This document shows, piece by piece, positions 1-64,000 of a stretch of DNA of 64,000 nt. A program made the position numbers and the translations under genes. A model generated the notes under the pieces. It worked only from the letters and a program-made list of their open reading frames with translations, had not been told where the DNA came from and did no database searches. Position 1 is the first letter of the stretch. Each line of letters opens with the position of its first letter. The stretch comes from Chitinophagales bacterium (GTDB lineage Bacteria > Bacteroidota > Bacteroidia > Chitinophagales > UBA2359). Location: NCBI GenBank assembly GCA_020636475.1, contig JACJXU010000001.1:310001-374000 (forward strand). Direction: 5' to 3'.

Positions 1-1058
1 CCGCTTATTTTCTGGCTTCGGAATTCAAACGCCTCGAAAAAGCAGGATTTATTCCCAGTTGGACGGAAAAAACCATTATCGGCGGCGGCGTAAAATGGAG
101 CGAAGTGCTTATAAACGCATTTGTGGGTTTTGTGCTGGGTTACAAAATTCTTTTTGCCTTGCTAAACTGGAGCGATTTTATTCGCAATTCGGAAGCGTAT
201 ATAGCCAATACCAACGGAAATATGCTCGGCGGTTTGTTGGGCGCACTTTTGTATGGTGCTTATGTGTATTACAACCAGAAAAAAGCAGCTTTGCCGCAAC
301 CTAAAGTTATTGAAGCGCAGGTTTATCCGCATACGCGCGTGTTCGATTTGGTGATTTTGGCGGCGGTTTTTGGTATTTTGGGGGCAAAATTTTTCTCTTT
401 TTTCGAGTACTGGGACGTTTTTTTACAAGACCCTATAGGACATTTATTATCTTTTTCGGGCTTAAATTTTTATGGCGGACTTATTGTAGCAGCCATTGCT
501 TTGGCAGTATATGCCAAACGAAAAAATATTCCTTTGCTGCGATTTATGGACAGTACGGCTCCGGCTTTGATTATTGCGTATGGTGTGGGACGTTTGGGCT
601 GTCATTTTTCGGGCGATGGCGACTGGGGAATTGTGAACAGCGCACCCAAACCTTCTTTTTTGCCGAATTGGTTGTGGGCATTGCATTATCCAAACAATGT
701 AGCGCGCGAAGGTGTACCTATTCCGGGTTGCGAAGGACCATATTGTTTTGTCCTCGACCCGCCCGTTTATCCTACTTCGGTATATGAGTTTTTTATGGCA
801 TTGGCTATTTTTGGTATTCTCTGGTCGCTGCGCAAAAAACTTACGCCCATTCCGGGAATATTATTTGCTATTTATATGGTACTCAATGGCATTGAACGTT
901 TTTGTATAGAAACTATCCGCGTAAACGACCGCTACGATGTGTTAGGTTTTCAGCTTTCGCAAGCGCAAAGTATTGCTATTTTATTGGTAACGCTGGGAAT
1001 AATTTTGGGCATTTTTGTGTATCAGCGTAGCAAAAAAAATCCGTTGGGTACTGTTTAA
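1..1058 (+). CDS. Prolipoprotein diacylglyceryl transferase (Lgt) family membrane protein, 5' end outside window
   Basis: The reading frame is open from base 3, so the N-terminus lies before the window; 351 residues are visible. Lgt moves diacylglycerol from phosphatidylglycerol to the lipobox cysteine of preprolipoproteins in the inner membrane. The protein is strongly hydrophobic with several membrane segments. An Lgt-like core is visible: NFYGGL (the HGG region of E. coli Lgt), GRLGCHFSGDGDWG (the GRxGNF signature region), and a C-terminal RFCIETIR helix. The match is divergent: the histidine of HGG is tyrosine and the Asn/Glu of the signature are replaced by His and Gly/Asp. Family membership is fairly sure, but canonical activity is not, and a separate standard lgt may exist elsewhere. 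The stop codon overlaps the converging TPR gene by 4 bases. Confidence 0.8.
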   Translation, partial: AYFLASEFKRLEKAGFIPSWTEKTIIGGGVKWSEVLINAFVGFVLGYKILFALLNWSDFIRNSEAYIANTNGNMLGGLLGALLYGAYVYYNQKKAALPQPKVIEAQVYPHTRVFDLVILAAVFGILGAKFFSFFEYWDVFLQDPIGHLLSFSGLNFYGGLIVAAIALAVYAKRKNIPLLRFMDSTAPALIIAYGVGRLGCHFSGDGDWGIVNSAPKPSFLPNWLWALHYPNNVAREGVPIPGCEGPYCFVLDPPVYPTSVYEFFMALAIFGILWSLRKKLTPIPGILFAIYMVLNGIERFCIETIRVNDRYDVLGFQLSQAQSIAILLVTLGIILGIFVYQRSKKNPLGTV

Positions 1059-2110
1059 TAACTCTCCGGCGAATAGCCGCAATTTTCCTTTATTTCGTTA
1101 AACGCTTGCGGAATACGTAATTTGTAAGCAGTCTGAAAATCCTTGCAGGCTTCGTCTCTTTCGTTAATACCCAAATACGCCAAGCCGCGATAGTAGAAAG
1201 CAAGTCCGTTGTTGGGGTCTAAAGCGATATTGGTGCTAAAATCTTTAATAGCATCGTAATAACCGCCCACCATACATTTGGCAATGCCGCGCCCTTGATA
1301 CGCCGGCGCAAAAAGTCCGTTAAAATCTATCACTTGATTAAAATCGGCAATGGCTTGGGTGAAGTTTCGGGCAGAAATATTGGCAGATGCACGCCCTTGA
1401 TACGCTAATACGTAGTCGGGTTTTTCGTTTATGGCTTTGGTGAAATTCTGAATGGCGGCTTCGGTTTTACCCAATTTCACATTTACCGCCCCTAAGTTGT
1501 AATTGATTATGGGGTCTTTGGGGGCGTAATTGGCTGCTTTTTCCAAGTCGCGCTGTCCTTTTTTGAGCATATCCAATTCTACATACGAATTGCCGCGCAG
1601 TTGGAGTAAATCTTTGTTGTACGGGTCTTTTTTAAGACACCACGACAACATTTTTACCGCCGATTCATAGTCTTCTTCATCAATACGGTCAATCGCTTCG
1701 CGGTAGTAATATTTAATGCTTTCTTCGTCGCGCAGGCTTAGCTTTTTGCGCGAGCTACTTACATAAACCGTATCAATATTGGCGGTATAGTAAATGTCGC
1801 CCAAATCAAGTTTCATAATGAGTTTTCCGTCTTTGGTGGTCGTCAATTCCGATTCTTTGGTAGCTTCTATCGGATGTCCCTGACTCTGTACAACTGTTTT
1901 GGTGGGACTTTCTTTTACTTTATTATCCTTTTTCGATTTTTTGTCTTTCTCTTTGTCTTTAGCAGCATTTTTATCTTTCGATACTTTTTTATCTTTTGAA
2001 GATGAATTGTTGCCATACATTTCAAAATCGTTGCCGCCAATCTGTGCGACAAGTGTAGTGGTACTCAATACACACAAAAGGAAGAATAAGCTATTTATAA
2101 AAAGTTTCAT
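1055..2110 (-). CDS. Exported tetratricopeptide-repeat (TPR) protein
   Basis: A 351-residue protein. It starts with a signal peptide (MKLFINSLFFLLCVLSTTTLVAQ region, residues 1-23) and then has a lysine/aspartate-rich low-complexity stretch (about residues 36-70). From about residue 130 to the end it carries consecutive TPR helices with typical signatures such as YNLGAVNVKLGKTEAAIQ and AFYYRGLAYLG. TPR arrays are protein-binding scaffolds, and here one probably works in the periplasm. No catalytic motif is seen and the partner is unknown. The gene is transcribed toward the Lgt-like gene and overlaps it by 4 bases, tail to tail. The TPR assignment is strong; the specific role is not known. Confidence 0.85.
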   Translation of the reverse strand: MKLFINSLFFLLCVLSTTTLVAQIGGNDFEMYGNNSSSKDKKVSKDKNAAKDKEKDKKSKKDNKVKESPTKTVVQSQGHPIEATKESELTTTKDGKLIMKLDLGDIYYTANIDTVYVSSSRKKLSLRDEESIKYYYREAIDRIDEEDYESAVKMLSWCLKKDPYNKDLLQLRGNSYVELDMLKKGQRDLEKAANYAPKDPIINYNLGAVNVKLGKTEAAIQNFTKAINEKPDYVLAYQGRASANISARNFTQAIADFNQVIDFNGLFAPAYQGRGIAKCMVGGYYDAIKDFSTNIALDPNNGLAFYYRGLAYLGINERDEACKDFQTAYKLRIPQAFNEIKENCGYSPESY

Positions 2111-2168
2111 TTCGGGAATATGATATAGAAATTGTCAATAATATTTTTTCACTGCAAAAATAATATAT

Positions 2169-2528
2169 TTAGCGCAGTATTACTTTAGTAATTACTTCCT
2201 GCCCAATGGCGGTGTTTGTTTTGGCAATAATTTCATTGGACAACATAGCCAATTCTTTTTTCAAAGGAGCAGAAGTAATTGTAAGATGAAGTTGAGCATC
2301 TTTTAGTTTAATATCTTGGGTATGATTGGCAATAAATTCGCCCACAATATTTTTCCACTCATTCCTAATTTTTGCTTCGGTTATTTTGTCGGTGAGTTGA
2401 TTTTGGGTAAAAAAAGATTGCAATGCATCTTTTAATAAAACTTCATTTTTTTTCAATTTATTGTAAATTTTAGATAAAGTGAACGACTTTTCGCCTACAA
2501 AAGTACAGTAGATAGCAAACATTTCCAA
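2169..2528 (-). CDS. DUF721 (DciA-like) protein
   Basis: A small cytoplasmic protein of the DUF721 family, recognised from the core 'LKDALQSFF...LTDKITEAKIRNEWKNIVG' pattern and the following basic beta segment (LHLTITSAPLKKEL). Related DciA proteins help load the replicative helicase in many bacteria, but that role is not established for the Bacteroidota versions. The ATG at 2528 gives 119 residues, with an N-terminal extension unusual for the family. A TTG at 2456 would give 95 residues starting MKKNEVLLKDAL, a more typical family start, and a -7-like box (TACTTTTG) lies between the two at 2498-2505. The shorter start is therefore quite possible. The gene lies directly downstream of the terminator of the giant surface protein. 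Confidence 0.75.
   Translation of the reverse strand: MEMFAIYCTFVGEKSFTLSKIYNKLKKNEVLLKDALQSFFTQNQLTDKITEAKIRNEWKNIVGEFIANHTQDIKLKDAQLHLTITSAPLKKELAMLSNEIIAKTNTAIGQEVITKVILR
2498..2505 (-). promoter_or_regulatory. Candidate -7 promoter element for the DUF721 gene
   Basis: On the minus strand this reads TACTTTTG, a match to the Bacteroidota -7 consensus TAnnTTTG. It lies inside the upstream-extended reading frame and about 42 bases before the TTG at 2456, so it supports the shorter start. No clear -33 TTTG is present at the usual spacing. Confidence 0.35.
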
Positions 2529-2548
2529 TATAACAAAATGATTTGGTT

Positions 2549-2589
2549 TTTGATATAAAAAAAGAGGTTGCCAGTTTTGGCAACCTCTT
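2549..2589 (-). terminator. Rho-independent terminator of the giant surface protein gene
   Basis: A perfect 11-bp stem (2562-2572 with 2579-2589, AAGAGGTTGCC) with a 6-base loop. On the minus strand it is followed by a run of U. It sits 36 bases past the stop codon of the 2626-8661 gene. Confidence 0.9.
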
Positions 2590-2625
2590 AAATTATTTAT
2601 TTAAACTAAAAAGAAAGAGTTTCTT

Positions 2626-5600
2626 TTATTTGCGTAGTTCTATGTAACCTGCTCTTTTAATAATCTTGCCTTCGGCATCGAATACACGCAATACATAGAA
2701 GTATGTTCCCATTGGTACTTGCTCGCCTACATTGTAAACTTGTCCGTTCCAAGTTAATTCATCTAACTTATCGGAAGTGTATAGTACACGACCCCAACGA
2801 TCTACAATGGTTAATTGAACTTTAGCACCTTTGCCAAATACATCTTCGATGTTGTTGATTGACCAGATATCATTGATACCATCACCGTTAGGCGACAATC
2901 CATTGCTTATTTCAACATCATCGGTAGTATCATCGGTAGTATCTACACGTCCACCAAATTCGTTACAACCGCCTACGTGAACTATCAACTCGTACACTTG
3001 AACATCGCCAGTTGTTGGATTTTCCATCGTAACTGTTACCGGATCATCACCACTAAACAATGGTACAGGCATGTATCTGAAGCAATTAGAACCTAACATT
3101 TTAATGCTACAGTGGTATGTATTGTCCACATCAGTTATTACATAACCTGGCTGACAAATATCCATACAAATTTCAATTGCGGTAAATTCTTCTGTACAGT
3201 AAACCGTTTGAATTGCGCAAGAAGACTCAATAGTTAAGGTAACTGTTGCCGTATCTGTTCCGCCATTTCCATCACATACTTGGTACACAAATGAATCGGT
3301 ACCTGTGTAGCCCGGATAAGCACTGTACACATAGCTATTTCCACTTATAGTAAGGCTTCCATATTGTGGCGCACTTGCAATACCACAAATAGTTAATGGG
3401 TCGCCGTCTGGATCTACGTCATTTTCAGTAACAGGCAAGGTTAAAGTTCCTCCTTCTGGTACTGTATAGCTATCGTCAGAAGCTAATGGTGCAGAGTTAG
3501 GTGTTCCACAATTGCTTGTAACCGTAACTACAATAACTGCTTCGTCGCATACACCTGCGTTGTTACAAGCGGTTACAGTAATGATTGCATCACCTGTGTA
3601 ACCAGGAACCGGAGTGTAGCGGAAACATTGGTCATTGAGCATAAATACTGTACAGTGACCGTAAACCGTGCTTACTTCAGTAATTGCGTAGTCGTTGCTA
3701 CCTTCAAACAAGCAGAAGTCAGGACAAAGAACGATTGGTTCCATAATACCTGTACATTCGTACATTGTTTCGTTGGTACATTGTGGACAATTTACATAAA
3801 TAGTAACAGTTGCTGTATCGGTTCCTCCATTACCATCACAAACGGTGTAAATAAAGGTAACAGTTCCTACATAACCTGTTTCAGGTGTGTAAGTAAATAC
3901 GCCGTTGTTCAAGCTCAAAGTACCGTGTGCAGGTTGTGTGTAATTACATACTGTAAGTTCATCGCCGTCCACATCAAAGTCGTTATCTAATACATCTATA
4001 GTAATTGCATCGCAGCTTGGTGCTGTTTCATTGTCATTTACTGCAATAGGCGGTGTATTTGGAATATCAACCGTTACTGTTACAGTAGCTGTATCTGTAC
4101 CACCATTACCATCGCAAATTGTGTAGTCGAAGTTGGCTACTCCTTCAAAACCTGCCGGTGGTGTGTAAATGAAGCAGTTGCCTACTAATTGTACACTTCC
4201 TACACTTGGTTGTTCGTAGTCACATACGGTTAATGGATCGCCGTCTGGGTCGCTATCATTTGTCAATACACAGATTGTTACTGGTGTACCATCACTTTCT
4301 TCAGTATCATTTACGGCTACTGGTGGATTGTTACAACCAATAATTACGTGTACCAAAATATGTACGCAGTTTTGGCCATTCGATGCTACGATGTCAATAT
4401 AATCTACGCCCACTAATTCCATACCCGGAAGTGGTGTGTAAACGATACAGTCATCCTCAATTTCAATACTACAGTTGTAGGTTGAATTCGCTTCGATAAT
4501 TGTAAAGTTGCCAGGTAAACAGAAGTCAGGACAAATTTGAACTGGTGTTTGTGGATTCGTACATACTGTCATATCGTTACAATCAATCGGATTATCACAA
4601 GTATTTCCACAGTTACCCACTTGTACATTAATAGTTACTGTTACACAAGTATTACCATCTAAAGAAGTAGCGTGTACTGTAATTACATCGTTGGCTGTAG
4701 TTGGTGAAGTATAGCTGAAACATCCGCTTTGGATATTTCCAATTTGACCGAATGCAGATTCAACTGAATTGAATACAAATCCGCTACCTAAACAAGTACT
4801 TGGACAAATGGTAGTAGTAGATGCAGCATCAACACATATTGTTTCAGAACATACTTGTACATTTTGACAACCAGTAGGTTCAGGAGAAATAACTGCATCG
4901 TCTTCATCGTCATAATCATCTACTACAGGGCTTCCATTGTTATCGCCAGGATTACTGTCAATGTCTTGTTCATTGGCTGTTTCAATTTCGGCTATGTTTA
5001 CAATATCACCACTTATACTTTGTACTTGTGCGTAAATATCTAAGTTTACAGTTGCTCCGGCAGCTAAGCTACCAATAGGCCAGATACCATTTGCAGGATT
5101 GTAACTACCATTTGCACCAATGTAAAGCAATCCACTTGGCAACATATCATAAACGCTTACACCTGTTGCATCGTCTGGTCCGTTGTTGGTTACACTAATA
5201 GTGTAGGTTACAACATCGCCCACTTTAACTTGGCTTACGTTTACAACTTTTGTCAATTCGAGGTCTATTACAGGTTCTGCATTTGGAACTATAACTGCAT
5301 CGTCTTCGTCATCGTAATCATTTACGTTAGGATTACCGTTGTTATCACCTGGATAACTGTCGATATCCGTTTCGTTCGCTGTTTCGATTTCTGCTATGTT
5401 CACAATTGGTCCGCTGATACTTACTACTTCGGCATAAATATCTAAAGACATTGTCTGATTTACCGCTAAGTCACCGATATACCAAATTCCGGTTATAGGA
5501 TCGTAATTTCCGTCAGAAATTACATAGTTCAATCCGGCAGGTAACATATCGTAAACACTTACGCCTGTCGCATTGTCCGGTCCTTTGTTTACTACGGTAA

Positions 5601-8600
5601 TAGTATAGGTAATCATATCGCCTACGGATACATTGTATGTATTAACCGATTTCACTAACTCAAGATCAATGGTAGGATTTTCCGAAGGAACGATAATAGC
5701 ACTGTCTTCATCATCATAATCATTAACATTAGGGCTACCATTGTTATCGCCAGGGAAGCTATCTATATCTTGCTCATTCGTAGTTTCTACTTCGGCAATA
5801 TTGGTAATCGGTCCGTTAATCGCTACAACTTCTGCTTCAATATCCAAAGAGAAAGAAGCATCTTTTTCGATTGTACCAACGTACCAAATTCCGGTTGATG
5901 GGTCATAATTTCCATCAGAACTAATGTAATTCAATCCGGCTGGTAACATATCATATACGCTTACACCTGTTGCCGTTGAAGGTCCGTTATTCCATACCGT
6001 AATGGTATAAGTAATCATATCACCTACACTTACTACTTGCTGATTCACCTCTTTGGATAATTCCACATCTACAATAGGAATCATCGGTGTAATAATTGCG
6101 CTATCTTCATCGTCGAAATCATCTACATTAGGACTACCATTGTTATCGCCAGGCGTAGAGTCAATGTCTTGTTCATTCGCTGTTTCTACTTCAGCAATAT
6201 TAACAGTATTACCATTAATACTTAATACAGTAGCAACAATGTCTAAATTAAGTTCTTCGCCTACGGCTAAATTACCAATGTACCAAATTCCGGTTGTAGG
6301 ATTATAATTTCCATCAGAATCAATATATTCTAATCCGACAGGTAGCATATCATATACACTTACACCTGTTGCGGCATCTGGACCTTTGTTGATAATGGAT
6401 AATGTATAGGTAATTTCATCGCCCACTTGTACTTGGGTTTGATTTACAACTTTCGTCAATTCCAAGTCGATGTACTGTTGCGTAGGAATAATAGTAGCAC
6501 TATCTTCATCGTCGTAGTCATCTACATTAGGATTGTTGTTGTTATCGCCCGGTGTAGAGTCAATATCCGTTTCGTTGGCAGTTTCCACTTCGGCAATATT
6601 CGTAATTGGTCCGGTAATGTTGGTCACAAAAGCATAAACATACAAAGTTGCTGTTTGATTTACACCAAGATTCCCAACATACCAAATTCCGGTAGCGGGG
6701 TTGTAGTTACCACTTGCGCCTACAAATTGAATTCCGTAAGGCAATTGGTCATATACACTTACACCTGTAGCTGCATCTGGACCTTTATTTACGATACTAA
6801 TAGTATAAGTGATAATGTCACCATTTTCTACCACCTGATAGTTCACCGTTTTAGACAATTCTAAATCTATTTGTGGCATGTCTACAGGGAAGATTGGAAC
6901 ACTGTCCTCATCATCTTCATCGTTTACATCCTCACTACCATTATTATTACCTGGTTCAGAGTCGATATCCGTTTCGTTAGTAGTTTCTACTTCGGCAACA
7001 TTTACTATTGGATCATTGATTGATACTACTTTTGCATAAATATCTAAAGATATTGGAGAATTTACCGGTAATATGCCAATTGTCCAAATACCTGTTGTAG
7101 GATTGTAAGAGCCATTATCGCCTACATATTGCAATCCGGCAGGTAACATATCATAAACAGTTACGCCTGTTGCTACGTCTGGACCTTTATTTACTACCGT
7201 AATAGTATAAGTAATAATATCATTTACACTTACAAATGCAGTACTCACCGATTTATCCAATTCAATATCAACAAAAGATGCTTGTATTGTTACAGGAATT
7301 AATGCAGGGTCTTGGTCGTCTTCGTCTGTAGAAGCGACACCACCACCTACCATACCTGTTCCATTACCATTTACCGCATTGTCCGCAGGACTATTAGGTT
7401 GACCACCCGCATCGTTCGTCGCGTCGCTGTCCGGTGTGCTGTCCACATCACTCAAGCCCAAAGCGTTGGTCGCTCCGCTTATCTCTGCATAGTTCACCAA
7501 ACTCGTGCCTTGGAAATTGCTGTCTATACTCAAGGTGATGTCTACACTCGCGCTCGTACCCGCCAACAGATTGCTCAAACCGCCTGTATAGCTCGCCGTT
7601 CCGTCCATATTGTCCGTCCACATTCCGTCATTCAAACTCATTCCCGCAGGAATGTAGTCGATTACACTCACACTCGTCGCATCTATGTTCCCCTGATTGT
7701 ATAGCGTTATCGTAAAGGTTACGTCATCGCCCGGACTGAATGGGCCCGCGCTGCTCAATACCTTCATCAAGGCTAAGTCGAATACCTGACCTACCTCAAC
7801 ACTCGCAGGGTCTTGGTCGTCTTCGTCTGTTACCGCTACATTATCACCCGGTACACCGCTGCCGTCGCCGTTCAACGCATCGTCTGATGGACTGTCGGCC
7901 TGGCCGCCCGCATCGTTCGTCGCGTCGCTGTCAGGTGTGCTGTCCACATCACTCAAGCCCAAAGCGTTGGTCGCTCCGCTTATCTCTGCATAGTTCACCA
8001 AACTCGTGCCTTGGAAATTGCTGTCTATACTCAAGGTGATGTCAACACTCGCGCTCGTGCCTGCCAACAGATTGCTCAAACCGCCTGTGTAGCTCGCCGT
8101 TCCGTCCATATTGTCTGTCCACATTCCGTCATTCAAACTCATTCCCGCAGGAATGTAGTCGATTACACTCACACTCGTCGCGTCTATGTTCCCTTGATTG
8201 TATAGCGTTATCGTAAAGGTTACGTCATCGCCCGGAATGAATGGGCCCGCGCTGCTCAATACCTTCATCAAGGCTAAGTCGAAACAAGCTGGATAAAATT
8301 CCAGAGGACAGCAAAGTTCCACCGGACAACCTCCAGCATCTAAACCAGTATAAACATAAACTCCTGGTTCTGTAATTTGTAGCACGCTACTATTACCGCC
8401 GTCAGCAGCAGCAATATCTACGGCACCCGAACCATCGTCGAATGTCCATTGAATATTAGTAATTTCTGCCGGAACAGTTGCCTGATACACATCATTAGTG
8501 CCTACGCACAATGGATATGGATCAGCACACGGTTCTTGAGCCGAGACAATTGTAAGTGGCAACACTAACATCAAGGCAATTGACATTAATGTTGAATAGT

Positions 8601-8661
8601 AGTTTCGCAACTTTACTAGCCCCACTGAACTAGTAACTGACCGAAGTAACTTTTTCTTCAT
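2626..8661 (-). CDS. Giant modular surface protein (DUF11 and cadherin-like repeats) with T9SS type B sorting domain
   Basis: A secreted 2,011-residue protein, likely exposed on the cell surface or in a sheath or matrix. The start at 8661 gives a signal peptide (about residues 1-41, ending LPLTIVSAQ); the open frame upstream to 8766 lacks one. Order of parts: a short Ig/PKD-like region, two nearly identical 167-residue DUF11 modules (FDLALMKVLSSAGPF...), six further DUF11 modules starting (I/V)D(L/V/I)EL.K, each ending in an acidic Asp/Asn-rich linker (DIDS.PGDNN), cysteine-rich segments, three cadherin/VCBS-like modules (PVAVNDTEESDG type with YTPPAGFEG), and a final about 90-residue type B C-terminal domain (NGLSPNGDGINDIW...GTYFYVLRV). 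Type B domains direct export by the type IX system. The acidic linkers suggest calcium binding (inference). Ligand and role are unknown; adhesion is a guess. Confidence 0.9.
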   Translation of the reverse strand: MKKKLLRSVTSSVGLVKLRNYYSTLMSIALMLVLPLTIVSAQEPCADPYPLCVGTNDVYQATVPAEITNIQWTFDDGSGAVDIAAADGGNSSVLQITEPGVYVYTGLDAGGCPVELCCPLEFYPACFDLALMKVLSSAGPFIPGDDVTFTITLYNQGNIDATSVSVIDYIPAGMSLNDGMWTDNMDGTASYTGGLSNLLAGTSASVDITLSIDSNFQGTSLVNYAEISGATNALGLSDVDSTPDSDATNDAGGQADSPSDDALNGDGSGVPGDNVAVTDEDDQDPASVEVGQVFDLALMKVLSSAGPFSPGDDVTFTITLYNQGNIDATSVSVIDYIPAGMSLNDGMWTDNMDGTASYTGGLSNLLAGTSASVDITLSIDSNFQGTSLVNYAEISGATNALGLSDVDSTPDSDATNDAGGQPNSPADNAVNGNGTGMVGGGVASTDEDDQDPALIPVTIQASFVDIELDKSVSTAFVSVNDIITYTITVVNKGPDVATGVTVYDMLPAGLQYVGDNGSYNPTTGIWTIGILPVNSPISLDIYAKVVSINDPIVNVAEVETTNETDIDSEPGNNNGSEDVNDEDDEDSVPIFPVDMPQIDLELSKTVNYQVVENGDIITYTISIVNKGPDAATGVSVYDQLPYGIQFVGASGNYNPATGIWYVGNLGVNQTATLYVYAFVTNITGPITNIAEVETANETDIDSTPGDNNNNPNVDDYDDEDSATIIPTQQYIDLELTKVVNQTQVQVGDEITYTLSIINKGPDAATGVSVYDMLPVGLEYIDSDGNYNPTTGIWYIGNLAVGEELNLDIVATVLSINGNTVNIAEVETANEQDIDSTPGDNNGSPNVDDFDDEDSAIITPMIPIVDVELSKEVNQQVVSVGDMITYTITVWNNGPSTATGVSVYDMLPAGLNYISSDGNYDPSTGIWYVGTIEKDASFSLDIEAEVVAINGPITNIAEVETTNEQDIDSFPGDNNGSPNVNDYDDEDSAIIVPSENPTIDLELVKSVNTYNVSVGDMITYTITVVNKGPDNATGVSVYDMLPAGLNYVISDGNYDPITGIWYIGDLAVNQTMSLDIYAEVVSISGPIVNIAEIETANETDIDSYPGDNNGNPNVNDYDDEDDAVIVPNAEPVIDLELTKVVNVSQVKVGDVVTYTISVTNNGPDDATGVSVYDMLPSGLLYIGANGSYNPANGIWPIGSLAAGATVNLDIYAQVQSISGDIVNIAEIETANEQDIDSNPGDNNGSPVVDDYDDEDDAVISPEPTGCQNVQVCSETICVDAASTTTICPSTCLGSGFVFNSVESAFGQIGNIQSGCFSYTSPTTANDVITVHATSLDGNTCVTVTINVQVGNCGNTCDNPIDCNDMTVCTNPQTPVQICPDFCLPGNFTIIEANSTYNCSIEIEDDCIVYTPLPGMELVGVDYIDIVASNGQNCVHILVHVIIGCNNPPVAVNDTEESDGTPVTICVLTNDSDPDGDPLTVCDYEQPSVGSVQLVGNCFIYTPPAGFEGVANFDYTICDGNGGTDTATVTVTVDIPNTPPIAVNDNETAPSCDAITIDVLDNDFDVDGDELTVCNYTQPAHGTLSLNNGVFTYTPETGYVGTVTFIYTVCDGNGGTDTATVTIYVNCPQCTNETMYECTGIMEPIVLCPDFCLFEGSNDYAITEVSTVYGHCTVFMLNDQCFRYTPVPGYTGDAIITVTACNNAGVCDEAVIVVTVTSNCGTPNSAPLASDDSYTVPEGGTLTLPVTENDVDPDGDPLTICGIASAPQYGSLTISGNSYVYSAYPGYTGTDSFVYQVCDGNGGTDTATVTLTIESSCAIQTVYCTEEFTAIEICMDICQPGYVITDVDNTYHCSIKMLGSNCFRYMPVPLFSGDDPVTVTMENPTTGDVQVYELIVHVGGCNEFGGRVDTTDDTTDDVEISNGLSPNGDGINDIWSINNIEDVFGKGAKVQLTIVDRWGRVLYTSDKLDELTWNGQVYNVGEQVPMGTYFYVLRVFDAEGKIIKRAGYIELRK
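7304..8283. repeat. 501-bp tandem duplication within the surface protein gene
   Basis: Two consecutive copies of a 501-bp (167-codon) unit, offset by exactly 501 bases: matched landmarks are 7304/7805 and 7771/8272. They differ at a few scattered positions, mostly near the linker. The unit is visibly richer in G and C than the rest of the gene and uses different codons (for example GTC, CTC and GCC classes) from the six downstream DUF11 modules. This suggests a recent duplication of a module of different origin. Confidence 0.9.
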
Positions 8662-9193
8662 ACATTTATTTTTAAACAAATAATTAAAACGCATCAAATA
8701 TCTTGGCCATTCTGTTAAGTAGATGCCAAGGAAATAATGGTAATTTTTTTTCATTTTCATTATCAATGATTTTTATATTATAAATATATATTTTATGTTA
8801 ATTTTAAATTATAGCTTATAGCTCCTTATAACAAGGCTATAAATGGGTATCTGTTGATTTGCAGCAAATTTTTTGCCAATGTTTCCCAAAATTTCTATAT
8901 AAAAAAAATATCCCCTACAATTTGTAATGACAATAAGACCATTTGTTATTAAAATGGACACAAAAAATTAATTATCAATAATTTACGAACAAAAAAACCG
9001 TTTAAAGGATTTCTTTTTTGGAAGTATTTTAGGACACCATCTGTCTTTATATAAGAGGAAAAAAGATGATATAGAGAGGAGTAGTCTATTTTTTAAGGCA
9101 ACTTTACACTACAAAACATACTAATCCATATCAATACTTTTCAATTATACAATTAAGGTATTTTTTGAAAAAAGAGTAGGTTTTATCCTTATT
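8662..9193. other. Intergenic region upstream of the surface protein gene
   Basis: About 530 very AT-rich bases between truA's stop and the surface protein's start. It should hold the promoter for the surface protein and the end of the truA transcript. I see no perfect TAnnTTTG box on the minus strand, no strong terminator hairpin and no convincing small gene. Confidence 0.5.
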
Positions 9194-9934
9194 TCATATG
9201 TAAGAATACCTCACCTCACATAATGACAAGGCTTGTGGTGGGGCAGTAATTGTAATCTTGAAAGACTTACCTTTTGCTAGCGCATTTTCAAATTCGAGGA
9301 GACTAATTTTGCCCTTACCTACCCAAAGTAGGGTTCCGACTATGCGCCGTACCATTCCGCGCAAAAATCTATTTGCGGCAATGTGTATTTGCATTCTGCC
9401 TTGTATTTCGTCGTAAATAAGGGCTGTTTTGAAAATATTGCAAAGGGAGGTTTTAGCATCATTTTTCTTTTCAAAAGCTTTGAAATCGTTAAAATGAGCC
9501 AACATTTCCAAGGCTGTTTGCATGCTTTGCATGTCCAAGGGAGTCCATGGAAAAAAGAAGCTGTGATACCGAAGAAAAGGATTTTTGTCGAAGTGTATGA
9601 AGTAATTGTAAGCACGATAGGTGGCATCGTAGCGCGCGTGGGCATTGTCGGCGACTGGAATGAGCCTGAACACCGAAATATCGTTTGGCAACATTTTGTT
9701 GAGTCGGTAAACCAACTCGGAAGGCGGCGCACTAAGCGTATCGAAGTGAAGAAAAAACTGGGAAGCATGTACACCGGAATCAGTTCTGCCACAGCCTACA
9801 CTTCGAATGGATTCGCTGAGTAAGGCTGATAGTGCTGTATCCAATGTATTTTGTACTGTTTGCGCATTGGGTTGTATTTGCCAACCGGAATAATTTGCAC
9901 CTTCGTAGGCTATTTCCAAAAAATAGCGCGCCAT
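9194..9934 (-). CDS. truA: tRNA pseudouridine(38-40) synthase TruA
   Basis: A cytoplasmic enzyme that isomerises uridine to pseudouridine at positions 38-40 of the tRNA anticodon arm. The 246-residue length is normal for the family. The signature GCGRTDSGVHA is present, with the catalytic aspartate at residue 52, as are the N-terminal YEGANYSGWQIQ substrate strand and the C-terminal RFLRGMVRRIVGTLLWVGKG motif. It lies two bases downstream of the ytxJ-like gene and is probably co-transcribed with it. Nothing is unusual in the sequence. Confidence 0.95.
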   Translation of the reverse strand: MARYFLEIAYEGANYSGWQIQPNAQTVQNTLDTALSALLSESIRSVGCGRTDSGVHASQFFLHFDTLSAPPSELVYRLNKMLPNDISVFRLIPVADNAHARYDATYRAYNYFIHFDKNPFLRYHSFFFPWTPLDMQSMQTALEMLAHFNDFKAFEKKNDAKTSLCNIFKTALIYDEIQGRMQIHIAANRFLRGMVRRIVGTLLWVGKGKISLLEFENALAKGKSFKITITAPPQALSLCEVRYSYI

Positions 9935-9936
9935 AT

Positions 9937-10338
9937 TTATTTCGTAATTGCTGCCATAAAAGCATTTGCCGCGTCAGCTGCCGAAATATCGTTGTGCGAT
10001 GTGGCGTACAAAAGTTTGCCTTGATAGATTACGATTAGTTGCGGCGACTGATGTTCCACACTACTTAATTGGGCAACGGCATTGGAAATGGGTCGATACG
10101 TCAATAAATCAAGATAGTATAGTGGTAAGTTTTCTTGGGAAAAGGAATTTGCCCACTCTCGCTCTAAGCGTTTTTTTGCCATTAGGCTAATGGAGCAACG
10201 TGTACTATGCTTAAAAATAGCAAATGTTTGGGGTTGGGAAAATAAACTTTCGAGAAGGTTCTCGTCTTCTAAAGGAATCCAAATATCTGGTGTTAGTTCT
10301 TTTTCTTTCGGTACATTAAGTTTGTCAAAAATACCCAT
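9937..10338 (-). CDS. ytxJ: YtxJ family bacillithiol-system redox protein (DUF2847)
   Basis: A 133-residue thioredoxin-fold protein. The motif FKHSTRCSIS (cysteine at residue 48) and the later QLIVIYQGKLLYATSHNDIS segment match the YtxJ family, which is linked to bacillithiol as a monothiol bacilliredoxin-like protein. It has a single active-site cysteine rather than CxxC. The family is common in Bacillota and in Bacteroidota that make bacillithiol, so the organism probably uses this thiol (inference). It is followed two bases later by truA. The function is not firmly established biochemically. Confidence 0.85.
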   Translation of the reverse strand: MGIFDKLNVPKEKELTPDIWIPLEDENLLESLFSQPQTFAIFKHSTRCSISLMAKKRLEREWANSFSQENLPLYYLDLLTYRPISNAVAQLSSVEHQSPQLIVIYQGKLLYATSHNDISAADAANAFMAAITK

Positions 10339-10433
10339 AGTTTATGTTAAGTTTTGCCATACAACAACAAAAGCGACTTGAATGTTTTGTGTAATTTCCA
10401 AGCCCTTATTCCCTAATGTTTCTGCGACTATTT

Positions 10434-10742
10434 TTAGTGTTCGTGGTGGTTTTTTTCTTCTTCTGTATCTGATTCGGGAGTATTGCTTTCTTGCATTTCG
10501 GTAGTTGTTTTTTCGTTGAGGACGTAGTCCATACCACAAGCAGGACATTTTCCGGCAACATCGCTACCGCTACCTTTGCAGTGCATAGGACACACGTAGG
10601 CGGAAGTGTATTCGGGTCCGGTTCTATCTACGGTATGGTCGGGCATTACGTCTGCGGCACCTTCTTGAGATGATTGCTGTGAACCACAAGCTGACAAAAA
10701 ACTAAAACTTATGAGTAAAAATACAAAGTGTAGGTATTTCAT
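10434..10742 (-). CDS. Small lipoprotein with heavy-metal-binding domain
   Basis: A 102-residue lipoprotein. The signal peptide ends in the lipobox LSAC (lipidated Cys19). A compact metal-binding domain follows, AYVCPMHCKGSGSDVAGKC-PACGM, with Cys51, Cys55, Cys66 and Cys69. This matches the heavy-metal-binding domain often seen next to copper/zinc efflux systems. The tail is acidic and ends in histidines (NHHEH), another likely metal ligand set. It is probably anchored in the envelope, binding or passing on copper or a similar metal (inference). A 20-bp palindrome overlaps its promoter, which suggests repression by a dimeric regulator. Confidence 0.85.
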   Translation of the reverse strand: MKYLHFVFLLISFSFLSACGSQQSSQEGAADVMPDHTVDRTGPEYTSAYVCPMHCKGSGSDVAGKCPACGMDYVLNEKTTTEMQESNTPESDTEEEKNHHEH

Positions 10743-10762
10743 TTTTTAAAAATTACTATTTA

Positions 10763-10787
10763 TTGTAAAATTTATTTTACAAAGATA
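10763..10787 (-). promoter_or_regulatory. Promoter with overlapping palindromic operator for the metal-binding lipoprotein
   Basis: Two elements overlap. A -7 box, TATCTTTG on the minus strand, lies at 10780-10787, 38 bases before the start codon. A perfect inverted repeat with 9-bp arms (10763-10771 TTGTAAAAT and 10774-10782) covers the end of the -7 box and the expected transcription start. This arrangement fits an operator for a dimeric repressor. No -33 TTTG is clear. The regulator is not identified in the window. Confidence 0.5.
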
Positions 10788-10831
10788 CGCAAATTCTATG
10801 TTTTATGGCATCTCATCTCTTTCAAAAAACA

Positions 10832-10865
10832 AAAAATGCGAACAAGCCTCGTTATTCGCATTTTT
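10832..10865 (-). terminator. Terminator of the ECF sigma operon at 10888-12809
   Basis: An inverted repeat (10832-10842 with 10855-10865, AAAAATGCGAA) whose A-rich arm gives a U-run on the minus strand. It lies 23 bases past the stop codon of the Spy-like gene and separates that operon from the metal-binding lipoprotein gene. Confidence 0.8.
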
Positions 10866-10887
10866 CTTCTCTGTACTTACCAAAGCT

Positions 10888-11286
10888 CTAATCTCTACCC
10901 TGACTTTTTCGGTCTTTTACCTCATCTATCAGTTTTTGTCGAAAGGCTTTCTCTGCCTCGTACAATTTATCTACTTTAGCCGAAGGCAAAATAGTTCTAA
11001 ACATCTGGTCGTACTCTTTGCTGAGTTTTAATTCTTGTTCTTGAATTTCAATAGGTCCGCTTCCCGAACGGCGCAAAGCAGCTTTTTTATCTTGATACTC
11101 AAAATAAACTGGCCAAAACTTTTCTGCTTCCTGGGTATTAAGTCCCAATTCTTGGGTAAAATATCCCACTTTTACAGAATTTACTTGGTCTTTGCTATCA
11201 CCTTGTGCCCAAGCCGTTTGAAATGCAAACAAATATAAAATAAAAGCCATAAAGTATCCGCTCAACATTTTTTTAAGGTATTTCAT
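10888..11286 (-). CDS. Periplasmic Spy/CpxP-like protein of an ECF sigma operon
   Basis: A 132-residue exported protein with a signal peptide ending AFQTAWAQ (about residue 28). The mature part is helical and charged, with the motif VGYFTQELGLNTQEAEKFWPVYFEYQDKK. This matches the Spy-like 'sensor of ECF-type sigma factor' proteins often found third in Bacteroidota ECF operons. It follows the anti-sigma-like gene by 72 bases. By analogy it may sense envelope state or act as a periplasmic chaperone that modulates the membrane protein encoded upstream; this is inferred from position, not shown. Confidence 0.75.
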   Translation of the reverse strand: MKYLKKMLSGYFMAFILYLFAFQTAWAQGDSKDQVNSVKVGYFTQELGLNTQEAEKFWPVYFEYQDKKAALRRSGSGPIEIQEQELKLSKEYDQMFRTILPSAKVDKLYEAEKAFRQKLIDEVKDRKSQGRD

Positions 11287-11358
11287 ATTACTACTCTTAT
11301 TGTTTACGGTAAAATAATTTTTGCTGATTCTCTGTACAATTTTAGCAAGAATATCTAA

Positions 11359-12165
11359 CTAAAACAAATCCACATCATCTTCGTGCAAAGTTGGCAAAGT
11401 AGAGAACGAAAAAATATTCAGGTCGCTACCTTCTACTAAACTGTACAAATCTTCGTCTGTTAGATTTTCATCCAACAAAAGGTTTAATTGTGCATCGGAT
11501 AATTGTGCCAAACGCTTGTCTATATTAAAGTTTTGGCTCGCAACCAACAATTGGCTGCCATCGTACCAACGCACACCTACCCAAAACAACGCCAAAGTTG
11601 CTGCTATTGCCAAAGCCGGACGCAACAGTTTGCGTACAATTCCTGTTTGCGGCTTCGCCGAATTTGGCGGCGCAGTGTTTTCTTTTTCGGGCGTTCCGGC
11701 AGGTTGTATTTTTTCGTGCAATTTCACCTCAAACGTGTCAAAATAATTGGCTGGAACGCGCAAGCCGTCATCTTGTGGCAAGGCGATAATTTCACTTTCG
11801 GCAGCTTCTATTTTCTGCCATATTTTATCGGAAAGTTGTGAAAAATACCCTTCGGGTACGGCAAATGTTTCTTGCATTTGCATCTTGTCTATTGCATCAA
11901 CATTGGCTTGTTCTATTTCCTTTGCTTTTTTCAAACATTTTTCACTTAGGTCGGCAAAATAGTTTTGCGGCACACTAAACACTTCTTTTTCCTTGTATTG
12001 ACTACTTATTTCGTCATTTTTATCTTGCACAACATTTACAATATCGTCAGCAAATGCCTCAAAGTAAAAGTCCGGCACTTTAAACACTTGTTCGCGTGGC
12101 ATTTTTGCCAAGTTGGGTGCTATTGCCGATAACTCATTTAGTATATTTTTCCACTCAAGTTGCAT
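11359..12165 (-). CDS. Single-pass membrane protein with four VPxxYF motifs, probable anti-sigma factor
   Basis: A 268-residue protein directly downstream of an ECF sigma gene. It has no signal peptide. The N-terminal, presumably cytoplasmic, half carries four copies of a short motif: FKVPDFYF (28-35), FSVPQNYF (63-70), FAVPEGYF (101-108) and LRVPANYF (135-142), spaced 34-38 residues apart. One transmembrane helix follows (about 184-199) and then a 70-residue acidic C-terminal part. Position and topology suggest it holds the sigma factor at the membrane, but it lacks a recognisable zinc anti-sigma motif. The motif repeat could form the sigma-binding surface (inference). Confidence 0.6.
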   Translation of the reverse strand: MQLEWKNILNELSAIAPNLAKMPREQVFKVPDFYFEAFADDIVNVVQDKNDEISSQYKEKEVFSVPQNYFADLSEKCLKKAKEIEQANVDAIDKMQMQETFAVPEGYFSQLSDKIWQKIEAAESEIIALPQDDGLRVPANYFDTFEVKLHEKIQPAGTPEKENTAPPNSAKPQTGIVRKLLRPALAIAATLALFWVGVRWYDGSQLLVASQNFNIDKRLAQLSDAQLNLLLDENLTDEDLYSLVEGSDLNIFSFSTLPTLHEDDVDLF

Positions 12166-12257
12166 AACTATTTAATTACTACGAACTTTGATATAATCGC
12201 ATAAAATAGGTTTAACAGTTTTTAAAAAATTAAGCATTTTATACGCACATTTTATCT

Positions 12258-12809
12258 TTAGTCCTCGCTTAAAAGATATTTTTCAATTTTTTTAGCCGCA
12301 TGATGATACGAAGCTTTGAGCGCACCAACAGATGTACCCAGCATTTCCGCCATTTCTTCGTATTTTATTTCATCGTAGTAGCGCAACAAAAAAACTTGCC
12401 GCTGTTTATCGGGTAAAGAGGCAATGGCTTCTTGCAAACGAATTTGCAACTCGTCTCCTTCAAAATAAGGGTCGGCGCGAAGAGTTGCACTAAGGTCGTA
12501 TTCCTCTTTTTCCATCGGCGTAGTTGCTTTGCTTTTTTGCTTATTGATAAATGTAAGCGCTTCGTTAGTAGCAATTCGATAGAGCCAAGTATATAACTTT
12601 GAGTCTTGTCGAAAACCATCTAAGTGTAGCCATATTTTCAAAAAAACATTTTGCAAAATATCATCGGCATCATCATGAACCATTACCATTCTGCGAATAT
12701 GCCAATACAATTTTTCCTGATATTTCTTTACTAAAGCAGTGTAGGCTTGCTCGCGCTTATCTTCTTGGGCAAACTGCGCCAATATTTCTTCGTCTGAAAG
12801 GTGTTGCAT
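12258..12809 (-). CDS. ECF-family RNA polymerase sigma factor
   Basis: A 183-residue group IV sigma factor. Region 2 is seen as the DDADDILQNVFLKIW...SKLYTWLYRIATNEAL segment (core RNA polymerase and -10 recognition). Region 4 is LPDKQRQVFLLRYYDEIKYEEMAEMLGTSVGALKASYHHA (helix-turn-helix for -35 recognition). It heads a three-gene operon with the VPxxYF membrane protein and the Spy-like protein, so it is probably released on envelope stress and autoregulates the operon (inference). It belongs to the common Bacteroidota ECF subfamily; its target promoters are unknown. Confidence 0.95.
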   Translation of the reverse strand: MQHLSDEEILAQFAQEDKREQAYTALVKKYQEKLYWHIRRMVMVHDDADDILQNVFLKIWLHLDGFRQDSKLYTWLYRIATNEALTFINKQKSKATTPMEKEEYDLSATLRADPYFEGDELQIRLQEAIASLPDKQRQVFLLRYYDEIKYEEMAEMLGTSVGALKASYHHAAKKIEKYLLSED

Positions 12810-12828
12810 GGAGTATTGTTTTGGGTAA

Positions 12829-12836
12829 CAAAATTA
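12829..12836 (-). promoter_or_regulatory. Candidate -7 element for the ECF sigma operon
   Basis: On the minus strand this reads TAATTTTG, matching TAnnTTTG, 19 bases before the sigma factor start. TTTG sequences lie 16 and 22 bases further upstream, neither at the usual spacing. Confidence 0.35.
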
Positions 12837-12884
12837 AAAACTTGTAGCAATACAAAGGCAAAATAAGCATTTTGATAAAATATT

Positions 12885-13385
12885 TTATTCTTTTTCCTTG
12901 TTTTGCATCTGATTAATGAGTTGGGTGGTAGAAATTTGATGTATAAACGGAATAATGAGTACCCGTCCGCCGTGCTGCTCTACCCACTGCGCGCCTACAA
13001 TATTATTTTTGGTATAGTCGCCGCCTTTTACCAGCACATCGGGCGTTAATGCTTCTATACATTGTAGCGGCGTGGGCGCATCAAAAATAACTACCGCCGC
13101 CACGTATGCCAGCGAAGCCAAAATCATGGCTCTGTTTTCTTGCGTATTTATCGGACGATTTTCCCCTTTCAACACACGTACCGAAGCGTCACTATTAATA
13201 GCAACTATTAGCTTGTCGCCTTGGTCGGCGGCGGTTTGTAGGTTGTGTATGTGCCCTATGTGCAAAATATCGAAACAACCGTTGGTAAAAACAATTTTTT
13301 GCCTTTGGCTTCGCCAAATATTACATTGTTCTGCGAGCGGAGAAAGTTTAAATATTTTTTGTGCTATGCGTGTTTCGGTATTCAT
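12885..13385 (-). CDS. rfaE2: D-glycero-beta-D-manno-heptose 1-phosphate adenylyltransferase (RfaE2/HldE C-terminal type)
   Basis: A cytoplasmic nucleotidyltransferase that adenylates heptose 1-phosphate to ADP-heptose for the lipopolysaccharide inner core. The N-terminal FTNGCFDILHIGHI carries the HxGH nucleotide-binding motif, and LVKGGDYTKNNIVG and the terminal ISTTQLI are typical. At 166 residues it is the stand-alone adenylyltransferase; the kinase domain of bifunctional HldE is absent and would be encoded elsewhere. Its start overlaps the stop of the upstream YbhN-like gene (ATGA, 4 bases), so translation is likely coupled. Confidence 0.92.
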   Translation of the reverse strand: MNTETRIAQKIFKLSPLAEQCNIWRSQRQKIVFTNGCFDILHIGHIHNLQTAADQGDKLIVAINSDASVRVLKGENRPINTQENRAMILASLAYVAAVVIFDAPTPLQCIEALTPDVLVKGGDYTKNNIVGAQWVEQHGGRVLIIPFIHQISTTQLINQMQNKEKE

Positions 13386-14437
13386 GAAGTAGGTGTTTTG
13401 CTTGTTACTTCACCTTGGGCAACGGTGACTGATGCTTGTAGTGGTTTTTTATTGAAAACAGGCAATAATAACAAAGAAATGAAGCCACAAATACCAATAA
13501 GAACCGTCTGCACCAACCAAATAACCCAACCAAAGGCGAGTCCCATTTCGTAAGGCACACCGTAGAGTAGCAGCAAGCCGGAAACCATAAGCGGATATGC
13601 GCCAATGCCGCCGGGTGTAAGAATAAAACCAAATGTGCCAAATGTCAAAACACTTAAACTCGCCCAAAAACCTAAGTTTGAGGTACTTTCGATGGCTTGC
13701 AAGCCAAAATGTATCATAAAATAATACATTACCCAAATAAAAATGCTGTGAAACACAAACCAATAAGGTTGGCGCACATCTTTAATAGAAAATAAACTCT
13801 TGCCAAAACTCTGAAAAAGTTGCTGCAACCGATGAAAAAGACCGTCTAATTTTTTACTTTTTTTCAAAAAATAAGCTAGCAAAAATATCGCCACCAACAC
13901 TGCCCCAAACAACAACAAATTACTTGGATGAAATAAGTTTACTTTTTCCTGAAGAGGCTGAACGAGTTTTTCGTGTGCAAAATTGCCGAGCTTGCCGAAC
14001 TGCGCTACTACCGCTACAAAAGTAAGCATTGCCAAAAGTACCAAATCTAAAATTCGGTCGCTGACAATAGTGGCGAGTACTTTGTTGAAAGGTATTTTTT
14101 CATAGCGACTTACCAAACCTGTTCGTGTGGCTTCGCCTACACGCGGAAGAGCCAAATTGACGAAATATCCTACCATCAAAGACAAAAAAGTATTGTAGAG
14201 TTTGGGTTTGTGGGCTACGGGCTCCAGCAACATTTGCCAGCGTATGGAACGGCTGGTATGACTAAGTAGCACCATAAGAATAGAAGCCGACATCCAAAAA
14301 ACATTTACATGCCGGAATACTTGCAACATTTCGCTGCGCTTTTCGGGAGAAATGTCTTTGACCGATAGCCAGATTAAGGCTAATCCTATGGCAAAAAACA
14401 ATGCGATTTTTAATGCCCCTTTTATTTTTGACCCCAA
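13382..14437 (-). CDS. YbhN/UPF0104 (lysylphosphatidylglycerol synthase transmembrane domain) family protein
   Basis: A 351-residue integral membrane protein with about eight hydrophobic segments. It matches the flippase-like membrane domain family found in MprF and YbhN, with the SHTSRSIRWQMLLEP, LPRVGEATRTGLVSRYEKIPF and LTPGGIGAYPL motifs. Members with only this domain have poorly defined roles, probably lipid or polyprenyl-linked substrate handling. Overlap with rfaE2 hints at a role in envelope glycolipid assembly (inference). No aminoacyl-transfer domain is present, so it is not a full MprF. Confidence 0.85.
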   Translation of the reverse strand: MGSKIKGALKIALFFAIGLALIWLSVKDISPEKRSEMLQVFRHVNVFWMSASILMVLLSHTSRSIRWQMLLEPVAHKPKLYNTFLSLMVGYFVNLALPRVGEATRTGLVSRYEKIPFNKVLATIVSDRILDLVLLAMLTFVAVVAQFGKLGNFAHEKLVQPLQEKVNLFHPSNLLLFGAVLVAIFLLAYFLKKSKKLDGLFHRLQQLFQSFGKSLFSIKDVRQPYWFVFHSIFIWVMYYFMIHFGLQAIESTSNLGFWASLSVLTFGTFGFILTPGGIGAYPLMVSGLLLLYGVPYEMGLAFGWVIWLVQTVLIGICGFISLLLLPVFNKKPLQASVTVAQGEVTSKTPTS

Positions 14438-14623
14438 ACTATCTATTTTTTACGGACAGGAATAAAAATTTTTGCACAAAATTACTTATTTGCCCTTCAT
14501 TTTACAAATTAATTGGCTTTCGCATACTGTTTTTAGCATTTTTCCGTTTCAATAAAACCTATCTGGCGTAAAATTTATGTTTTTGGCATAGTAGTTGATA
14601 ATTCTTAGTAAAAAATACGAAAA

Positions 14624-14791
14624 ATGCTTTATATACGCGTCCCGAATCAAAAAAAATCCTTGCGACAAAGCAATGAAATGTTTTACTTAAAATTTATTGT
14701 TCTGCTCCTATTGGTAGTTTTGGTAGCGTATATCAATTTTAGCTTGTTAAGCAAATATTTTATTCCGGCCTTATCTACTGTATTGCCGTAG
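14624..14791 (+). CDS. Predicted 55-residue single-pass membrane protein
   Basis: A short frame from ATG 14624 to TAG 14791. It encodes a basic N-terminus (MLYIRVPNQKKSLRQSNEMF), a hydrophobic helix (about residues 22-45, rich in Leu/Val) and a short polar tail ending STVLP. A strong plus-strand terminator lies 45 bases downstream, which supports a real transcript in an otherwise gene-free gap between divergent operons. I do not recognise the family. It could be a small membrane regulator or, less likely, a chance frame. No TAnnTTTG promoter is evident immediately upstream. Confidence 0.5.
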   Translation: MLYIRVPNQKKSLRQSNEMFYLKFIVLLLLVVLVAYINFSLLSKYFIPALSTVLP

Positions 14792-14836
14792 TGACATCTC
14801 TCCCATAGACATTGTTTTTTAAGTTTTCTCATAGTG

Positions 14837-14872
14837 AAGCGTTGGTTGCAAGTTCATACCAACGCTTTTTTT
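14837..14872 (+). terminator. Rho-independent terminator after the small membrane protein gene
   Basis: A perfect 10-bp stem (14837-14846 AAGCGTTGGT with 14858-14867) followed by a T-run to 14872. It ends a plus-strand transcript arising in 14438-14836. Confidence 0.88.
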
Positions 14873-14981
14873 ATTTCCCTTCAATTATTTTCGACTGATT
14901 TTTTTCCTAAAAATCAAAAAAATTATCCGCAAAGCAACGTTATAAAAGTTCGAAGTCTCTTATTACTAAAGCGTAAATAGA

Positions 14982-14989
14982 TACCTTTG
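14982..14989 (+). promoter_or_regulatory. Candidate -7 element for the second ECF sigma operon
   Basis: TACCTTTG, a match to TAnnTTTG, ends 11 bases before the ATG at 15001. The transcript would be nearly leaderless. No TTTG is seen at the -33 position, so an alternative sigma factor could be used. Confidence 0.4.
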
Positions 14990-15000
14990 GCAAAACGTAT

Positions 15001-15540
15001 ATGACAGAACAAGAACTCATTCGCGCTTGCGTACAAAAAAACAAAGCTGCCGAGAAGGAACTTTACCTTCGTTACAGTAGCAAAGTAATGGCGACTTGCC
15101 TACGCTATGCGCGCAATAGTGCCGATGCCGAAGACATTATGCAAGATGTTTTTGTGCGTATTTACGATGCCCTACCGCAGTTCAAATACGAAGGAAGTTT
15201 TATTGGGTGGATGCGCCGCATTGTTTTTACCATTGCCTTGCGCAAGTATCAACGCTTTTTGTACAAACACGAAAAATACAACATAGAAGCCGCCGCAAAT
15301 ATTCCTACCGATAATATGTCTATTTTCGACCAACTGTCATTGGAAGAATTGTTCCATCTTATTCAAAAATTGCCGGACGGTTATCGAATGGTTTTCAATT
15401 TGTATGTAATAGAAGGCTACACTCACGAAGAAATAGCCAAAATGCTTACTATTGATGCCGGCACTTCGCGCTCGCAGCTATACAAAGCACGACAATTATT
15501 ACAATCATGGATTTTAGCGATGCAAAAAATTAATTTATGA
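15001..15540 (+). CDS. ECF-family RNA polymerase sigma factor (second)
   Basis: A 179-residue sigma-70 family factor of the Bacteroidota ECF type. Region 2 motif SADAEDIMQDVFVRIYDALPQF and the FIGWMRRIVFTIAL helix are present, and region 4 is LPDGYRMVFNLYVIEGYTHEEIAKML followed by SRSQLYKARQLLQ. It is distinct from the factor at 12258. Its stop overlaps the start of the next gene by 4 bases (ATGA), the usual sigma/regulator coupling, so the partner is probably the regulator of this factor. Confidence 0.95.
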   Translation: MTEQELIRACVQKNKAAEKELYLRYSSKVMATCLRYARNSADAEDIMQDVFVRIYDALPQFKYEGSFIGWMRRIVFTIALRKYQRFLYKHEKYNIEAAANIPTDNMSIFDQLSLEELFHLIQKLPDGYRMVFNLYVIEGYTHEEIAKMLTIDAGTSRSQLYKARQLLQSWILAMQKINL

Positions 15541-16919
15541 AACAGCCAAATTTTGACGCAATAGATAATTTGTGGAAAGAACGTTTGGAAAACGCTTCCG
15601 CTCCTGTTCCCGAAAACATGTGGGAAAGAATAGAACATGCGCGCCACAAAAAGAAATTTGATTTTGGGGTGGCTTGGTGGATTTTGCTTCCTTTAGGAAT
15701 TTTGGGCAGTATATGGTTTTTGAACTCGCAGCCAAATTCTAATACGGAAACTGCTAAAACTAATAACAAATTGCTTATTCTTGAAGAAGCCATCAACGAA
15801 TTTGTGGATACTGCTGTAGCAAATAATTTGGAGCAAAATATTTTGCCCGTTACCGAAGATATTGTTTCGGCGGAAAATGATATTAAAACTATTTCACACA
15901 AAAAAACGGTCGTTACTACTTTAGCCAAAAAAGAAAATTTAAACGCCCTCGACAATCACTTTAATAGTTTTTTTAATACGAAAAATGCACTAACTTCCGC
16001 TACAAGCCATAATACAACACAAGTTTCGGCGTATCATTTACCCAAAATGGCATTCCCGTCATTTAATTCTTTAGAAAAACAACTTCCCCATACAGTTTTC
16101 TCTAATTTTTCGGCAAAATTACTGCCGCCAAGCAATAATGATAATGACGTAGGTGGTTTTGAATGTCCGCAAGACAAGCGAAGCAACTGTGGAAAATGGG
16201 AGATTGTAGGCTTAGGTAAAGTTTTGTACCCACAGCGACATTTGAGTATTTCGGGAAATAACAGCAGCGAAACCGCCGCCGAAACTTATTTACAAACCCG
16301 AAAAGACACCGAAAAACCCGAATTTGCTTGGAGTAGCGGCATTTTGGCAGGACGTAAGTTTTGCAGTGGTTTGTATTTGCGCACGGGGGTAGCATTTTCG
16401 CAAATTCACGAAACATTTACCTACGAAACGCCTGCCACGCAAAGCACTACTATTACCGTAACGATTACTACGGTGCAGCCTGACGGCACAACAAGTACGC
16501 AAACTTATGAGCAAGCTGCCAATATTAATGGCGTTCGGCAAATTACGACTTACAACAAACATCAGTTTTGGGATATTCCGCTAATGTTGGGCTACGAGAA
16601 AAAATTGACCAAAAACACTGCCTTGCAAATAGAATCGGCACTTTGGTTTAATGTGTGGTACAAGCAGCGCGGCACAATGATAGATTATACAACCAACTTG
16701 CCTGCGAATATGCAACAAGCGGCTTATTTCAAGCAGTCGGCGGGTTTGTCGGCATCTTTGGGAATAAATTATGTGGCGAATATTCACAAAAACTGGGCAT
16801 TGGTTTTGGGCGTAGAAGGACGCAAAATGTTTAAAGACCTTAGCAATCCAAACAAGCATCCGCTTACGCAAAAATATAATCTCTATGGATTGAATTTCGG
16901 AATAAAATATGCTTTCTAA
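15537..16919 (+). CDS. Single-pass membrane protein coupled to an ECF sigma gene, with beta-rich C-terminal domain
   Basis: A 460-residue protein of unknown family. Residues 1-40 form a short cytoplasmic-like segment with two tryptophans (FDAIDNLWKERL ... VPENMWERIE). A transmembrane helix follows at about 44-62, then a low-complexity linker (about 65-210). The C-terminal half is built of alternating strands with aromatic ends (YLRTGVAFSQIHETFTY, FWDIPLMLGYEKKL, WALVLGVEGRKMF, YGLNFGIKYAF), as in porin-like beta-barrels. Coupling to the sigma gene makes the N-terminus a candidate anti-sigma module. How an inner-membrane helix and a barrel-like domain combine is unclear. Confidence 0.6.
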   Translation: MKQPNFDAIDNLWKERLENASAPVPENMWERIEHARHKKKFDFGVAWWILLPLGILGSIWFLNSQPNSNTETAKTNNKLLILEEAINEFVDTAVANNLEQNILPVTEDIVSAENDIKTISHKKTVVTTLAKKENLNALDNHFNSFFNTKNALTSATSHNTTQVSAYHLPKMAFPSFNSLEKQLPHTVFSNFSAKLLPPSNNDNDVGGFECPQDKRSNCGKWEIVGLGKVLYPQRHLSISGNNSSETAAETYLQTRKDTEKPEFAWSSGILAGRKFCSGLYLRTGVAFSQIHETFTYETPATQSTTITVTITTVQPDGTTSTQTYEQAANINGVRQITTYNKHQFWDIPLMLGYEKKLTKNTALQIESALWFNVWYKQRGTMIDYTTNLPANMQQAAYFKQSAGLSASLGINYVANIHKNWALVLGVEGRKMFKDLSNPNKHPLTQKYNLYGLNFGIKYAF

Positions 16920-17025
16920 GGCAACAAAAACTTGCTTAACGGTATCTTATGAAGCAAAGAAACATTTTTCCGGAACAGTTTACTTGCAAAAGTTCAATTC
17001 GTAAATTTTAAAAAGTTTAATCATT

Positions 17026-18039
17026 ATGTTTAATAAATTTCTTGGCGTTTGCCTAATAATAATTATTGGTCTTGCCGCTTGCCGCAAAGACAAAGATGTG
17101 TTTATTCCTACAGAACTACCTTCTAATATTGATTCTACAATAATTGTACCGTCTGTGGGCGATATTAGCAAACTATACGATGCCTTGGCGGTAAAGCCCG
17201 TTACTTTAACTGCTACTTTAGGAACTACAAATTGTATATACACACCCAAAGGCACACAAATATGCTTTGATGAGAACGATTTTGTTTTGCCGGACGGCAC
17301 TACTGCTACGGGCGATATTGAATTTCACATCATAGAAATTCTGAACCGTGCCGAAATGATAATGAGCAACAAACCAACCTATTCTAATGGAAAATTGTTG
17401 GGTTCGGGAGGCGAGTTTCATATTTCTGTTACCCAAAATGGGCAAGAACTAACATTAAAACAAGGTGCGCAATTATCTTTAATATATTATAGCATTGAGT
17501 CGCCGTTTATTCCTAATTATTTATTGTTCTACGGAACAGAAACTCCCAATGGTGATGTAAATTGGGATAGTGTCTCCACTAATCAGGTAAATATTTTTGA
17601 ACCCTTTACCACCCAAAATGGCACTATAATTTTTGGCTACGAACTTGAAACAGACAGCATCGGCTGGATAAATTGCGACTACTTTTATCCTTTAGGCTTA
17701 GAAAACCTGACGGACATCAAAACGTATGTACCAAAAGAACATAATGACCAAAATACTGCCTTATTTATTGCTTTTAAAAATCTTAACGCTGTGGCAGGTA
17801 TGTACAATTTTGTCGCTGAAAGTCCGGCTGATTACAATTATTTCACGGCAGGAGTCAGCTATTTAGCTCCTATTGGTGAAGAAGTTACTTTAGTAGGTAT
17901 TTCCGAAATTGGAGAAGATGAGTGGGTTTCTGCTTTCAAAGATATTACCATTCAAAACGGGCAGACAGACACCTTAAGTTTTTCGCCTACAACTCTCGAA
18001 GCGTTTGAGCAGCAACTCAATGATTTGTTTGTTCCATAA
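17026..18039 (+). CDS. Putative lipoprotein, third gene of the ECF sigma operon
   Basis: A 337-residue protein with a short hydrophobic signal and lipobox (LAAC, Cys at about residue 20), so it is probably lipidated and anchored in the envelope. The rest is beta-rich, with no recognised catalytic motif; segments such as GTQICFDENDFVLPDGTTATGDIEFHIIEIL recall surface beta-sandwich domains. It lies 106 bases after the sigma-linked membrane protein, on the same strand, and ends before a strong terminator, so it is likely part of the same regulon. Function unknown. Confidence 0.65.
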   Translation: MFNKFLGVCLIIIIGLAACRKDKDVFIPTELPSNIDSTIIVPSVGDISKLYDALAVKPVTLTATLGTTNCIYTPKGTQICFDENDFVLPDGTTATGDIEFHIIEILNRAEMIMSNKPTYSNGKLLGSGGEFHISVTQNGQELTLKQGAQLSLIYYSIESPFIPNYLLFYGTETPNGDVNWDSVSTNQVNIFEPFTTQNGTIIFGYELETDSIGWINCDYFYPLGLENLTDIKTYVPKEHNDQNTALFIAFKNLNAVAGMYNFVAESPADYNYFTAGVSYLAPIGEEVTLVGISEIGEDEWVSAFKDITIQNGQTDTLSFSPTTLEAFEQQLNDLFVP

Positions 18040-18076
18040 TCACCCAAAAATTAGTGCATAATTTTAAAAAACTTGT

Positions 18077-18117
18077 AGCAAATAGCCCGTCTCGAACAGA
18101 CGGGCTATTTGCTTTTA
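18077..18117. terminator. Bidirectional terminator between converging operons
   Basis: A perfect 16-bp stem (18077-18092 with 18098-18113) with a 5-base loop, flanked by short T-rich sequence on the plus strand. It sits between the lipoprotein gene (plus) and gldG (minus), and likely ends both transcripts. Confidence 0.88.
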
Positions 18118-18136
18118 TAGAAAAACCCTTTACAAA

Positions 18137-19843
18137 TCACCCCACAAACTTCCGCCGCCGCCAAAAATTAAACAACAAACCAAAAACCACCAACAGCACC
18201 AAAGGCACTACAATATTGATAAACTGCCAGTAGGTTTGTTCTTTTTGCAAACGCTGCGTATCTAATAAGCGCATTTTCACTTCTTTCGCACGCGCCGCTA
18301 TTACGCCCGCACGGTCTATCAGCCATTCTATACCATTCAAAATAAAATCTTTGTTGGCAAATGTTTCTTTGGTAAATTTATAGTATCCCAGCGGCTTGGT
18401 TTGCGAAGTAAGCGGGTCGTATTCGTTGCGGATAAAATCGCCATCGGCACAAACAATCATTTTGGTCGGCACACTTTCTTCGCGATAGCTCAAGCCTTCT
18501 ATGGTGTCTATCATTTGCATGGTTTCGCCCGCCAAACGATTTTTAAATACTGAACTAAATTTTCCTTCTAAAGCTACCGCCACTGGCTGTTCGCCTTTGT
18601 TGAACAAGGCAGGATTGTTTTTTTCTTTCACAATATCCAAGCGCACTTGCACCGGATTAAAAGGTAATTTGGTATAAGGCGAGCTGGTGAGCAAAATTGT
18701 TTTTTGCGGATTTTCGGTTTTTATCGTATCAATACTCGAAGTAAAAAATCCGGCAACGCCACCCAAATTCTTCGTAATAGGGTGTTCGTGGTTGTGTTGG
18801 GTGAAAATAGGATAATACACCCAAGGCAAAAGGTTTTGCTGCGTAGCATTTCCTGCTTTGTCGGTGCCGGTTACTACAGGAATAGGATTGCACTGCAAAT
18901 CTTGTATAAGATTCGGATTAATACGCACGCCGTATTTAAACAACATATCGTCCAAGTTCAAACCGTAATCGGCAGTGACAAAAGCTCCGTGATAGGCATT
19001 GAGGCTGTCAATATCGGCAATGAGCGGGTCAATAAACCAAAATATTTTGCCGCCGTTCATCACATATTGGTCGAGTTTAAACTTATTGCTTTCCTCGAAA
19101 GTTTTAGTAGGCTTGGCAACAATAAGCGCATCGTATTTGGCGGGCGAAATTGCCAAAGTCTGGCTCAAATTTACACGATGCAATTCGTAATACGGACGCA
19201 AAGCCGAAGCAATATCTGTTACATAAGGTTCTTCCAATTCGCCGTGTCCATCTAAAAAAGCAATTTGCGGTCGCTTAGTACGTTGCAGTTTTTGAATAGC
19301 ATTAATAAGCTGATACTCCAACTGCGCCACCGAATTGTTGATAACCGTTTCGGGAGCTTGGTTCATTTGTTCTTGCAGCAAAATAATAGGATACTCGCGT
19401 CCGCGAAATGTGGCAATAGCTCCGGGGAAAAATATTTTTTCGGAATAACCATCTTTGCTTTCAATAAGTCGGCGGGGAATCAGTCCTTTTTTTATCAATT
19501 CTTCGGCAACTTGCTTTTTAACTTCATCCGATTCGTCTGCCATCGGGTCGATAAACTGATATTGCAAATTGTTTCCGGCATAACTGCGCAATTCGTCCAG
19601 CATATCTTGTGTAGCATTGCGCAAACGCTTAAATCCTACCGGAAAATCGCCTTCGAGATACACTTTTATAAAAACCACATCGTCCAAATCTGCTAAAACC
19701 TGCTTACTCGCAGGCGTGAGCGAAAATTTTCCTTCTTTGGTTAAATCGAGGCGAAAATATAGTCTTTGCGCTACAAAATTGAGCAACAACAAAACGCCCA
19801 ACAAAGCAAAAACGGGTAGCATATTCTTTTTCAAAAAATACAT
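18137..19843 (-). CDS. gldG: Gliding-motility ABC transporter-associated protein GldG
   Basis: A 568-residue membrane protein with an N-terminal transmembrane anchor (about residues 8-26), a large extracytoplasmic part and a C-terminal helix (WQFINIVVPLVLLVVFGLLFNFWRRR). The N-terminal LTKEGKFSLTPASKQVL region, the central IAFLDGHGELEEPYVTDI and GGKIFWFIDPL segments match GldG, which in gliding Bacteroidota works with GldF (permease) and GldA (ATPase). No gldF lies beside it here, although gldF and gldG are usually adjacent. It is the last gene of a run with two S41 proteases and an HMA protein. It supports type IX secretion or gliding ability, consistent with the T9SS cargo at 2626. Confidence 0.88.
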   Translation of the reverse strand: MYFLKKNMLPVFALLGVLLLLNFVAQRLYFRLDLTKEGKFSLTPASKQVLADLDDVVFIKVYLEGDFPVGFKRLRNATQDMLDELRSYAGNNLQYQFIDPMADESDEVKKQVAEELIKKGLIPRRLIESKDGYSEKIFFPGAIATFRGREYPIILLQEQMNQAPETVINNSVAQLEYQLINAIQKLQRTKRPQIAFLDGHGELEEPYVTDIASALRPYYELHRVNLSQTLAISPAKYDALIVAKPTKTFEESNKFKLDQYVMNGGKIFWFIDPLIADIDSLNAYHGAFVTADYGLNLDDMLFKYGVRINPNLIQDLQCNPIPVVTGTDKAGNATQQNLLPWVYYPIFTQHNHEHPITKNLGGVAGFFTSSIDTIKTENPQKTILLTSSPYTKLPFNPVQVRLDIVKEKNNPALFNKGEQPVAVALEGKFSSVFKNRLAGETMQMIDTIEGLSYREESVPTKMIVCADGDFIRNEYDPLTSQTKPLGYYKFTKETFANKDFILNGIEWLIDRAGVIAARAKEVKMRLLDTQRLQKEQTYWQFINIVVPLVLLVVFGLLFNFWRRRKFVG

Positions 19844-19882
19844 TTTGAAACCAATTCGTTGAAATGAAAATAAATGACAAAT

Positions 19883-20113
19883 TTACGCGAGCATTTGCGT
19901 ACTTACAATTTCGTAAATAGAATCTTGCGTAAGTTCGGCCAACTGTGCTACATTTATCTTTTGCGGATTGTACGTTATTTCTACTTGTTGCTTAGATAAG
20001 TCCACCTCCGCAGCAACAACGGCAGGATTTTCTTCAAAAATATTTTTTACTGTGCGTACACAGTGCATACACTGCATGTTTTTAAGGGTAAAAATAACTT
20101 TGGTTGAGGGCAT
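19883..20113 (-). CDS. Heavy-metal-associated (HMA) domain protein, CopZ-like
   Basis: A 76-residue single HMA domain. The metal site MQCMHC has Cys15 and Cys18, and the ferredoxin-like fold pattern (VIFTLKNMQCMHC...VDLSKQQVEITYNPQKI) is complete. Such proteins bind and pass Cu(I) or a related metal to P-type ATPases. No ATPase is adjacent. It lies 4 bases after an S41 protease gene and 39 bases before gldG, so it seems to be embedded in an unrelated operon. Confidence 0.85.
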   Translation of the reverse strand: MPSTKVIFTLKNMQCMHCVRTVKNIFEENPAVVAAEVDLSKQQVEITYNPQKINVAQLAELTQDSIYEIVSTQMLA

Positions 20114-20117
20114 AAAT

Positions 20118-21782
20118 TTATTTTTTATTCAATATTTTGTTATAACGGGGCATATCGGCAAAAAGTTTTACCGCTTCCTGAATGTAGGCATCGTCCTGAA
20201 TGCCTGTGGCGAGTTTGCTGCTTTGTCCATAGTAGCGTTCAATAATACTTTCTTTCAACATATTGCGCAGCATCGGTTCGTATTTTTGAATTTCTTTGCC
20301 GTGCAATGTTTTCAGTTTCTCACGAAGATTATCTAAGTTTTTGCTTACAGACGGATAATATGTTTCATACGTAGCAACCGTGTCCAACAGACTTACCAAA
20401 GAATCGGTTTGAGTATAGAACTGAAAGTGTTGTTGCTGGGCAAAATTGATAAATTGCTTAAAATCCGCATCGGTAAATTGGAACGACTCTGCCGGAGCAA
20501 TGTTTTCGTGATTGGCGACATATTCGTTTACAAAATTGAAAAGTACCAGTTCTTTTTGCAGTTGCTGCACAAGCGACTGGTTTTGGAGATTTTCGATAAA
20601 AATATCGGGCGTTACGCCACTGTTGTCATAAACGGTTCGTCCATTGGCGGTTTTAAAAGCACTGCGCAGCGAATCGGGAATTTCGTGCGCACCTGCGTCG
20701 GTGTATCGTCCTGAATAATCTACTGCCTGCACACAACGTCCGCTGGGAATGTAATACTTGGCTACGGTGAGTTTTAGCATTGCTTTGTAGCCCGTTTCAC
20801 CAATTTCGCGAGTTTGCTGCACCAATCCTTTGCCGTAAGAACGTTGTCCTACTATCACGCCACGGTCTAAGTCTTGCATCACACCCGAAACTATTTCACT
20901 TGCCGAAGCGGAGCGACTATTAATAAGTACCACTAAAGGAATATCTAGCGCGAGTGGGTCGGCATTGGTTGTATAAGTTTTGTTCCATTCTTCAATTTTG
21001 CCGCGCGTGCTTACCACAGCTACATTTTTATTTACAAAAATATTGGATACCGTAATGGCTTCTTTGAGCAAACCTCCACCATTGTAGCGAAGGTCGAACA
21101 CGAGATATTTTAAATTGGGATTATCTTTTTGGAGTTTTTCGTATTCTTTGGCAACAAATTCGCCACAGTTTTGGGTGAAACTGCTAAGGCTAATATAGGC
21201 TACGGTGTCGTTTACCATTTGCGAATAGGTTACGGATTCGGGCGTTATTTCTTCGCGCAAAATTTCGTAGGCTTTCGGCTGATTGCTTTTGTAGGCTTGT
21301 ACTTGTATTTTCAGTACGGTTTGTGGTTGTCCCTTTATTGCCAAGTTCACGTCTTCAAGGGTTTTGTCTTGAAGCGTTTTTCCTTCAATGCTTACAATTT
21401 CGTCGCCGGGACGCAAACCTGCTTTGTCGGCGGGTTGGTCGGTGAGGACGGTTTCTATATAAAAATGCTTGTCTTTTTCTATGAGCGTAATGCCAATATC
21501 GCCTTGCCCTCCGGCACGTTGCAGACGAGAGTCTTCAATAACCGCTTCGGAATAGAAATTGGTGTAGGGGTCCAATTTTTTGAGCGTGCTTTCTATGGCG
21601 TTGCGCATGAGTCCTGCGGGCTGCACATCGTCCACATAAGAGCGGTTTATTTCTTTATACAAATTGACAAAAAGCTCAAAATTGCGCGATAGCTTGAAAT
21701 AAGTGCTATCGGAAAAAGCGTAGAGTGTGAAAAGGGCAATAATGCCGATAAACCAAAAATATTTTTGCTTAATTAATTTCAT
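20118..21782 (-). CDS. S41 family C-terminal processing peptidase
   Basis: A 554-residue exported serine protease. An N-terminal signal anchor (residues 7-23) precedes a PDZ domain (about 90-170; GIGITLIEKDKHFYIETVLTDQPADKAGLRPGDEI) and the S41 catalytic core, with the serine in NSRSASASEIVSG and the lysine in GQRSYGKGLVQ. Such proteases trim or degrade periplasmic proteins. A C-terminal helical extension of about 150 residues follows. It is a tandem paralogue of the next gene upstream (21837-23480), separated by 54 bases; the HMA gene follows after 4 bases. Confidence 0.92.
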   Translation of the reverse strand: MKLIKQKYFWFIGIIALFTLYAFSDSTYFKLSRNFELFVNLYKEINRSYVDDVQPAGLMRNAIESTLKKLDPYTNFYSEAVIEDSRLQRAGGQGDIGITLIEKDKHFYIETVLTDQPADKAGLRPGDEIVSIEGKTLQDKTLEDVNLAIKGQPQTVLKIQVQAYKSNQPKAYEILREEITPESVTYSQMVNDTVAYISLSSFTQNCGEFVAKEYEKLQKDNPNLKYLVFDLRYNGGGLLKEAITVSNIFVNKNVAVVSTRGKIEEWNKTYTTNADPLALDIPLVVLINSRSASASEIVSGVMQDLDRGVIVGQRSYGKGLVQQTREIGETGYKAMLKLTVAKYYIPSGRCVQAVDYSGRYTDAGAHEIPDSLRSAFKTANGRTVYDNSGVTPDIFIENLQNQSLVQQLQKELVLFNFVNEYVANHENIAPAESFQFTDADFKQFINFAQQQHFQFYTQTDSLVSLLDTVATYETYYPSVSKNLDNLREKLKTLHGKEIQKYEPMLRNMLKESIIERYYGQSSKLATGIQDDAYIQEAVKLFADMPRYNKILNKK

Positions 21783-21836
21783 TATGTCGTTCGTTATTTT
21801 TTTTCAACTTACAAAAAATGAGTTTAGTCCTTGTTT

Positions 21837-23480
21837 TTACTTAGGTTGCTGCAAAGATTTTTTATACACATCACTCGCAAAAGCATCTAAAGCAGCTTTG
21901 ATGAAAGGATTTTCGAGCAAAGAAGTTTCAATGCGCCCTTTCTGATAGTAGTATCGCGAGGATATTTCTTCTTGTAAGTAGCGTTTTATTTCTTTTTTAT
22001 GTGTTTGTAAGTCCTGTTGCTTATCGTGTTTTATGGTATTTTTCAATTCATTAATATCTGCTGATAGGTTGTTATAAATTGTTTCTTCTTGTGAAGCAAC
22101 TTCTAAATCTTCCAATAATATTTCTGCCGAAGTGGCATAATCGTATTCTTTATCGGAAAGAAATTGCACAAAATCGTTGTAATCTGTATCGGTGAGTTTG
22201 AACTCCAAAGCCGGCGGAATACTTGGATGTTTTTGCACATATTGGGTAGCGTATTCGAAGATAAGTTGCTTGGTAAACAAACTCGCAGCGATATCGGACA
22301 TATAACCTACTTCTACTTCAATTTCGGGGTCAATGCCGCCGGCGTCGTACACTACTCTGCCGTTTTGCGTAGTAAAAGCTGTGCGCAAAGAGTCGGGAAT
22401 GTGATGACCGCCGTCTTTGTATTTGCCGGAATAGTCTATTGCCTGAATACAGCGACCACTGGGAAGATAATATTTGGCGGTAGTGATTTTGAGGTGCGAA
22501 TTGTAGCCCATTTCTTTGGTAGATTGCACCAAACCTTTGCCAAATGTTTTTTCGCCAACAATAATACCACGGTCATAGTCTTGTATTACACCCGCCACAA
22601 TTTCGCTAGCCGAAGCAGAAGCATTGTTTGCCAAAATAGCGAGCGGCAGGTCGATAAAAAGTGGTTCTATATGTGTTGTATAAATTTTTGCTTGCTCAAA
22701 ATCTCTGCCGCGCGTAGTAACTACTTTTTCATTTTTCGGTAAAAAAATACTTGCTATGTCCACGGCTTCATTGAGCAAACCGCCGGGATTGTCGCGCACA
22801 TCTAAGATACAATTTTTGATGTTGTTGTTTTTTTGAAGTTCTTTCAATTCATCGCGTACCTGCTGGGCGCAGTTTTCGGTGAAATTGGTGAGGCGGATAT
22901 ACGCTGTTTCGACATTGATAACCGTGGCATAGGGAACACTTTTTATCACTATTTCCTCTCGCTTGAGGTCAAAATCCATGTTTTTGTCCTGTCCGGGTCG
23001 TTTTATGGTAAGTTTTACGGTAGTATTGGCAGGTCCGCGCAAAAGGTCGCTTACATCTTCGGTGGTTGCGCCTTTCATATTTTTACCGTCAACGGCAATT
23101 ATTTCATCGCCGGCTAACAAACCCGCCTTTGCAGCAGGAGAACCATCATAAGGTTCGGCAATTATTACATAATCTTCGTTTTGGTGAATAATTGCGCCTA
23201 TACCGCCGTATTTTCCGGTAACGAGATTGTTGTAATCACTTTCGTTTTCTTCAGAAAAATAATTGGTGTAGGGGTCTAAACTTTCCAACATACCATCTAT
23301 ACTATATTGAACAAGTTTGTCGTGGTCTAAAGGATCTACAAAAGAATTATTCAGCTCTCGATACAAGTCTATGAACAAGCCGATGTTTTTATTTATTTCA
23401 AAAAAGTTTTCGGTAGAAAAAGAAAAAAATATAACAGAAATTGCTATTCCTAAAAAAAGAAAAATTTTTTTAATCCTCAT
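21837..23480 (-). CDS. S41 family C-terminal processing peptidase (paralogue)
   Basis: A 547-residue protein with the same layout as its neighbour. The start at 23480 (MRIKKIFLFLGIAISVIFF) gives a proper signal anchor; the frame continues open to 23630 but that extension has no signal sequence. A PDZ domain (GGIGAIIHQNEDYVIIAEPYDGSPAAKAGLLAGDEI) is followed by the catalytic serine in NNASASASEIVAG and the lysine in GEKTFGKGLVQ. The pair clearly arose by duplication. It probably heads the operon with the second protease, the HMA protein and gldG. Confidence 0.92.
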   Translation of the reverse strand: MRIKKIFLFLGIAISVIFFSFSTENFFEINKNIGLFIDLYRELNNSFVDPLDHDKLVQYSIDGMLESLDPYTNYFSEENESDYNNLVTGKYGGIGAIIHQNEDYVIIAEPYDGSPAAKAGLLAGDEIIAVDGKNMKGATTEDVSDLLRGPANTTVKLTIKRPGQDKNMDFDLKREEIVIKSVPYATVINVETAYIRLTNFTENCAQQVRDELKELQKNNNIKNCILDVRDNPGGLLNEAVDIASIFLPKNEKVVTTRGRDFEQAKIYTTHIEPLFIDLPLAILANNASASASEIVAGVIQDYDRGIIVGEKTFGKGLVQSTKEMGYNSHLKITTAKYYLPSGRCIQAIDYSGKYKDGGHHIPDSLRTAFTTQNGRVVYDAGGIDPEIEVEVGYMSDIAASLFTKQLIFEYATQYVQKHPSIPPALEFKLTDTDYNDFVQFLSDKEYDYATSAEILLEDLEVASQEETIYNNLSADINELKNTIKHDKQQDLQTHKKEIKRYLQEEISSRYYYQKGRIETSLLENPFIKAALDAFASDVYKKSLQQPK

Positions 23481-23837
23481 TCTTATTATTTTATGTGATA
23501 ATACTTTTGGTGAATTACGTAATATGAAACAGCGAAAATACAGTAAATTAACGTAAACTAATCGAATAATTATACGTGAGTTATAATCTTTGTCACCATA
23601 TTTTTGTTGATTTAGTCGCAAAGATTTCATTTTTTAAATAAATTTCACTTTTGGAGCGTTACACGTATGGTGAAAATTGTTGAGATAGCCTCATTACTTA
23701 ACCCGCTATTTTATGTACATTTTTGTACACTTTAGCACATTTTATATTAAATAATATTAATAATTAAAGTAAAATAATTTTAATGCCAAATATTTTTTAT
23801 TTTTACCGTACACTCTTCAACCTTAGATAAACGAACT
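23481..23837. other. Intergenic region between protease and epimerase genes
   Basis: About 360 AT-rich bases between divergent genes, expected to hold both promoters. A double palindrome, TGTACA at 23713-23718 and again at 23723-23728, could be a protein-binding site. No perfect TAnnTTTG box, small gene or terminator was seen. Confidence 0.4.
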
Positions 23838-24257
23838 ATGAAACATAAAGTTTTATCCGTAGAACACGTTGGCATTGCCGTAGCCGATATACAATCGTCC
23901 AATAAGTTATTTAACGAAATTTTGGGCATACCTGCTTACAAAATGGAATTTGTAGAATCCGAAAATGTAACTACTTCATTTTTTCAAGTGGGCAAAACCA
24001 AAATAGAACTCTTGGAAGCCAACGAAAATAAAAGTGCCATACAAAAGTATATCGAAAAAAAAGGCGAAGGAATACACCATATTGCTTTGTTGGTAGAAGA
24101 TATTAAGGCATCTATGGCATATTTTGCCGATAAAGGATTTAAACTTCTCAACAGCGAACCTAAAGTCGGTGCGGACAACAAGTGGATTTGCTTTTTGCAC
24201 CCGAAAGAAACCAATGGCGTTTTGGTAGAACTTTGCCAAGAAAGAGAAAAACGATAG
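23838..24257 (+). CDS. mce: Methylmalonyl-CoA epimerase
   Basis: A 139-residue vicinal-oxygen-chelate enzyme that interconverts (S)- and (R)-methylmalonyl-CoA between propionyl-CoA carboxylase and methylmalonyl-CoA mutase. Metal ligands are visible: His in SVEHVGIAV, His in GIHHIALLVED, and Glu in VLVELCQE. The length is normal. It converges on the biotin carboxylase gene with a 12-base gap. That pairing hints at propionate or branched-chain metabolism, although the genes are not co-transcribed. Confidence 0.93.
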   Translation: MKHKVLSVEHVGIAVADIQSSNKLFNEILGIPAYKMEFVESENVTTSFFQVGKTKIELLEANENKSAIQKYIEKKGEGIHHIALLVEDIKASMAYFADKGFKLLNSEPKVGADNKWICFLHPKETNGVLVELCQEREKR

Positions 24258-24269
24258 CCAAAAACGGAC

Positions 24270-25625
24270 TTAATTTTCTTCCTTATCGTCCAAAATATGC
24301 GACTCGTTGATGAAATTGGTCGTAAAATTTCCTTCGATAAATTGTTCATTTTCCATCAGGCGCAAATGAAAAGGAACTGTTGTCTTGATGCCCTCTACCA
24401 CAAACTCTTCCAGCGCGCGCTTCATTTTTGCAATGGCTTCCATACGCGTCTGTGCGCGACAAATTACTTTTGCAATCATAGAATCGTAGTAAGGTGGCAC
24501 CACATAACCAGCATATACATGCGTATCTACGCGCACGCCCGGACCTTTTGAGGTATGCAGTACGTCTATTTTTCCGGGAGATGGGATAAAGTTATTAAAT
24601 GGGTCTTCGGCATTGATACGACACTCAATGGCATGCCCTTTGGGATAATACGAATTGCCGGAAATAGGAATACCCGCCGCAATTTTTATTTGCTCTTTTA
24701 TTAAATCAAAGTCTATTACTTCTTCCGTTACGGGGTGTTCCACTTGAATACGCGTATTCATTTCCATAAAATAAAAATTCTTGTGCTTGTCCACCAAAAA
24801 CTCTATGGTACCTACGCCTTCGTAGTTGATGCTTTTGGCTAATTTTATCGCTGCATCGCCCATTTGCTTGCGCATGGCTTCATCAATAAAGGGCGAAGGG
24901 GCTTCTTCTACCAATTTTTGATGGCGGCGTTGAATAGAACAATCGCGCTCGGAAAGGTGACATACTTTTCCGTATTGGTCGCCGGCTACTTGAATTTCGA
25001 TATGGCGCGGCTCTTCTACAAATTTTTCCAAATAAATACCATCATTGCCAAAGGCTGCACCTGCTTCTTTGCGCGCCGAGTCCCAGTTGTGTTCAAACTC
25101 ACTTTCTTTGTGTACAATACGCATACCGCGTCCGCCGCCGCCGGCAGTAGCCTTGAGTATAATAGGATAACCAATCTGTTCGGCAAGTTTTTTTCCTTGC
25201 TTCACGTCAGTAAGCAAACCTTCTGAGCCGGGAACTATGGGAACACCTGCTTTTTTGGCTGTTTCTTTAGCCGTCATTTTGTCGCCCATGAGCCTTATCT
25301 GTTCGGGCGTAGGACCAATAAACTTGATGCCGTATTCTTTACAAATTTCGGCAAAACCTGCATTTTCCGACAAAAAACCATAGCCCGGATGAATTGCATC
25401 GGCATTGGTTATTTCGGCGGCAGCCATAATATTGGGAATACGCAAATACGAATCGGAAGAAGAGGGCGGACCTATACATACAGCTTCGTCGGCAAAGCGT
25501 ACGTGTAAACTGTTTTTGTCGGCAGTAGAATATACGGCTACTGTTTCGATGCCCATTTCCTTACAAGTACGAATAATACGTAGGGCTATTTCTCCACGAT
25601 TGGCTATTAGGATTTTTTTTAGCAT
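24270..25625 (-). CDS. accC: Biotin carboxylase subunit (AccC type)
   Basis: A 451-residue ATP-grasp enzyme that carboxylates biotin on a carrier protein, the first half-reaction of acetyl- or propionyl-CoA carboxylase. The start at 25625 gives the standard [19 protein letters not shown]-terminus; the open frame runs upstream to 25754 without family similarity. The ATP-binding glycine loop ([12 protein letters not shown]), the [15 protein letters not shown] catalytic segment and the [13 protein letters not shown] motif are intact. No biotin carrier gene is adjacent. The neighbouring epimerase makes a propionyl-CoA carboxylase role possible, but fatty-acid synthesis is the default reading. Confidence 0.92.
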
Positions 25626-25667
25626 AAAAAGATATGTTTGCAAATAATCTGGTACAGGTAGTATTAT

Positions 25668-25697
25668 CAAAAATATGCGCCGCACCAATGCCACAAA
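25668..25697 (-). promoter_or_regulatory. Promoter of the biotin carboxylase gene
   Basis: On the minus strand: TTTG (25694-25697), an 18-base spacer, then TATTTTTG (25668-25675). This matches the Bacteroidota -33/-7 layout and gives a leader of about 37 bases before the start at 25625, which also supports that start. Confidence 0.55.
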
Positions 25698-25722
25698 GAT
25701 AAAAACAAAATACTTAGGACAT

Positions 25723-25762
25723 AAAAAAAAGCTCTGTGTACGCGCTAAATACACAAAGCTTT
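25723..25762 (-). terminator. Terminator of the efflux operon
   Basis: An imperfect hairpin (AAAGCTCTGTGTA with TACACAAAGCTTT, one C-A mismatch) followed on the minus strand by eight U. It lies 75 bases past the RND permease stop codon and just upstream of the accC promoter. Confidence 0.75.
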
Positions 25763-25836
25763 ATGCTGTTTGGGACTGTATCAATTACGATTCGGTAATA
25801 GTTTCTTTGTTGTACCCAATAGTGTTTTTTAAGTAT

Positions 25837-28800
25837 CTACTGAAGAGAATGACGTTTTTTTTTCCATACTTTGCGAAAAAATACCAATAATTTATTTCCG
25901 AGTTTCCTTAAATTAGGACCTAATTCTTCACTAATGATATACATTGCCGGAACAACTACTAAGGTTAAGAAAGTAGCAAATAATAATCCGTAAATAATAG
26001 TCCAAGAAAGCGGACCCCAAAAAACGACACTATCGCCACCAATAAATATTTGCGGGTCGAAATTGCTGAACAAGGTATAGAAGTTGATGTTTAGTCCTAT
26101 TGCCAAAGGAATAAGCCCCAGAACCGTTGAAATTGCCGTAAGTAATACAGGTTTTAGGCGTATTTTTCCGGCTTGTACTACACTATGCCAAAGGTCGTGT
26201 CCTTGCGCCCGCAAACCATCGGCAAATTCTACAATAAGAATACCGTTTTTCACGACAATTCCCGCCAATCCTACAATACCAATACCTGTCATAATAACGG
26301 ATATAGTCTTTCCGGTTAAAATAAAACCCAATAACACGCCAATAACACTAAATATTATTTCCGACAAAATGATGAGCGTGCGGCTAATGGAATTGAACTG
26401 CGTTACTAAAATTAAGAATATCAAGCCTAAAGAAATGAGTAAAGATTTCATTAAGAACGAAGCTGTTTCGGCTTGTTCTTCCTGCTCGCCTGTGAGATCT
26501 ACGTCTATGCCTTGCGGGAATTTGTAGCCAGCTACGGCGGCTTTTATTTCATCGTTTACGGCATTGGCGGTGTAGCCAGACAATACATTGGACGAAAGGG
26601 TGATAACACGTTTTAGGTTTTTGCGTTTGATACCGCCGTAGGTGTTGCTGTATTTTATATCGGCTACAGCAGACAATGGAATTTGCTTCAACTGTCCGTT
26701 TACGTCTCTAAAAGTTATTTTTAGATTTAGGAGCGAATTGAGGTCATTGCGCTGGTCGTTTTTATACCTTAATTCAATCGGATATTCGTCTTCGTTGTCT
26801 TTTAACTTCGATACTTCTTTGCCAAAAACGGCGGTACGAATAGTATTGCCAATTAAAGCAGTAGAAACTCCTAAGCGCGAAGCGCGTTCTCTATCTACGG
26901 CTACAATTACTTCGGGGCTACTGTTTACAAAGTCGGTTTTTAGCTCTTCAATACCCGCAATTTGCAGCGAATCTTCCAAATACGCCTCTAAATCCATTGA
27001 TGCTTGTACCAATTCGTCCAAATCTTCGCCGCTTATTTCAATATTAATCGGCGCGCCGGTAGGGGGTCCGTTTTGTTCTTGTGCCACACTTACTTGTACG
27101 CCCGGAATATCTTTCACTTTTTTGCGTATTTCATCCAAATATGCTGCGGTGGATTGTCCATTACGCTCTGCAAATTTCACAAAACCAATACTCACCTTTC
27201 CACGATTTGAAGCACTGGAACGGTCGCCACTCATAGGGTCGCTGGCACCAACGGCAACGTTTGAGATAACCGATTCTACCAAAGGATTATCTTCGCCCAA
27301 AATATTTGTAACACGTGATTCTATTACTTGCGTAATAGAGTCGGTGTAGGCTTGGTGCGTTCCTACGGGCAAATTTAGATAGACAAAAATAAAGTTAGGG
27401 TCGCCTTGTGGGAAAAAAACTACTGGTGGTGGTTTTTTAAATACAAGAACAACAGATGCAACCAATAATAAAACTGTTCCAACAAATACTGCATAAGGTC
27501 CCCAAGATTTCATCAATCTGCCTACCGATGCTTCATAAAAATCCATTAGCTTCGGCAATAATTTGTACTCAAAGCCTTCGATAGCATATTTTAGCACCAA
27601 ATGATACAAAAATATCAACCCAATAAATACCAACATAAGATTGCGGACAAAAGGCGAATCAAAATACTGCCCAACAGCAGCTATTACTAATAATACGCCA
27701 CTCCAGATAAGTATTCTTCTCCAAGGCGTTTTCGATACATTGCCATCGTGGTCTTCTTTTTGCATAAAAGTTACTGCAAAAACCGGATTGATAATAAATG
27801 CCACAATAAGCGAAGCTACCAAGGTAAGAATGAGCGTAATGGGCAAATAAAACATGAATTTACCTATTATGCCTTGCCAAAATGCCAAAGGAATAAAAGG
27901 TGCAAGTGTGGTGAGTGTTCCGGCAAAAACCGGCACAAATATCTCGCCCGCCGCACGTTTTGCTGCCTCCACTACGGGTACTTTTCCGTTGTCGTAAATA
28001 CGATACGTATTTTCTATTACCACAATGGCATCGTCCACAATAATTCCGAGCGCAAATAATAAGGCAAAAAGCACAATCATATTCAGCTCGAAACCAATGG
28101 CGGGCATTGCTATAAACGCCAAGAAAATGGATAAGGGTACTGCCGATGCTACGAAAAAAGCATTGGTAACGCCCATAAAAAACATTAACACTAAGGTTAC
28201 TAAAATAAAACCGATGATAATGGAGTTTATCAAATCGTTGAGAGTGGTGCGTGTTTCGTCGGCTTGGTCGGCAGTGATGTCTAAGGTGAGTTGGGCAGGC
28301 AATTTATTTTCCTTCATTTCTGCCAGCAATCCGTTTATTTTATCGGAAGCCGCTACCAAGTTTTCGCCACTGCGCTTAATTACATTAAGGGTTATTACAT
28401 TTTTCCCATTAAAACGCGCATAACTCTCTTGCTCTTTGTAAGTATCTTTTATATCGGCAATATCTTTCAAATACAGCGTACCGCCTTGTCCCGAGCGCAC
28501 AATAATATTGGGCAATGCGTTGGCATTTTTAAACTGCCCTTTCACCCGAATGGCGCGTTTCATATTTCCTACATCTACGGTTCCGCCCGAAATGGTCATG
28601 TTTTCGTAAGCAATCGCCGATTCTATGTCGCCAAAATTCACATTGGCAGCCTGCATTTTGTACATGTCCACATTTACCTGAATTTCGCGTTCCAGCGCAC
28701 CAACCATGTCCACGCGCGTTATTTCCGGCAGTTGTTCTATGCGGTCTTTAATTTCATCGGCGTATTTTTTCAATTTATTCAAGTCGAAATCGCCCGAAAT

Positions 28801-29253
28801 ATTAATGTTCATCATCGGAATTTCCGAAAAGTCTATTTCCAACACATTGGGTTCTGTGGGCAAATCCTGCGGCAGTTCGCTACGCGCCTTGTCCACAGCA
28901 TCTTTCACTTTTTGCTTGGCTTCGGCTACATCCACATCGGTATTAAACTCTACTATAACATTAGAAAAATCCTGAATAGAATTGCTGGTTATTTTTTTTA
29001 CGCCGGAAATAGATTTTATCTCTTTTTCGATAGGGCGCGATACCAAATTTTCCATATCTGCCGGAGAAGTGCCCGGATATACCGTACTTACATAAATGGT
29101 AGGAATAACAATATCAGGAAATTGGGTTTTGGGCAAGCTATTGTAAATAGAAATACCGAAAATGCAGATAATTATCGTAATAATATAAATACTGGTACGA
29201 TTGTCAATGCTCCAACTGGTAGGTAAAAATTCTTTAAATGATTTGTTTTGCAT
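25837..29253 (-). CDS. RND efflux transporter, AcrB/MexB-type permease
   Basis: A 1,138-residue inner-membrane proton-driven pump. It has the classic plan: transmembrane helix 1 (IYIITIIICIFGISIY), a large periplasmic loop, a six-helix block with the paired aspartates of helix 4 (FALGIIVDDAIVVIENTYR) used in proton relay, then the second loop and second helix block (GIVGLAGIVVKNGILIVEF). It is slightly longer than AcrB, with an insertion of extra hydrophobic sequence around 510-590. The membrane-fusion adaptor and TolC genes lie upstream in the same operon. Substrate class (drugs, metals or lipids) cannot be told; the absence of metal-type motifs favours the hydrophobe/amphiphile subfamily. 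Confidence 0.95.
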   Translation of the reverse strand: MQNKSFKEFLPTSWSIDNRTSIYIITIIICIFGISIYNSLPKTQFPDIVIPTIYVSTVYPGTSPADMENLVSRPIEKEIKSISGVKKITSNSIQDFSNVIVEFNTDVDVAEAKQKVKDAVDKARSELPQDLPTEPNVLEIDFSEIPMMNINISGDFDLNKLKKYADEIKDRIEQLPEITRVDMVGALEREIQVNVDMYKMQAANVNFGDIESAIAYENMTISGGTVDVGNMKRAIRVKGQFKNANALPNIIVRSGQGGTLYLKDIADIKDTYKEQESYARFNGKNVITLNVIKRSGENLVAASDKINGLLAEMKENKLPAQLTLDITADQADETRTTLNDLINSIIIGFILVTLVLMFFMGVTNAFFVASAVPLSIFLAFIAMPAIGFELNMIVLFALLFALGIIVDDAIVVIENTYRIYDNGKVPVVEAAKRAAGEIFVPVFAGTLTTLAPFIPLAFWQGIIGKFMFYLPITLILTLVASLIVAFIINPVFAVTFMQKEDHDGNVSKTPWRRILIWSGVLLVIAAVGQYFDSPFVRNLMLVFIGLIFLYHLVLKYAIEGFEYKLLPKLMDFYEASVGRLMKSWGPYAVFVGTVLLLVASVVLVFKKPPPVVFFPQGDPNFIFVYLNLPVGTHQAYTDSITQVIESRVTNILGEDNPLVESVISNVAVGASDPMSGDRSSASNRGKVSIGFVKFAERNGQSTAAYLDEIRKKVKDIPGVQVSVAQEQNGPPTGAPINIEISGEDLDELVQASMDLEAYLEDSLQIAGIEELKTDFVNSSPEVIVAVDRERASRLGVSTALIGNTIRTAVFGKEVSKLKDNEDEYPIELRYKNDQRNDLNSLLNLKITFRDVNGQLKQIPLSAVADIKYSNTYGGIKRKNLKRVITLSSNVLSGYTANAVNDEIKAAVAGYKFPQGIDVDLTGEQEEQAETASFLMKSLLISLGLIFLILVTQFNSISRTLIILSEIIFSVIGVLLGFILTGKTISVIMTGIGIVGLAGIVVKNGILIVEFADGLRAQGHDLWHSVVQAGKIRLKPVLLTAISTVLGLIPLAIGLNINFYTLFSNFDPQIFIGGDSVVFWGPLSWTIIYGLLFATFLTLVVVPAMYIISEELGPNLRKLGNKLLVFFRKVWKKKRHSLQ

Positions 29254-29279
29254 AATGCTCTTTTTTTCGCATTTTTTTC

Positions 29280-30404
29280 TTAAAATTTAATCGCTTGCCC
29301 GTTTGCAACGTCTTGGTATCCTGTCACAATAAGCAAATCGCCTTCATTGAGTCCGCTCTTAACTTCAGCTTTATCGCCTTGCGTAAAACCTGTTTCAATA
29401 AGTTTTTTGCGGGCAATGTAGCGTTGGTCGTTGGTTTTTTCGGCAACAAATACATAGTCGCCTTCTTCTGAGTTTTGGATACTATTGATGGGAATAACCA
29501 AGGTTTTATCTTTGTTGTAATCTTTAATTTTTACTACTGCCATCATATTTGGGCGAAGATTTTGTACACCCGACACTTTTACTTCGGCTTCAAAACTGCG
29601 GTTAATAGGATTTATTATTTTAGATATAGTGCTTATTTTTCCGTTTACGGTTGTTTCCAAGTCGGGAAAAAATACTTCTGTAGGGTCGCCTTGTTTTATT
29701 TTTCCGGCATAATTTTCGGCAATGTCTGCTTTTACCCGCAAGCCCGACAAGTTTACCACTCTAAAAGCGGGCATACCTACGGCAGCACCTTCACCTACTT
29801 TCACATTTACTTGGTCGATGGTGCCACTTATAGGCGAAATTACTTTATACAAATCGGCTTGCTTTTGTAGGGTAAGCAATTTTTTTTCTATAGATTCTAC
29901 ATTGTTTTTGGCTTGCAGATACTGCACTTCCGAGCCGATGTTTTTGTTCCAAAGGGTTTGTTGTTTTTGGTAAATGGTACGCGCAAAATCAAGACTATTG
30001 TGTAGCTCTTCCAAACTTTGCTGAAATACTTCATCGTCCAATACTGCCAGTACATCGCCTTTGCTTACTTGTTGCCCTTCTACCACCATTACATTTTCCA
30101 CAATGCCGGGCGTGCGGGCACTTACGCCAATGTTGTCGGGCGCATCTACTTCTCCCTGAATTTCCAAGAAGTGACTAAATTTCTGGGATTGCAGCGGCTG
30201 TACTTCTACGGCGACAAATTTCTCGACTACATTCGTGCTGTCTTTGGTTTGTTTTTCTAATTCTTGTATTTCTTGCTCGATTTCCTGCTGCTGACTTTTG
30301 AGTTCCTGCAAACGCGCTATAGGGTCTTCTGATTTAGAACCACAAGCACTTATACTTAGCAGTAGTATTGCCATTAGCAGTGTTTGTAAAGTAATATTTT
30401 TCAT
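29280..30404 (-). CDS. RND efflux periplasmic adaptor (membrane fusion protein)
   Basis: A 374-residue lipoprotein adaptor: signal peptide with lipobox SISAC (Cys at about residue 21), a coiled-coil stretch (RLQELKSQQQEIEQEIQELEKQ), a biotinyl-lipoyl-like hairpin (ISARTPGIVENVMVVEGQQVSKGDVLAVLDD and VISPISGTIDQVNVKVGEGAAVG) and a beta-barrel/C-terminal part ending VNGQAIKF-like. It bridges the RND permease to the TolC channel in the periplasm. It is 26 bases upstream of the permease gene. Confidence 0.94.
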   Translation of the reverse strand: MKNITLQTLLMAILLLSISACGSKSEDPIARLQELKSQQQEIEQEIQELEKQTKDSTNVVEKFVAVEVQPLQSQKFSHFLEIQGEVDAPDNIGVSARTPGIVENVMVVEGQQVSKGDVLAVLDDEVFQQSLEELHNSLDFARTIYQKQQTLWNKNIGSEVQYLQAKNNVESIEKKLLTLQKQADLYKVISPISGTIDQVNVKVGEGAAVGMPAFRVVNLSGLRVKADIAENYAGKIKQGDPTEVFFPDLETTVNGKISTISKIINPINRSFEAEVKVSGVQNLRPNMMAVVKIKDYNKDKTLVIPINSIQNSEEGDYVFVAEKTNDQRYIARKKLIETGFTQGDKAEVKSGLNEGDLLIVTGYQDVANGQAIKF

Positions 30405-30455
30405 TTTTCTTATATTTTTTAATAATTCTATTGTTTAATCAAAAGTATTTTTGGC

Positions 30456-31871
30456 TTAATTGCCCGTTGCTTTTTCTAAAGAAATTTGTGCCGCCGAAAG
30501 TTCGTACAGCGACTGAATGTACAAAGATTGTGTTTCAAATAATTTGCTTTCGGCATCGGTTACTTCCAAGCTCGAACCCACGCCCGTACGGTATTTTTCT
30601 ACACTTACATCATAAATTTTCTGCGCTAATTTCATAGATTTCACTTGAGTTTGCCAGTTTTCGTAGGCAGAAACAAACTGTGTATAAGATTGTGTTACTT
30701 CCAATGCCACCGACTGCTTGAAAAGATTTTCCTGATTAAATGCTTGGGTTTGCAGTATTTTTCGTTGCTGAATTTGTGCTTTTTTTTGGTTTCCATCGAA
30801 TATGGGTACGCTCACGCGCAAACCTACTAAGGACGAAGGAATCCAGTATTGTCCGTTGAATACGTGAAATCCGTCATCTTGAAAATTAGAATTTGCCTGA
30901 AAAAAAGCAGCAACATTGGGCAAGTATTTGGCTTTTATCTGGCGTATGTCCAAATCTCTGAATTCATTTTGCGTTTTTAATAATTGCAGCTCCAAACGAT
31001 TTTTTTGCGCTTCTTCCTGAAAAACGTTCACATCGGTTGCCACTAATGCAGCTGTTTCGGACGACAAACCTTCTAAGTTGTCGGTAAGTTCTATGGCTTG
31101 AGAAACGGGCAGACCCATTTGAAATTTCAAAGCAGCTTCGGAAAGTGCTGCTGCCCGCAGTGCCGACTGTTTGCGGGTTTTGAGATTGGTTAAAGATAAT
31201 TCCAAACGATCTACTTCCAACTGTTCTATAAAACCTTCTTGGTAGTAGGCTTGGGTTTCGGTAAATATTTTTTGCAACAGATTGATGTTGTTGTCCAGCA
31301 GCGTTATGCTTTCGCGTGCCAGCAAAGTGGTTGTATAGGCTTCGGCTATGGCATTGCGCACTTGATACACATCTAATTTGTTTTGCTGCTTGGCTTGTGC
31401 TACAAACAAATTTGCCGCTTTCAATCCCAACAAATAACTGCCATCGAACAACAACTGCGAAGCCTCTAAACTTATTCCCAAGCTATTTTTGGTGCCAAAA
31501 GTAAGTTTGGTAAATTCCTCCGAACTTTCGCCGCTACTTTGTGCCAAATACAAAGTGTCGCCATTGGCTAAAGGTAAAAGCGGCGGAAAAGAAAAAGCAT
31601 CGGAAGGAATAAGTTGGGCGGGCAGTTTCAGATTGTAAATGTATTGCAAACTGGCATTTACCTGCGGCAAACCTATAGATTTTATTTCATTCACTTGTCC
31701 TTTGGCTTTTTCGATATTCAGGGCAGAATTTTCTAAAGTAAGATGGTGCTTTTCTGCATAGTTTTGTGCTTCTTCTAAAGAAAAACTCATTACATTTTGC
31801 GCCGAAACAATATTTCCGAACATACAAAATGTAGTTGCAACTAATACTAATTTATTAAACAATTGTTTCAT
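30456..31871 (-). CDS. TolC family outer-membrane efflux protein
   Basis: A 471-residue outer-membrane channel protein with a signal peptide (CMFGNIVSAQ, about residue 24). It has the two tandem helical repeats typical of TolC (MSFSLEEAQNYAEKHHLTLENSALNIEKAKGQVNEIKS region and the GLRVSVPIFDGNQKKAQIQQRK segment) and a C-terminal EVTDAESKLFETQSLYIQSLYELSAAQISLEKATG motif. It forms the exit duct for the adjacent pump. Its start overlaps the end of the TetR gene by 17 bases, so the regulator and channel are co-transcribed. Confidence 0.94.
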   Translation of the reverse strand: MKQLFNKLVLVATTFCMFGNIVSAQNVMSFSLEEAQNYAEKHHLTLENSALNIEKAKGQVNEIKSIGLPQVNASLQYIYNLKLPAQLIPSDAFSFPPLLPLANGDTLYLAQSSGESSEEFTKLTFGTKNSLGISLEASQLLFDGSYLLGLKAANLFVAQAKQQNKLDVYQVRNAIAEAYTTTLLARESITLLDNNINLLQKIFTETQAYYQEGFIEQLEVDRLELSLTNLKTRKQSALRAAALSEAALKFQMGLPVSQAIELTDNLEGLSSETAALVATDVNVFQEEAQKNRLELQLLKTQNEFRDLDIRQIKAKYLPNVAAFFQANSNFQDDGFHVFNGQYWIPSSLVGLRVSVPIFDGNQKKAQIQQRKILQTQAFNQENLFKQSVALEVTQSYTQFVSAYENWQTQVKSMKLAQKIYDVSVEKYRTGVGSSLEVTDAESKLFETQSLYIQSLYELSAAQISLEKATGN

Positions 31872-32502
31872 GCGTTATTGCTTTGATTTTATCTAAGTTT
31901 TTTTTCAAATATTGAATGCCCTTGTCGGAAGAAATTCCTAAAATATGATATTTAAAAAATTCCATAAAAAGTTCGGCGGGCTTACATTTTTCACAAGTGC
32001 CTTTTTTCATGTCGGTAATACTTCCGGCTAAGGTGAGATAAAAATGTGTATAGATTTTCGGCGGTAAATTTTGCCGATACAAGCCTTCGGCAATGCCTTT
32101 GGATAAGTTTTCTTGGATTATGGCTGCGATAAAACTATGGCGATGCTGCTCAAACATATTCCACACTTGCGGATAATATTTGTGCAAATCGTACAAGCTG
32201 GCTACATTAATATTTTTTAGCTTTAGGTACACATTTTCGGCAATTTGCAACATTTCGTCAATGGCATTGAGGTTCTGTGCCTTTATTTTTAGCGCAAATT
32301 GTTCATCTTCGCACATAAATTTTTCGGCAACCATGTGTACCAAAGTTTCTTTGTTATCTACATGCAAATACAGCGTTTTTTTGGAAATACCCAAAGCCTG
32401 CGCAATGTCGTCCATGCTTACATTGCGAATGCCGTATCGGAGAAAATAATCGGAGCTAAGCGAAATAATGTTTTCTAACATAAAAATATCCGTTCTAAGC
32501 AA
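31855..32502 (-). CDS. TetR/AcrR family transcriptional regulator
   Basis: A 215-residue one-component repressor. The N-terminal DNA-binding helix-turn-helix is FLRYGIRNVSMDDIAQALGISKKTLYLHVDNKETLV; the ligand-binding C-terminal part is variable. It is the first gene of the efflux operon, so it probably represses the operon and itself until a substrate binds. The ATG at 32502 is taken as the start; an ATG at 32481 (MLENIISLSS) is a plausible alternative that would leave a very short lead-in to helix 1. A candidate operator lies upstream at 32550-32577. Confidence 0.92.
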   Translation of the reverse strand: MLRTDIFMLENIISLSSDYFLRYGIRNVSMDDIAQALGISKKTLYLHVDNKETLVHMVAEKFMCEDEQFALKIKAQNLNAIDEMLQIAENVYLKLKNINVASLYDLHKYYPQVWNMFEQHRHSFIAAIIQENLSKGIAEGLYRQNLPPKIYTHFYLTLAGSITDMKKGTCEKCKPAELFMEFFKYHILGISSDKGIQYLKKNLDKIKAITHETIV

Positions 32503-32549
32503 ACTGCGAAGGAGTATTTTTTTATCAAATTTTACTGCAAAGAAACGCT

Positions 32550-32577
32550 GGAAACTCTTAAAAGTTTAAAAGTTTCC
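32550..32577. promoter_or_regulatory. Candidate TetR-type operator of the efflux operon
   Basis: An inverted repeat GGAAACT (32550-32556) and AGTTTCC (32571-32577), separated by 14 bases that contain two direct copies of AAAAGTTT. It lies 47-75 bases upstream of the regulator's start, where a self-repressing TetR protein would bind. No -7 box was identified next to it. Confidence 0.4.
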
Positions 32578-32620
32578 ATAAAATATTTCTACGAAGCCTT
32601 TTTCCTCTTATTAGTAACAT

Positions 32621-32662
32621 AAAAAAAGTAAAAAAGCCCATTACTGCAATGCAATGGGCTTT
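32621..32662 (-). terminator. Terminator of the DUF2167 gene
   Basis: A 10-bp stem (32633-32642 AAAGCCCATT with 32653-32662) followed on the minus strand by U-rich sequence. It lies 43 bases past the stop codon of the DUF2167 gene. Confidence 0.85.
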
Positions 32663-32705
32663 GATTTATAGTACAAAACTTATGTTAATGGTACATTAGA
32701 TTTAC

Positions 32706-33677
32706 TTATTCCCCACCTTGCGCAGTGGTTTCTTTCGTTTTATCTTTAGAGAAAAACCGTTTAATTGTACCCATTAGTGCCACAAATCCTAAGGCAATCA
32801 GTTTCCAGAATTTGGCAAGTACAACACCTAATTTCGCTAAAATACCTACTTTGGCTAATACTTTTCCCGCTATCAGTCCGCCAATTCCGTAGGCAGCGAC
32901 TTTGTCCAATTTAGGGTTAAAATCCGAATATTTGTTGCCTTCGGTAAAATTTACGCTTTGCAGCACATCCGCAATATTTTGTTGCACTTTGGGCAATACA
33001 TACATTCCGCCAATAGCATTGAGTTCCAAATAACCCTTTCTGCCCAAAATTCTTATGTTATAATTTAAGGTATTCTCTTCACCTTCGCCAAATTTTAGTT
33101 CTTTTGCCCAGTGTAGTTTTTTATTTTCATGGTCGTAATATGGCGGCGAAGCCCAACCCACTAACTCAATGGTAGGATATCCGTTTTCTACTCGGAGTTT
33201 GTTATATTCTTTTGCATCTTCTTGCATGCCGGCAAGTAGTTCATCGTAGTCAATTTTTTGTGCATCTTCGTCATCAATATAGCCTTCTTCGGAGTAGGTT
33301 ATATTAATGGTGTAGATAGAATCCTGCAAGGGACTTATGTTTATTGGCACTAACATACCCAAAGACTTGTCTTCTTCTCTTTCACTCGGCGGATTTCCCC
33401 AAATATCCGTCAAAATCATTTCACTATCATTACCATTCAGGTACTTATAGCCTCGTGGTACGTCAATAGTGGCGATATTATTTTTCAAGTTTATAGTCCC
33501 TTGCTCGTAGTGTAGCGTTTGGTCTATACTGTCTATATAGTTCCGGTACATTTTTATTAGGGCGGACGTATCTATTTCAGCTGCATTTTCAACTAAAATC
33601 TCTTCTTCTTGGGCAAAAGCAAACGTGATTTGAAGTGCGCATATTCCTCCAATGATAAAGTATTTTTTCAAATTCAT
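32706..33677 (-). CDS. DUF2167 family membrane protein
   Basis: A 323-residue exported protein with a signal peptide (ending TFAFAQ, about residue 23), a DUF2167-like central region (ATIDVPRGYKYLNGNDSEMILTDIWGNPP ... VGWASPPYYDHENKKLHWAKEL) and, near the C-terminus, a hydrophobic segment (about 260-305) followed by a basic tail (KRFFSKDKTKE). The fold is uncharacterised; the family is found in many Gram-negative bacteria. It is a stand-alone transcript between the efflux regulator and rpoC. The function is unknown. Confidence 0.85.
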   Translation of the reverse strand: MNLKKYFIIGGICALQITFAFAQEEEILVENAAEIDTSALIKMYRNYIDSIDQTLHYEQGTINLKNNIATIDVPRGYKYLNGNDSEMILTDIWGNPPSEREEDKSLGMLVPINISPLQDSIYTINITYSEEGYIDDEDAQKIDYDELLAGMQEDAKEYNKLRVENGYPTIELVGWASPPYYDHENKKLHWAKELKFGEGEENTLNYNIRILGRKGYLELNAIGGMYVLPKVQQNIADVLQSVNFTEGNKYSDFNPKLDKVAAYGIGGLIAGKVLAKVGILAKLGVVLAKFWKLIALGFVALMGTIKRFFSKDKTKETTAQGGE

Positions 33678-33765
33678 AATGGCTTATTTTTGGTTGTAAA
33701 TAAAATAAATTGTTCCAATAATTACGATGTCGGCGTAGATATATTAATTAAATTTTAATTTTATA

Positions 33766-33804
33766 TACAAAAAAAGGCTTGCTGCAAAAAACAACAAGCC
33801 TTTA
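33766..33804 (-). terminator. Terminator of the rpoBC operon
   Basis: A hairpin of AAAGGCTTGCTG paired with CAACAAGCCTTT (one C-A mismatch), loop of A-rich bases, followed by U-run on the minus strand. It lies about 27 bases past the rpoC stop. Confidence 0.8.
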
Positions 33805-33830
33805 AAGTTTTTATTTTATACTATCGGCGT

Positions 33831-36800
33831 TTACGACTTTTCTTTAACCAACAATCTCGTAAAACGTTTCTGTCCGGTTCCGGCAGGAATCATTTTACCG
33901 ATAATTACGTTTTCTTTCAAACCATCTAAGCCGTCTATCTGTGCGCCAATGGCGGCGGTACTCAATACTTTGGTGGTTTCTTGGAACGATGCTGCGGAAA
34001 TCCAACTGTCAGTTCCCAAAGATGCGCGCGTTATTCCTTGCAACAATGGTGAAGTAGTTGCCGGCGTAGCGGCTCTAAATTCTATAAGTTTCAAGTCGTG
34101 GCGGCGCAAGTAGGAGTTTTCTTCGCGCAACTGGCGTAAGGAAACCATTTGTCCTGCTTTGTATTTGTTGGAGTCGCCCGGATTTACAACTACTTTTTTG
34201 TCAAAAATGCGGTCGTTTTCTTCAATTACTTCAAATTTATTCACTGCCATTCCTTCCAAGAAACGTGTATCGCCTGGGTCGTCCACTACTACTTTTTTCA
34301 TCATTTGGCGTACAATTACCTCAATGTGTTTGTCATTGATACGCACCCCTTGCAAACGATATACTTCTTGTACTTCATTTACCAAATATTCCTGTACGGC
34401 ATATTGTCCTTTTATTGCCAAAATATCGGCTGGAGTAATAGAACCATCGGAAAGTGCTTCGCCGGCACGCACAAAGTCGCCATCTTGTACCAGAATGTGC
34501 TTGGAAAGTGGCACCATGTATTTTTTTATGTCACCATCTTTCGATTCTACTTCTATCTCTCGATTTCCACGTTTTATTTTACCAAATTTTACTACGCCAT
34601 CTATTTCCGACACTACGGCAGGATTAGAAGGATTACGCGCTTCAAATAGCTCGGTAACACGCGGAAGACCACCTGTGATATCACGTACTTTACTGGTTAC
34701 ACGTGGTATTTTCACCAAAATTTGTCCTTTTACTACTTCGGTGTTGTCGTCAATATTGATGTGTGCTCCTACGGGAATATTGTAGCTGCGAACGGTTTCG
34801 CCTTTGCTGACAATGTGAATAGTAGGCACTTTTTTTCTATCTCTCGACTCAATTACCACTTTTTCGCGATAGCCTGTTTGCTCATCAGCTTCTTCGCGGT
34901 ATGTTACACCATCAATAATATTTTCAAAAGAGATTTTTCCGTCATCTTCCGATACAATTACTGCGTTGTAAGGGTCCCAACTACAAATAAGGTCGTTTTT
35001 CTTAACGGCTTGTCCTTCTTTTACGTAGAGTGTTGAACCGTAAGGAATGTGGTTGGTGGCTAATATTTTTTTGGATTTCGGGTCAATAATTTTCACCTCA
35101 GTAGCTCTTCCCAACACAATGCGCACATTTTTCAAATCGCCTTCTTCCAATATTTCAATTTGCTCGTCGGGATTGGCGAATTTGAAATCTACGGCACGCA
35201 AATCGTCAAACTCTAACACCCCTTCAAACTTCGCCCGCAACTGCGACTCGTTGGCAATGTTGCTGGCAACCCCACCCACGTGGAAAGTACGAAGGGTAAG
35301 CTGTGTTCCCGGCTCACCAATAGACTGTGCTGCCACAATTCCTACGGCATCGCCAATTTGCGCCATTCTATTGGTAGCTAAGTGTCTGCCATAGCATTTT
35401 ACACACACACCATTGCGCTCTTCGCACGTAAGTACCGAACGAATTTCTACCGTTTCAATACCTGTTTCTTCTTCAATATATTGCGCAATATCATCTGTAA
35501 TCTCTTCGCCTGCGCCAATAATTAGTTCATCGGTAATAGGATTATAAATATCGTGCAAACTGGTACGCCCTACAATTCTTTCGTTCAATGGCTCTACTAC
35601 TTCTTCATTATCTTTTAAGGCAGAAATAGAAATACCGCGTAGCGTTTCGCAGTCTTCCGAAGTAATAACAGCGTCTTGCGCTACGTCCACCAAACGGCGT
35701 GTTAAATAACCTGCATCGGCAGTTTTCAAGGCGGTATCCGCCAAACCTTTACGCGCACCGTGTGTGGAAATGAAGTATTCCAATACCGACAATCCTTCGC
35801 GGAAATTCGATAAAATAGGGTCTTCAATAATTTCCGCGCCACCACTGCTACCAGACTTACGCGGTTTTGCCATCAATCCACGAATACCGCCCAACTGGCG
35901 AATTTGTTCTTTTGAACCCCTCGCGCCGGAATGGTACATCATGTAAATAGAATTGAAGCCTTGATTATCATTTTCCAAACGCTTCATCAAACTGGCAGTA
36001 ATTTTATTGTTGGCTTTCGTCCAAATGTCGATAATTTGGTTGTAACGCTCATTGTTGGTTATTACCCCTGAGTAGAAATTGGTCATTACCTCATCTACTT
36101 CTTCTTGCGCTTCGTCCAAGATATGTTGTTTGTCGTCAGGGGTGTGCAAATCGTACAAGCTAAACGACAAGCCTCCGCGGAATGCCCAGCGGAAACCCAA
36201 ATCTTTGATATCATCTAAGAAAGCGGCAGTAGTAGGCACATCTGTAAGGCGAATAATATTTCCGATAACCTTACGCAAGGTTGATTTTGACAATAATTCG
36301 TTTACAAAGCCTACTTTTTCGGGTACTACTTGGTTGAAAATAACACGTCCGGTGGTAGTTTCTATTACTTCGGGCTTAATGCTGCCATCTTTTTGGCGCA
36401 TGTTCACTTTTATTTTTATCCAAGCGTGTAAGTCCAGTTTTTGTTCGTTGAAAGCAATGATAACTTCTTCGGCAGAATAAAACATTTTGCCTTCGCCTTT
36501 CATTTTTCTTGTTTCGTCACTGCGTCTTCCTTTGGTAATATAGTACAGTCCCAACACCATGTCTTGCGAAGGAAGTGCTATTGGTGTTCCGTTTTGTGGA
36601 CTTAATATATTGTGCGAAGAGAGCATCAGCATTTGTGCTTCCAAAACAGCAGCATTGCTCAAAGGTACGTGTACTGCCATTTGGTCGCCATCAAAGTCGG
36701 CGTTGAAAGCTGAACACACCAAGGGGTGCAACTGAATGGCTTTTCCTTCGATAAGTTTTGGCTGGAACGCTTGGATAGACAAACGGTGCAAGGTTGGGGC

Positions 36801-38123
36801 ACGATTGAGAAGTACGGCGTGTCCTTTCAATACATTTTCCAAAATATCCCAAATTACGGCATCTTTGCGTTCTACTAATTTTTTGGCAGATTTTACAGTT
36901 TTTACAATACCGCGTTCCAATAATTTGCGAATAATAAATGGTTTGAATAGTTCGGAAGCCATTCCTTTAGGCAATCCACATTCGTGCATTTTAAGGTCGG
37001 GACCTACTACAATTACCGAACGACCGGAATAATCTACCCTTTTTCCGAGCAAGTTTTGGCGGAAACGTCCTTGTTTTCCTTTCAGCACATCGCTCAAAGA
37101 TTTCAAAGCACGCCCTCCGTCTGCTTTTACGGCATTGGATTTACGCGAGTTATCAAACAAAGAGTCCACTGCTTCTTGCAACATTCTTTTTTCATTGCGC
37201 AAAATCACCTCAGGGGCTTTGATACTGATAAGCCTTTTGAGCCTGTTGTTGCGAATAATTACGCGGCGATAAAGGTCGTTAAGGTCGGAACTCGCAAAAC
37301 GTCCACCATCTAAAGGCACTAAAGGGCGCAATTCGGGCGGAATAACGGGCAAATAATCCACAATCATCCATTCGGGTTTGTTTTCACGGCGTTCATTTCC
37401 TTCTCTGAATACTTCTACAACACTCAAGCGTTTTAGGGCTTCTTGTTTTTTCTGTTGCGAAGTTTCGGTAGCTGCGGCGTGGCGCAGTTCGTAAGAGAGT
37501 TGGTCGAGGTCTATGAGCGAAAGTAATTTTTTCACTGCCTCGGCACCCATCATGGCAATTACTTTGTCCGGGTCGCTGTCGTCCAAATGTTGATTGGTAG
37601 CCGGAACAGAATCCATATAGTCGTTGTACTCTTCTTCGGTAAGCAAATCCATTGGTTTTAAGCCAAATGGGTCTTTTGCCAATACGCCGGGCTGAATAAC
37701 GACAAATTTTTCGTAGTAAACTATTTGCTCCAATTTTTTGGAGGACAAGCCTAATAAATAACCGATTTTGTTGGGCAGTGATTTGAAGTACCAAATATGC
37801 ACTACGGGTACTACCAATTTGATGTGTCCCATACGTTCACGGCGCACTTTTTTCTCGGTTACTTCTACCCCACAACGGTCGCAAGTGATACCTTTATAAC
37901 GAATACGTTTGTATTTTCCACAACCACATTCGTAGTCTTTTACCGGACCAAAAATGCGTTCGCAAAATAAGCCATCGCGCTCGGGCTTGTAGGAGCGATA
38001 GTTGATGGTTTCGGGTTTTAGCACTTCTCCGTACGAATGTTCGTAGATAGAGTCGGGAGAGGCTAAACAAATACTTACTTGCGTGAAGTCGTTTTTTACT
38101 TTATTATCTTTTTTTAAAGCCAT
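33831..38123 (-). CDS. rpoC: DNA-directed RNA polymerase subunit beta'
   Basis: The 1,430-residue catalytic subunit of RNA polymerase. It has the N-terminal zinc site (ECGCGK ... CDRCG; Cys66, 68, 81 and 84), the magnesium-binding [14 protein letters not shown] (about residues 472-485), the second zinc ribbon ([16 protein letters not shown]), and the bridge-helix/trigger-loop region [16 protein letters not shown]. Length and order fit the Bacteroidota form. It is the last gene of the rpl-rpo cluster, 47 bases after rpoB, and is followed by a terminator. Confidence 0.98.
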
Positions 38124-38170
38124 ACGGCGATTTATTTAAAGATTTTGAAATTGGTTAAAAATTTGCGTGC

Positions 38171-41100
38171 CTATTCGAATACCATTTCGAGGGCTAAACC
38201 TCTCAATTCGTGAATAAGTACATTAAATGACTCGGGCACATTGGCTTCCGGCAAATTATCGCCTTTTACAATGGCTTCGAAAGTTTTGGCGCGCCCTACA
38301 ATATCGTCCGATTTTAGCGTAAGCAATTCTTGCAAAATACTTGCTGCGCCATAGGCTTGTAGTGCCCACACTTCCATTTCTCCGAAACGCTGCCCACCAA
38401 ACTGTGCTTTACCGCCAAGTGGTTGTTGGGTAATGAGCGAGTACGGACCTACGGAACGCGCGTGCATTTTGTCGTCCACCATGTGCGCTAATTTTAGCAT
38501 ATAAATAACGCCTACGGTAGCTGCTTGGTGAAAACGTTCACCGGTTTCGCCATCAAGCAAGTGCGTAACGCCCAAAGAAGGCAATTTTGCTTCTTGTATT
38601 TTCGAGTCAATTTCTTCTACAGAAGCTCCGTCAAAAATAGGTGTGGCGTATTTTTCGCCTAATTTTAAGCCTGCCCAACCTAATACGGTTTCAAAAATTT
38701 GCCCAATATTCATACGAGAAGGTACGCCGAGTGGATTAAGTACAATATCAACAGGTGTTCCATCTTCTAAGAACGGCATATCTTCGCGGCGCACGATTTT
38801 GGCTACAATACCTTTGTTTCCGTGACGGCCTGCCAATTTATCGCCCACTTTGAGTTTGCGTTTTTTGGCAATATATACTTTTGCCAATTTCAATACACCT
38901 GCGGGCAATTCGTCTCCTACGCTAATGCTGAATTTTTCGCGTTTGTGGCGACCTAATTCTTCATTTTTCTTAATGTCGTAGTTGTGCAATAGTCTTTTTA
39001 TGGCAGTATTAATGTCTTTGTCGTCTGTCCAGTCGAATGGAGAAACGATTTGATAATCAATACCGGACAATACTTTTGGAGAGAATTTAGAGCCTTTGGG
39101 TACTAACTCGTTTCCGTAAAGACTTTTTATGGTATTTGACTTTTTGTCTTTAAGAATAATGCTCAGTTTATCCATCAAAACGGCTTTTATTTCTGCCATT
39201 TTTTCTTCGTGAATCTCATCTAACTTCGCAATAGTTTCTTTTTCAATGCGTTTTGCATCTTTGTCTTTTTTCACTCTGGCAAAAAGTTGCTTGTCAATAA
39301 CCACTCCTTTTACCGAAGGTTTCATTTTCAAGGAAGCATCTTTCACATCACCGGCTTTGTCGCCAAAGATAGCGCGCAATAGTTTTTCTTCGGGCGTTGG
39401 GTCGGTTTCGCCTTTAGGCGTTATTTTTCCGATAAGAATATCGCCTTCTTGTACGTGTGCACCAATGCGAATGATGCCGTTTTCGTCTAAGTCTTTGGTT
39501 GCTTCTTCGCTTACATTGGGAATGTCCGAAGTGAGTTCTTCTTCTCCCAATTTGGTTTCGCGTACTTCAAGACTAAACTCTTCGATGTGTAAGGAGGTAA
39601 AAATATCTTCTTGCACCACGCGCTCGGAAATTACGATAGCATCTTCGAAATTGTACCCTTTCCAAGGCATAAATGCAACCATCAGATTGCGTCCAAGTGC
39701 TAACTCGCCATTGTCGGTAGCATAACCTTCACAAAGAATTTGTCCTTCTTCTACTTTATCGCCTTTTTTTACAATAGGTTTAAGATTGATGGTGGTATTT
39801 TGGTTGGTTTTGCGGAATTTTACCAAAGGATAACGGCGTACATCGCCTTCAAAACTTACCAATTTTTCTTCTTCGGTACGGTCGTAGCGAATTACTATTT
39901 CGTTGGCATCTACAAATTCGACTACTCCGGGACCTTCGGCATTGAGCAACAAGCGACAGTCTTGCGCCACTTTGGCTTCGATGCCTGTTCCTACAATGGG
40001 CGACTCGGGACGCAACAATGGAACTGCTTGACGCTGCATGTTTGAACCCATTAGTGCACGGTTGGCATCGTCATTTTCCAAAAACGGAATAAGTGATGCC
40101 GAAACGCCTACAATCTGGTTGGGGGCTACGTCAATAAATTGCAACTCATCGGGCTGCGAAACGGGAAACTCCCCTTGATGACGCGCTTTAATTTTATCGC
40201 CCAAAAACTCGCCTTTTGCATTAATGGTCGCATTGGCTTGCCCAATTACTTTATCGTCTTCTTCTTCGGCGGATAAATAGCGAACTGCATCGGGCGACAA
40301 ATCCACTTTGCTGTCTTTTACAATTCTGTAGGGTGTTTCAATAAAACCCATATTATTTATCTTGGCGTGTACACACAAGGTAGAAATAAGACCAATGTTT
40401 GGACCTTCGGGTGTTTCAATAGTACACAAACGACCGTAGTGCGAATAGTGAACATCGCGCACCTCGAAACCTGCGCGTTCGCGCGAAAGACCGCCGGGAC
40501 CTAATGCCGAAATACGGCGTTTATGGGTTATTTCCGAGAGCGGATTGGTTTGGTCTAAAAACTGCGACAATTGGCTGGTGCCAAAAAACGAGTTTATTAC
40601 AGAAGCTAAGGTACGTGCATTGATAAGGTCGATGGGTGCAAATACTTCGTTGTCGCGCACATTCATACGTTCGCGAATAGTACGCGCCATACGCGCCAAG
40701 CCTACACCAAACTGTGCATACAACTGTTCTCCCACTGTTTTTACCCTACGGTTGCTCAAGTGGTCGATATCATCAACTTCGGCTTTTTGGTTGGTGAGTT
40801 GGATAAGGTATTTTACCATACTGATAATATCTTCTTTGGTAAGTACCTTTACATCAACGCTGGTGTTTAAGCCTAATTTTTTATTTATTTTGTATCTTCC
40901 TACTTCACCTAAATCGTAGCGTTTGTCGGAGAAAAACAATTTATCGATAATTCCGCGTGCGGTTTCCTCGTCGGGCGCATCTGAGCCACGCAGTTGTTTA
41001 TAAATATGCTGTACAGCTTCCATTTCTGTATTGGAAGTGTCTTTAAGCAAAGTATTATAAATAATGCTATAATCAATGTCTAAGTCTTCTTTTTGGATAA

Positions 41101-41986
41101 GAATACTGTCAACGGAGGTTTCCAATATTTGTAAAATATTGTCTTCGTCCAACACGGTATTTCTTTCCAAAATAATTTGATTTCTTTCAATAGAAACCAA
41201 CTCGCCGGTATCTTCATCTACAAAGTCCTCAATCCAAGTTTTGAGTACTCTGGCGGCTAATCTTTTACCAATATTTTGGTGTAGTGTTTCAGGCGTATTA
41301 GGAATTTCTTCGGCTAAATTGAAAAGGTCTAAAATAGCTTTGTCGGTATCGAAGCCAATGGCTCTGAGCAAAGTGGTTACGGGAAATTTTTTCTTACGGT
41401 CGATATAAGCGTACATTACGTTGTTTATATCGGTAGCAAATTCTATCCAAGCTCCTTTGAAGGGAATTACCCTTGCAGAATAAATTTTGGTGCCATTGGG
41501 GTGAACGCTTTGTCCAAAAAACACGCCCGGAGAACGGTGCAATTGTGACACAACTACTCTTTCGGCACCATTGATTACAAAAGTACCGCGCGATGTCATA
41601 TAAGGAATATTTCCCAGAAACACATCAGATTCTCCGGCTTTGAAATCTATATGTTCCTCGTCGTTACAAGAGAGACGCAATTTCGCTTTTAGCGGCACCG
41701 AATATGTAAGCCCTCTTTCCATACACTCTTCGATGGTGTAACGGGGAGGGTCGATAAAGTAATCTAAAAATTCTAATACAAAATTATTACGAGCATCGGA
41801 AATGGGAAAATTTTCTTGAAAAACTTTAAACAGACCTTCGTTCTCGCGATTATCGGGTGTAGTTTCTAGCTGAAAAAAGTCTTTAAACGAACGTAATTGA
41901 ATATCTAAGAGGTCGGGAGAATTGCCGAAAGGTTTAATTTTTCCAAAATTAATACGCTTACTTTGGCTTTGTTTGCTTGCTGACAT
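38171..41986 (-). CDS. rpoB: DNA-directed RNA polymerase subunit beta
   Basis: A 1,271-residue subunit. The start at 41986 ([18 protein letters not shown]) fits the family; the open frame to 42034 adds 16 residues with no homology. Visible landmarks include the rifampicin region ([47 protein letters not shown]) and the C-terminal [23 protein letters not shown]. The [16 protein letters not shown] segment looks wild type for rifampicin sensitivity. A long hairpin lies in the 206-base leader between rplL and this gene. Confidence 0.98.
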
Positions 41987-42125
41987 GGGCAAATTATTAT
42001 TTTTTAAAAAGCAAGTAAATGGGTTTGTGGGCATGCAATTGAGCCTTTGTTATAGCAGGCAAATTGCAATATTTTGGACTAAAATTCCCACAGTATTTTC
42101 GTCCAAATTTTATCTATATTTATAA

Positions 42126-42171
42126 ACAACGAAAAGGCATAAGAGTTTATACCCTATGCCTATTCGTTGTT
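42126..42171 (-). promoter_or_regulatory. Strong hairpin between rplL and rpoB (attenuator or processing site)
   Basis: Nested complementary arms: ACAACGAA (42126-42133) with TTCGTTGT (42163-42170), and AGGCATA (42135-42141) with TATGCCT (42155-42161), with one A-A mismatch. The downstream minus-strand sequence is AU-rich but not a clean U-run. In E. coli an attenuator and an RNase III site occupy the same position and set the ribosomal protein to polymerase ratio; the same role here is inferred. Confidence 0.6.
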
Positions 42172-42192
42172 GTAGGTTAAAAAGCAGAAGTA

Positions 42193-42573
42193 TTATTTAA
42201 CTTCAACTTCGGCTCCGGCTTCTACAAGTTGTGCTTTTATGCTTTCAGCTTCTTCTTTAGAAACACCTTCTTTTACAGGTTGAGGTGCGCCGTCCACTAA
42301 GTCTTTTGCTTCTTTTAGTCCTAATCCGGTAATTGTGCGCACTGCTTTTACAACGTTAAGTTTTTGTGCACCGGCACTTTTTAGTATTACATCGAAAGAA
42401 GTTTGTTCTTCTACTGCGGCAGCCTCTCCGCCACCAGCAGGACCTGCCATCATCACAGGAGCTGCGGCAGCAGGCTCAATACCATATTCATCTTTTAATA
42501 TAGCAGCGAGTTCATTCACCTCTTTAACCGTAAGATTTACTAATTTTTCTGCAAATTCTTTTAAATCCGCCAT
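42193..42573 (-). CDS. rplL: 50S ribosomal protein L7/L12
   Basis: A 126-residue stalk protein. The N-terminal dimerisation helix ([32 protein letters not shown]), an Ala/Gly-rich hinge ([19 protein letters not shown]) and the C-terminal domain ([40 protein letters not shown]) are complete. It recruits translation GTPases to the ribosome. It follows rplJ by 32 bases, the normal L10-L7/L12 pairing. Confidence 0.98.
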
Positions 42574-42605
42574 TGTTTTATCATTTTAAAATTTAAAAAA
42601 TATTT

Positions 42606-43124
42606 TTACTCTTTTTCTGAAAGGGTTTTGAGAATTCCGGCAAGTTTGCCACCACCCGACTGAAGTGCTGAAATAACATTTTTCGCAGGTGATTGTAACA
42701 TACCGATAACATCTCCAATAAGTTCGTATTTAGATTTGAGTTTCGTAAGTGCATCCAACTGGTCATCACCTACAAATACAGCTTCTTCGATATAGGCTGC
42801 TTTTAGCGCAGGTTTGGGTGCATCTTTGCGAAATTCTTTAATTAATTTTGCTGGTGTGGTTCCCGACTCGCAAAACATTAATGCGGAAGATCCGTGTAAT
42901 ACCTCGTAAAGGTCTTCATAATTTTTCTCTGCTTTTTCTAAAGCGTGGCGAATTATGGTATTTTTCGCTACTTTAAGTTCTACGCCTTTTTCAAAGCATA
43001 TACGGCGCAGTCTGTTTACTTGTGCTACGCTCAAAGTAGATGAATCTGTTATATAAAAGGTACTTGCGGCATTAAACTTTTCGGTTAGTGCCTCAATTAC
43101 CGCTGTTTTTTCTGCTCTTGTCAT
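42606..43124 (-). CDS. rplJ: 50S ribosomal protein L10
   Basis: A 172-residue stalk-base protein that anchors L7/L12 dimers on the 23S rRNA. The N-terminal RNA-binding part (KTAVIEALTEKFNAASTFYITDSSTLSVAQVNRLRR ... VAKNTIIRHAL) and the C-terminal helix that binds L7/L12 are present. It is one base downstream of rplA. In E. coli the L10 complex represses its own operon; no such leader was defined here. Confidence 0.97.
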   Translation of the reverse strand: MTRAEKTAVIEALTEKFNAASTFYITDSSTLSVAQVNRLRRICFEKGVELKVAKNTIIRHALEKAEKNYEDLYEVLHGSSALMFCESGTTPAKLIKEFRKDAPKPALKAAYIEEAVFVGDDQLDALTKLKSKYELIGDVIGMLQSPAKNVISALQSGGGKLAGILKTLSEKE

Positions 43125-43125
43125 C

Positions 43126-43821
43126 TTATATTCCGCTTATAGATTTTGAATCAATAGAAATTCCGGGACTCATAGTGCTTGCCAATGAAATACTTTTGAT
43201 GTATGTTCCTTTGGCAGTAGAGGGTTTCATTTTTACCAACATTTGGATAAGTTCCTGTGCGTTTTCGGTAATTTGCTCGGGATTGAAAGAAACGCGCCCG
43301 ATAGAACTGTGTACGATACCGAATTTGTCTGCTCTGAAGGAAACTTTTCCTTTTTTGATTTCGCTTACGGCAGCACCAACATCGAAAGTGATGGTTCCTG
43401 TTTTGGGATTTGGCATAAGGTTGCGCGGACCCAAAATGCGTCCTAAGGCGCCTACTTTTGCCATTACATTTGGTGTGGCAATAATTACGTCCACATCAGT
43501 CCAGCCGCCTTGTATTTTTTGCACGTATTCGTCCAAACCATAGTAGTCTGCGCCTGCTTCTGCGGCTTCATTTTCTTTGTCGGGGCTACAAAGCACCAAC
43601 ACGCGTTTGGTTTTTCCGGTACCGTGCGGCAAGCTCACCGTACCGCGAATAGCTTGGTCGGCTTTGCGGGGGTCTATGCCCAAGCGCACATGCACATCTA
43701 CCGAAGCGTTGAATTTGGTGATGGTTATTTCTTTCACCAAAGCAGAGGCTTCCGACAAGCTGTACAACTTGTCTTTTTCTAATTTTGCGTTCGCTTCTTT
43801 TCTTTTTTTAGAAATTTTCAT
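43126..43821 (-). CDS. rplA: 50S ribosomal protein L1
   Basis: A 231-residue protein of the L1 stalk, which moves E-site tRNA out of the ribosome. Typical motifs are [30 protein letters not shown] near the N-terminus and the central [18 protein letters not shown]. Genes rplK, rplA and rplJ are in the standard order, with a 70-base gap before it and one base after. Confidence 0.98.
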
Positions 43822-43891
43822 TTTTGTTAAATATTAAAGGTAATAGCGTTAGTTATAAAATATAACTCCCTTTTAAATAATATTTATGTGT

Positions 43892-44335
43892 TTAAGATTG
43901 CCAAGGGGCATCGCCTGTTACGGTAATTCCCATACTTCTAGCCGTTCCGGCAACCATTTTCATTGCCGACTCTATTGTAAAGGCGTTTAGGTCAGGCATT
44001 TTTATTTCGGCAACTTCCTTTACTTGATCCCAAGTTACGCTTCCCACTTTTTTACGGTTAGGTTCGGCAGAACCTTTTTTAAGTTTCGCTCTTTCCATCA
44101 ATAAGATGGTAGAAGGAGGCGTTTTTATGATAAAGTCAAAAGTCTTGTCGGAGTAAATAGTTACCAATACTGGTAATATTTGTCCTTGTTTTTCTTGGGT
44201 GCGCGCATTAAATTGCTTGCAAAAATCCATGATATTCAAACCCTTAGAACCTAAAGCGGGACCAATAGGTGGTGCAGGATTAGCTTGACCGCCCTTTACC
44301 TGCATTTTCAAATAACCAATTATTTCTTTTGCCAT
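43892..44335 (-). CDS. rplK: 50S ribosomal protein L11
   Basis: A 147-residue protein of the GTPase-associated centre. [43 protein letters not shown] is the conserved N-terminal domain (PPIGPALG; thiostrepton region), and the C-terminal RNA-binding domain ([21 protein letters not shown] ... GTARSMGI) is intact. It follows nusG by 4 bases. Confidence 0.98.
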
Positions 44336-44339
44336 ATTG

Positions 44340-44924
44340 TTAAGATATTTTTTCTACTTGCATAAAGCCCACCTCAACGGGAGTTCTTCTACCAAATATT
44401 TTCACGACCACTTTCATTTTCTTTTTATCTTCATTTATTTCTTCGATAGTACCTTGAAAATCGTTGAATGGTCCGTCAATTATTTTTACTGTTTCGTTAA
44501 TGATAAACGGTTCTATTAATTTTTCGTCCGCTTCTTGTAAATCGTCCACTCTGCGCAACATCCTTCGTGCCTCGTCATCGTGCAATGGTTCGGGATTTTC
44601 TTTTCCCAAAAAGCCGATTACACCGCTTATTCCTCGCAGAGCTGCTATCACATTGGCATCCACTCTTCCTTCTTCTGCCAAAATAAAAATATACCCGGGG
44701 TACAGGTTTTTTTCTTTAAATGCTTTCTTACCGTTTTTAGGTTGATATACTTTTTCGGTAGGCACCAACACTTGCGGAAGCATATTTTCCCAGCCCGAAC
44801 GACTTATTTCTTGTTCTATGTATTCTTTCAGTTTGCGCTCCTTTCCACTCACTACCCTTAGCACATACCATTTTTTACCTTCGTAAATATCGTCCATCAA
44901 GGGTTTTTCGTTTGGGTTGTTCAT
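44340..44924 (-). CDS. nusG: Transcription termination/antitermination factor NusG
   Basis: NusG binds RNA polymerase and couples it to ribosomes or Rho. The N-terminal domain ([24 protein letters not shown]) and the C-terminal KOW motif ([22 protein letters not shown]) are clear. The start at 44924 ([12 protein letters not shown], 194 residues) is chosen over an ATG at 44948 that adds MLIEIHKK; both are possible. It lies between secE and rplK as in most bacteria. Confidence 0.95.
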
Positions 44925-44957
44925 TTTTTTATGAATTTCTATTAGCAATGCAAAACC

Positions 44958-45179
44958 TTAAGCGAACATTCTGTAAATAAGCCCCAACATACCTTCAAAC
45001 AAGGTATTTTCGGGATTTGCGCCAAAAATAAAGTCCATTACGAATATTACTAAGGAGAAAATCCCCAAAGCTACTAATACTAATACAGTACTACTCTGCA
45101 ACTCTTCCCAAGTGGGCCAAGTTACTTTGTACATCAATTCGTGATACGATTCCTGAAAGTATATTTTTAATTTTTCCAT
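44958..45179 (-). CDS. secE: Preprotein translocase subunit SecE
   Basis: A 73-residue membrane protein, the short single-helix form of SecE that clamps SecY in the Sec translocon. The amphipathic YFQESYHELMYKVTWPTWEELQSST segment precedes one transmembrane helix (VLVLVALGIFSLVIFVMDFIFG). It sits between tRNA-Trp and nusG, the classic neighbourhood. Confidence 0.95.
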   Translation of the reverse strand: MEKLKIYFQESYHELMYKVTWPTWEELQSSTVLVLVALGIFSLVIFVMDFIFGANPENTLFEGMLGLIYRMFA

Positions 45180-45198
45180 GCTTATTGTTTATGGATTG

Positions 45199-45271
<73 letters not shown>

Positions 45272-45279
45272 TCTTTAAT

Positions 45280-45336
45280 ACATTTGTCAGTTGGCAATTT
45301 CAACTATACTAATTGAAAAGCACAACTGACAAATGT
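45280..45336 (-). promoter_or_regulatory. Long hairpin between tuf and tRNA-Trp
   Basis: Perfect 14-bp arms, ACATTTGTCAGTTG (45280-45293) and its complement (45323-45336), with a further partial inner pairing (TTTCAA with TTGAAA). No U-run follows on the minus strand, so a processing or attenuation role is more likely than a plain terminator. Confidence 0.6.
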
Positions 45337-45360
45337 GGTATTATTTTTTAATACTATTTA

Positions 45361-46548
45361 CTATACTAAAACTTCAGTAACCTGACCGGCTCCAACGGTA
45401 CGACCGCCTTCGCGAATTGCAAAGCGCAAGCCTTTTTCCATTGCAATTGGGTAAATCAATTCTACTGTAATAGTAATATTATCGCCGGGCATTACCATTT
45501 CTACACCTTCTGGCAACACGATTTCTCCTGTTACGTCAGTAGTACGGAAATAAAATTGTGGGCGATATTTGTTGAAGAATGGCGTATGACGACCACCTTC
45601 CTCTTTGCTCAATACGTACACCTCTGCTTTGAATGATTTATGTGGTTTTATTGAACCGGGTTTGCAAATAACCATACCGCGACGGATATCGGTTTTTTCA
45701 ACACCACGCAACAATACACCCACGTTGTCGCCAGCTTCACCTGAGTCTAATATTTTGCGGAACATTTCCACCCCAGTACACACAGAGTTCATTGATTTTT
45801 CTTGCAAACCAACAATCTCCACGGGGTCGCCGGTTCTTACAATACCACGCTCAATTTTTCCGGTAGCTACTGTACCACGACCAGTGATAGAGAATACGTC
45901 TTCAACTGGCATCAAAAATGGTTGATCTACGGGACGAGGCGGAACTGGAATCCAGCTATCTACTGCAGCCATCAAATCTTTGATAGCCGCTACGCCGTCT
46001 GCATCACCATTTAAGGCTTTAAGCGCAGAACCTTGAATAACCGGAATATTATCGCCGTCAAATTCGTAGAAGCTCAATAGATCGCGAATTTCCATTTCTA
46101 CCAACTCAAGCAATTCTGGGTCATCTACCAAATCTACTTTATTCATAAATACCACCAACTGAGGCACCCCTACTTGACGCGCCAAAAGAATGTGCTCGCG
46201 TGTTTGAGGCATTGGACCGTCAGTAGCAGCTACCACCAAAATAGCACCGTCCATTTGCGCGGCACCTGTAACCATGTTTTTTACATAGTCGGCGTGACCC
46301 GGACAATCTACGTGTGCGTAGTGACGATTAGTTGTTTGGTATTCAACGTGTGCAGTATTAATGGTAATCCCTCTTTCTTTTTCTTCGGGAGCTGCATCAA
46401 TAGAATCGTAATCTTTTTTTTCTGCCAAACCTTCGCTAGAAAGTACAGTTGTAATTGCGGCAGTTAAAGTTGTTTTACCGTGATCCACGTGACCAATTGT
46501 ACCAATGTTCACGTGCGGTTTGGTGCGTTCAAATTTTTCCTTAGCCAT
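45361..46548 (-). CDS. tuf: Translation elongation factor Tu
   Basis: A 395-residue GTPase that brings aminoacyl-tRNA to the ribosome. G motifs are intact: GHVDHGKTT (residues 19-27), DCPGH, NKVD, and the GSALK loop. It is single in this window. It sits between tRNA-Thr(GGT) and tRNA-Trp, the conserved Bacteroidota arrangement. Confidence 0.98.
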
Positions 46549-46618
46549 AGGACAGGTTTTTTTATTTTTTGTGTCTTTATAATAATAAAATAATAAAATG
46601 AAACATCAACACAAGTAG

Positions 46619-46690
<72 letters not shown>

Positions 46691-46720
46691 TTTTGCTTGA
46701 TAAATTGCTATTAAAAAAAG

Positions 46721-46793
46721 AGCGGGAGACGAGACTCGAACCCGCGACCCTCAGCTTGGAAGGCTGATGCTCTACCAACTGAGCTACTCCCGC
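46721..46793 (-). tRNA. trnG: tRNA-Gly (anticodon TCC)
   Basis: A complete cloverleaf: acceptor GCGGGAG/CTCCCGC, with a TCAGC/GCTGA anticodon stem and loop CTTCCAA (anticodon TCC). The discriminator base is T. It lies between tRNA-Tyr and tRNA-Thr(GGT). Confidence 0.94.
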
Positions 46794-46870
46794 TTATGAA
46801 ACTTTCATTTAAAGCTTTTAATCATAGGCAAAAACCTTGCCAGCGTTACCATCGAAAAAAAGCAATTGGG

Positions 46871-46950
46871 GTGGGAGAGGAGGATTGAACCTCCGAAGCT
46901 CGCGCGACAGATTTACAGTCTGTTCCATTTGGCCACTCTGGAATCTCCCC
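46871..46950 (-). tRNA. trnY: tRNA-Tyr (anticodon GTA), with irregular T-loop and acceptor
   Basis: A class II tRNA with a long variable arm. The anticodon stem ACAGA/TCTGT holds loop CTGTAAA (anticodon GTA), and the D-arm is typical. Two oddities are seen: the T-loop reads TTCAAT (six bases instead of seven; TTCGAAT expected), and the 3' acceptor strand TCTCCCA pairs with GGGGAGA at only six positions (G1 faces A), as though one C is missing. It may be a sequencing slip, a variant tRNA or a decaying copy. The 3' end coordinate is uncertain by 1-2 bases. Confidence 0.85.
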
Positions 46951-46973
46951 TTTTACTTTCTTTAACAATAAAG

Positions 46974-47046
46974 AGCCGGTGGACGGACTCGAACCGCCGA
47001 CCAGCTGATTACAAATCAGCTGCTCTACCAACTGAGCTACACCGGC
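46974..47046 (-). tRNA. trnT: tRNA-Thr (anticodon TGT)
   Basis: A complete cloverleaf: acceptor GCCGGTG/CACCGGC, anticodon stem GCTGA/TCAGC with loop TTTGTAA (anticodon TGT). The T-arm carries TTCGAGT. It is the first RNA gene of the tRNA-tuf-secE-rpl-rpo cluster. Confidence 0.95.
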
Positions 47047-47135
47047 TTTATTATTAGGTGTAAAACTGGCTTTTTTTGTTTACCTAATTTTAAGTAATAA
47101 AACAATAAACTCTTACCCCTTCTCAAAAGGGTGTG

Positions 47136-47165
47136 CAAATTTACAACATTTATTTTTTTTACAAA
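47136..47165 (-). promoter_or_regulatory. Promoter of the tRNA-tuf-secE cluster
   Basis: On the minus strand: TTTG (47162-47165), an 18-base spacer, then TAAATTTG (47136-47143). This is a full Bacteroidota -33/-7 pair, about 90 bases upstream of tRNA-Thr(TGT), and it is the best candidate start for the whole cluster. Confidence 0.6.
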
Positions 47166-47182
47166 AATTTTTTGGTTTTTTT

Positions 47183-47485
47183 TTATTGCTGTTCTAATTT
47201 TTGTTTGTAACGCTTCAACTGGCGGCGCAGAGAATCTACGGACATATCTATTGCCTCCTCAAAATTCTTGCTTTTCTCGTCTGCATATAAGGTGTTTCCG
47301 GGGACAATTAGTTTTATTCCTACTGCTTTATCTTTTACGTGGCTTGATTTATTCTCCAAATTTAAATAAATCTCCGCAGTAGTTATTTTATTATAATATT
47401 GGGTTAATTTCTGTATTTTTTTTTCAATTAAATCATTTAATTTCTGATCAACATGAAACTCGGAAGCATGAATGTTTACTTGCAT
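47183..47485 (-). CDS. hpf: Ribosome hibernation-promoting factor (short HPF/RaiA type)
   Basis: A 100-residue protein of the HPF/RaiA fold, which binds the 30S decoding centre in stationary phase and stops translation. The pattern MQVNIHASEFHVDQKLNDLIEKKIQKLTQYYNKI and the C-terminal AIDMSVDSLRRQLKRYKQKLEQ are typical. The short length means it lacks the dimerisation domain of long HPF. It follows xerC by 30 bases, probably co-transcribed. Confidence 0.92.
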   Translation of the reverse strand: MQVNIHASEFHVDQKLNDLIEKKIQKLTQYYNKITTAEIYLNLENKSSHVKDKAVGIKLIVPGNTLYADEKSKNFEEAIDMSVDSLRRQLKRYKQKLEQQ

Positions 47486-47515
47486 AGCTCTTTATTTTTT
47501 TAAGGTTAGAAAATA

Positions 47516-48406
47516 TTATGCCTTGGGGTGGGCATTATTATAAACACTTTTTATTTTTTCGATAGAATTGTGCGTATATACTTGCGTTGCTGCCAACGAG
47601 GTATGCCCCAACAGTTCTTTTATCGCATTTAAATCACTGCCGTTTTTTAGCAGCGTAGTGGCAAACGAGTGGCGCAATACGTGTGGATGCAAATGATTGG
47701 CGGTACTTATTTGCGACAGTTTTTTTTGTAACAATCTGTGTACCAAATTTGGATACAATGGTTTTCCTTTATCGGTAAGCAGCAAAAGTTCTTCGGGTAA
47801 ATAGGCATTTTCAAATGTTTGGTTTCGCGCCGCTTGGTATTCCGCAAGGTCTTTGCTGAGTTTTTCGCTAAAATGCGATATTCTTTCTTTGTTGCCTTTG
47901 CCTACAATGCGTATAGTGCGACTCGCCGCATCAATGTCTTTGTTGCAAATTCCCATCAGTTCCGACAAGCGTATGCCCATTTCAAAAAGCAAGGCAATGA
48001 TAAGTTTGTCGCGCAAGCCGCCAAAATCTTCACCAAAATAGTGATTGTTCAACAAGCTCATCAGGTTTTCTGCCGGAATGATATTAAGTAGTTTTTGGCT
48101 TTTTTTGGGAGCGATAGCTTTTTGGGCAGGATTGCTTGTAACAATACCCTGTTTTAGCAAAAAACGATAGTAAGATTTTACTGCCGACAACTTGCGATTT
48201 ACGCTGCTGGCAGACATTTTTTGGGAAATGAGATATACCACCCACGAGCGAATGTGTTGGTAGTTTACTTCTTCGGCGGTTTCTATTTGATAGGTTTGGG
48301 CTAAGTATTCTTCAAATTGTTTCAAATCCGACTCATACGAGTAGCGCGTATTCGCCGCATATCGCTTTTCGTATTGTAAATATTGCAAAAAAGATATTAT
48401 TGACAT
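47516..48406 (-). CDS. xerC: Tyrosine recombinase XerC/XerD
   Basis: A 296-residue tyrosine recombinase that resolves chromosome dimers at dif. The start at 48406 (MSIISFLQYLQYEKRYAANTRYSYESDLKQF) is preferred to 48439, which adds 11 residues. Catalytic residues are in place: Arg in EMGIRLSELMGI, Lys in GKGNKERI, HPHVLRHSFATTLL (His-x-x-Arg), the His of LGHTSLAATQVY and the nucleophile Tyr in the same segment. Its housekeeping neighbours argue for the chromosomal Xer enzyme rather than a phage integrase. Confidence 0.9.
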   Translation of the reverse strand: MSIISFLQYLQYEKRYAANTRYSYESDLKQFEEYLAQTYQIETAEEVNYQHIRSWVVYLISQKMSASSVNRKLSAVKSYYRFLLKQGIVTSNPAQKAIAPKKSQKLLNIIPAENLMSLLNNHYFGEDFGGLRDKLIIALLFEMGIRLSELMGICNKDIDAASRTIRIVGKGNKERISHFSEKLSKDLAEYQAARNQTFENAYLPEELLLLTDKGKPLYPNLVHRLLQKKLSQISTANHLHPHVLRHSFATTLLKNGSDLNAIKELLGHTSLAATQVYTHNSIEKIKSVYNNAHPKA

Positions 48407-48462
48407 AGGCAAGCAAACCAGTTGCATTGAATTTATCAATGTTTTTTGATGATGACTTATTA

Positions 48463-48470
48463 CAAATATA
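48463..48470 (-). promoter_or_regulatory. Candidate -7 element for xerC
   Basis: The minus strand reads TATATTTG, matching TAnnTTTG, 56 bases before the xerC start. No TTTG at the usual -33 spacing. Confidence 0.4.
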
Positions 48471-48625
48471 GTCTTTTTTTACAAAAATTTAACATTAAAG
48501 TTGTTTAAAACAGAAAAATATTTTTTTCGCTGAATTTTAGTACCAATAGTGCATGTTTATTTTCTATTGTAAATACATTTCATCGCAAAAAAATTGCCCG
48601 AATATGCTTAGTGGATAAAAATATG

Positions 48626-49615
48626 CTACAACATGCCTTTTTCCAATAAGTACTCCGCAATCTGAATAGCATTGGTAGCAGCTCCTTTGCGCAGGTTGTC
48701 GGCAACAATCCACATGTTCAAGGTGCGCTCCTGCGACTCATCTCGGCGCAAACGTCCCACCCAAACGGTATCTTTGCCTTCGGCAATAAGCGGCATAGGA
48801 TATTGAAATTCGGCAGTATTGTCTAAAACCGTAAGTCCGGGGGCTTTTTCCAACAACTGGCGCAGTTCCGCCAAGTCGTATTCTTGTTTAAAATATACAT
48901 TTACCGCTTCGGAGTGTCCGCCCACTACCGGAACGCGTACCGCAGTAGCCGTTATTTTCAGGCTATCGTCGCCCAAAATTTTGCGCGTTTCGTGTACCAA
49001 TTTCATTTCTTCTTTGGTGTAGCCATTGTCCAAAAACACATCGCAATGCGGAATACAATTCAAATCAATCGGATACTTGTACACCATTTGTGCTTCTCTT
49101 CCGGCGCGCTCGGCATACATTTGTTCTACGGCATTTTTGCCCGTTCCTGTAACCGACTGATAAGTAGAAATAACCAAACGTTCTATGCCATAACGATGGT
49201 ACAGTGGATTGAGCGCTACTACCATTTGAATGGTCGAACAGTTGGGATTAGCAATAATTTTATCGTCTTTGGTGAGCGTATGAGCATTTATTTCCGGCAC
49301 AATCAACTTTTTGTCGGGTTGCATACGCCAAGCAGACGAGTTGTCGATAACCGTAGTGCCTACTTCGGCAAAACGCGGCGCATTTTCCAACGAAACACTC
49401 CCGCCCGCCGAAAAAATAGCTACTTCCGGGCGGCGCGAAATCGCTTCGTCCATACTGCAAATAGTATAAGTTTTTCCTTTAAAGGTAATGGGTTTTCCTA
49501 CCGATGCCGGCGATGATACAGGAATGAGTTCTGTTACCGGAAAATTTCTTTCTTCTAATACGGCGAGCATTACGCGCCCCACCATTCCGGTGGCTCCAAC
49601 AACTGCTACTTTCAT
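48626..49615 (-). CDS. asd: Aspartate-semialdehyde dehydrogenase
   Basis: A 329-residue cytoplasmic enzyme that reduces aspartyl phosphate to aspartate semialdehyde, on the route to lysine, threonine, methionine and diaminopimelate. The N-terminal GATGMVGRVML binds NADP, and the catalytic cysteine lies in IIANPNCSTIQMV. The C-terminal VRVPVVGGHSEAVNV is typical. It is a stand-alone gene with its own -7 box. Confidence 0.95.
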   Translation of the reverse strand: MKVAVVGATGMVGRVMLAVLEERNFPVTELIPVSSPASVGKPITFKGKTYTICSMDEAISRRPEVAIFSAGGSVSLENAPRFAEVGTTVIDNSSAWRMQPDKKLIVPEINAHTLTKDDKIIANPNCSTIQMVVALNPLYHRYGIERLVISTYQSVTGTGKNAVEQMYAERAGREAQMVYKYPIDLNCIPHCDVFLDNGYTKEEMKLVHETRKILGDDSLKITATAVRVPVVGGHSEAVNVYFKQEYDLAELRQLLEKAPGLTVLDNTAEFQYPMPLIAEGKDTVWVGRLRRDESQERTLNMWIVADNLRKGAATNAIQIAEYLLEKGML

Positions 49616-49667
49616 TTTTTTGTGCTATTAGTTTTTTATTGTCTTTAACAAGTTTAAAAAAGAAGGA

Positions 49668-49675
49668 CAAATATA
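49668..49675 (-). promoter_or_regulatory. Candidate -7 element for asd
   Basis: The minus strand reads TATATTTG, 52 bases before the asd start, the same box and nearly the same distance as at xerC. TTTG lies 23 bases upstream, wider than usual. Confidence 0.4.
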
Positions 49676-49811
49676 GTTCAATAAAGACGCAGACTTGGCA
49701 AAATGTAACTTTTTGCACATTTTTATTTTTATCAAAATTTTTTGCTTACGCGAGTTGTACAAATTTATTAAGTACTTGGACAAAAGAAAACCCGCATAAA
49801 TTATTTACCGA

Positions 49812-49833
49812 GCGTTGAGCGAAGTCGAAACGC
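49812..49833. repeat. Small REP-like palindromic element
   Basis: GCGTTGAGCGAAGTCGAAACGC: an imperfect palindrome with 5-bp outer arms (GCGTT/AACGC). The core TTGAGCGAAGTCGAAA is of a kind scattered through intergenic regions of many Bacteroidota genomes (from recall). Only one clear copy is seen in this window. Confidence 0.4.
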
Positions 49834-49997
49834 GGCTATACAATACATAAGTTTCAAAGTAAATTATTGAAGAAAATACTTGATTACTTTTGGGCAGATA
49901 CTTAAGAAAAATTATTGCGGAAAAGTAGCAATAATACTTAACAATACGGCTTTATACGCACATAAACTTTATCTTTACCCACAAAAAACAACACTTT

Positions 49998-52900
49998 ATG
50001 CGTACGGCTTTTATCTTTTTGCTTGGAAATATATTTTTTTTATCCAACAATTGCTTTTCACAAGCGCAAACAAAACCCACCAATGCTTGGCAGCAAACCG
50101 TAAACTACACCATAAGTTGCCAACTTGACGATGAGAACAATAGCTTAACGAACGGACAAATCCGAATAGAATACATCAACAACTCGCCCGACACACTCAG
50201 CTACATTTACATGCACCTGTGGCCCAACGCTTACAGCAATGGCAAAACTGCCTTTGCAAAGCAAAAATTAGAAGATGGCGACACCAAATTTTATTATTTA
50301 GAACCCTCTAAGCGCGGCAATATTGATAGTTTGGACTTTACCGCCAATGGTTTGAAAGTGAACCTAAATTTAGATGCAACGAATCCTGATATTGGCAAAA
50401 TAACGCTCCTGCGCCCACTTTATCCACACGATACACTTATTTTGGCATCGCCTTTTACGGTGAAAATTCCCGAGAGTGTTTCGCGCTTAGGACACGTGGG
50501 ACAATCGTACCAAATAACGCAATGGTATCCTAAGCCGGCTGTGTATGACAGCGAAGGTTGGCATCCGTTTCCTTATTTAGACCAAGGGGAGTTTTATTCG
50601 GAATATGGCAGTTTTGATGTGACAATATCTTTGCCTTCCAACTATGTGGTAGCCGCTACGGGCGAACTACAAAATGCAGAGGAATGGAAATTTTTAGCCC
50701 AAAAAGTTGCCGCAACAAAGGCGATTGAAAAATTTGATACTACAACTAATTTTCCGCCTTCGGAAAGTACCTTTAAAACTTTGCACTATGTGCAAAACAA
50801 TGTTCACGACTTTGCGTGGTTTGCCGACAAGCGTTTTCACGTGTTAAATGACGAAATAACGCTCTCCGATGGCAATACGGTAAAGTGCTGGGCAATGTTT
50901 ACCAATACCGAAGCTAATCTTTGGAAAAATGCTGCCGAATATGTGCGCGATGGCGTGGGTTTTTACAGCAACAATATTGGAAATTATCCTTACAAACACT
51001 GCACTGCCGTACAAAGTGCTTTGAGTGCAGGCGCAGGAATGGAGTATCCGATGATTACGGTAATAGGCATCAGCCGAACTGCCAAAACCTTAGAACGCGT
51101 AATTGTTCACGAAGTGGGACACAACTGGTTTTACGGACAATTGGGCTCGAACGAAAGGCAGCACCCTTGGATGGACGAAGGTATTAACTCGTATTACGAA
51201 GACCGCTATTTTGAAGAAAAGTACCCCAACAATAATTCATTGGGCGAAATGATGGGCATTCCTAACCGAATTGGCAGAATGATTGGCATTGAAGACTTGG
51301 AATACAATTATTTAAACCAGTTTTTGTATTATTACAAAGCACAAAAAAATGAAGACCAAGCCATAGAATTGCCCGCCGAACAATATCAACCTACAAACTA
51401 TGGTGGCATTGTGTATATGAAAACTGCTTCGGTACTGAAATATTTGGAAAAATACTTGGGAAAGAAAAAATTTGACCAAGCAATGCAACAATATTACACT
51501 GATTTTGAATTTAAACATCCTACGCCTGCCGATTTTCGCGCGGAAATGGAAAATTCCACCAAGAAAAATTTAGATTGGTTTTTTGACCGACAAATAAATA
51601 CTGCGCAAAAAATTGATTATAAAATAAAAAAAGTAGAAAAAGATGCTGATGTAATCGGAGACGACCGTTTTGATATTATTACACTAAAAAATGCACAGCA
51701 TCGCATTAACGGACCGTTTACTTTGGCGGCTTTTAACGATACTACTTTGGTAAAACGCATTTGGTACGATGGTTTCAATGGCACAATGCCCGTTCATTTT
51801 CCCCACAGCGATTACGACAAATTGGTGCTTGACGACCAGCATTTATTGTTCGACATCAATCGCCACAACAATTACTACTACCCCAACGCGCTTTGCAAAA
51901 AACACAAATTTCCTCGCATCAAAGCATTTGGCGGCTTGCCCGCCGCAGACAGAGGCAGTTTGTATTTCACACTCATTGCTGGCTACAACATTTACGATGG
52001 CTGGATGGCAGGACTTAGTTTTTACAACCAAATTCTGCCCAACGCGCCCATTGAATATACGCTGAGTTTGCTGTATGGCTTTCAATCGAAAGCACCCGCG
52101 GGCATCGGACACATTACTTACACGCATTTGCCCAAAAACGAACATTCGCGCCTGCTAAAATGGCAGTTGCGTTTGGACGGCTCTACGTTTAGTTTTGGCG
52201 AAAACAGGCGTGGCTTTTTTGGTGAAACCCCTTACGAAATCAATAGTGTTCAATATTATCGCTTGGTGCCTTCCTTGCAGTTTTACCTAAAACCGCCTAC
52301 GCCACGCACAAAGGTGGAGCGCAAATTTGTATGGCGAAATTTGTGGTTGAAAAATACGGAGGTAAATACTGCCGTTGAAAATCCTGCGGAACAATACAGC
52401 ACACTACCTTTCAATTATATTGGCGAGCAGTTTGTCAGTGAAATATCATACGAATATACCAATAGCAGAGTACTAAAACCTTATGGCTACAAACTTGCCC
52501 TGCAATACGAACCCAAAGCCGAAATGTTGCTGGCGACTACAAACATAAATCACACTTTTACCTATGCCCGCAAAAGAAAAATAGATTTGCGCTTCTTTGG
52601 AGGCTATTTTTTACAAAATAATTCGGCAGAAAAACTCCCGAACAACAACAGCCGCCAGTTGGATTTCTCCGGCTTGGGGCGCACCGACTTCTGGTATGAT
52701 GACTTATACTTTGGCAGAAACGACATCGAAAATTTTGCCAAACGGCAAGTAACAAACCGCACCGGAGGTTTTAATACGGACATTCCTATTGGTGTGAATG
52801 ATCAATATGTTTTCAGTATCGGCTTTGTGAGCGATTTGCCTGTTGGTCCTCGTTTGCCACTGAAACTTTATGGCAACTATGGTTGGTATCCAAAAGATTT

Positions 52901-53111
52901 CAACGACGACACTACGCTTGCAGAAGCGGGTGTAAGCGTTTCTTTGTTTAATGAAAATGTACAACTCCATTTTCCCATAGTGACATCTTCTAACATTAAA
53001 AACAGTTATAGTACCAACAGTCGCAATAGTTTCTTTCAGCGCATGAGCTTTGAGGTGAACCTGCGCGCCTTAGACCCAATTAGTATGGCGCGGGAAAAAG
53101 TTAATTTCTAA
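49998..53111 (+). CDS. M1 family zinc metallopeptidase with C-terminal barrel-like domain
   Basis: A 1,037-residue exported protein with a signal peptide (ending NNCFSQAQ). The catalytic zinc site is VHEVGHNWF (about residues 370-378), followed 18 residues later by the third ligand Glu in PWMDEGINSYYE, the HExxH-x18-E pattern of M1 aminopeptidases. The usual GxMEN substrate motif appears as GAGMEYPM. Beyond about residue 640, the sequence becomes beta-rich with alternating aromatic strands (IEYTLSLLYGFQSKAP, KIDLRFFGGYFLQN, RLPLKLYGNYGWYP), suggesting an outer-membrane barrel-like tail. It probably cleaves peptides at the surface or in the periplasm. It overlaps the converging DUF6427 gene by 4 bases. 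Confidence 0.88.
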   Translation: MRTAFIFLLGNIFFLSNNCFSQAQTKPTNAWQQTVNYTISCQLDDENNSLTNGQIRIEYINNSPDTLSYIYMHLWPNAYSNGKTAFAKQKLEDGDTKFYYLEPSKRGNIDSLDFTANGLKVNLNLDATNPDIGKITLLRPLYPHDTLILASPFTVKIPESVSRLGHVGQSYQITQWYPKPAVYDSEGWHPFPYLDQGEFYSEYGSFDVTISLPSNYVVAATGELQNAEEWKFLAQKVAATKAIEKFDTTTNFPPSESTFKTLHYVQNNVHDFAWFADKRFHVLNDEITLSDGNTVKCWAMFTNTEANLWKNAAEYVRDGVGFYSNNIGNYPYKHCTAVQSALSAGAGMEYPMITVIGISRTAKTLERVIVHEVGHNWFYGQLGSNERQHPWMDEGINSYYEDRYFEEKYPNNNSLGEMMGIPNRIGRMIGIEDLEYNYLNQFLYYYKAQKNEDQAIELPAEQYQPTNYGGIVYMKTASVLKYLEKYLGKKKFDQAMQQYYTDFEFKHPTPADFRAEMENSTKKNLDWFFDRQINTAQKIDYKIKKVEKDADVIGDDRFDIITLKNAQHRINGPFTLAAFNDTTLVKRIWYDGFNGTMPVHFPHSDYDKLVLDDQHLLFDINRHNNYYYPNALCKKHKFPRIKAFGGLPAADRGSLYFTLIAGYNIYDGWMAGLSFYNQILPNAPIEYTLSLLYGFQSKAPAGIGHITYTHLPKNEHSRLLKWQLRLDGSTFSFGENRRGFFGETPYEINSVQYYRLVPSLQFYLKPPTPRTKVERKFVWRNLWLKNTEVNTAVENPAEQYSTLPFNYIGEQFVSEISYEYTNSRVLKPYGYKLALQYEPKAEMLLATTNINHTFTYARKRKIDLRFFGGYFLQNNSAEKLPNNNSRQLDFSGLGRTDFWYDDLYFGRNDIENFAKRQVTNRTGGFNTDIPIGVNDQYVFSIGFVSDLPVGPRLPLKLYGNYGWYPKDFNDDTTLAEAGVSVSLFNENVQLHFPIVTSSNIKNSYSTNSRNSFFQRMSFEVNLRALDPISMAREKVNF

Positions 53112-54091
53112 AGCAAATACGGCAGTAATACCACCAAAAGCAGCAATACAATATGTGCAGTTTCTATCCAAATGCTATTGGGCATGTTTTGTATGCGCAC
53201 CGCCAGTATAAAGCCAAATGGCACCACAAACAAGGGTAAATATGCCAAAACACTATCGAACTGAATGACAATAAGATTGGCTATCAACAAAATTATCCAC
53301 CACAAGAAAAACATCACGTATTTTCTGTTTTTGATAATTAGCCGCCGATACTGCATTAAAAGATTAGGAAGTAATAGCGAAACAAAAATAAACAACATTA
53401 TAGCTCCGCCAATCCAAAAGATTTTGTGGTGAAAAATTGCTACTTCGTGGGGAATAAAAACAATATTATTAAACCAATACAGTTGGTCGGTGAGGTACAA
53501 AAAAACAAAACTCAAATACCAAGGCATTGTCAATCCGGCAAGCACTACTATCCATTCTTTCCAGTTAAAAATGCGGGTATTGAAAATGTAGATTAAGGGC
53601 AAAAAAGCCAAACCCAACACAGAAAAAAGCGAAAATATGCCTACGCCCACACTTAGTCCCATATTAAACAAATAGGCAAAATTACGCTGATTGTACGATT
53701 GCAGTGCGTAGTGCGCCGCGGCAATAAACAGAAAATTTATCCAAAAAATAACCGAAAAATAATACTCCTGCTGAAAAAACGCCATAAACAGCACAAACAC
53801 CAAAGCACCCACGCCACTTTTTTGTGGAATAAGTCCTGCATTGGAAAGCACGCCATTAACTCCAATCGCTTGTAATATTACCAACACCAACCACAACACA
53901 AAAACAAGCGACAAACCTGCGTACTGCCCCAATAGTTGTATTGTAAAAGTATTGAACAGATTACTTATAGGTGTAGCAAATTGCTGCGTTATTGTGGGCA
54001 TTTGCACCCAACTTAGGTGGAACAACAATATTGCATACAACCAAAGCCACACACCTATTCTATTTCTCTTAATAAAAGCTATCAAAATCAA
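53108..54091 (-). CDS. DUF6427-like multi-pass membrane protein
   Basis: A 327-residue protein made almost wholly of hydrophobic helices (about nine), with few charged loops. It resembles the DUF6427 group seen in Bacteroidota (from recall, family not verified). No catalytic motif is visible. It converges on the M1 peptidase gene with a 4-base overlap and diverges from the iscA-like gene. Function unknown. Confidence 0.65.
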   Translation of the reverse strand: MILIAFIKRNRIGVWLWLYAILLFHLSWVQMPTITQQFATPISNLFNTFTIQLLGQYAGLSLVFVLWLVLVILQAIGVNGVLSNAGLIPQKSGVGALVFVLFMAFFQQEYYFSVIFWINFLFIAAAHYALQSYNQRNFAYLFNMGLSVGVGIFSLFSVLGLAFLPLIYIFNTRIFNWKEWIVVLAGLTMPWYLSFVFLYLTDQLYWFNNIVFIPHEVAIFHHKIFWIGGAIMLFIFVSLLLPNLLMQYRRLIIKNRKYVMFFLWWIILLIANLIVIQFDSVLAYLPLFVVPFGFILAVRIQNMPNSIWIETAHIVLLLLVVLLPYLL

Positions 54092-54101
54092 TTTGTTTCA
54101 A

Positions 54102-54109
54102 CAAAGTTA
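54102..54109 (-). promoter_or_regulatory. Candidate -7 element for the DUF6427-like gene
   Basis: The minus strand reads TAACTTTG, matching TAnnTTTG, only 10 bases before the start codon, so the transcript would have almost no leader. No -33 TTTG seen. Confidence 0.35.
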
Positions 54110-54227
54110 GCACATCTTAAGCATCATTTTAACTCTTATTGAACCATGCGAGGCTTATTTGTGTTTCATCACATACCTTTTTTAGGCAATAAGTCGTTAA
54201 TTTGTTTTTGAAAAAATTTTGCAAAAA

Positions 54228-54590
54228 ATGAGTGAAAATATACTATCGCAAGAAAAATGCCCGATAAGCCTTTCGGCAAATGCGCTAAAGGAAATAAAAC
54301 ACCTGATGTACGACAAAGACCTTTCGCCAGCAGAAAGTGCTTTGCGCATAGGCGTAGAAGGAGGCGGTTGTGCCGGATTTTCTTATATATTGCGTTTCGA
54401 CGAAGCTACCGACCAAGACGATGTTTTTGCCTATCAAGGTATAAAACTCATCATCAACCGCGCTCATTTGCTGTACATTCACAGTATGGAAGTCGATTTT
54501 TTGTCAGGCTTGGACAACAGAGGGTTTATTTTTAATAATCCCAATGCGAGTTCCAACTGCGGTTGCGGCTCTTCTTTCTCGACCACCTAA
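54228..54590 (+). CDS. HesB/IscA family iron-sulfur cluster assembly protein
   Basis: A 120-residue A-type carrier that hands iron-sulfur clusters to target proteins. The three cysteines are present: one in VEGGGCAGFSY and two in SSNCGCGSSFS near the C-terminus. The ATG at 54228 (MSENILSQEK) is used; a TTG 9 bases upstream is in frame. The glutamine amidotransferase gene follows after 8 bases, so the two may be co-transcribed, without an obvious functional link. Confidence 0.9.
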   Translation: MSENILSQEKCPISLSANALKEIKHLMYDKDLSPAESALRIGVEGGGCAGFSYILRFDEATDQDDVFAYQGIKLIINRAHLLYIHSMEVDFLSGLDNRGFIFNNPNASSNCGCGSSFSTT

Positions 54591-54598
54591 AAAAGTCC

Positions 54599-55189
54599 AT
54601 GTCTTTGCGTATTCTTTTGCTGGACAACTTCGATTCTTTTACCTACAATCTGGTAAATTATTTTTTGCAGTTAAACGCCAGCGTGCAACTTGTCCGCAAT
54701 GACATTTCCCCCGAAACCCATTCGCCGCACGCTTACGATTTGTTGGTGCTTTCTCCGGGACCCGGCACACCTTCGCAGGCGGGTTTTTTGCTACAGTACC
54801 TACAACATTTTCATACACAACTGCCTATTTTGGGCGTTTGCTTGGGGCATCAGGCTATTGTGGAGTTTTTTGGTGGCACACTACAACAGCTCACTCCCGT
54901 ACACGGCAAGCCCGAGCAACTACAACATAACGAAAAAGGTATTTACGCACAGTTTCCGCAACATATTCAAGTAGGTCGCTATCATTCCTTAGCTGCCGAG
55001 CAGTTGCCTGCTTGTTTGGAAGCTACTGCTTGGGCAAGCTCCGATGGCGCGATAATGTCGGTGCGGCATCATTATCTGCCTATTGTGGGCGTGCAGTATC
55101 ACCCGGAGTCGGTTTTGAGTATGGAAAACAAGGTGGGAATGCGTATTTTGGAAAATGTGCTGGCACAATGTAAGGCGGCGGTGAAGTGA
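54599..55189 (+). CDS. Class I glutamine amidotransferase, anthranilate/aminodeoxychorismate synthase component II
   Basis: A 196-residue TrpG/PabA-type subunit that releases ammonia from glutamine for the chorismate-using partner (TrpE or PabB). The catalytic triad is clear: the nucleophile Cys in GVCLGHQA and His-Glu in GVQYHPES; the N-terminal LLLDNFDSFTYNLVNYF and LSPGPGTP motifs are also present. The ATG at 54599 (MSLRILLLDNF) is the natural start. No partner gene is in the window, so TrpG and PabA roles cannot be separated; one protein may serve both. Confidence 0.92.
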   Translation: MSLRILLLDNFDSFTYNLVNYFLQLNASVQLVRNDISPETHSPHAYDLLVLSPGPGTPSQAGFLLQYLQHFHTQLPILGVCLGHQAIVEFFGGTLQQLTPVHGKPEQLQHNEKGIYAQFPQHIQVGRYHSLAAEQLPACLEATAWASSDGAIMSVRHHYLPIVGVQYHPESVLSMENKVGMRILENVLAQCKAAVK

Positions 55190-55332
55190 TTGGGTTATTC
55201 TCCAAATATCTGCTTACTTAAAATGTCTTAAAAGTGTAATATTTTGGGGAAATATTTTGCATTATAAAAATTCTCAACTATATTCACACTAAGTTTAATT
55301 TTTTAGTAACATTTTAAATACTTAGAACTATG

Positions 55333-55380
55333 CAATCCAGCAATCCAGCAATCCAGCAATCCAGCAATCCAGCAATCCAG
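55333..55380 (+). repeat. Six tandem 8-bp repeats (CAATCCAG), candidate phase-variation tract
   Basis: Six perfect copies of CAATCCAG directly follow an ATG (55330) and precede a TAG (55381). The downstream lipoprotein frame, read back from its ATG at 55400, is open through 55382 and encodes the front of a signal peptide (SSIFLYLMAFVLIFGYAC). The ATG at 55330 is one base out of phase with it. Adding one repeat, or removing two, would join them, so the tract could switch the gene by slipped-strand mispairing. Confidence 0.85.
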
Positions 55381-55399
55381 TAGTATCTTTCTTTATTTA

Positions 55400-56806
55400 A
55401 TGGCTTTTGTGCTTATTTTTGGCTATGCTTGCAAAAAGCAAGAAATTGAAATTAGTAATAGTGCAAGACTAAATGTAGGAGAAGATGTTTTATCTTTTGA
55501 AAATAGGGCTGCCTTCTTAGATTTGTATGAAGAGTTGAAAGTTGCAACCGATGCGGAAAAAGAAACGATTTTTAACCGAACCTATCATGAAAACTTTACA
55601 CCACTAAGAAATTATGATCTTGAAATAGCGGAAAATGCAGATCCATTAGGTATTCCTTACATTGATGAAGAAACCTATTATATAGGCGATGATAATTTTG
55701 CCGCCCTGCTGAATGAGGAGGGAAAAATAGTTATAAATGATAGTATTTACGCTTACACCCCTAATGGACTTTGGTACTGCTCTCTGACTAATGAAGAAAT
55801 ATTAAGTCGTTTTTTGGAAAGCGATACGTACCGGAACTACCAAGTGCCTACGGGAGAAGACCACTCTATCGTTTCTTTTGAAAACATAAACATTCATCAT
55901 TTTAGCAACTTGCCTGCGAGTATTAGCGAGTATGAGGAGATTGATGATGTGCCAGTAGTAATTCCTCCTCCTACAAATTGTTTTAATATTCAAAATACAC
56001 TTACAGAATGTACTCCCTATGGCAATGCTTTTTCTGTTTTTGGAGCACAATGTATTTGTAATGAATACTTTGATAGTAAACATAGAGTGCGTACACATTT
56101 TATGAATCAAAATTATGGCTTTTTCAAAATAGCCATGGTCAATGTAAAATATCAAAAAAAAGGATTAGGTTGGAATAAAACCAAAACAAACGAATTATGT
56201 ATGACTATTTTAGATGGATACTATGAAATTCATCAACCAGGATTTAGTATGCCCACTATACCCACAAACAACAACTCTAACCCCCTATTTAACACCTACT
56301 TAGCCTATTATGACAATAAAATTTACAATGCTTGGGGTGTTCCCATTGGAACTAATAATAGTTATCCTTTTGGATTAGGCTTAATTGATCCAGAGTTTAG
56401 TATTCAATTCTATATTCCACTTTTCAATATACCAATTACTACTACGGGAGCGCAAGTTACTAATTTTTTTTGGCAACAAGCTTGGAGTGCAGCAACAAGT
56501 GTTCTATTTCAGTTATCTCAGCAAGATGAAGTAAATGGTAGTGAAATTATTATTAATGCACAAAATATAACAATGTATAATTTAAAAAATTACAAGGAGC
56601 ATTGTGAAAATTGCTCAGAATTGGACAAATATTTTCACAACCCATTTGCGGTAACTCTTAGTTTTAATAATAGTGGTGGAAGTTTTACATTAGGTTCCGC
56701 AGTTCCTGGGCCAACAGCAGATGCTAAAAATTTTAAATTAAAGTTTTATGGTGCTGCATACAGCCATGCAATGTGGAAAGGAAATTTAATTAATTACGCA
56801 GACTAA
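55400..56806 (+). CDS. Putative phase-variable lipoprotein of unknown function
   Basis: A 468-residue product if started at ATG 55400. That start gives a truncated signal (MAFVLIFGYACKKQ) with lipobox-like GYAC but no basic N-region. With 4, 7 or 10 upstream repeats, translation from 55330 would add M-QSSNPAIQ units and the missing SSIFLYL, completing a hydrophobic signal. The present six-copy state looks OFF or weakly ON. The mature part is acidic, with several cysteines (CSLTNEEIL, CFNIQNTLTECTPYGN, CICNEYF, EHCENCSEL) and an ending NLINYAD. I recognise no family. Two paralogous secreted proteins follow within 14 bases, which suggests a common operon. Confidence 0.7.
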   Translation: MAFVLIFGYACKKQEIEISNSARLNVGEDVLSFENRAAFLDLYEELKVATDAEKETIFNRTYHENFTPLRNYDLEIAENADPLGIPYIDEETYYIGDDNFAALLNEEGKIVINDSIYAYTPNGLWYCSLTNEEILSRFLESDTYRNYQVPTGEDHSIVSFENINIHHFSNLPASISEYEEIDDVPVVIPPPTNCFNIQNTLTECTPYGNAFSVFGAQCICNEYFDSKHRVRTHFMNQNYGFFKIAMVNVKYQKKGLGWNKTKTNELCMTILDGYYEIHQPGFSMPTIPTNNNSNPLFNTYLAYYDNKIYNAWGVPIGTNNSYPFGLGLIDPEFSIQFYIPLFNIPITTTGAQVTNFFWQQAWSAATSVLFQLSQQDEVNGSEIIINAQNITMYNLKNYKEHCENCSELDKYFHNPFAVTLSFNNSGGSFTLGSAVPGPTADAKNFKLKFYGAAYSHAMWKGNLINYAD

Positions 56807-56820
56807 TAAAACTTACAACC

Positions 56821-57375
56821 ATGAGAAATTTACTTGCCTATTTTATATTATTTTCATTTGGTTTTTCTATTTCTGCACAGGAAAATGAAACAAGCCATTA
56901 TCCTAAAACAATTTATTATTGGGAAATAGGTATTATGGGGAGCGAACTATCTTTAGAACACACCTTCCGTGATTTTTGGATAGCAAAAGCGGGAGTGGGT
57001 TATGAAGGTGCTATATTTAGAGACTTTCCCTATGATGAACTATATTGGGGGTTTACACCAACTCTAAAATTGGAAATGCGTTACAACAAATTCTCAAAAC
57101 AAAGGCGCATCAACAAAGGAAAAGATATTACAAGAAACGCAGGGAGCCATTTAGGGCTTGTTTTTCTACAAAATTTTCCTGAATTTAATATTGACTACAT
57201 TAATGGAAATAAAGTAACTGCACCTAACGGTAGATATGTTGGTTTGTCGTTTGGTATTCGGCGCAATTTTTGGAAATACTTTAGCTTTAATTATACTGCA
57301 AGTTTAGGAAGCTATTTGGTACGCAAAGAAGCAAAAGGGTTTATGGAACTTAGGTGGTATGTACATTTTAACTGA
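56821..57375 (+). CDS. Secreted protein of unknown family (first of a tandem pair)
   Basis: A 184-residue protein with a signal peptide (ending FSISAQ, residue 20). It shares clear segments with its downstream neighbour: YYWEIGIMGSELSLEHTFRDFW, RYNKFSKQRRI, RNAGSHLGL, and RRNFWKYFSFN. Amphipathic strands with aromatic residues suggest a small outer-membrane or beta-barrel protein, but I recognise no domain. It follows the lipoprotein gene by 14 bases and precedes the paralogue by one base. Confidence 0.7.
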   Translation: MRNLLAYFILFSFGFSISAQENETSHYPKTIYYWEIGIMGSELSLEHTFRDFWIAKAGVGYEGAIFRDFPYDELYWGFTPTLKLEMRYNKFSKQRRINKGKDITRNAGSHLGLVFLQNFPEFNIDYINGNKVTAPNGRYVGLSFGIRRNFWKYFSFNYTASLGSYLVRKEAKGFMELRWYVHFN

Positions 57376-57376
57376 C

Positions 57377-57961
57377 ATGCAGAAAAAATATTATTTACTA
57401 TTTTTCATTTTTTTAAGTGCTAACCTTATGGCACAATACAACAATGTACAACTAAACGATCCCACCCGCAACACGCCCAAAAACTTGGTGTATTGGGAGT
57501 TGGGTCTATTGACTACAGACTTTGCCATTGAACATACGCTAAGTGAATATTGGACGCTAAAATGTGCGGTAGGTTACGATGGAAATTTTGCTTTACTTGA
57601 ATACAAAGGAACACCACACTGGTTATTTGATGCTTTTATAGAAACAGAACTTCGCTATAACAAGTTTTCAAAACAAAGGCGCATACGCAAAAACAAAGAC
57701 ACTTGGCGCAATGCCGGAAGCTACATGGGTATAAAATATTTACAATATTTCCCTACATTAAGTATTCATATTAATGAAAATGGGAGTCCTTACACAGCAA
57801 GCAATGCACAGGCTCTAATGTTTAAGTACGGCTTGAAACGGAATTTTTGGAAATACTTTAGCTTCAATGGAGGACTTAGTATTGGTTCTAATTTTACAAG
57901 TCGGAAAGTTGCTATACAAACAGAATTTGACATTGGTGTTTATTTTAACGGTTATAAGTAA
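57377..57961 (+). CDS. Secreted protein of unknown family (second of a tandem pair)
   Basis: A 194-residue protein, ATG at 57377 (MQKKYYLLFFIFLSANLMAQ signal). Compared with its upstream paralogue, it keeps VYWELGLLTTDFAIEHTLSEYW, RYNKFSKQRRIRKNKDTWRNAGSYMG and KRNFWKYFSFN. The pair is a local duplication, well diverged outside these blocks. It ends 12 bases before a terminator-like hairpin. Role unknown; a function with the phase-variable lipoprotein is inferred from the gene order. Confidence 0.7.
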   Translation: MQKKYYLLFFIFLSANLMAQYNNVQLNDPTRNTPKNLVYWELGLLTTDFAIEHTLSEYWTLKCAVGYDGNFALLEYKGTPHWLFDAFIETELRYNKFSKQRRIRKNKDTWRNAGSYMGIKYLQYFPTLSIHINENGSPYTASNAQALMFKYGLKRNFWKYFSFNGGLSIGSNFTSRKVAIQTEFDIGVYFNGYK

Positions 57962-57973
57962 TCATTTCACTAC

Positions 57974-58012
57974 AGCGAGGCGGGGTTTAGCGTTAAATTC
58001 TGCCTTGCTTTT
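57974..58012 (+). terminator. Terminator of the lipoprotein-paralogue operon
   Basis: A 10-bp stem (57974-57983 AGCGAGGCGG with 58000-58009 CTGCCTTGCT; two G-U pairs) followed by TTTT. It lies just after the second paralogue and before the rlmD promoter. Confidence 0.6.
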
Positions 58013-58052
58013 CTGTTGTTGAAAGCCATTGCCTAATCTGTTGCAAAAAAGC

Positions 58053-58060
58053 TACCTTTG
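58053..58060 (+). promoter_or_regulatory. Candidate -7 element for rlmD
   Basis: TACCTTTG, a TAnnTTTG match, 21 bases before the start at 58082, which supports that start. It is the same octamer as at the ECF sigma gene (14982-14989). A TTG lies about 21 bases upstream. Confidence 0.45.
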
Positions 58061-58081
58061 CAGCTTTTAATATCGAAGATT

Positions 58082-59494
58082 ATGGCGCGCAAAAAAAATC
58101 GCAAACAAATAATTCCTGACGTTACACTTACGCATATTGCTGCCGAAGGCAAGGCTTTTTGCCGATTGCCGGAAGGTAAGGTGCTTTTTGTAGAAGATGC
58201 TGTGCCGGGCGATGTTGCCGATGTTTTGGTATTAAAAAACAAAAAAGACTATGCCAACGGAAGAGTCGCTACACTCCAAAAGGCGGCATCACAGCGTATT
58301 GCGCCTTTTTGCGCTCATTTTGATGATTGCGGCGGCTGCAAATGGCAGTATCTCAACTATGCACAACAACTTGCCTACAAATCCCAGATAGTAGAGGATA
58401 GTTTTAGGCGTATTGCCAAAATAAATGAGGGAAAGGTTTTGCCTATTTTGGGTGCGGAGCCCAACCGATATTATCGCAATAAATTGGAATTTACGTTTAG
58501 TACGCACCGATGGATTACCAAAGCCGAAGCCCAAACCGATGCGCCTGTAAGTGATGCACCTGCTTTGGGTTTTCACGCGCCTCAGTCTTTTTATAAAATA
58601 GTGCAAATAGACCATTGTTTTTTGCAAGCCGAGCCTGCTAATGCTATCCGAAATTTTATTTATGCGTATGCTATTGCCCACGATATTCCTTTTTACGACC
58701 CGCGCGCGCATACGGGTTGTCTGCGCAATTTGATTGTTCGCAGTAGTACTACGGGTGGCTTGATGCTTATTGTGAGTATGGGAAGTGCGCATCCGCTGCG
58801 CGAAAAGTTGCTGGACGCTGTTTTGGCGGAGTTTCCTGCCATTAGTTCTTTACATTATGTAATAAATGAAAAGAAAAATGATACGCTGTATGACCAAGAT
58901 ATTATTTTGTATGCGGGCAATGCTTACATTACAGAAAGTTTAGATGGCTATGTTTTTAAAATAAGTCCTAAATCGTTTTTTCAGACGAATTCTTATCAGG
59001 CGTTGGCGCTGTATAGAAAGGTGTTGGAGTTTGCTGCTTTGGAAGCGCAGCATACGGTGTATGATCTTTATACGGGAACTGGGAGCATTGCTATTTTTTT
59101 GGCAAAACATTGTAGAAAAGTGGTGGGTATAGAACTTGTTCCCGATGCGATAGCCGATGCGAAAGAAAATGCCTTGCTGAATGATACGCACAACTGCGAT
59201 TTTTTGGTGGGAGATGTGAAGAATACGCTAAATGCGGATTTGATAGCGACATACGGCAAGGCTGATGTGTTGGTACTCGACCCTCCGCGGGCGGGCTTGC
59301 ATGGTGATGTGGTGGAGCAGATTTTGGCATTTGCGCCGCAGCGTATTGTGTATGTGAGTTGTAACCCTGTAACGCAGGCGCGGGATATTGCGCTATTGCA
59401 CAGCCGCTATGAATTGTTGCAGTATCAGGCGGTGGATATGTTTCCGCATACGTATCATATTGAGAATGTAGCGGTTTTGGTGTTGCGGGAGTGA
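58082..59494 (+). CDS. rlmD: 23S rRNA (uracil-5-)-methyltransferase, RlmD/RumA family
   Basis: A 470-residue S-adenosylmethionine enzyme that methylates C5 of uracil in 23S rRNA (U1939 or U747 type). A TRAM-like N-terminal RNA-binding domain (MARKKNRKQIIPDVTL...EGKAFCRLPEGKVLFV) is followed by cysteines for the iron-sulfur cluster (CAHFDDCGGCKW and a later IDHCFLQ), the SAM motif VYDLYTGTGSIAIFLA, and the catalytic cysteine in YVSCNPVTQARDI. The ATG at 58082 is chosen over an upstream frame extension to 58058. Which uracil it modifies cannot be decided. Confidence 0.92.
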   Translation: MARKKNRKQIIPDVTLTHIAAEGKAFCRLPEGKVLFVEDAVPGDVADVLVLKNKKDYANGRVATLQKAASQRIAPFCAHFDDCGGCKWQYLNYAQQLAYKSQIVEDSFRRIAKINEGKVLPILGAEPNRYYRNKLEFTFSTHRWITKAEAQTDAPVSDAPALGFHAPQSFYKIVQIDHCFLQAEPANAIRNFIYAYAIAHDIPFYDPRAHTGCLRNLIVRSSTTGGLMLIVSMGSAHPLREKLLDAVLAEFPAISSLHYVINEKKNDTLYDQDIILYAGNAYITESLDGYVFKISPKSFFQTNSYQALALYRKVLEFAALEAQHTVYDLYTGTGSIAIFLAKHCRKVVGIELVPDAIADAKENALLNDTHNCDFLVGDVKNTLNADLIATYGKADVLVLDPPRAGLHGDVVEQILAFAPQRIVYVSCNPVTQARDIALLHSRYELLQYQAVDMFPHTYHIENVAVLVLRE

Positions 59495-59824
59495 TATTTG
59501 TTGCTTCTTTAAGTTTGTTATTTCGACTGGTCTGATTTGTTTGGATTGAGTTCACACCCTTGCGGTCGGGAATACAAAAGTGTTGTTCTTTTGTCTTGAA
59601 ACAAAAATTCAAAGCTGTTGATAAAATTGAAATACTTCAGCTTCGTTTAGTATGACAAATTGTATTCTGGGTGGCGTTTTCAATGCGCTGGCGACTTCTT
59701 CGCAGCCAAAAGAGTCTTTTTTACCAACATTTTTACACTATTACGACCGAAAATCTTATCTTAACCGACTGAAGCGGAAAATATAATTTGTAGATGAAAT
59801 CCGCAAGCGGATTTGTGAACACTA
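59495..59824. other. Intergenic region before the restriction-modification gene
   Basis: About 330 bases. It contains a sequence resembling common Bacteroidota intergenic remnants (CTTCAGCTTCGTTTAGTATGAC near 59638-59658, described from recall) and a perfect inverted repeat at 59797-59814. A 44-codon frame at 59652-59786 is too weak to call. No clear TAnnTTTG box is present; the nearest is TAATTTG around 59784-59790. Confidence 0.5.
59797..59814 (+). promoter_or_regulatory. Inverted repeat just before the restriction-modification start codon
   Basis: Perfect 8-bp arms, AAATCCGC and GCGGATTT, with a 2-base loop, ending 10 bases before the ATG. It could be an operator or an RNA hairpin limiting translation initiation. 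No controller-protein gene is visible. Confidence 0.4.
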
Positions 59825-62800
59825 ATGAAAAAAATAAAAAAAACCGTGAACAATTTAAACAAATTGGAACCAAAAAAGGCACTGAACAAAGCCTTTTTAA
59901 AAGTAAAACCGAATAGGACTGAAATTGAAGGTTTCAAGACCAATCTTATTGCTTTACTAGACAGGACAAATGACACCGAAAGCGAAGAATTTCATAAAAA
60001 TCTTGTCATCGACTTTTTTAAGAAAACCTATTACGACCCAAATCATTTCATCAATACCAAAGGTCGAAACGACCTTGTTATTCACAATGGCAATACAGCT
60101 AAAAGTTCCGTTGGTGTAATCATTGAAGCTAAAAAACCGACCAACAAAGCGGAAATGATTACAACCAAAAAACTGAACGCAAAAGCATTTCAGGAATTAG
60201 TTTTGTATTACTTACGAGAAAGAATTACACATAAAAATCTTGAAGTAAAACATTTGGTGGCGACCAACATCAATGAATGGTTCATTTTTGACGCTACCCT
60301 ATTTGATAGACTTTTTGCTCAAAATAAAAATTTTGTAAAACAATTCAACGACTTTGAAGGTGGACGTTTGGCAGATACCAAAACGGATTTTTTCTACAAA
60401 CAAATTGCCGAGCCGTTTATTGATAGCATTACTTCTGAAATTGAATTTACATACTTCAATTTTAACGATTATTATAACCCACGAATTAATTCGTGGGTTA
60501 TAGATGATAACAACCTTATTCCGTTATTCAAACTTTTATCACCTGAGCATCTTTTAAAACTTCCTTTTACCAACGACAGCAACAGCCTTGACAAACGCTT
60601 TTATAGCGAGTTGTTGCACATTATCGGCTTGACCGAAACCAAAGAAGGAAGCAAAAAACTGATTGAGCGAAACAAAGCAGGTGAACGCCACACGGGAACA
60701 ATCCTTGAAGATGCCATCATTCAGCTTGACAGCTTAGATAAACTCAGCCGATTGGAAAAACCAAGCCAATTCGGCAACACACAAGAGGAACGACTTTTTA
60801 ATGTTGCTCTTGAACTTTCCATCACTTGGATAAACCGCATTTTGTTTTTGAAGTTGTTGGAAGCCCAACTTATCACCTATCACAAAGGCGACAAATCTTT
60901 TTCGTTTCTCAATCTTGATAAAATCAAGAACTATGATGACCTGAATAGCTTGTTTTTTCAGGTGTTGGCTCGCAAGTATGACGAGCGAAACGAAGATGTA
61001 AAAAAGGCTTTTGAAAAAGTTCCTTATCTTAACTCATCGCTGTTTGAACCAACGGATTTAGAACATCAAGCTTTTCCAATAAGCAGTTTGAGAGAAAAAG
61101 AAATTCCGATTTTTTCGCAAACCGTGCTGAAAGACCAGCAAGGCAAAAAACGGTCGGGCAATATTTCCACGCTTCAATATTTGTTCGAGTTTTTAGATGC
61201 TTACGACTTTGGTGCAGAAGGCGGTAGCGACATTCAGGAAGACAACAAAACACTGATTAACGCTTCGGTGCTTGGATTGATTTTCGAGAAAATAAACGGC
61301 TACAAAGACGGCTCATTTTTCACTCCCGGTTTCATCACAATGTATATGTGCCGTGAAACCATTCGCAAAGCTGTTGTGCAGAAATTTGACCAAGATTTTC
61401 CTGATTATCGGATTAGCAAGATGGAGGATATTTATGAGTTGATTCCGCAAAAAATATCAAGAAAAAATGCCAATGAAATTATCAACTCACTAAAAATATG
61501 CGACCCTGCTGTGGGTTCAGGGCATTTTTTGGTTTCGGCCTTAAATGAGATAATTGCTGTAAAGAATGATTTGAAAATTTTGGAAGACAAAGAAGGTAAA
61601 TCTTTACACCGCTACGAAATAGAAGTGGTGAACGATGAACTGATTGTAACAGACGAAGATGGCGAACTGTTTGAATACAACCCAAGCAATAAAGAAAGTC
61701 AACGCATACAAGAAACACTTTTCCACGAAAAGCAAACCATTATTGAAAACTGCCTTTTTGGTGTGGACATCAATGCCAACTCCGTGAAAATTTGCCGTTT
61801 GCGTTTGTGGATTGAGCTTTTAAAAAACGCCTATTACAAGAACGCAACCGAACTTGAAACACTTCCGAATATTGACATCAATATAAAATGCGGAAACTCT
61901 TTGGTGAGCCGTTTTGCCATTGATGCCGACCTGAAACAAGCATTGAAAAAAAGCAAGTGGACGATTGACAGCTACCGAATAGCCGTTGATACTTACCGCA
62001 ATGCTGAAAGCAAAGAACAGAAAAGAGAAATGGAACGACTGATTGCCGACATTAAATCGGATTTTAGAAGTGAAATTTCATTGAACGACCCGAAAGTAAA
62101 GAAGCTACGAAAACTTTCAGGCGACTTGTATCAAATGACCAATCAGGGGCAACTTTTTGAAATGAGCAAAAAGGAAAAAGCCGATTGGAACAAAAAAGTG
62201 CAACAACTTACCGCAGAAACCAAAAAACTTGAAACTGAAATTGAAGAAATAAAAGCCAACAAGATTTTTGAAAACGCTTTTGAATGGCGTTTTGAATTTC
62301 CTGAAGTGCTGAATGATGATGGCGATTTTGTGGGTTTTGATGTGGTGATTGGGAATCCGCCTTATATGCGAGTTCAAGAAATACAAGCATCACAGCCAAC
62401 GCAAAAATTATATTACGAAAGTCAATATCAAAACGCAAAAGCCGCCTATGATTTAGCCAATATCTTTTTTGAATTAGCGGTAAACATTTCAAGTATTAAA
62501 AGCAACAACTCTTATATTTTTCCTCATAAATTTTTCAATGCAGCAAGTTCTGAAGTATTCAGAAACTATTTAAAACAAGGTCAATTTATTGATGAAATCG
62601 CCCACTTTGGTGCGAATATGATTTTTGAAGATGCTGATACCTATACTTGTGTAGCTCAATTCAGCAAAAAATCAAGTCAAGGATTTTATTTTCAACGTTT
62701 CCCTTTTAAATCAGATTTCAAAAATTTGATGCTTGATAACAGCAAATACACATTTATCACCTATGAAATGATTGATAAGGCCTCTAAACTTTACGGAAGC

Positions 62801-63697
62801 AATCAATGGGTTTTGTTTGATGATACAATTGGCTTTAATGTTTTTGAAAAGATTTATAAGCAAACAGACAGTATCTCAACCAAATTCACAAGAGTTTCAC
62901 AGGGGATTGCTACAGGAAAAGATGAGATTTATCTGTTTGAAGGTAAAGAAGATGGTGCATACATAAAAGGAAACTTTATTAAAGACAAAGAACAAAGGCA
63001 GATTGAAAAATCAATTATGAAACCATTCTTAAAAGGAAAAGATGTTCAAAGGTATTCTGCACCTGCAAAAGAACTTTTTATCTTGTTTCCTTACAATTTG
63101 TCTGAATCAGGTAAGGCATCAATTATGCCTGAATCCGAAATAAAAGAGAAGTATCCAAATGCATATCAATGGCTCAAAGAAACAGAAGATATACATCGAA
63201 AAAAAGATAATAAAAGCACTAATGATAATTTTTGGTATCGTTACGCAAGAAATCAAGGCGTTGATTATGTAGAATTGCCCAAACTTTCTTCAATGGAAAT
63301 TTGTGCAAAACACCCCAATGTGATTTTTAATCAAGATAATTTTTATCATCCGACAACGGTTTATAGTTGGGTCAAAAAAGAAGATACAAAAGAAAGTTAT
63401 GAGTATCTATTGGCAATTGCCAATTCAAAACTTCTGTGGTGGTTTCTCAAAACTACGGGTGATACGCTACAAGGTGATGCAAGACGGTTTAAAACGAATT
63501 ACTTAAATCCGTTTCCATTACCAGCTTCTGTTGACCAAGATATTGAAAATGAAATTTCAGATTTAGTACTAAAAGTAATGGAGCAAAAGAAAATGAATGA
63601 AAAAACAGACACCACAGACTTAGAAAAACAAATAGACCAATTGATTTATCAGCTTTATGAGTTGACCGAAGAAGAAATTAAAATTATTGAAGCATAA
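59825..63697 (+). CDS. Single-chain type II restriction-modification enzyme (type IIG/Eco57I-like)
   Basis: A 1,290-residue protein with nuclease, methyltransferase and target-recognition parts. N-terminal PD-(D/E)xK nuclease signs: NDLVIHNG (Asp83) and VIIEAKK (Glu101, Lys103). N6-adenine methyltransferase motifs follow: ICDPAVGSGHFLVS (SAM-binding motif I, about residue 560) and VVIGNPPYMR (motif IV, about 840), of the Eco57I methylase type. A C-terminal TaqI-like specificity region (about 1000-1250, with RFKTNYLNPFPLP near its end) closes the protein. It probably cuts foreign DNA lacking its own methylation. Its stop overlaps the DUF262 gene start by one base. A 30-bp palindrome lies in codons around residues 217-226. 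Recognition site unknown. Confidence 0.88.
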   Translation: MKKIKKTVNNLNKLEPKKALNKAFLKVKPNRTEIEGFKTNLIALLDRTNDTESEEFHKNLVIDFFKKTYYDPNHFINTKGRNDLVIHNGNTAKSSVGVIIEAKKPTNKAEMITTKKLNAKAFQELVLYYLRERITHKNLEVKHLVATNINEWFIFDATLFDRLFAQNKNFVKQFNDFEGGRLADTKTDFFYKQIAEPFIDSITSEIEFTYFNFNDYYNPRINSWVIDDNNLIPLFKLLSPEHLLKLPFTNDSNSLDKRFYSELLHIIGLTETKEGSKKLIERNKAGERHTGTILEDAIIQLDSLDKLSRLEKPSQFGNTQEERLFNVALELSITWINRILFLKLLEAQLITYHKGDKSFSFLNLDKIKNYDDLNSLFFQVLARKYDERNEDVKKAFEKVPYLNSSLFEPTDLEHQAFPISSLREKEIPIFSQTVLKDQQGKKRSGNISTLQYLFEFLDAYDFGAEGGSDIQEDNKTLINASVLGLIFEKINGYKDGSFFTPGFITMYMCRETIRKAVVQKFDQDFPDYRISKMEDIYELIPQKISRKNANEIINSLKICDPAVGSGHFLVSALNEIIAVKNDLKILEDKEGKSLHRYEIEVVNDELIVTDEDGELFEYNPSNKESQRIQETLFHEKQTIIENCLFGVDINANSVKICRLRLWIELLKNAYYKNATELETLPNIDINIKCGNSLVSRFAIDADLKQALKKSKWTIDSYRIAVDTYRNAESKEQKREMERLIADIKSDFRSEISLNDPKVKKLRKLSGDLYQMTNQGQLFEMSKKEKADWNKKVQQLTAETKKLETEIEEIKANKIFENAFEWRFEFPEVLNDDGDFVGFDVVIGNPPYMRVQEIQASQPTQKLYYESQYQNAKAAYDLANIFFELAVNISSIKSNNSYIFPHKFFNAASSEVFRNYLKQGQFIDEIAHFGANMIFEDADTYTCVAQFSKKSSQGFYFQRFPFKSDFKNLMLDNSKYTFITYEMIDKASKLYGSNQWVLFDDTIGFNVFEKIYKQTDSISTKFTRVSQGIATGKDEIYLFEGKEDGAYIKGNFIKDKEQRQIEKSIMKPFLKGKDVQRYSAPAKELFILFPYNLSESGKASIMPESEIKEKYPNAYQWLKETEDIHRKKDNKSTNDNFWYRYARNQGVDYVELPKLSSMEICAKHPNVIFNQDNFYHPTTVYSWVKKEDTKESYEYLLAIANSKLLWWFLKTTGDTLQGDARRFKTNYLNPFPLPASVDQDIENEISDLVLKVMEQKKMNEKTDTTDLEKQIDQLIYQLYELTEEEIKIIEA
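60473..60502. repeat. 30-bp perfect palindrome within the restriction-modification gene
   Basis: TATAACCCACGAATT followed immediately by its reverse complement, with no spacer, inside the reading frame (encoding about YNPRINSWVI). It lies in a region with no other repeated sequence. Confidence 0.85.
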
Positions 63698-64000
63698 TGA
63701 AAGCCAACGAACTACAAATAAATAATTTTTTACAAGCTCCCAATGTGCAGTTTGTAATACCTGTTTACCAACGAAATTATGATTGGACTAACACTGAATG
63801 CAAAGAACTTTTGAATGATATAATTTCCGTAGAAACCGAAAATAGGGGAACACATTTTATTGGCAGTATTGTATTTATTCACGAAGGCACATACAGCACC
63901 TGCGAAGTAAAAGAGTTAGTTATCATAGACGGTCAGCAACGCCTTACAACCATCAACATTTTGTATGTTGCTTTATATCGATTTGCAAAAGATAGCGGAA
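63697..64000 (+). CDS. DUF262 domain protein (GmrSD-like), 3' end outside window
   Basis: The first 101 codons of a gene that runs off the window. It begins MKANELQINNFLQ, with VIPVYQRNYDW and the DUF262 signature IDGQQRLTT (residues about 78-86). DUF262 is the ParB/Srx-like fold of GmrS and related type IV restriction enzymes and several anti-phage systems, where the DGQQR motif binds nucleotide. It starts on the last base of the upstream stop (TAATG), so it is translated together with the restriction-modification enzyme. Whether it carries an HNH (DUF1524) nuclease domain cannot be seen. Confidence 0.85.
   Translation, partial: MKANELQINNFLQAPNVQFVIPVYQRNYDWTNTECKELLNDIISVETENRGTHFIGSIVFIHEGTYSTCEVKELVIIDGQQRLTTINILYVALYRFAKDSG

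Follow-up and report, generated by a model that had tools for sequence, protein, structure and literature searches.

A lipoprotein gene on the forward strand of the 64,000-nucleotide stretch of Chitinophagales DNA analysed here (the window) probably carries a translational on/off switch, or contingency locus, in the form of an octanucleotide tract between an ATG and the signal-peptide codons. Support for this phase-variation reading comes mainly from the tracts of distant relatives. We give an even chance to a wider reading, namely that in the Saprospiraceae-containing order a family of lipoproteins, frequently accompanied by a small outer-membrane barrel, became a slippage-switched surface gene several times separately, each time with a different repeat at the signal-peptide end (8-mer, 11-mer, dinucleotide or homopolymer), and that in some of these Bacteroidota, such as genome G426, further lipoproteins are switched by repeats as well. 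If true, this would be repeat-based phase variation in a lineage known to switch by DNA inversion.

The tract consists of six CAATCCAG units, all perfect (55333-55380), placed directly after the ATG at 55330-55332. The perfect period-8 run extends from 55332 to 55380 (49 bases, 6.1 units) and overlaps the G of this ATG. It is far beyond chance: 100 Markov-1 simulations of 64 kb gave a longest period-8 run of 20 bases, with a mean of 16.3. Strong tracts were defined as G/C runs of at least 8, dinucleotide repeats of at least 6, and longer units above set limits, the unit not being a multiple of three; no other strong tract of this kind was found within the 64 kb. The unit contains no stop codon and its length is not a multiple of three. 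As in SSR contingency loci, the repeat stands at the start of a reading frame in an accepted copy number (8 bases x 6), and changes in the number of units shift the gene into and out of frame.

The reading frames of the window tract were determined computationally for every copy number from 0 to 12. At 0, 3, 6, 9 and 12 copies, that is, also in the present state, the frame of ATG 55330 terminates at TAG (55381-55383). The lipoprotein frame, which includes an internal ATG at 55400, extends without interruption from 55382 to the stop codon at 56804-56806 (474 codons). At six copies it lies one base off the register of ATG 55330, the distance from this ATG being 70 bases to position 55400 and 100 bases (1 mod 3) to the lipobox cysteine codon. 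With 1, 4, 7 or 10 copies there is a single open protein with the full signal peptide (478, 486, 494 and 502 aa, respectively). All this agrees with an earlier note on this DNA, which had described the six repeats behind the ATG, the frame closed at 55381, the out-of-phase lipoprotein frame and the 70-base distance, and had predicted a complete signal peptide at 4, 7 or 10 copies and none at 5, 6 or 8. The note did not contain a third state, which appears at 2, 5, 8 and 11 copies: the frame of ATG 55330 then terminates at a TAA overlapping ATG 55400, TAATG(G) at 55397-55402, where coupled restart may take place.

The proposed mechanism is as follows. Slipped-strand mispairing would lengthen or shorten, by 8-base units, the tract that separates ATG 55330 from the signal-peptide codons; loops of 8 and 11 bases are poor substrates for mismatch repair. 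At 4, 7 or 10 units, translation from ATG 55330 would continue into the complete lipoprotein signal peptide, and the in-register lipoprotein would be exported, lipidated and possibly exposed on the surface alongside the small outer-membrane barrels encoded downstream. At other counts the ribosome would halt at TAG 55381 or at TAATG 55397, and any product would lack a usable signal peptide; the assembled six-unit copy would be the off state. Slippage itself, its reversibility, lipidation, surface location and an advantage, for example in evading phages or grazers, are what we infer from this layout, and the barrels are putative partners of the lipoprotein.

The segment 55382-55432 encodes the signal-peptide core SIFLYLMAFVLIFGYA and the lipobox cysteine (TGC, 55430-55432); in the six-copy state it is not in register with ATG 55330. 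The mature protein begins with this cysteine, and the remainder of the gene (55433-56806) is an open frame with distant relatives. As in other bacterial lipoproteins, a hydrophobic core is followed by a lipobox ending in cysteine (FLYLMAFVLIFGYAC-KKQE); Gly at position -3 of the lipobox is unusual. Relatives have lysine or arginine before the core, unlike the joined signal peptide of the window, where neither residue precedes the core at any in-register copy number and a positive n-region is thus absent. This is a point against the switch. No Pfam or NCBIfam family matched the lipoprotein above the cut-off; Pfam DUF5730 (PF19001) scored 14 bits with a cut-off of 25, and the protein was not assigned to it. 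The fold predicted without an alignment had a mean pLDDT of 34, too low for use.

One possibility is that the true start is ATG 55400 and the tract is leader DNA or RNA, acting through spacing, regulator binding or coupled restart, similar to the TAACTGA repeats discussed below. Indeed, gene callers choose 55400: the copy of the lipoprotein in the protein collection (P0002), 100% identical over 92% of the query, begins at the Met of 55400 and ends 31 residues early, being a further record of the same gene. The TAATG at 5 or 8 copies would permit coupled restart, and many CAATCCAG tracts of other genomes lie outside reading frames. Short direct repeats just before start codons are described, in hosts including five Bacteroidetes (PMC4679880). 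However, a start at 55400 would leave 10 residues before the lipobox cysteine, compared to 16-30 (counted by eye) in 18 relatives with an in-frame ATG, the nearest ordinary relatives included, and to 11-36 in 48 control ORFs, of which three have 13 or fewer. The codons ahead of 55400 specify hydrophobic residues that fit a signal peptide, and the tracts of the relatives sit within the coding 5' end. A start at 55400 therefore seems quite improbable, and the short distance to the cysteine lends further support to switching. Switching would also mean that gene callers place the start of such genes at a wrong internal codon and lose the signal peptide.

A search for CAATCCAG in 84,980 genomes yielded 25 stretches (L001-L025) with arrays of 3 to 14 units, spanning, by record title, at least ten phylum- or class-level groups. 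The octamer as a general mark of gene starts was rejected, as in only one of the 25, L023, does a long frame run in register from an ATG immediately before the array. In this locus (approximately 6569-6640, Armatimonadetes bacterium 55-13) the array follows an ATG with GGAGG ahead of it, and reads in register into a type IV prepilin-like protein (FTLIELLVVIAIIAIL). The frame past the array in L017 also opens a prepilin-like protein. In L009 the unit shifts along the array (AGCAATGA, AGCAATCC, GGCAATCC). Two contigs of Planctomycetaceae Gsp477_bin66, at the end of L002 and the start of L017, break off within 13-14 octamer copies.

Such breaks are relevant to the possibility of an assembly or sequencing artefact, with the real copy number being constant and in register, since tandem repeats can be mis-sized by short-read assemblies. 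On the other hand, an ordinary read spans the 49-base tract, an error of 8-base units is unlike common sequencing errors, and the same accident would be required for the other multi-base tracts of the relatives. An artefact is very unlikely.

The lipoprotein gene is preceded by a promoter-like site, TTTG - 19 nt - TATATTCA (55256-55286, forward strand), resembling the Bacteroidota -33/-7 pattern, TTTG / TAnnTTTG. A consensus scan flags TTTGCA/TATATT at 55256-55284; this is weak, as 20 sites were found compared to 12.1 expected in shuffles. Fourteen bases past the lipoprotein gene, on the same strand, starts the gene of a small outer-membrane-barrel-like protein (56821-57375, 184 aa), characterised by a structure model, Foldseek and the family alignment A3. 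The model, made from two sequences, has 8-9 strands (nine including the signal region). The best Foldseek matches among solved structures were OmpA, Ail, NspA and OmpW; the match to OmpA had E 3e-5 and TM 0.52, with a mean pLDDT of only 67.3 for the model. The second barrel-like protein (57377-57961, forward strand; listed ORF start 57359) is 41% identical to the first. Neither barrel has a Pfam match, and both genes are intact. The three-gene unit is followed by a terminator-like hairpin (57974-58009, forward strand), again a weak prediction, as two such sites were found with 2.3 expected in shuffles.

The three genes in the region 55200-57961 have no relatives in the protein collection and are flanked by conserved-looking genes. 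The G+C content is 33.5% in the lipoprotein gene, 34.7% in the barrel genes and 39.6% in the window, and the low-G+C unit may be a recent arrival. Elsewhere, the window encodes a large type II restriction-modification-like protein (59825-63697; DUF7149, DUF7814, Eco57I methylase, TaqI_C) and a surface-type protein of 2046 aa (2626-8766) with a 399-base tandem repeat at 5874-6600.

Searches against 5.8 billion proteins recovered only the lipoprotein itself (among 4319 candidates), only the window protein when an alignment of four relatives was used (6013 candidates), and only the second barrel itself and the neighbouring barrel (20 candidates). In genomes, the lipoprotein matched in 4 cases out of 396 at E <= 0.01. 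Two were kept, L034/L038 in G625 and L035/L039 in G760. L036 (E 0.004), where the match sits inside an unrelated gene, and L037 (E 0.009), an unrelated open frame, were discarded. The search with the two barrels matched in 3 of 119, including G426, where a lipoprotein gene directly precedes the barrel (L032/L040). The four-row alignment A2 matched in 6 of 127, 3 of 4, 8 of 100 and 16 of 298, the last set containing most genomes of the set of 100. The similarity to the window lipoprotein is 25% over 239 columns for L038 (E 3e-14), 35% over 78 columns for L039 (E 8e-11) and a weak 30% over 63 columns for L040 (E 0.001); L136 matched the A2 profile at 1.4e-9.

The RpoB of the window genome is at most 78% identical to its counterparts in the comparisons with 8 of the 9 genomes of matched loci and 369 of the 395 genomes of the same class; the closest were G005 in the former set, and G005 and G151 in the latter. 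Two MAGs, G005 (labelled Phaeodactylibacter sp.) and G001 (labelled uncultured Saprospiraceae bacterium), belong to the family of G625. We regard the window as part of a genome from the Saprospiraceae-containing order.

The census of this divergent family covers 27 loci with a readable 5' end, including the window; L134 and L121, whose 5' ends are cut by contig ends, were excluded. Seventeen loci (L115, L116, L117, L122, L126-L130, L135, L137-L143) have an ordinary single-frame signal peptide and no tract; in one of these, L141, no ATG was spotted at the usual distance. In L118 and L119 the ATG is followed at once by eight A, in register. L124, the second family member of G426, has a broken frame and no tract, and L131 and L132 have no lipobox.

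The remaining five loci contain a slippable tract between the ATG and the lipobox cysteine, with a different unit in each. Besides the window, with its 8-mer x6, the tract abuts the ATG in L038 of G625, where three copies of an 11-mer, (CAATCTACAAG)3, overlap the G of the ATG, and in L040 of G426, where the tract is (AC)11.5. L136 of G922 has C8 at 15 bases after the ATG, and L039 of G760 has T8 inside the signal peptide. In all five loci the ATG and the cysteine are out of register. The distant relatives thus vary in the repeat unit and not in the count of one unit. Congeners were checked for other copy numbers: one of two genomes matched in the genus of G922 and one of eight in that of G625, each being the already known genome. 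Taken together, the register, position and unit of the window tract and the other out-of-register tracts in relatives support the slippage-driven on/off switching suggested in the earlier note.

Not all of these tracts are equally convincing. T8 and the 11-mer x3 are weak evidence taken alone; both are below the Campylobacter cut-offs given in PMC6321876 (poly-A/T of at least 10, tetra-, penta- and longer units of at least 5). Sequence errors may account for homopolymer tracts in draft genomes. In L038, a run of eight A just past the lipobox cysteine (6656-6663) shifts the mature part to yet another frame; it is possibly a second switch, or a sequence error. A few kb before the tract gene, the same locus has a tandem pair of near-identical lipoprotein genes (1894-5289, MKTINKFFYSALILSIFSLLFVSCEKE), with a secreted protein encoded behind each.

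A small barrel gene of the same family is found one or two genes downstream in four of the five tract loci (the window, L038, L040, L039), with one further gene in between in L038 and L039; the contig of L136 stops approximately 300 bases past the lipoprotein gene. Switching of the barrel family as a whole was considered and rejected, as only L038-L040 pair a barrel with a tract lipoprotein among the listed matches of 46 regions.

Together with a second lipoprotein gene of G426 (L151), six tracts were examined, and all six are out of register; the probability of this is about 0.09 if one third are on. The all-off state could also be explained by assembly error or by decay. In the latter case the window gene would be a decaying pseudogene, where neutral expansion of the tract broke the signal peptide and there is no switching. 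The gene is patchy across genomes, being present, for example, in one of eight genomes of one genus, and the broken frame of L124 demonstrates that breaks without a tract exist in the family. However, the long frame past the window tract is open over all its 474 codons, both downstream barrel genes have remained intact, and neutral decay would not be expected to give relatives across the order a variety of tracts in one and the same short stretch. We consider decay unlikely, although less so than the start at 55400.

Strong tracts are rare in the regions studied, with 13 distinct ones (14 rows, one duplicate) in 84 non-redundant loci comprising 510,219 bases. In the ATG-to-cysteine stretches of 26 relatives approximately 0.07 were expected and three (11-mer, AC, C8) were seen, a probability of about 5e-5 that is a guide only, because the loci are no random sample. 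As a control, 60 lipoprotein-like ORFs were selected by a strict rule, which missed L038 and L040. Strong tracts at most 130 nt before the cysteine were observed in two of them, the window and L136, both from this family. A/T runs of at least eight precede the cysteine in five of the 60, three of which are outside the family, and therefore T8 of L039 means little alone. G922 has seven G/C runs of eight in 200 kb, most of them at other positions within genes; at this rate the probability of a chance C8 in any one specified 100-base stretch is roughly 0.4%.

The maximum-likelihood tree of 28 rows requires five changes of the tract label, at least three of them forced by well-supported branches, and shows no clustering of the label (shuffled mean 4.7). 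The details of the tree are unsure because the end branches are long. It does not favour a single inherited tract for the whole family; rather, it asks for repeated appearance of the tract label, in three to five separate changes. The units of the window and L038 (CAATC-C-AG and CAATC-TACA-AG) are similar and may have a common origin.

In G426, 11 strong tracts were found in 63 loci (579,400 bases of about 2.7 Mb). Four of them are dinucleotide repeats, of which only two reach eight units, (AC)11.5 and (TC)10.5, both in 5' ends of lipoprotein genes. The latter lies in the signal-peptide codons of L151 (contig C6, 5224-5270), out of register with the ATG. According to a table in PMC4060949, dinucleotide repeats of at least five units are strongly under-represented in Bacteroidetes, and therefore these two tracts are more telling. 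In the same genome, (GAACA)7.8 (L040, 6839-6877) and nine consecutive C (L041, 3795-3803) precede open frames at distances of about 130 and 40 bases, respectively; both are possible promoter-side switches.

Repeat-driven phase variation is long established (PMC11868660, PMC2651432), and nearly all work on it concerns host-adapted pathogens. The variety of repeats occupying one site in a single lipoprotein family suggests selection for random surface variation beyond the usual pathogens, with phages or predators perhaps as the drivers. Long repeats are stated in PMC4060949, citing earlier work, to correlate with dependence on a eukaryotic host, which leaves open that the window organism is host-associated and not free-living. 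In the open-licence literature no paper was found for Saprospiraceae together with phase variation, and no comparable slippage case among the papers listed for Bacteroidetes or Bacteroidota with repeat terms. This agrees with the earlier note, which called descriptions of such switching in environmental Bacteroidota rare. The mechanism, translational SSR phase variation, is long known in pathogens; the gene family and the lineage are new to it in this literature.

The closest known layout is that of Helicobacter pylori oipA, where CT repeats in the signal-peptide codons switch an outer-membrane protein; as in the window, the repeat lies in the 5' coding end of the signal peptide and unit changes shift the frame (PMC10564699). 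The (TC)10.5 and (AC)11.5 genes of G426 share this layout. On the other hand, the window unit has eight bases, the lipoprotein is not a Hop porin and the phylum is different; variation is proven in H. pylori and predicted for the window. In Haemophilus influenzae, lic1A carries (CAAT)n. The tetranucleotide loci of this species resemble the window in having the repeat directly after the ATG, as noted for one glycosyltransferase locus, and a unit that is not a multiple of three; they differ in the four-base unit and in belonging to a host-adapted pathogen, whose octanucleotides occupy other positions, upstream of genes (PMC2651432).

In Bacteroides, surface components are switched by invertible promoters and invertase systems, and the cases found work by inversion (PMC11868660, PMC3090145). 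Switching of the surface would be common to these systems and the window, whereas the mechanisms, site-specific promoter inversion and slippage in a reading frame, differ. Slippage at a run of four C was raised as a possibility in B. fragilis (PMC3090145). Finally, the TAACTGA direct repeats of Beggiatoaceae, Cyanobacteria and five Bacteroidetes are, like the window tract, short tandem repeats beside start codons in several phyla. However, their seven-base unit contains a stop codon and mostly lies upstream of the start codon, and they were proposed to be binding sites, not frame switches (PMC4679880).
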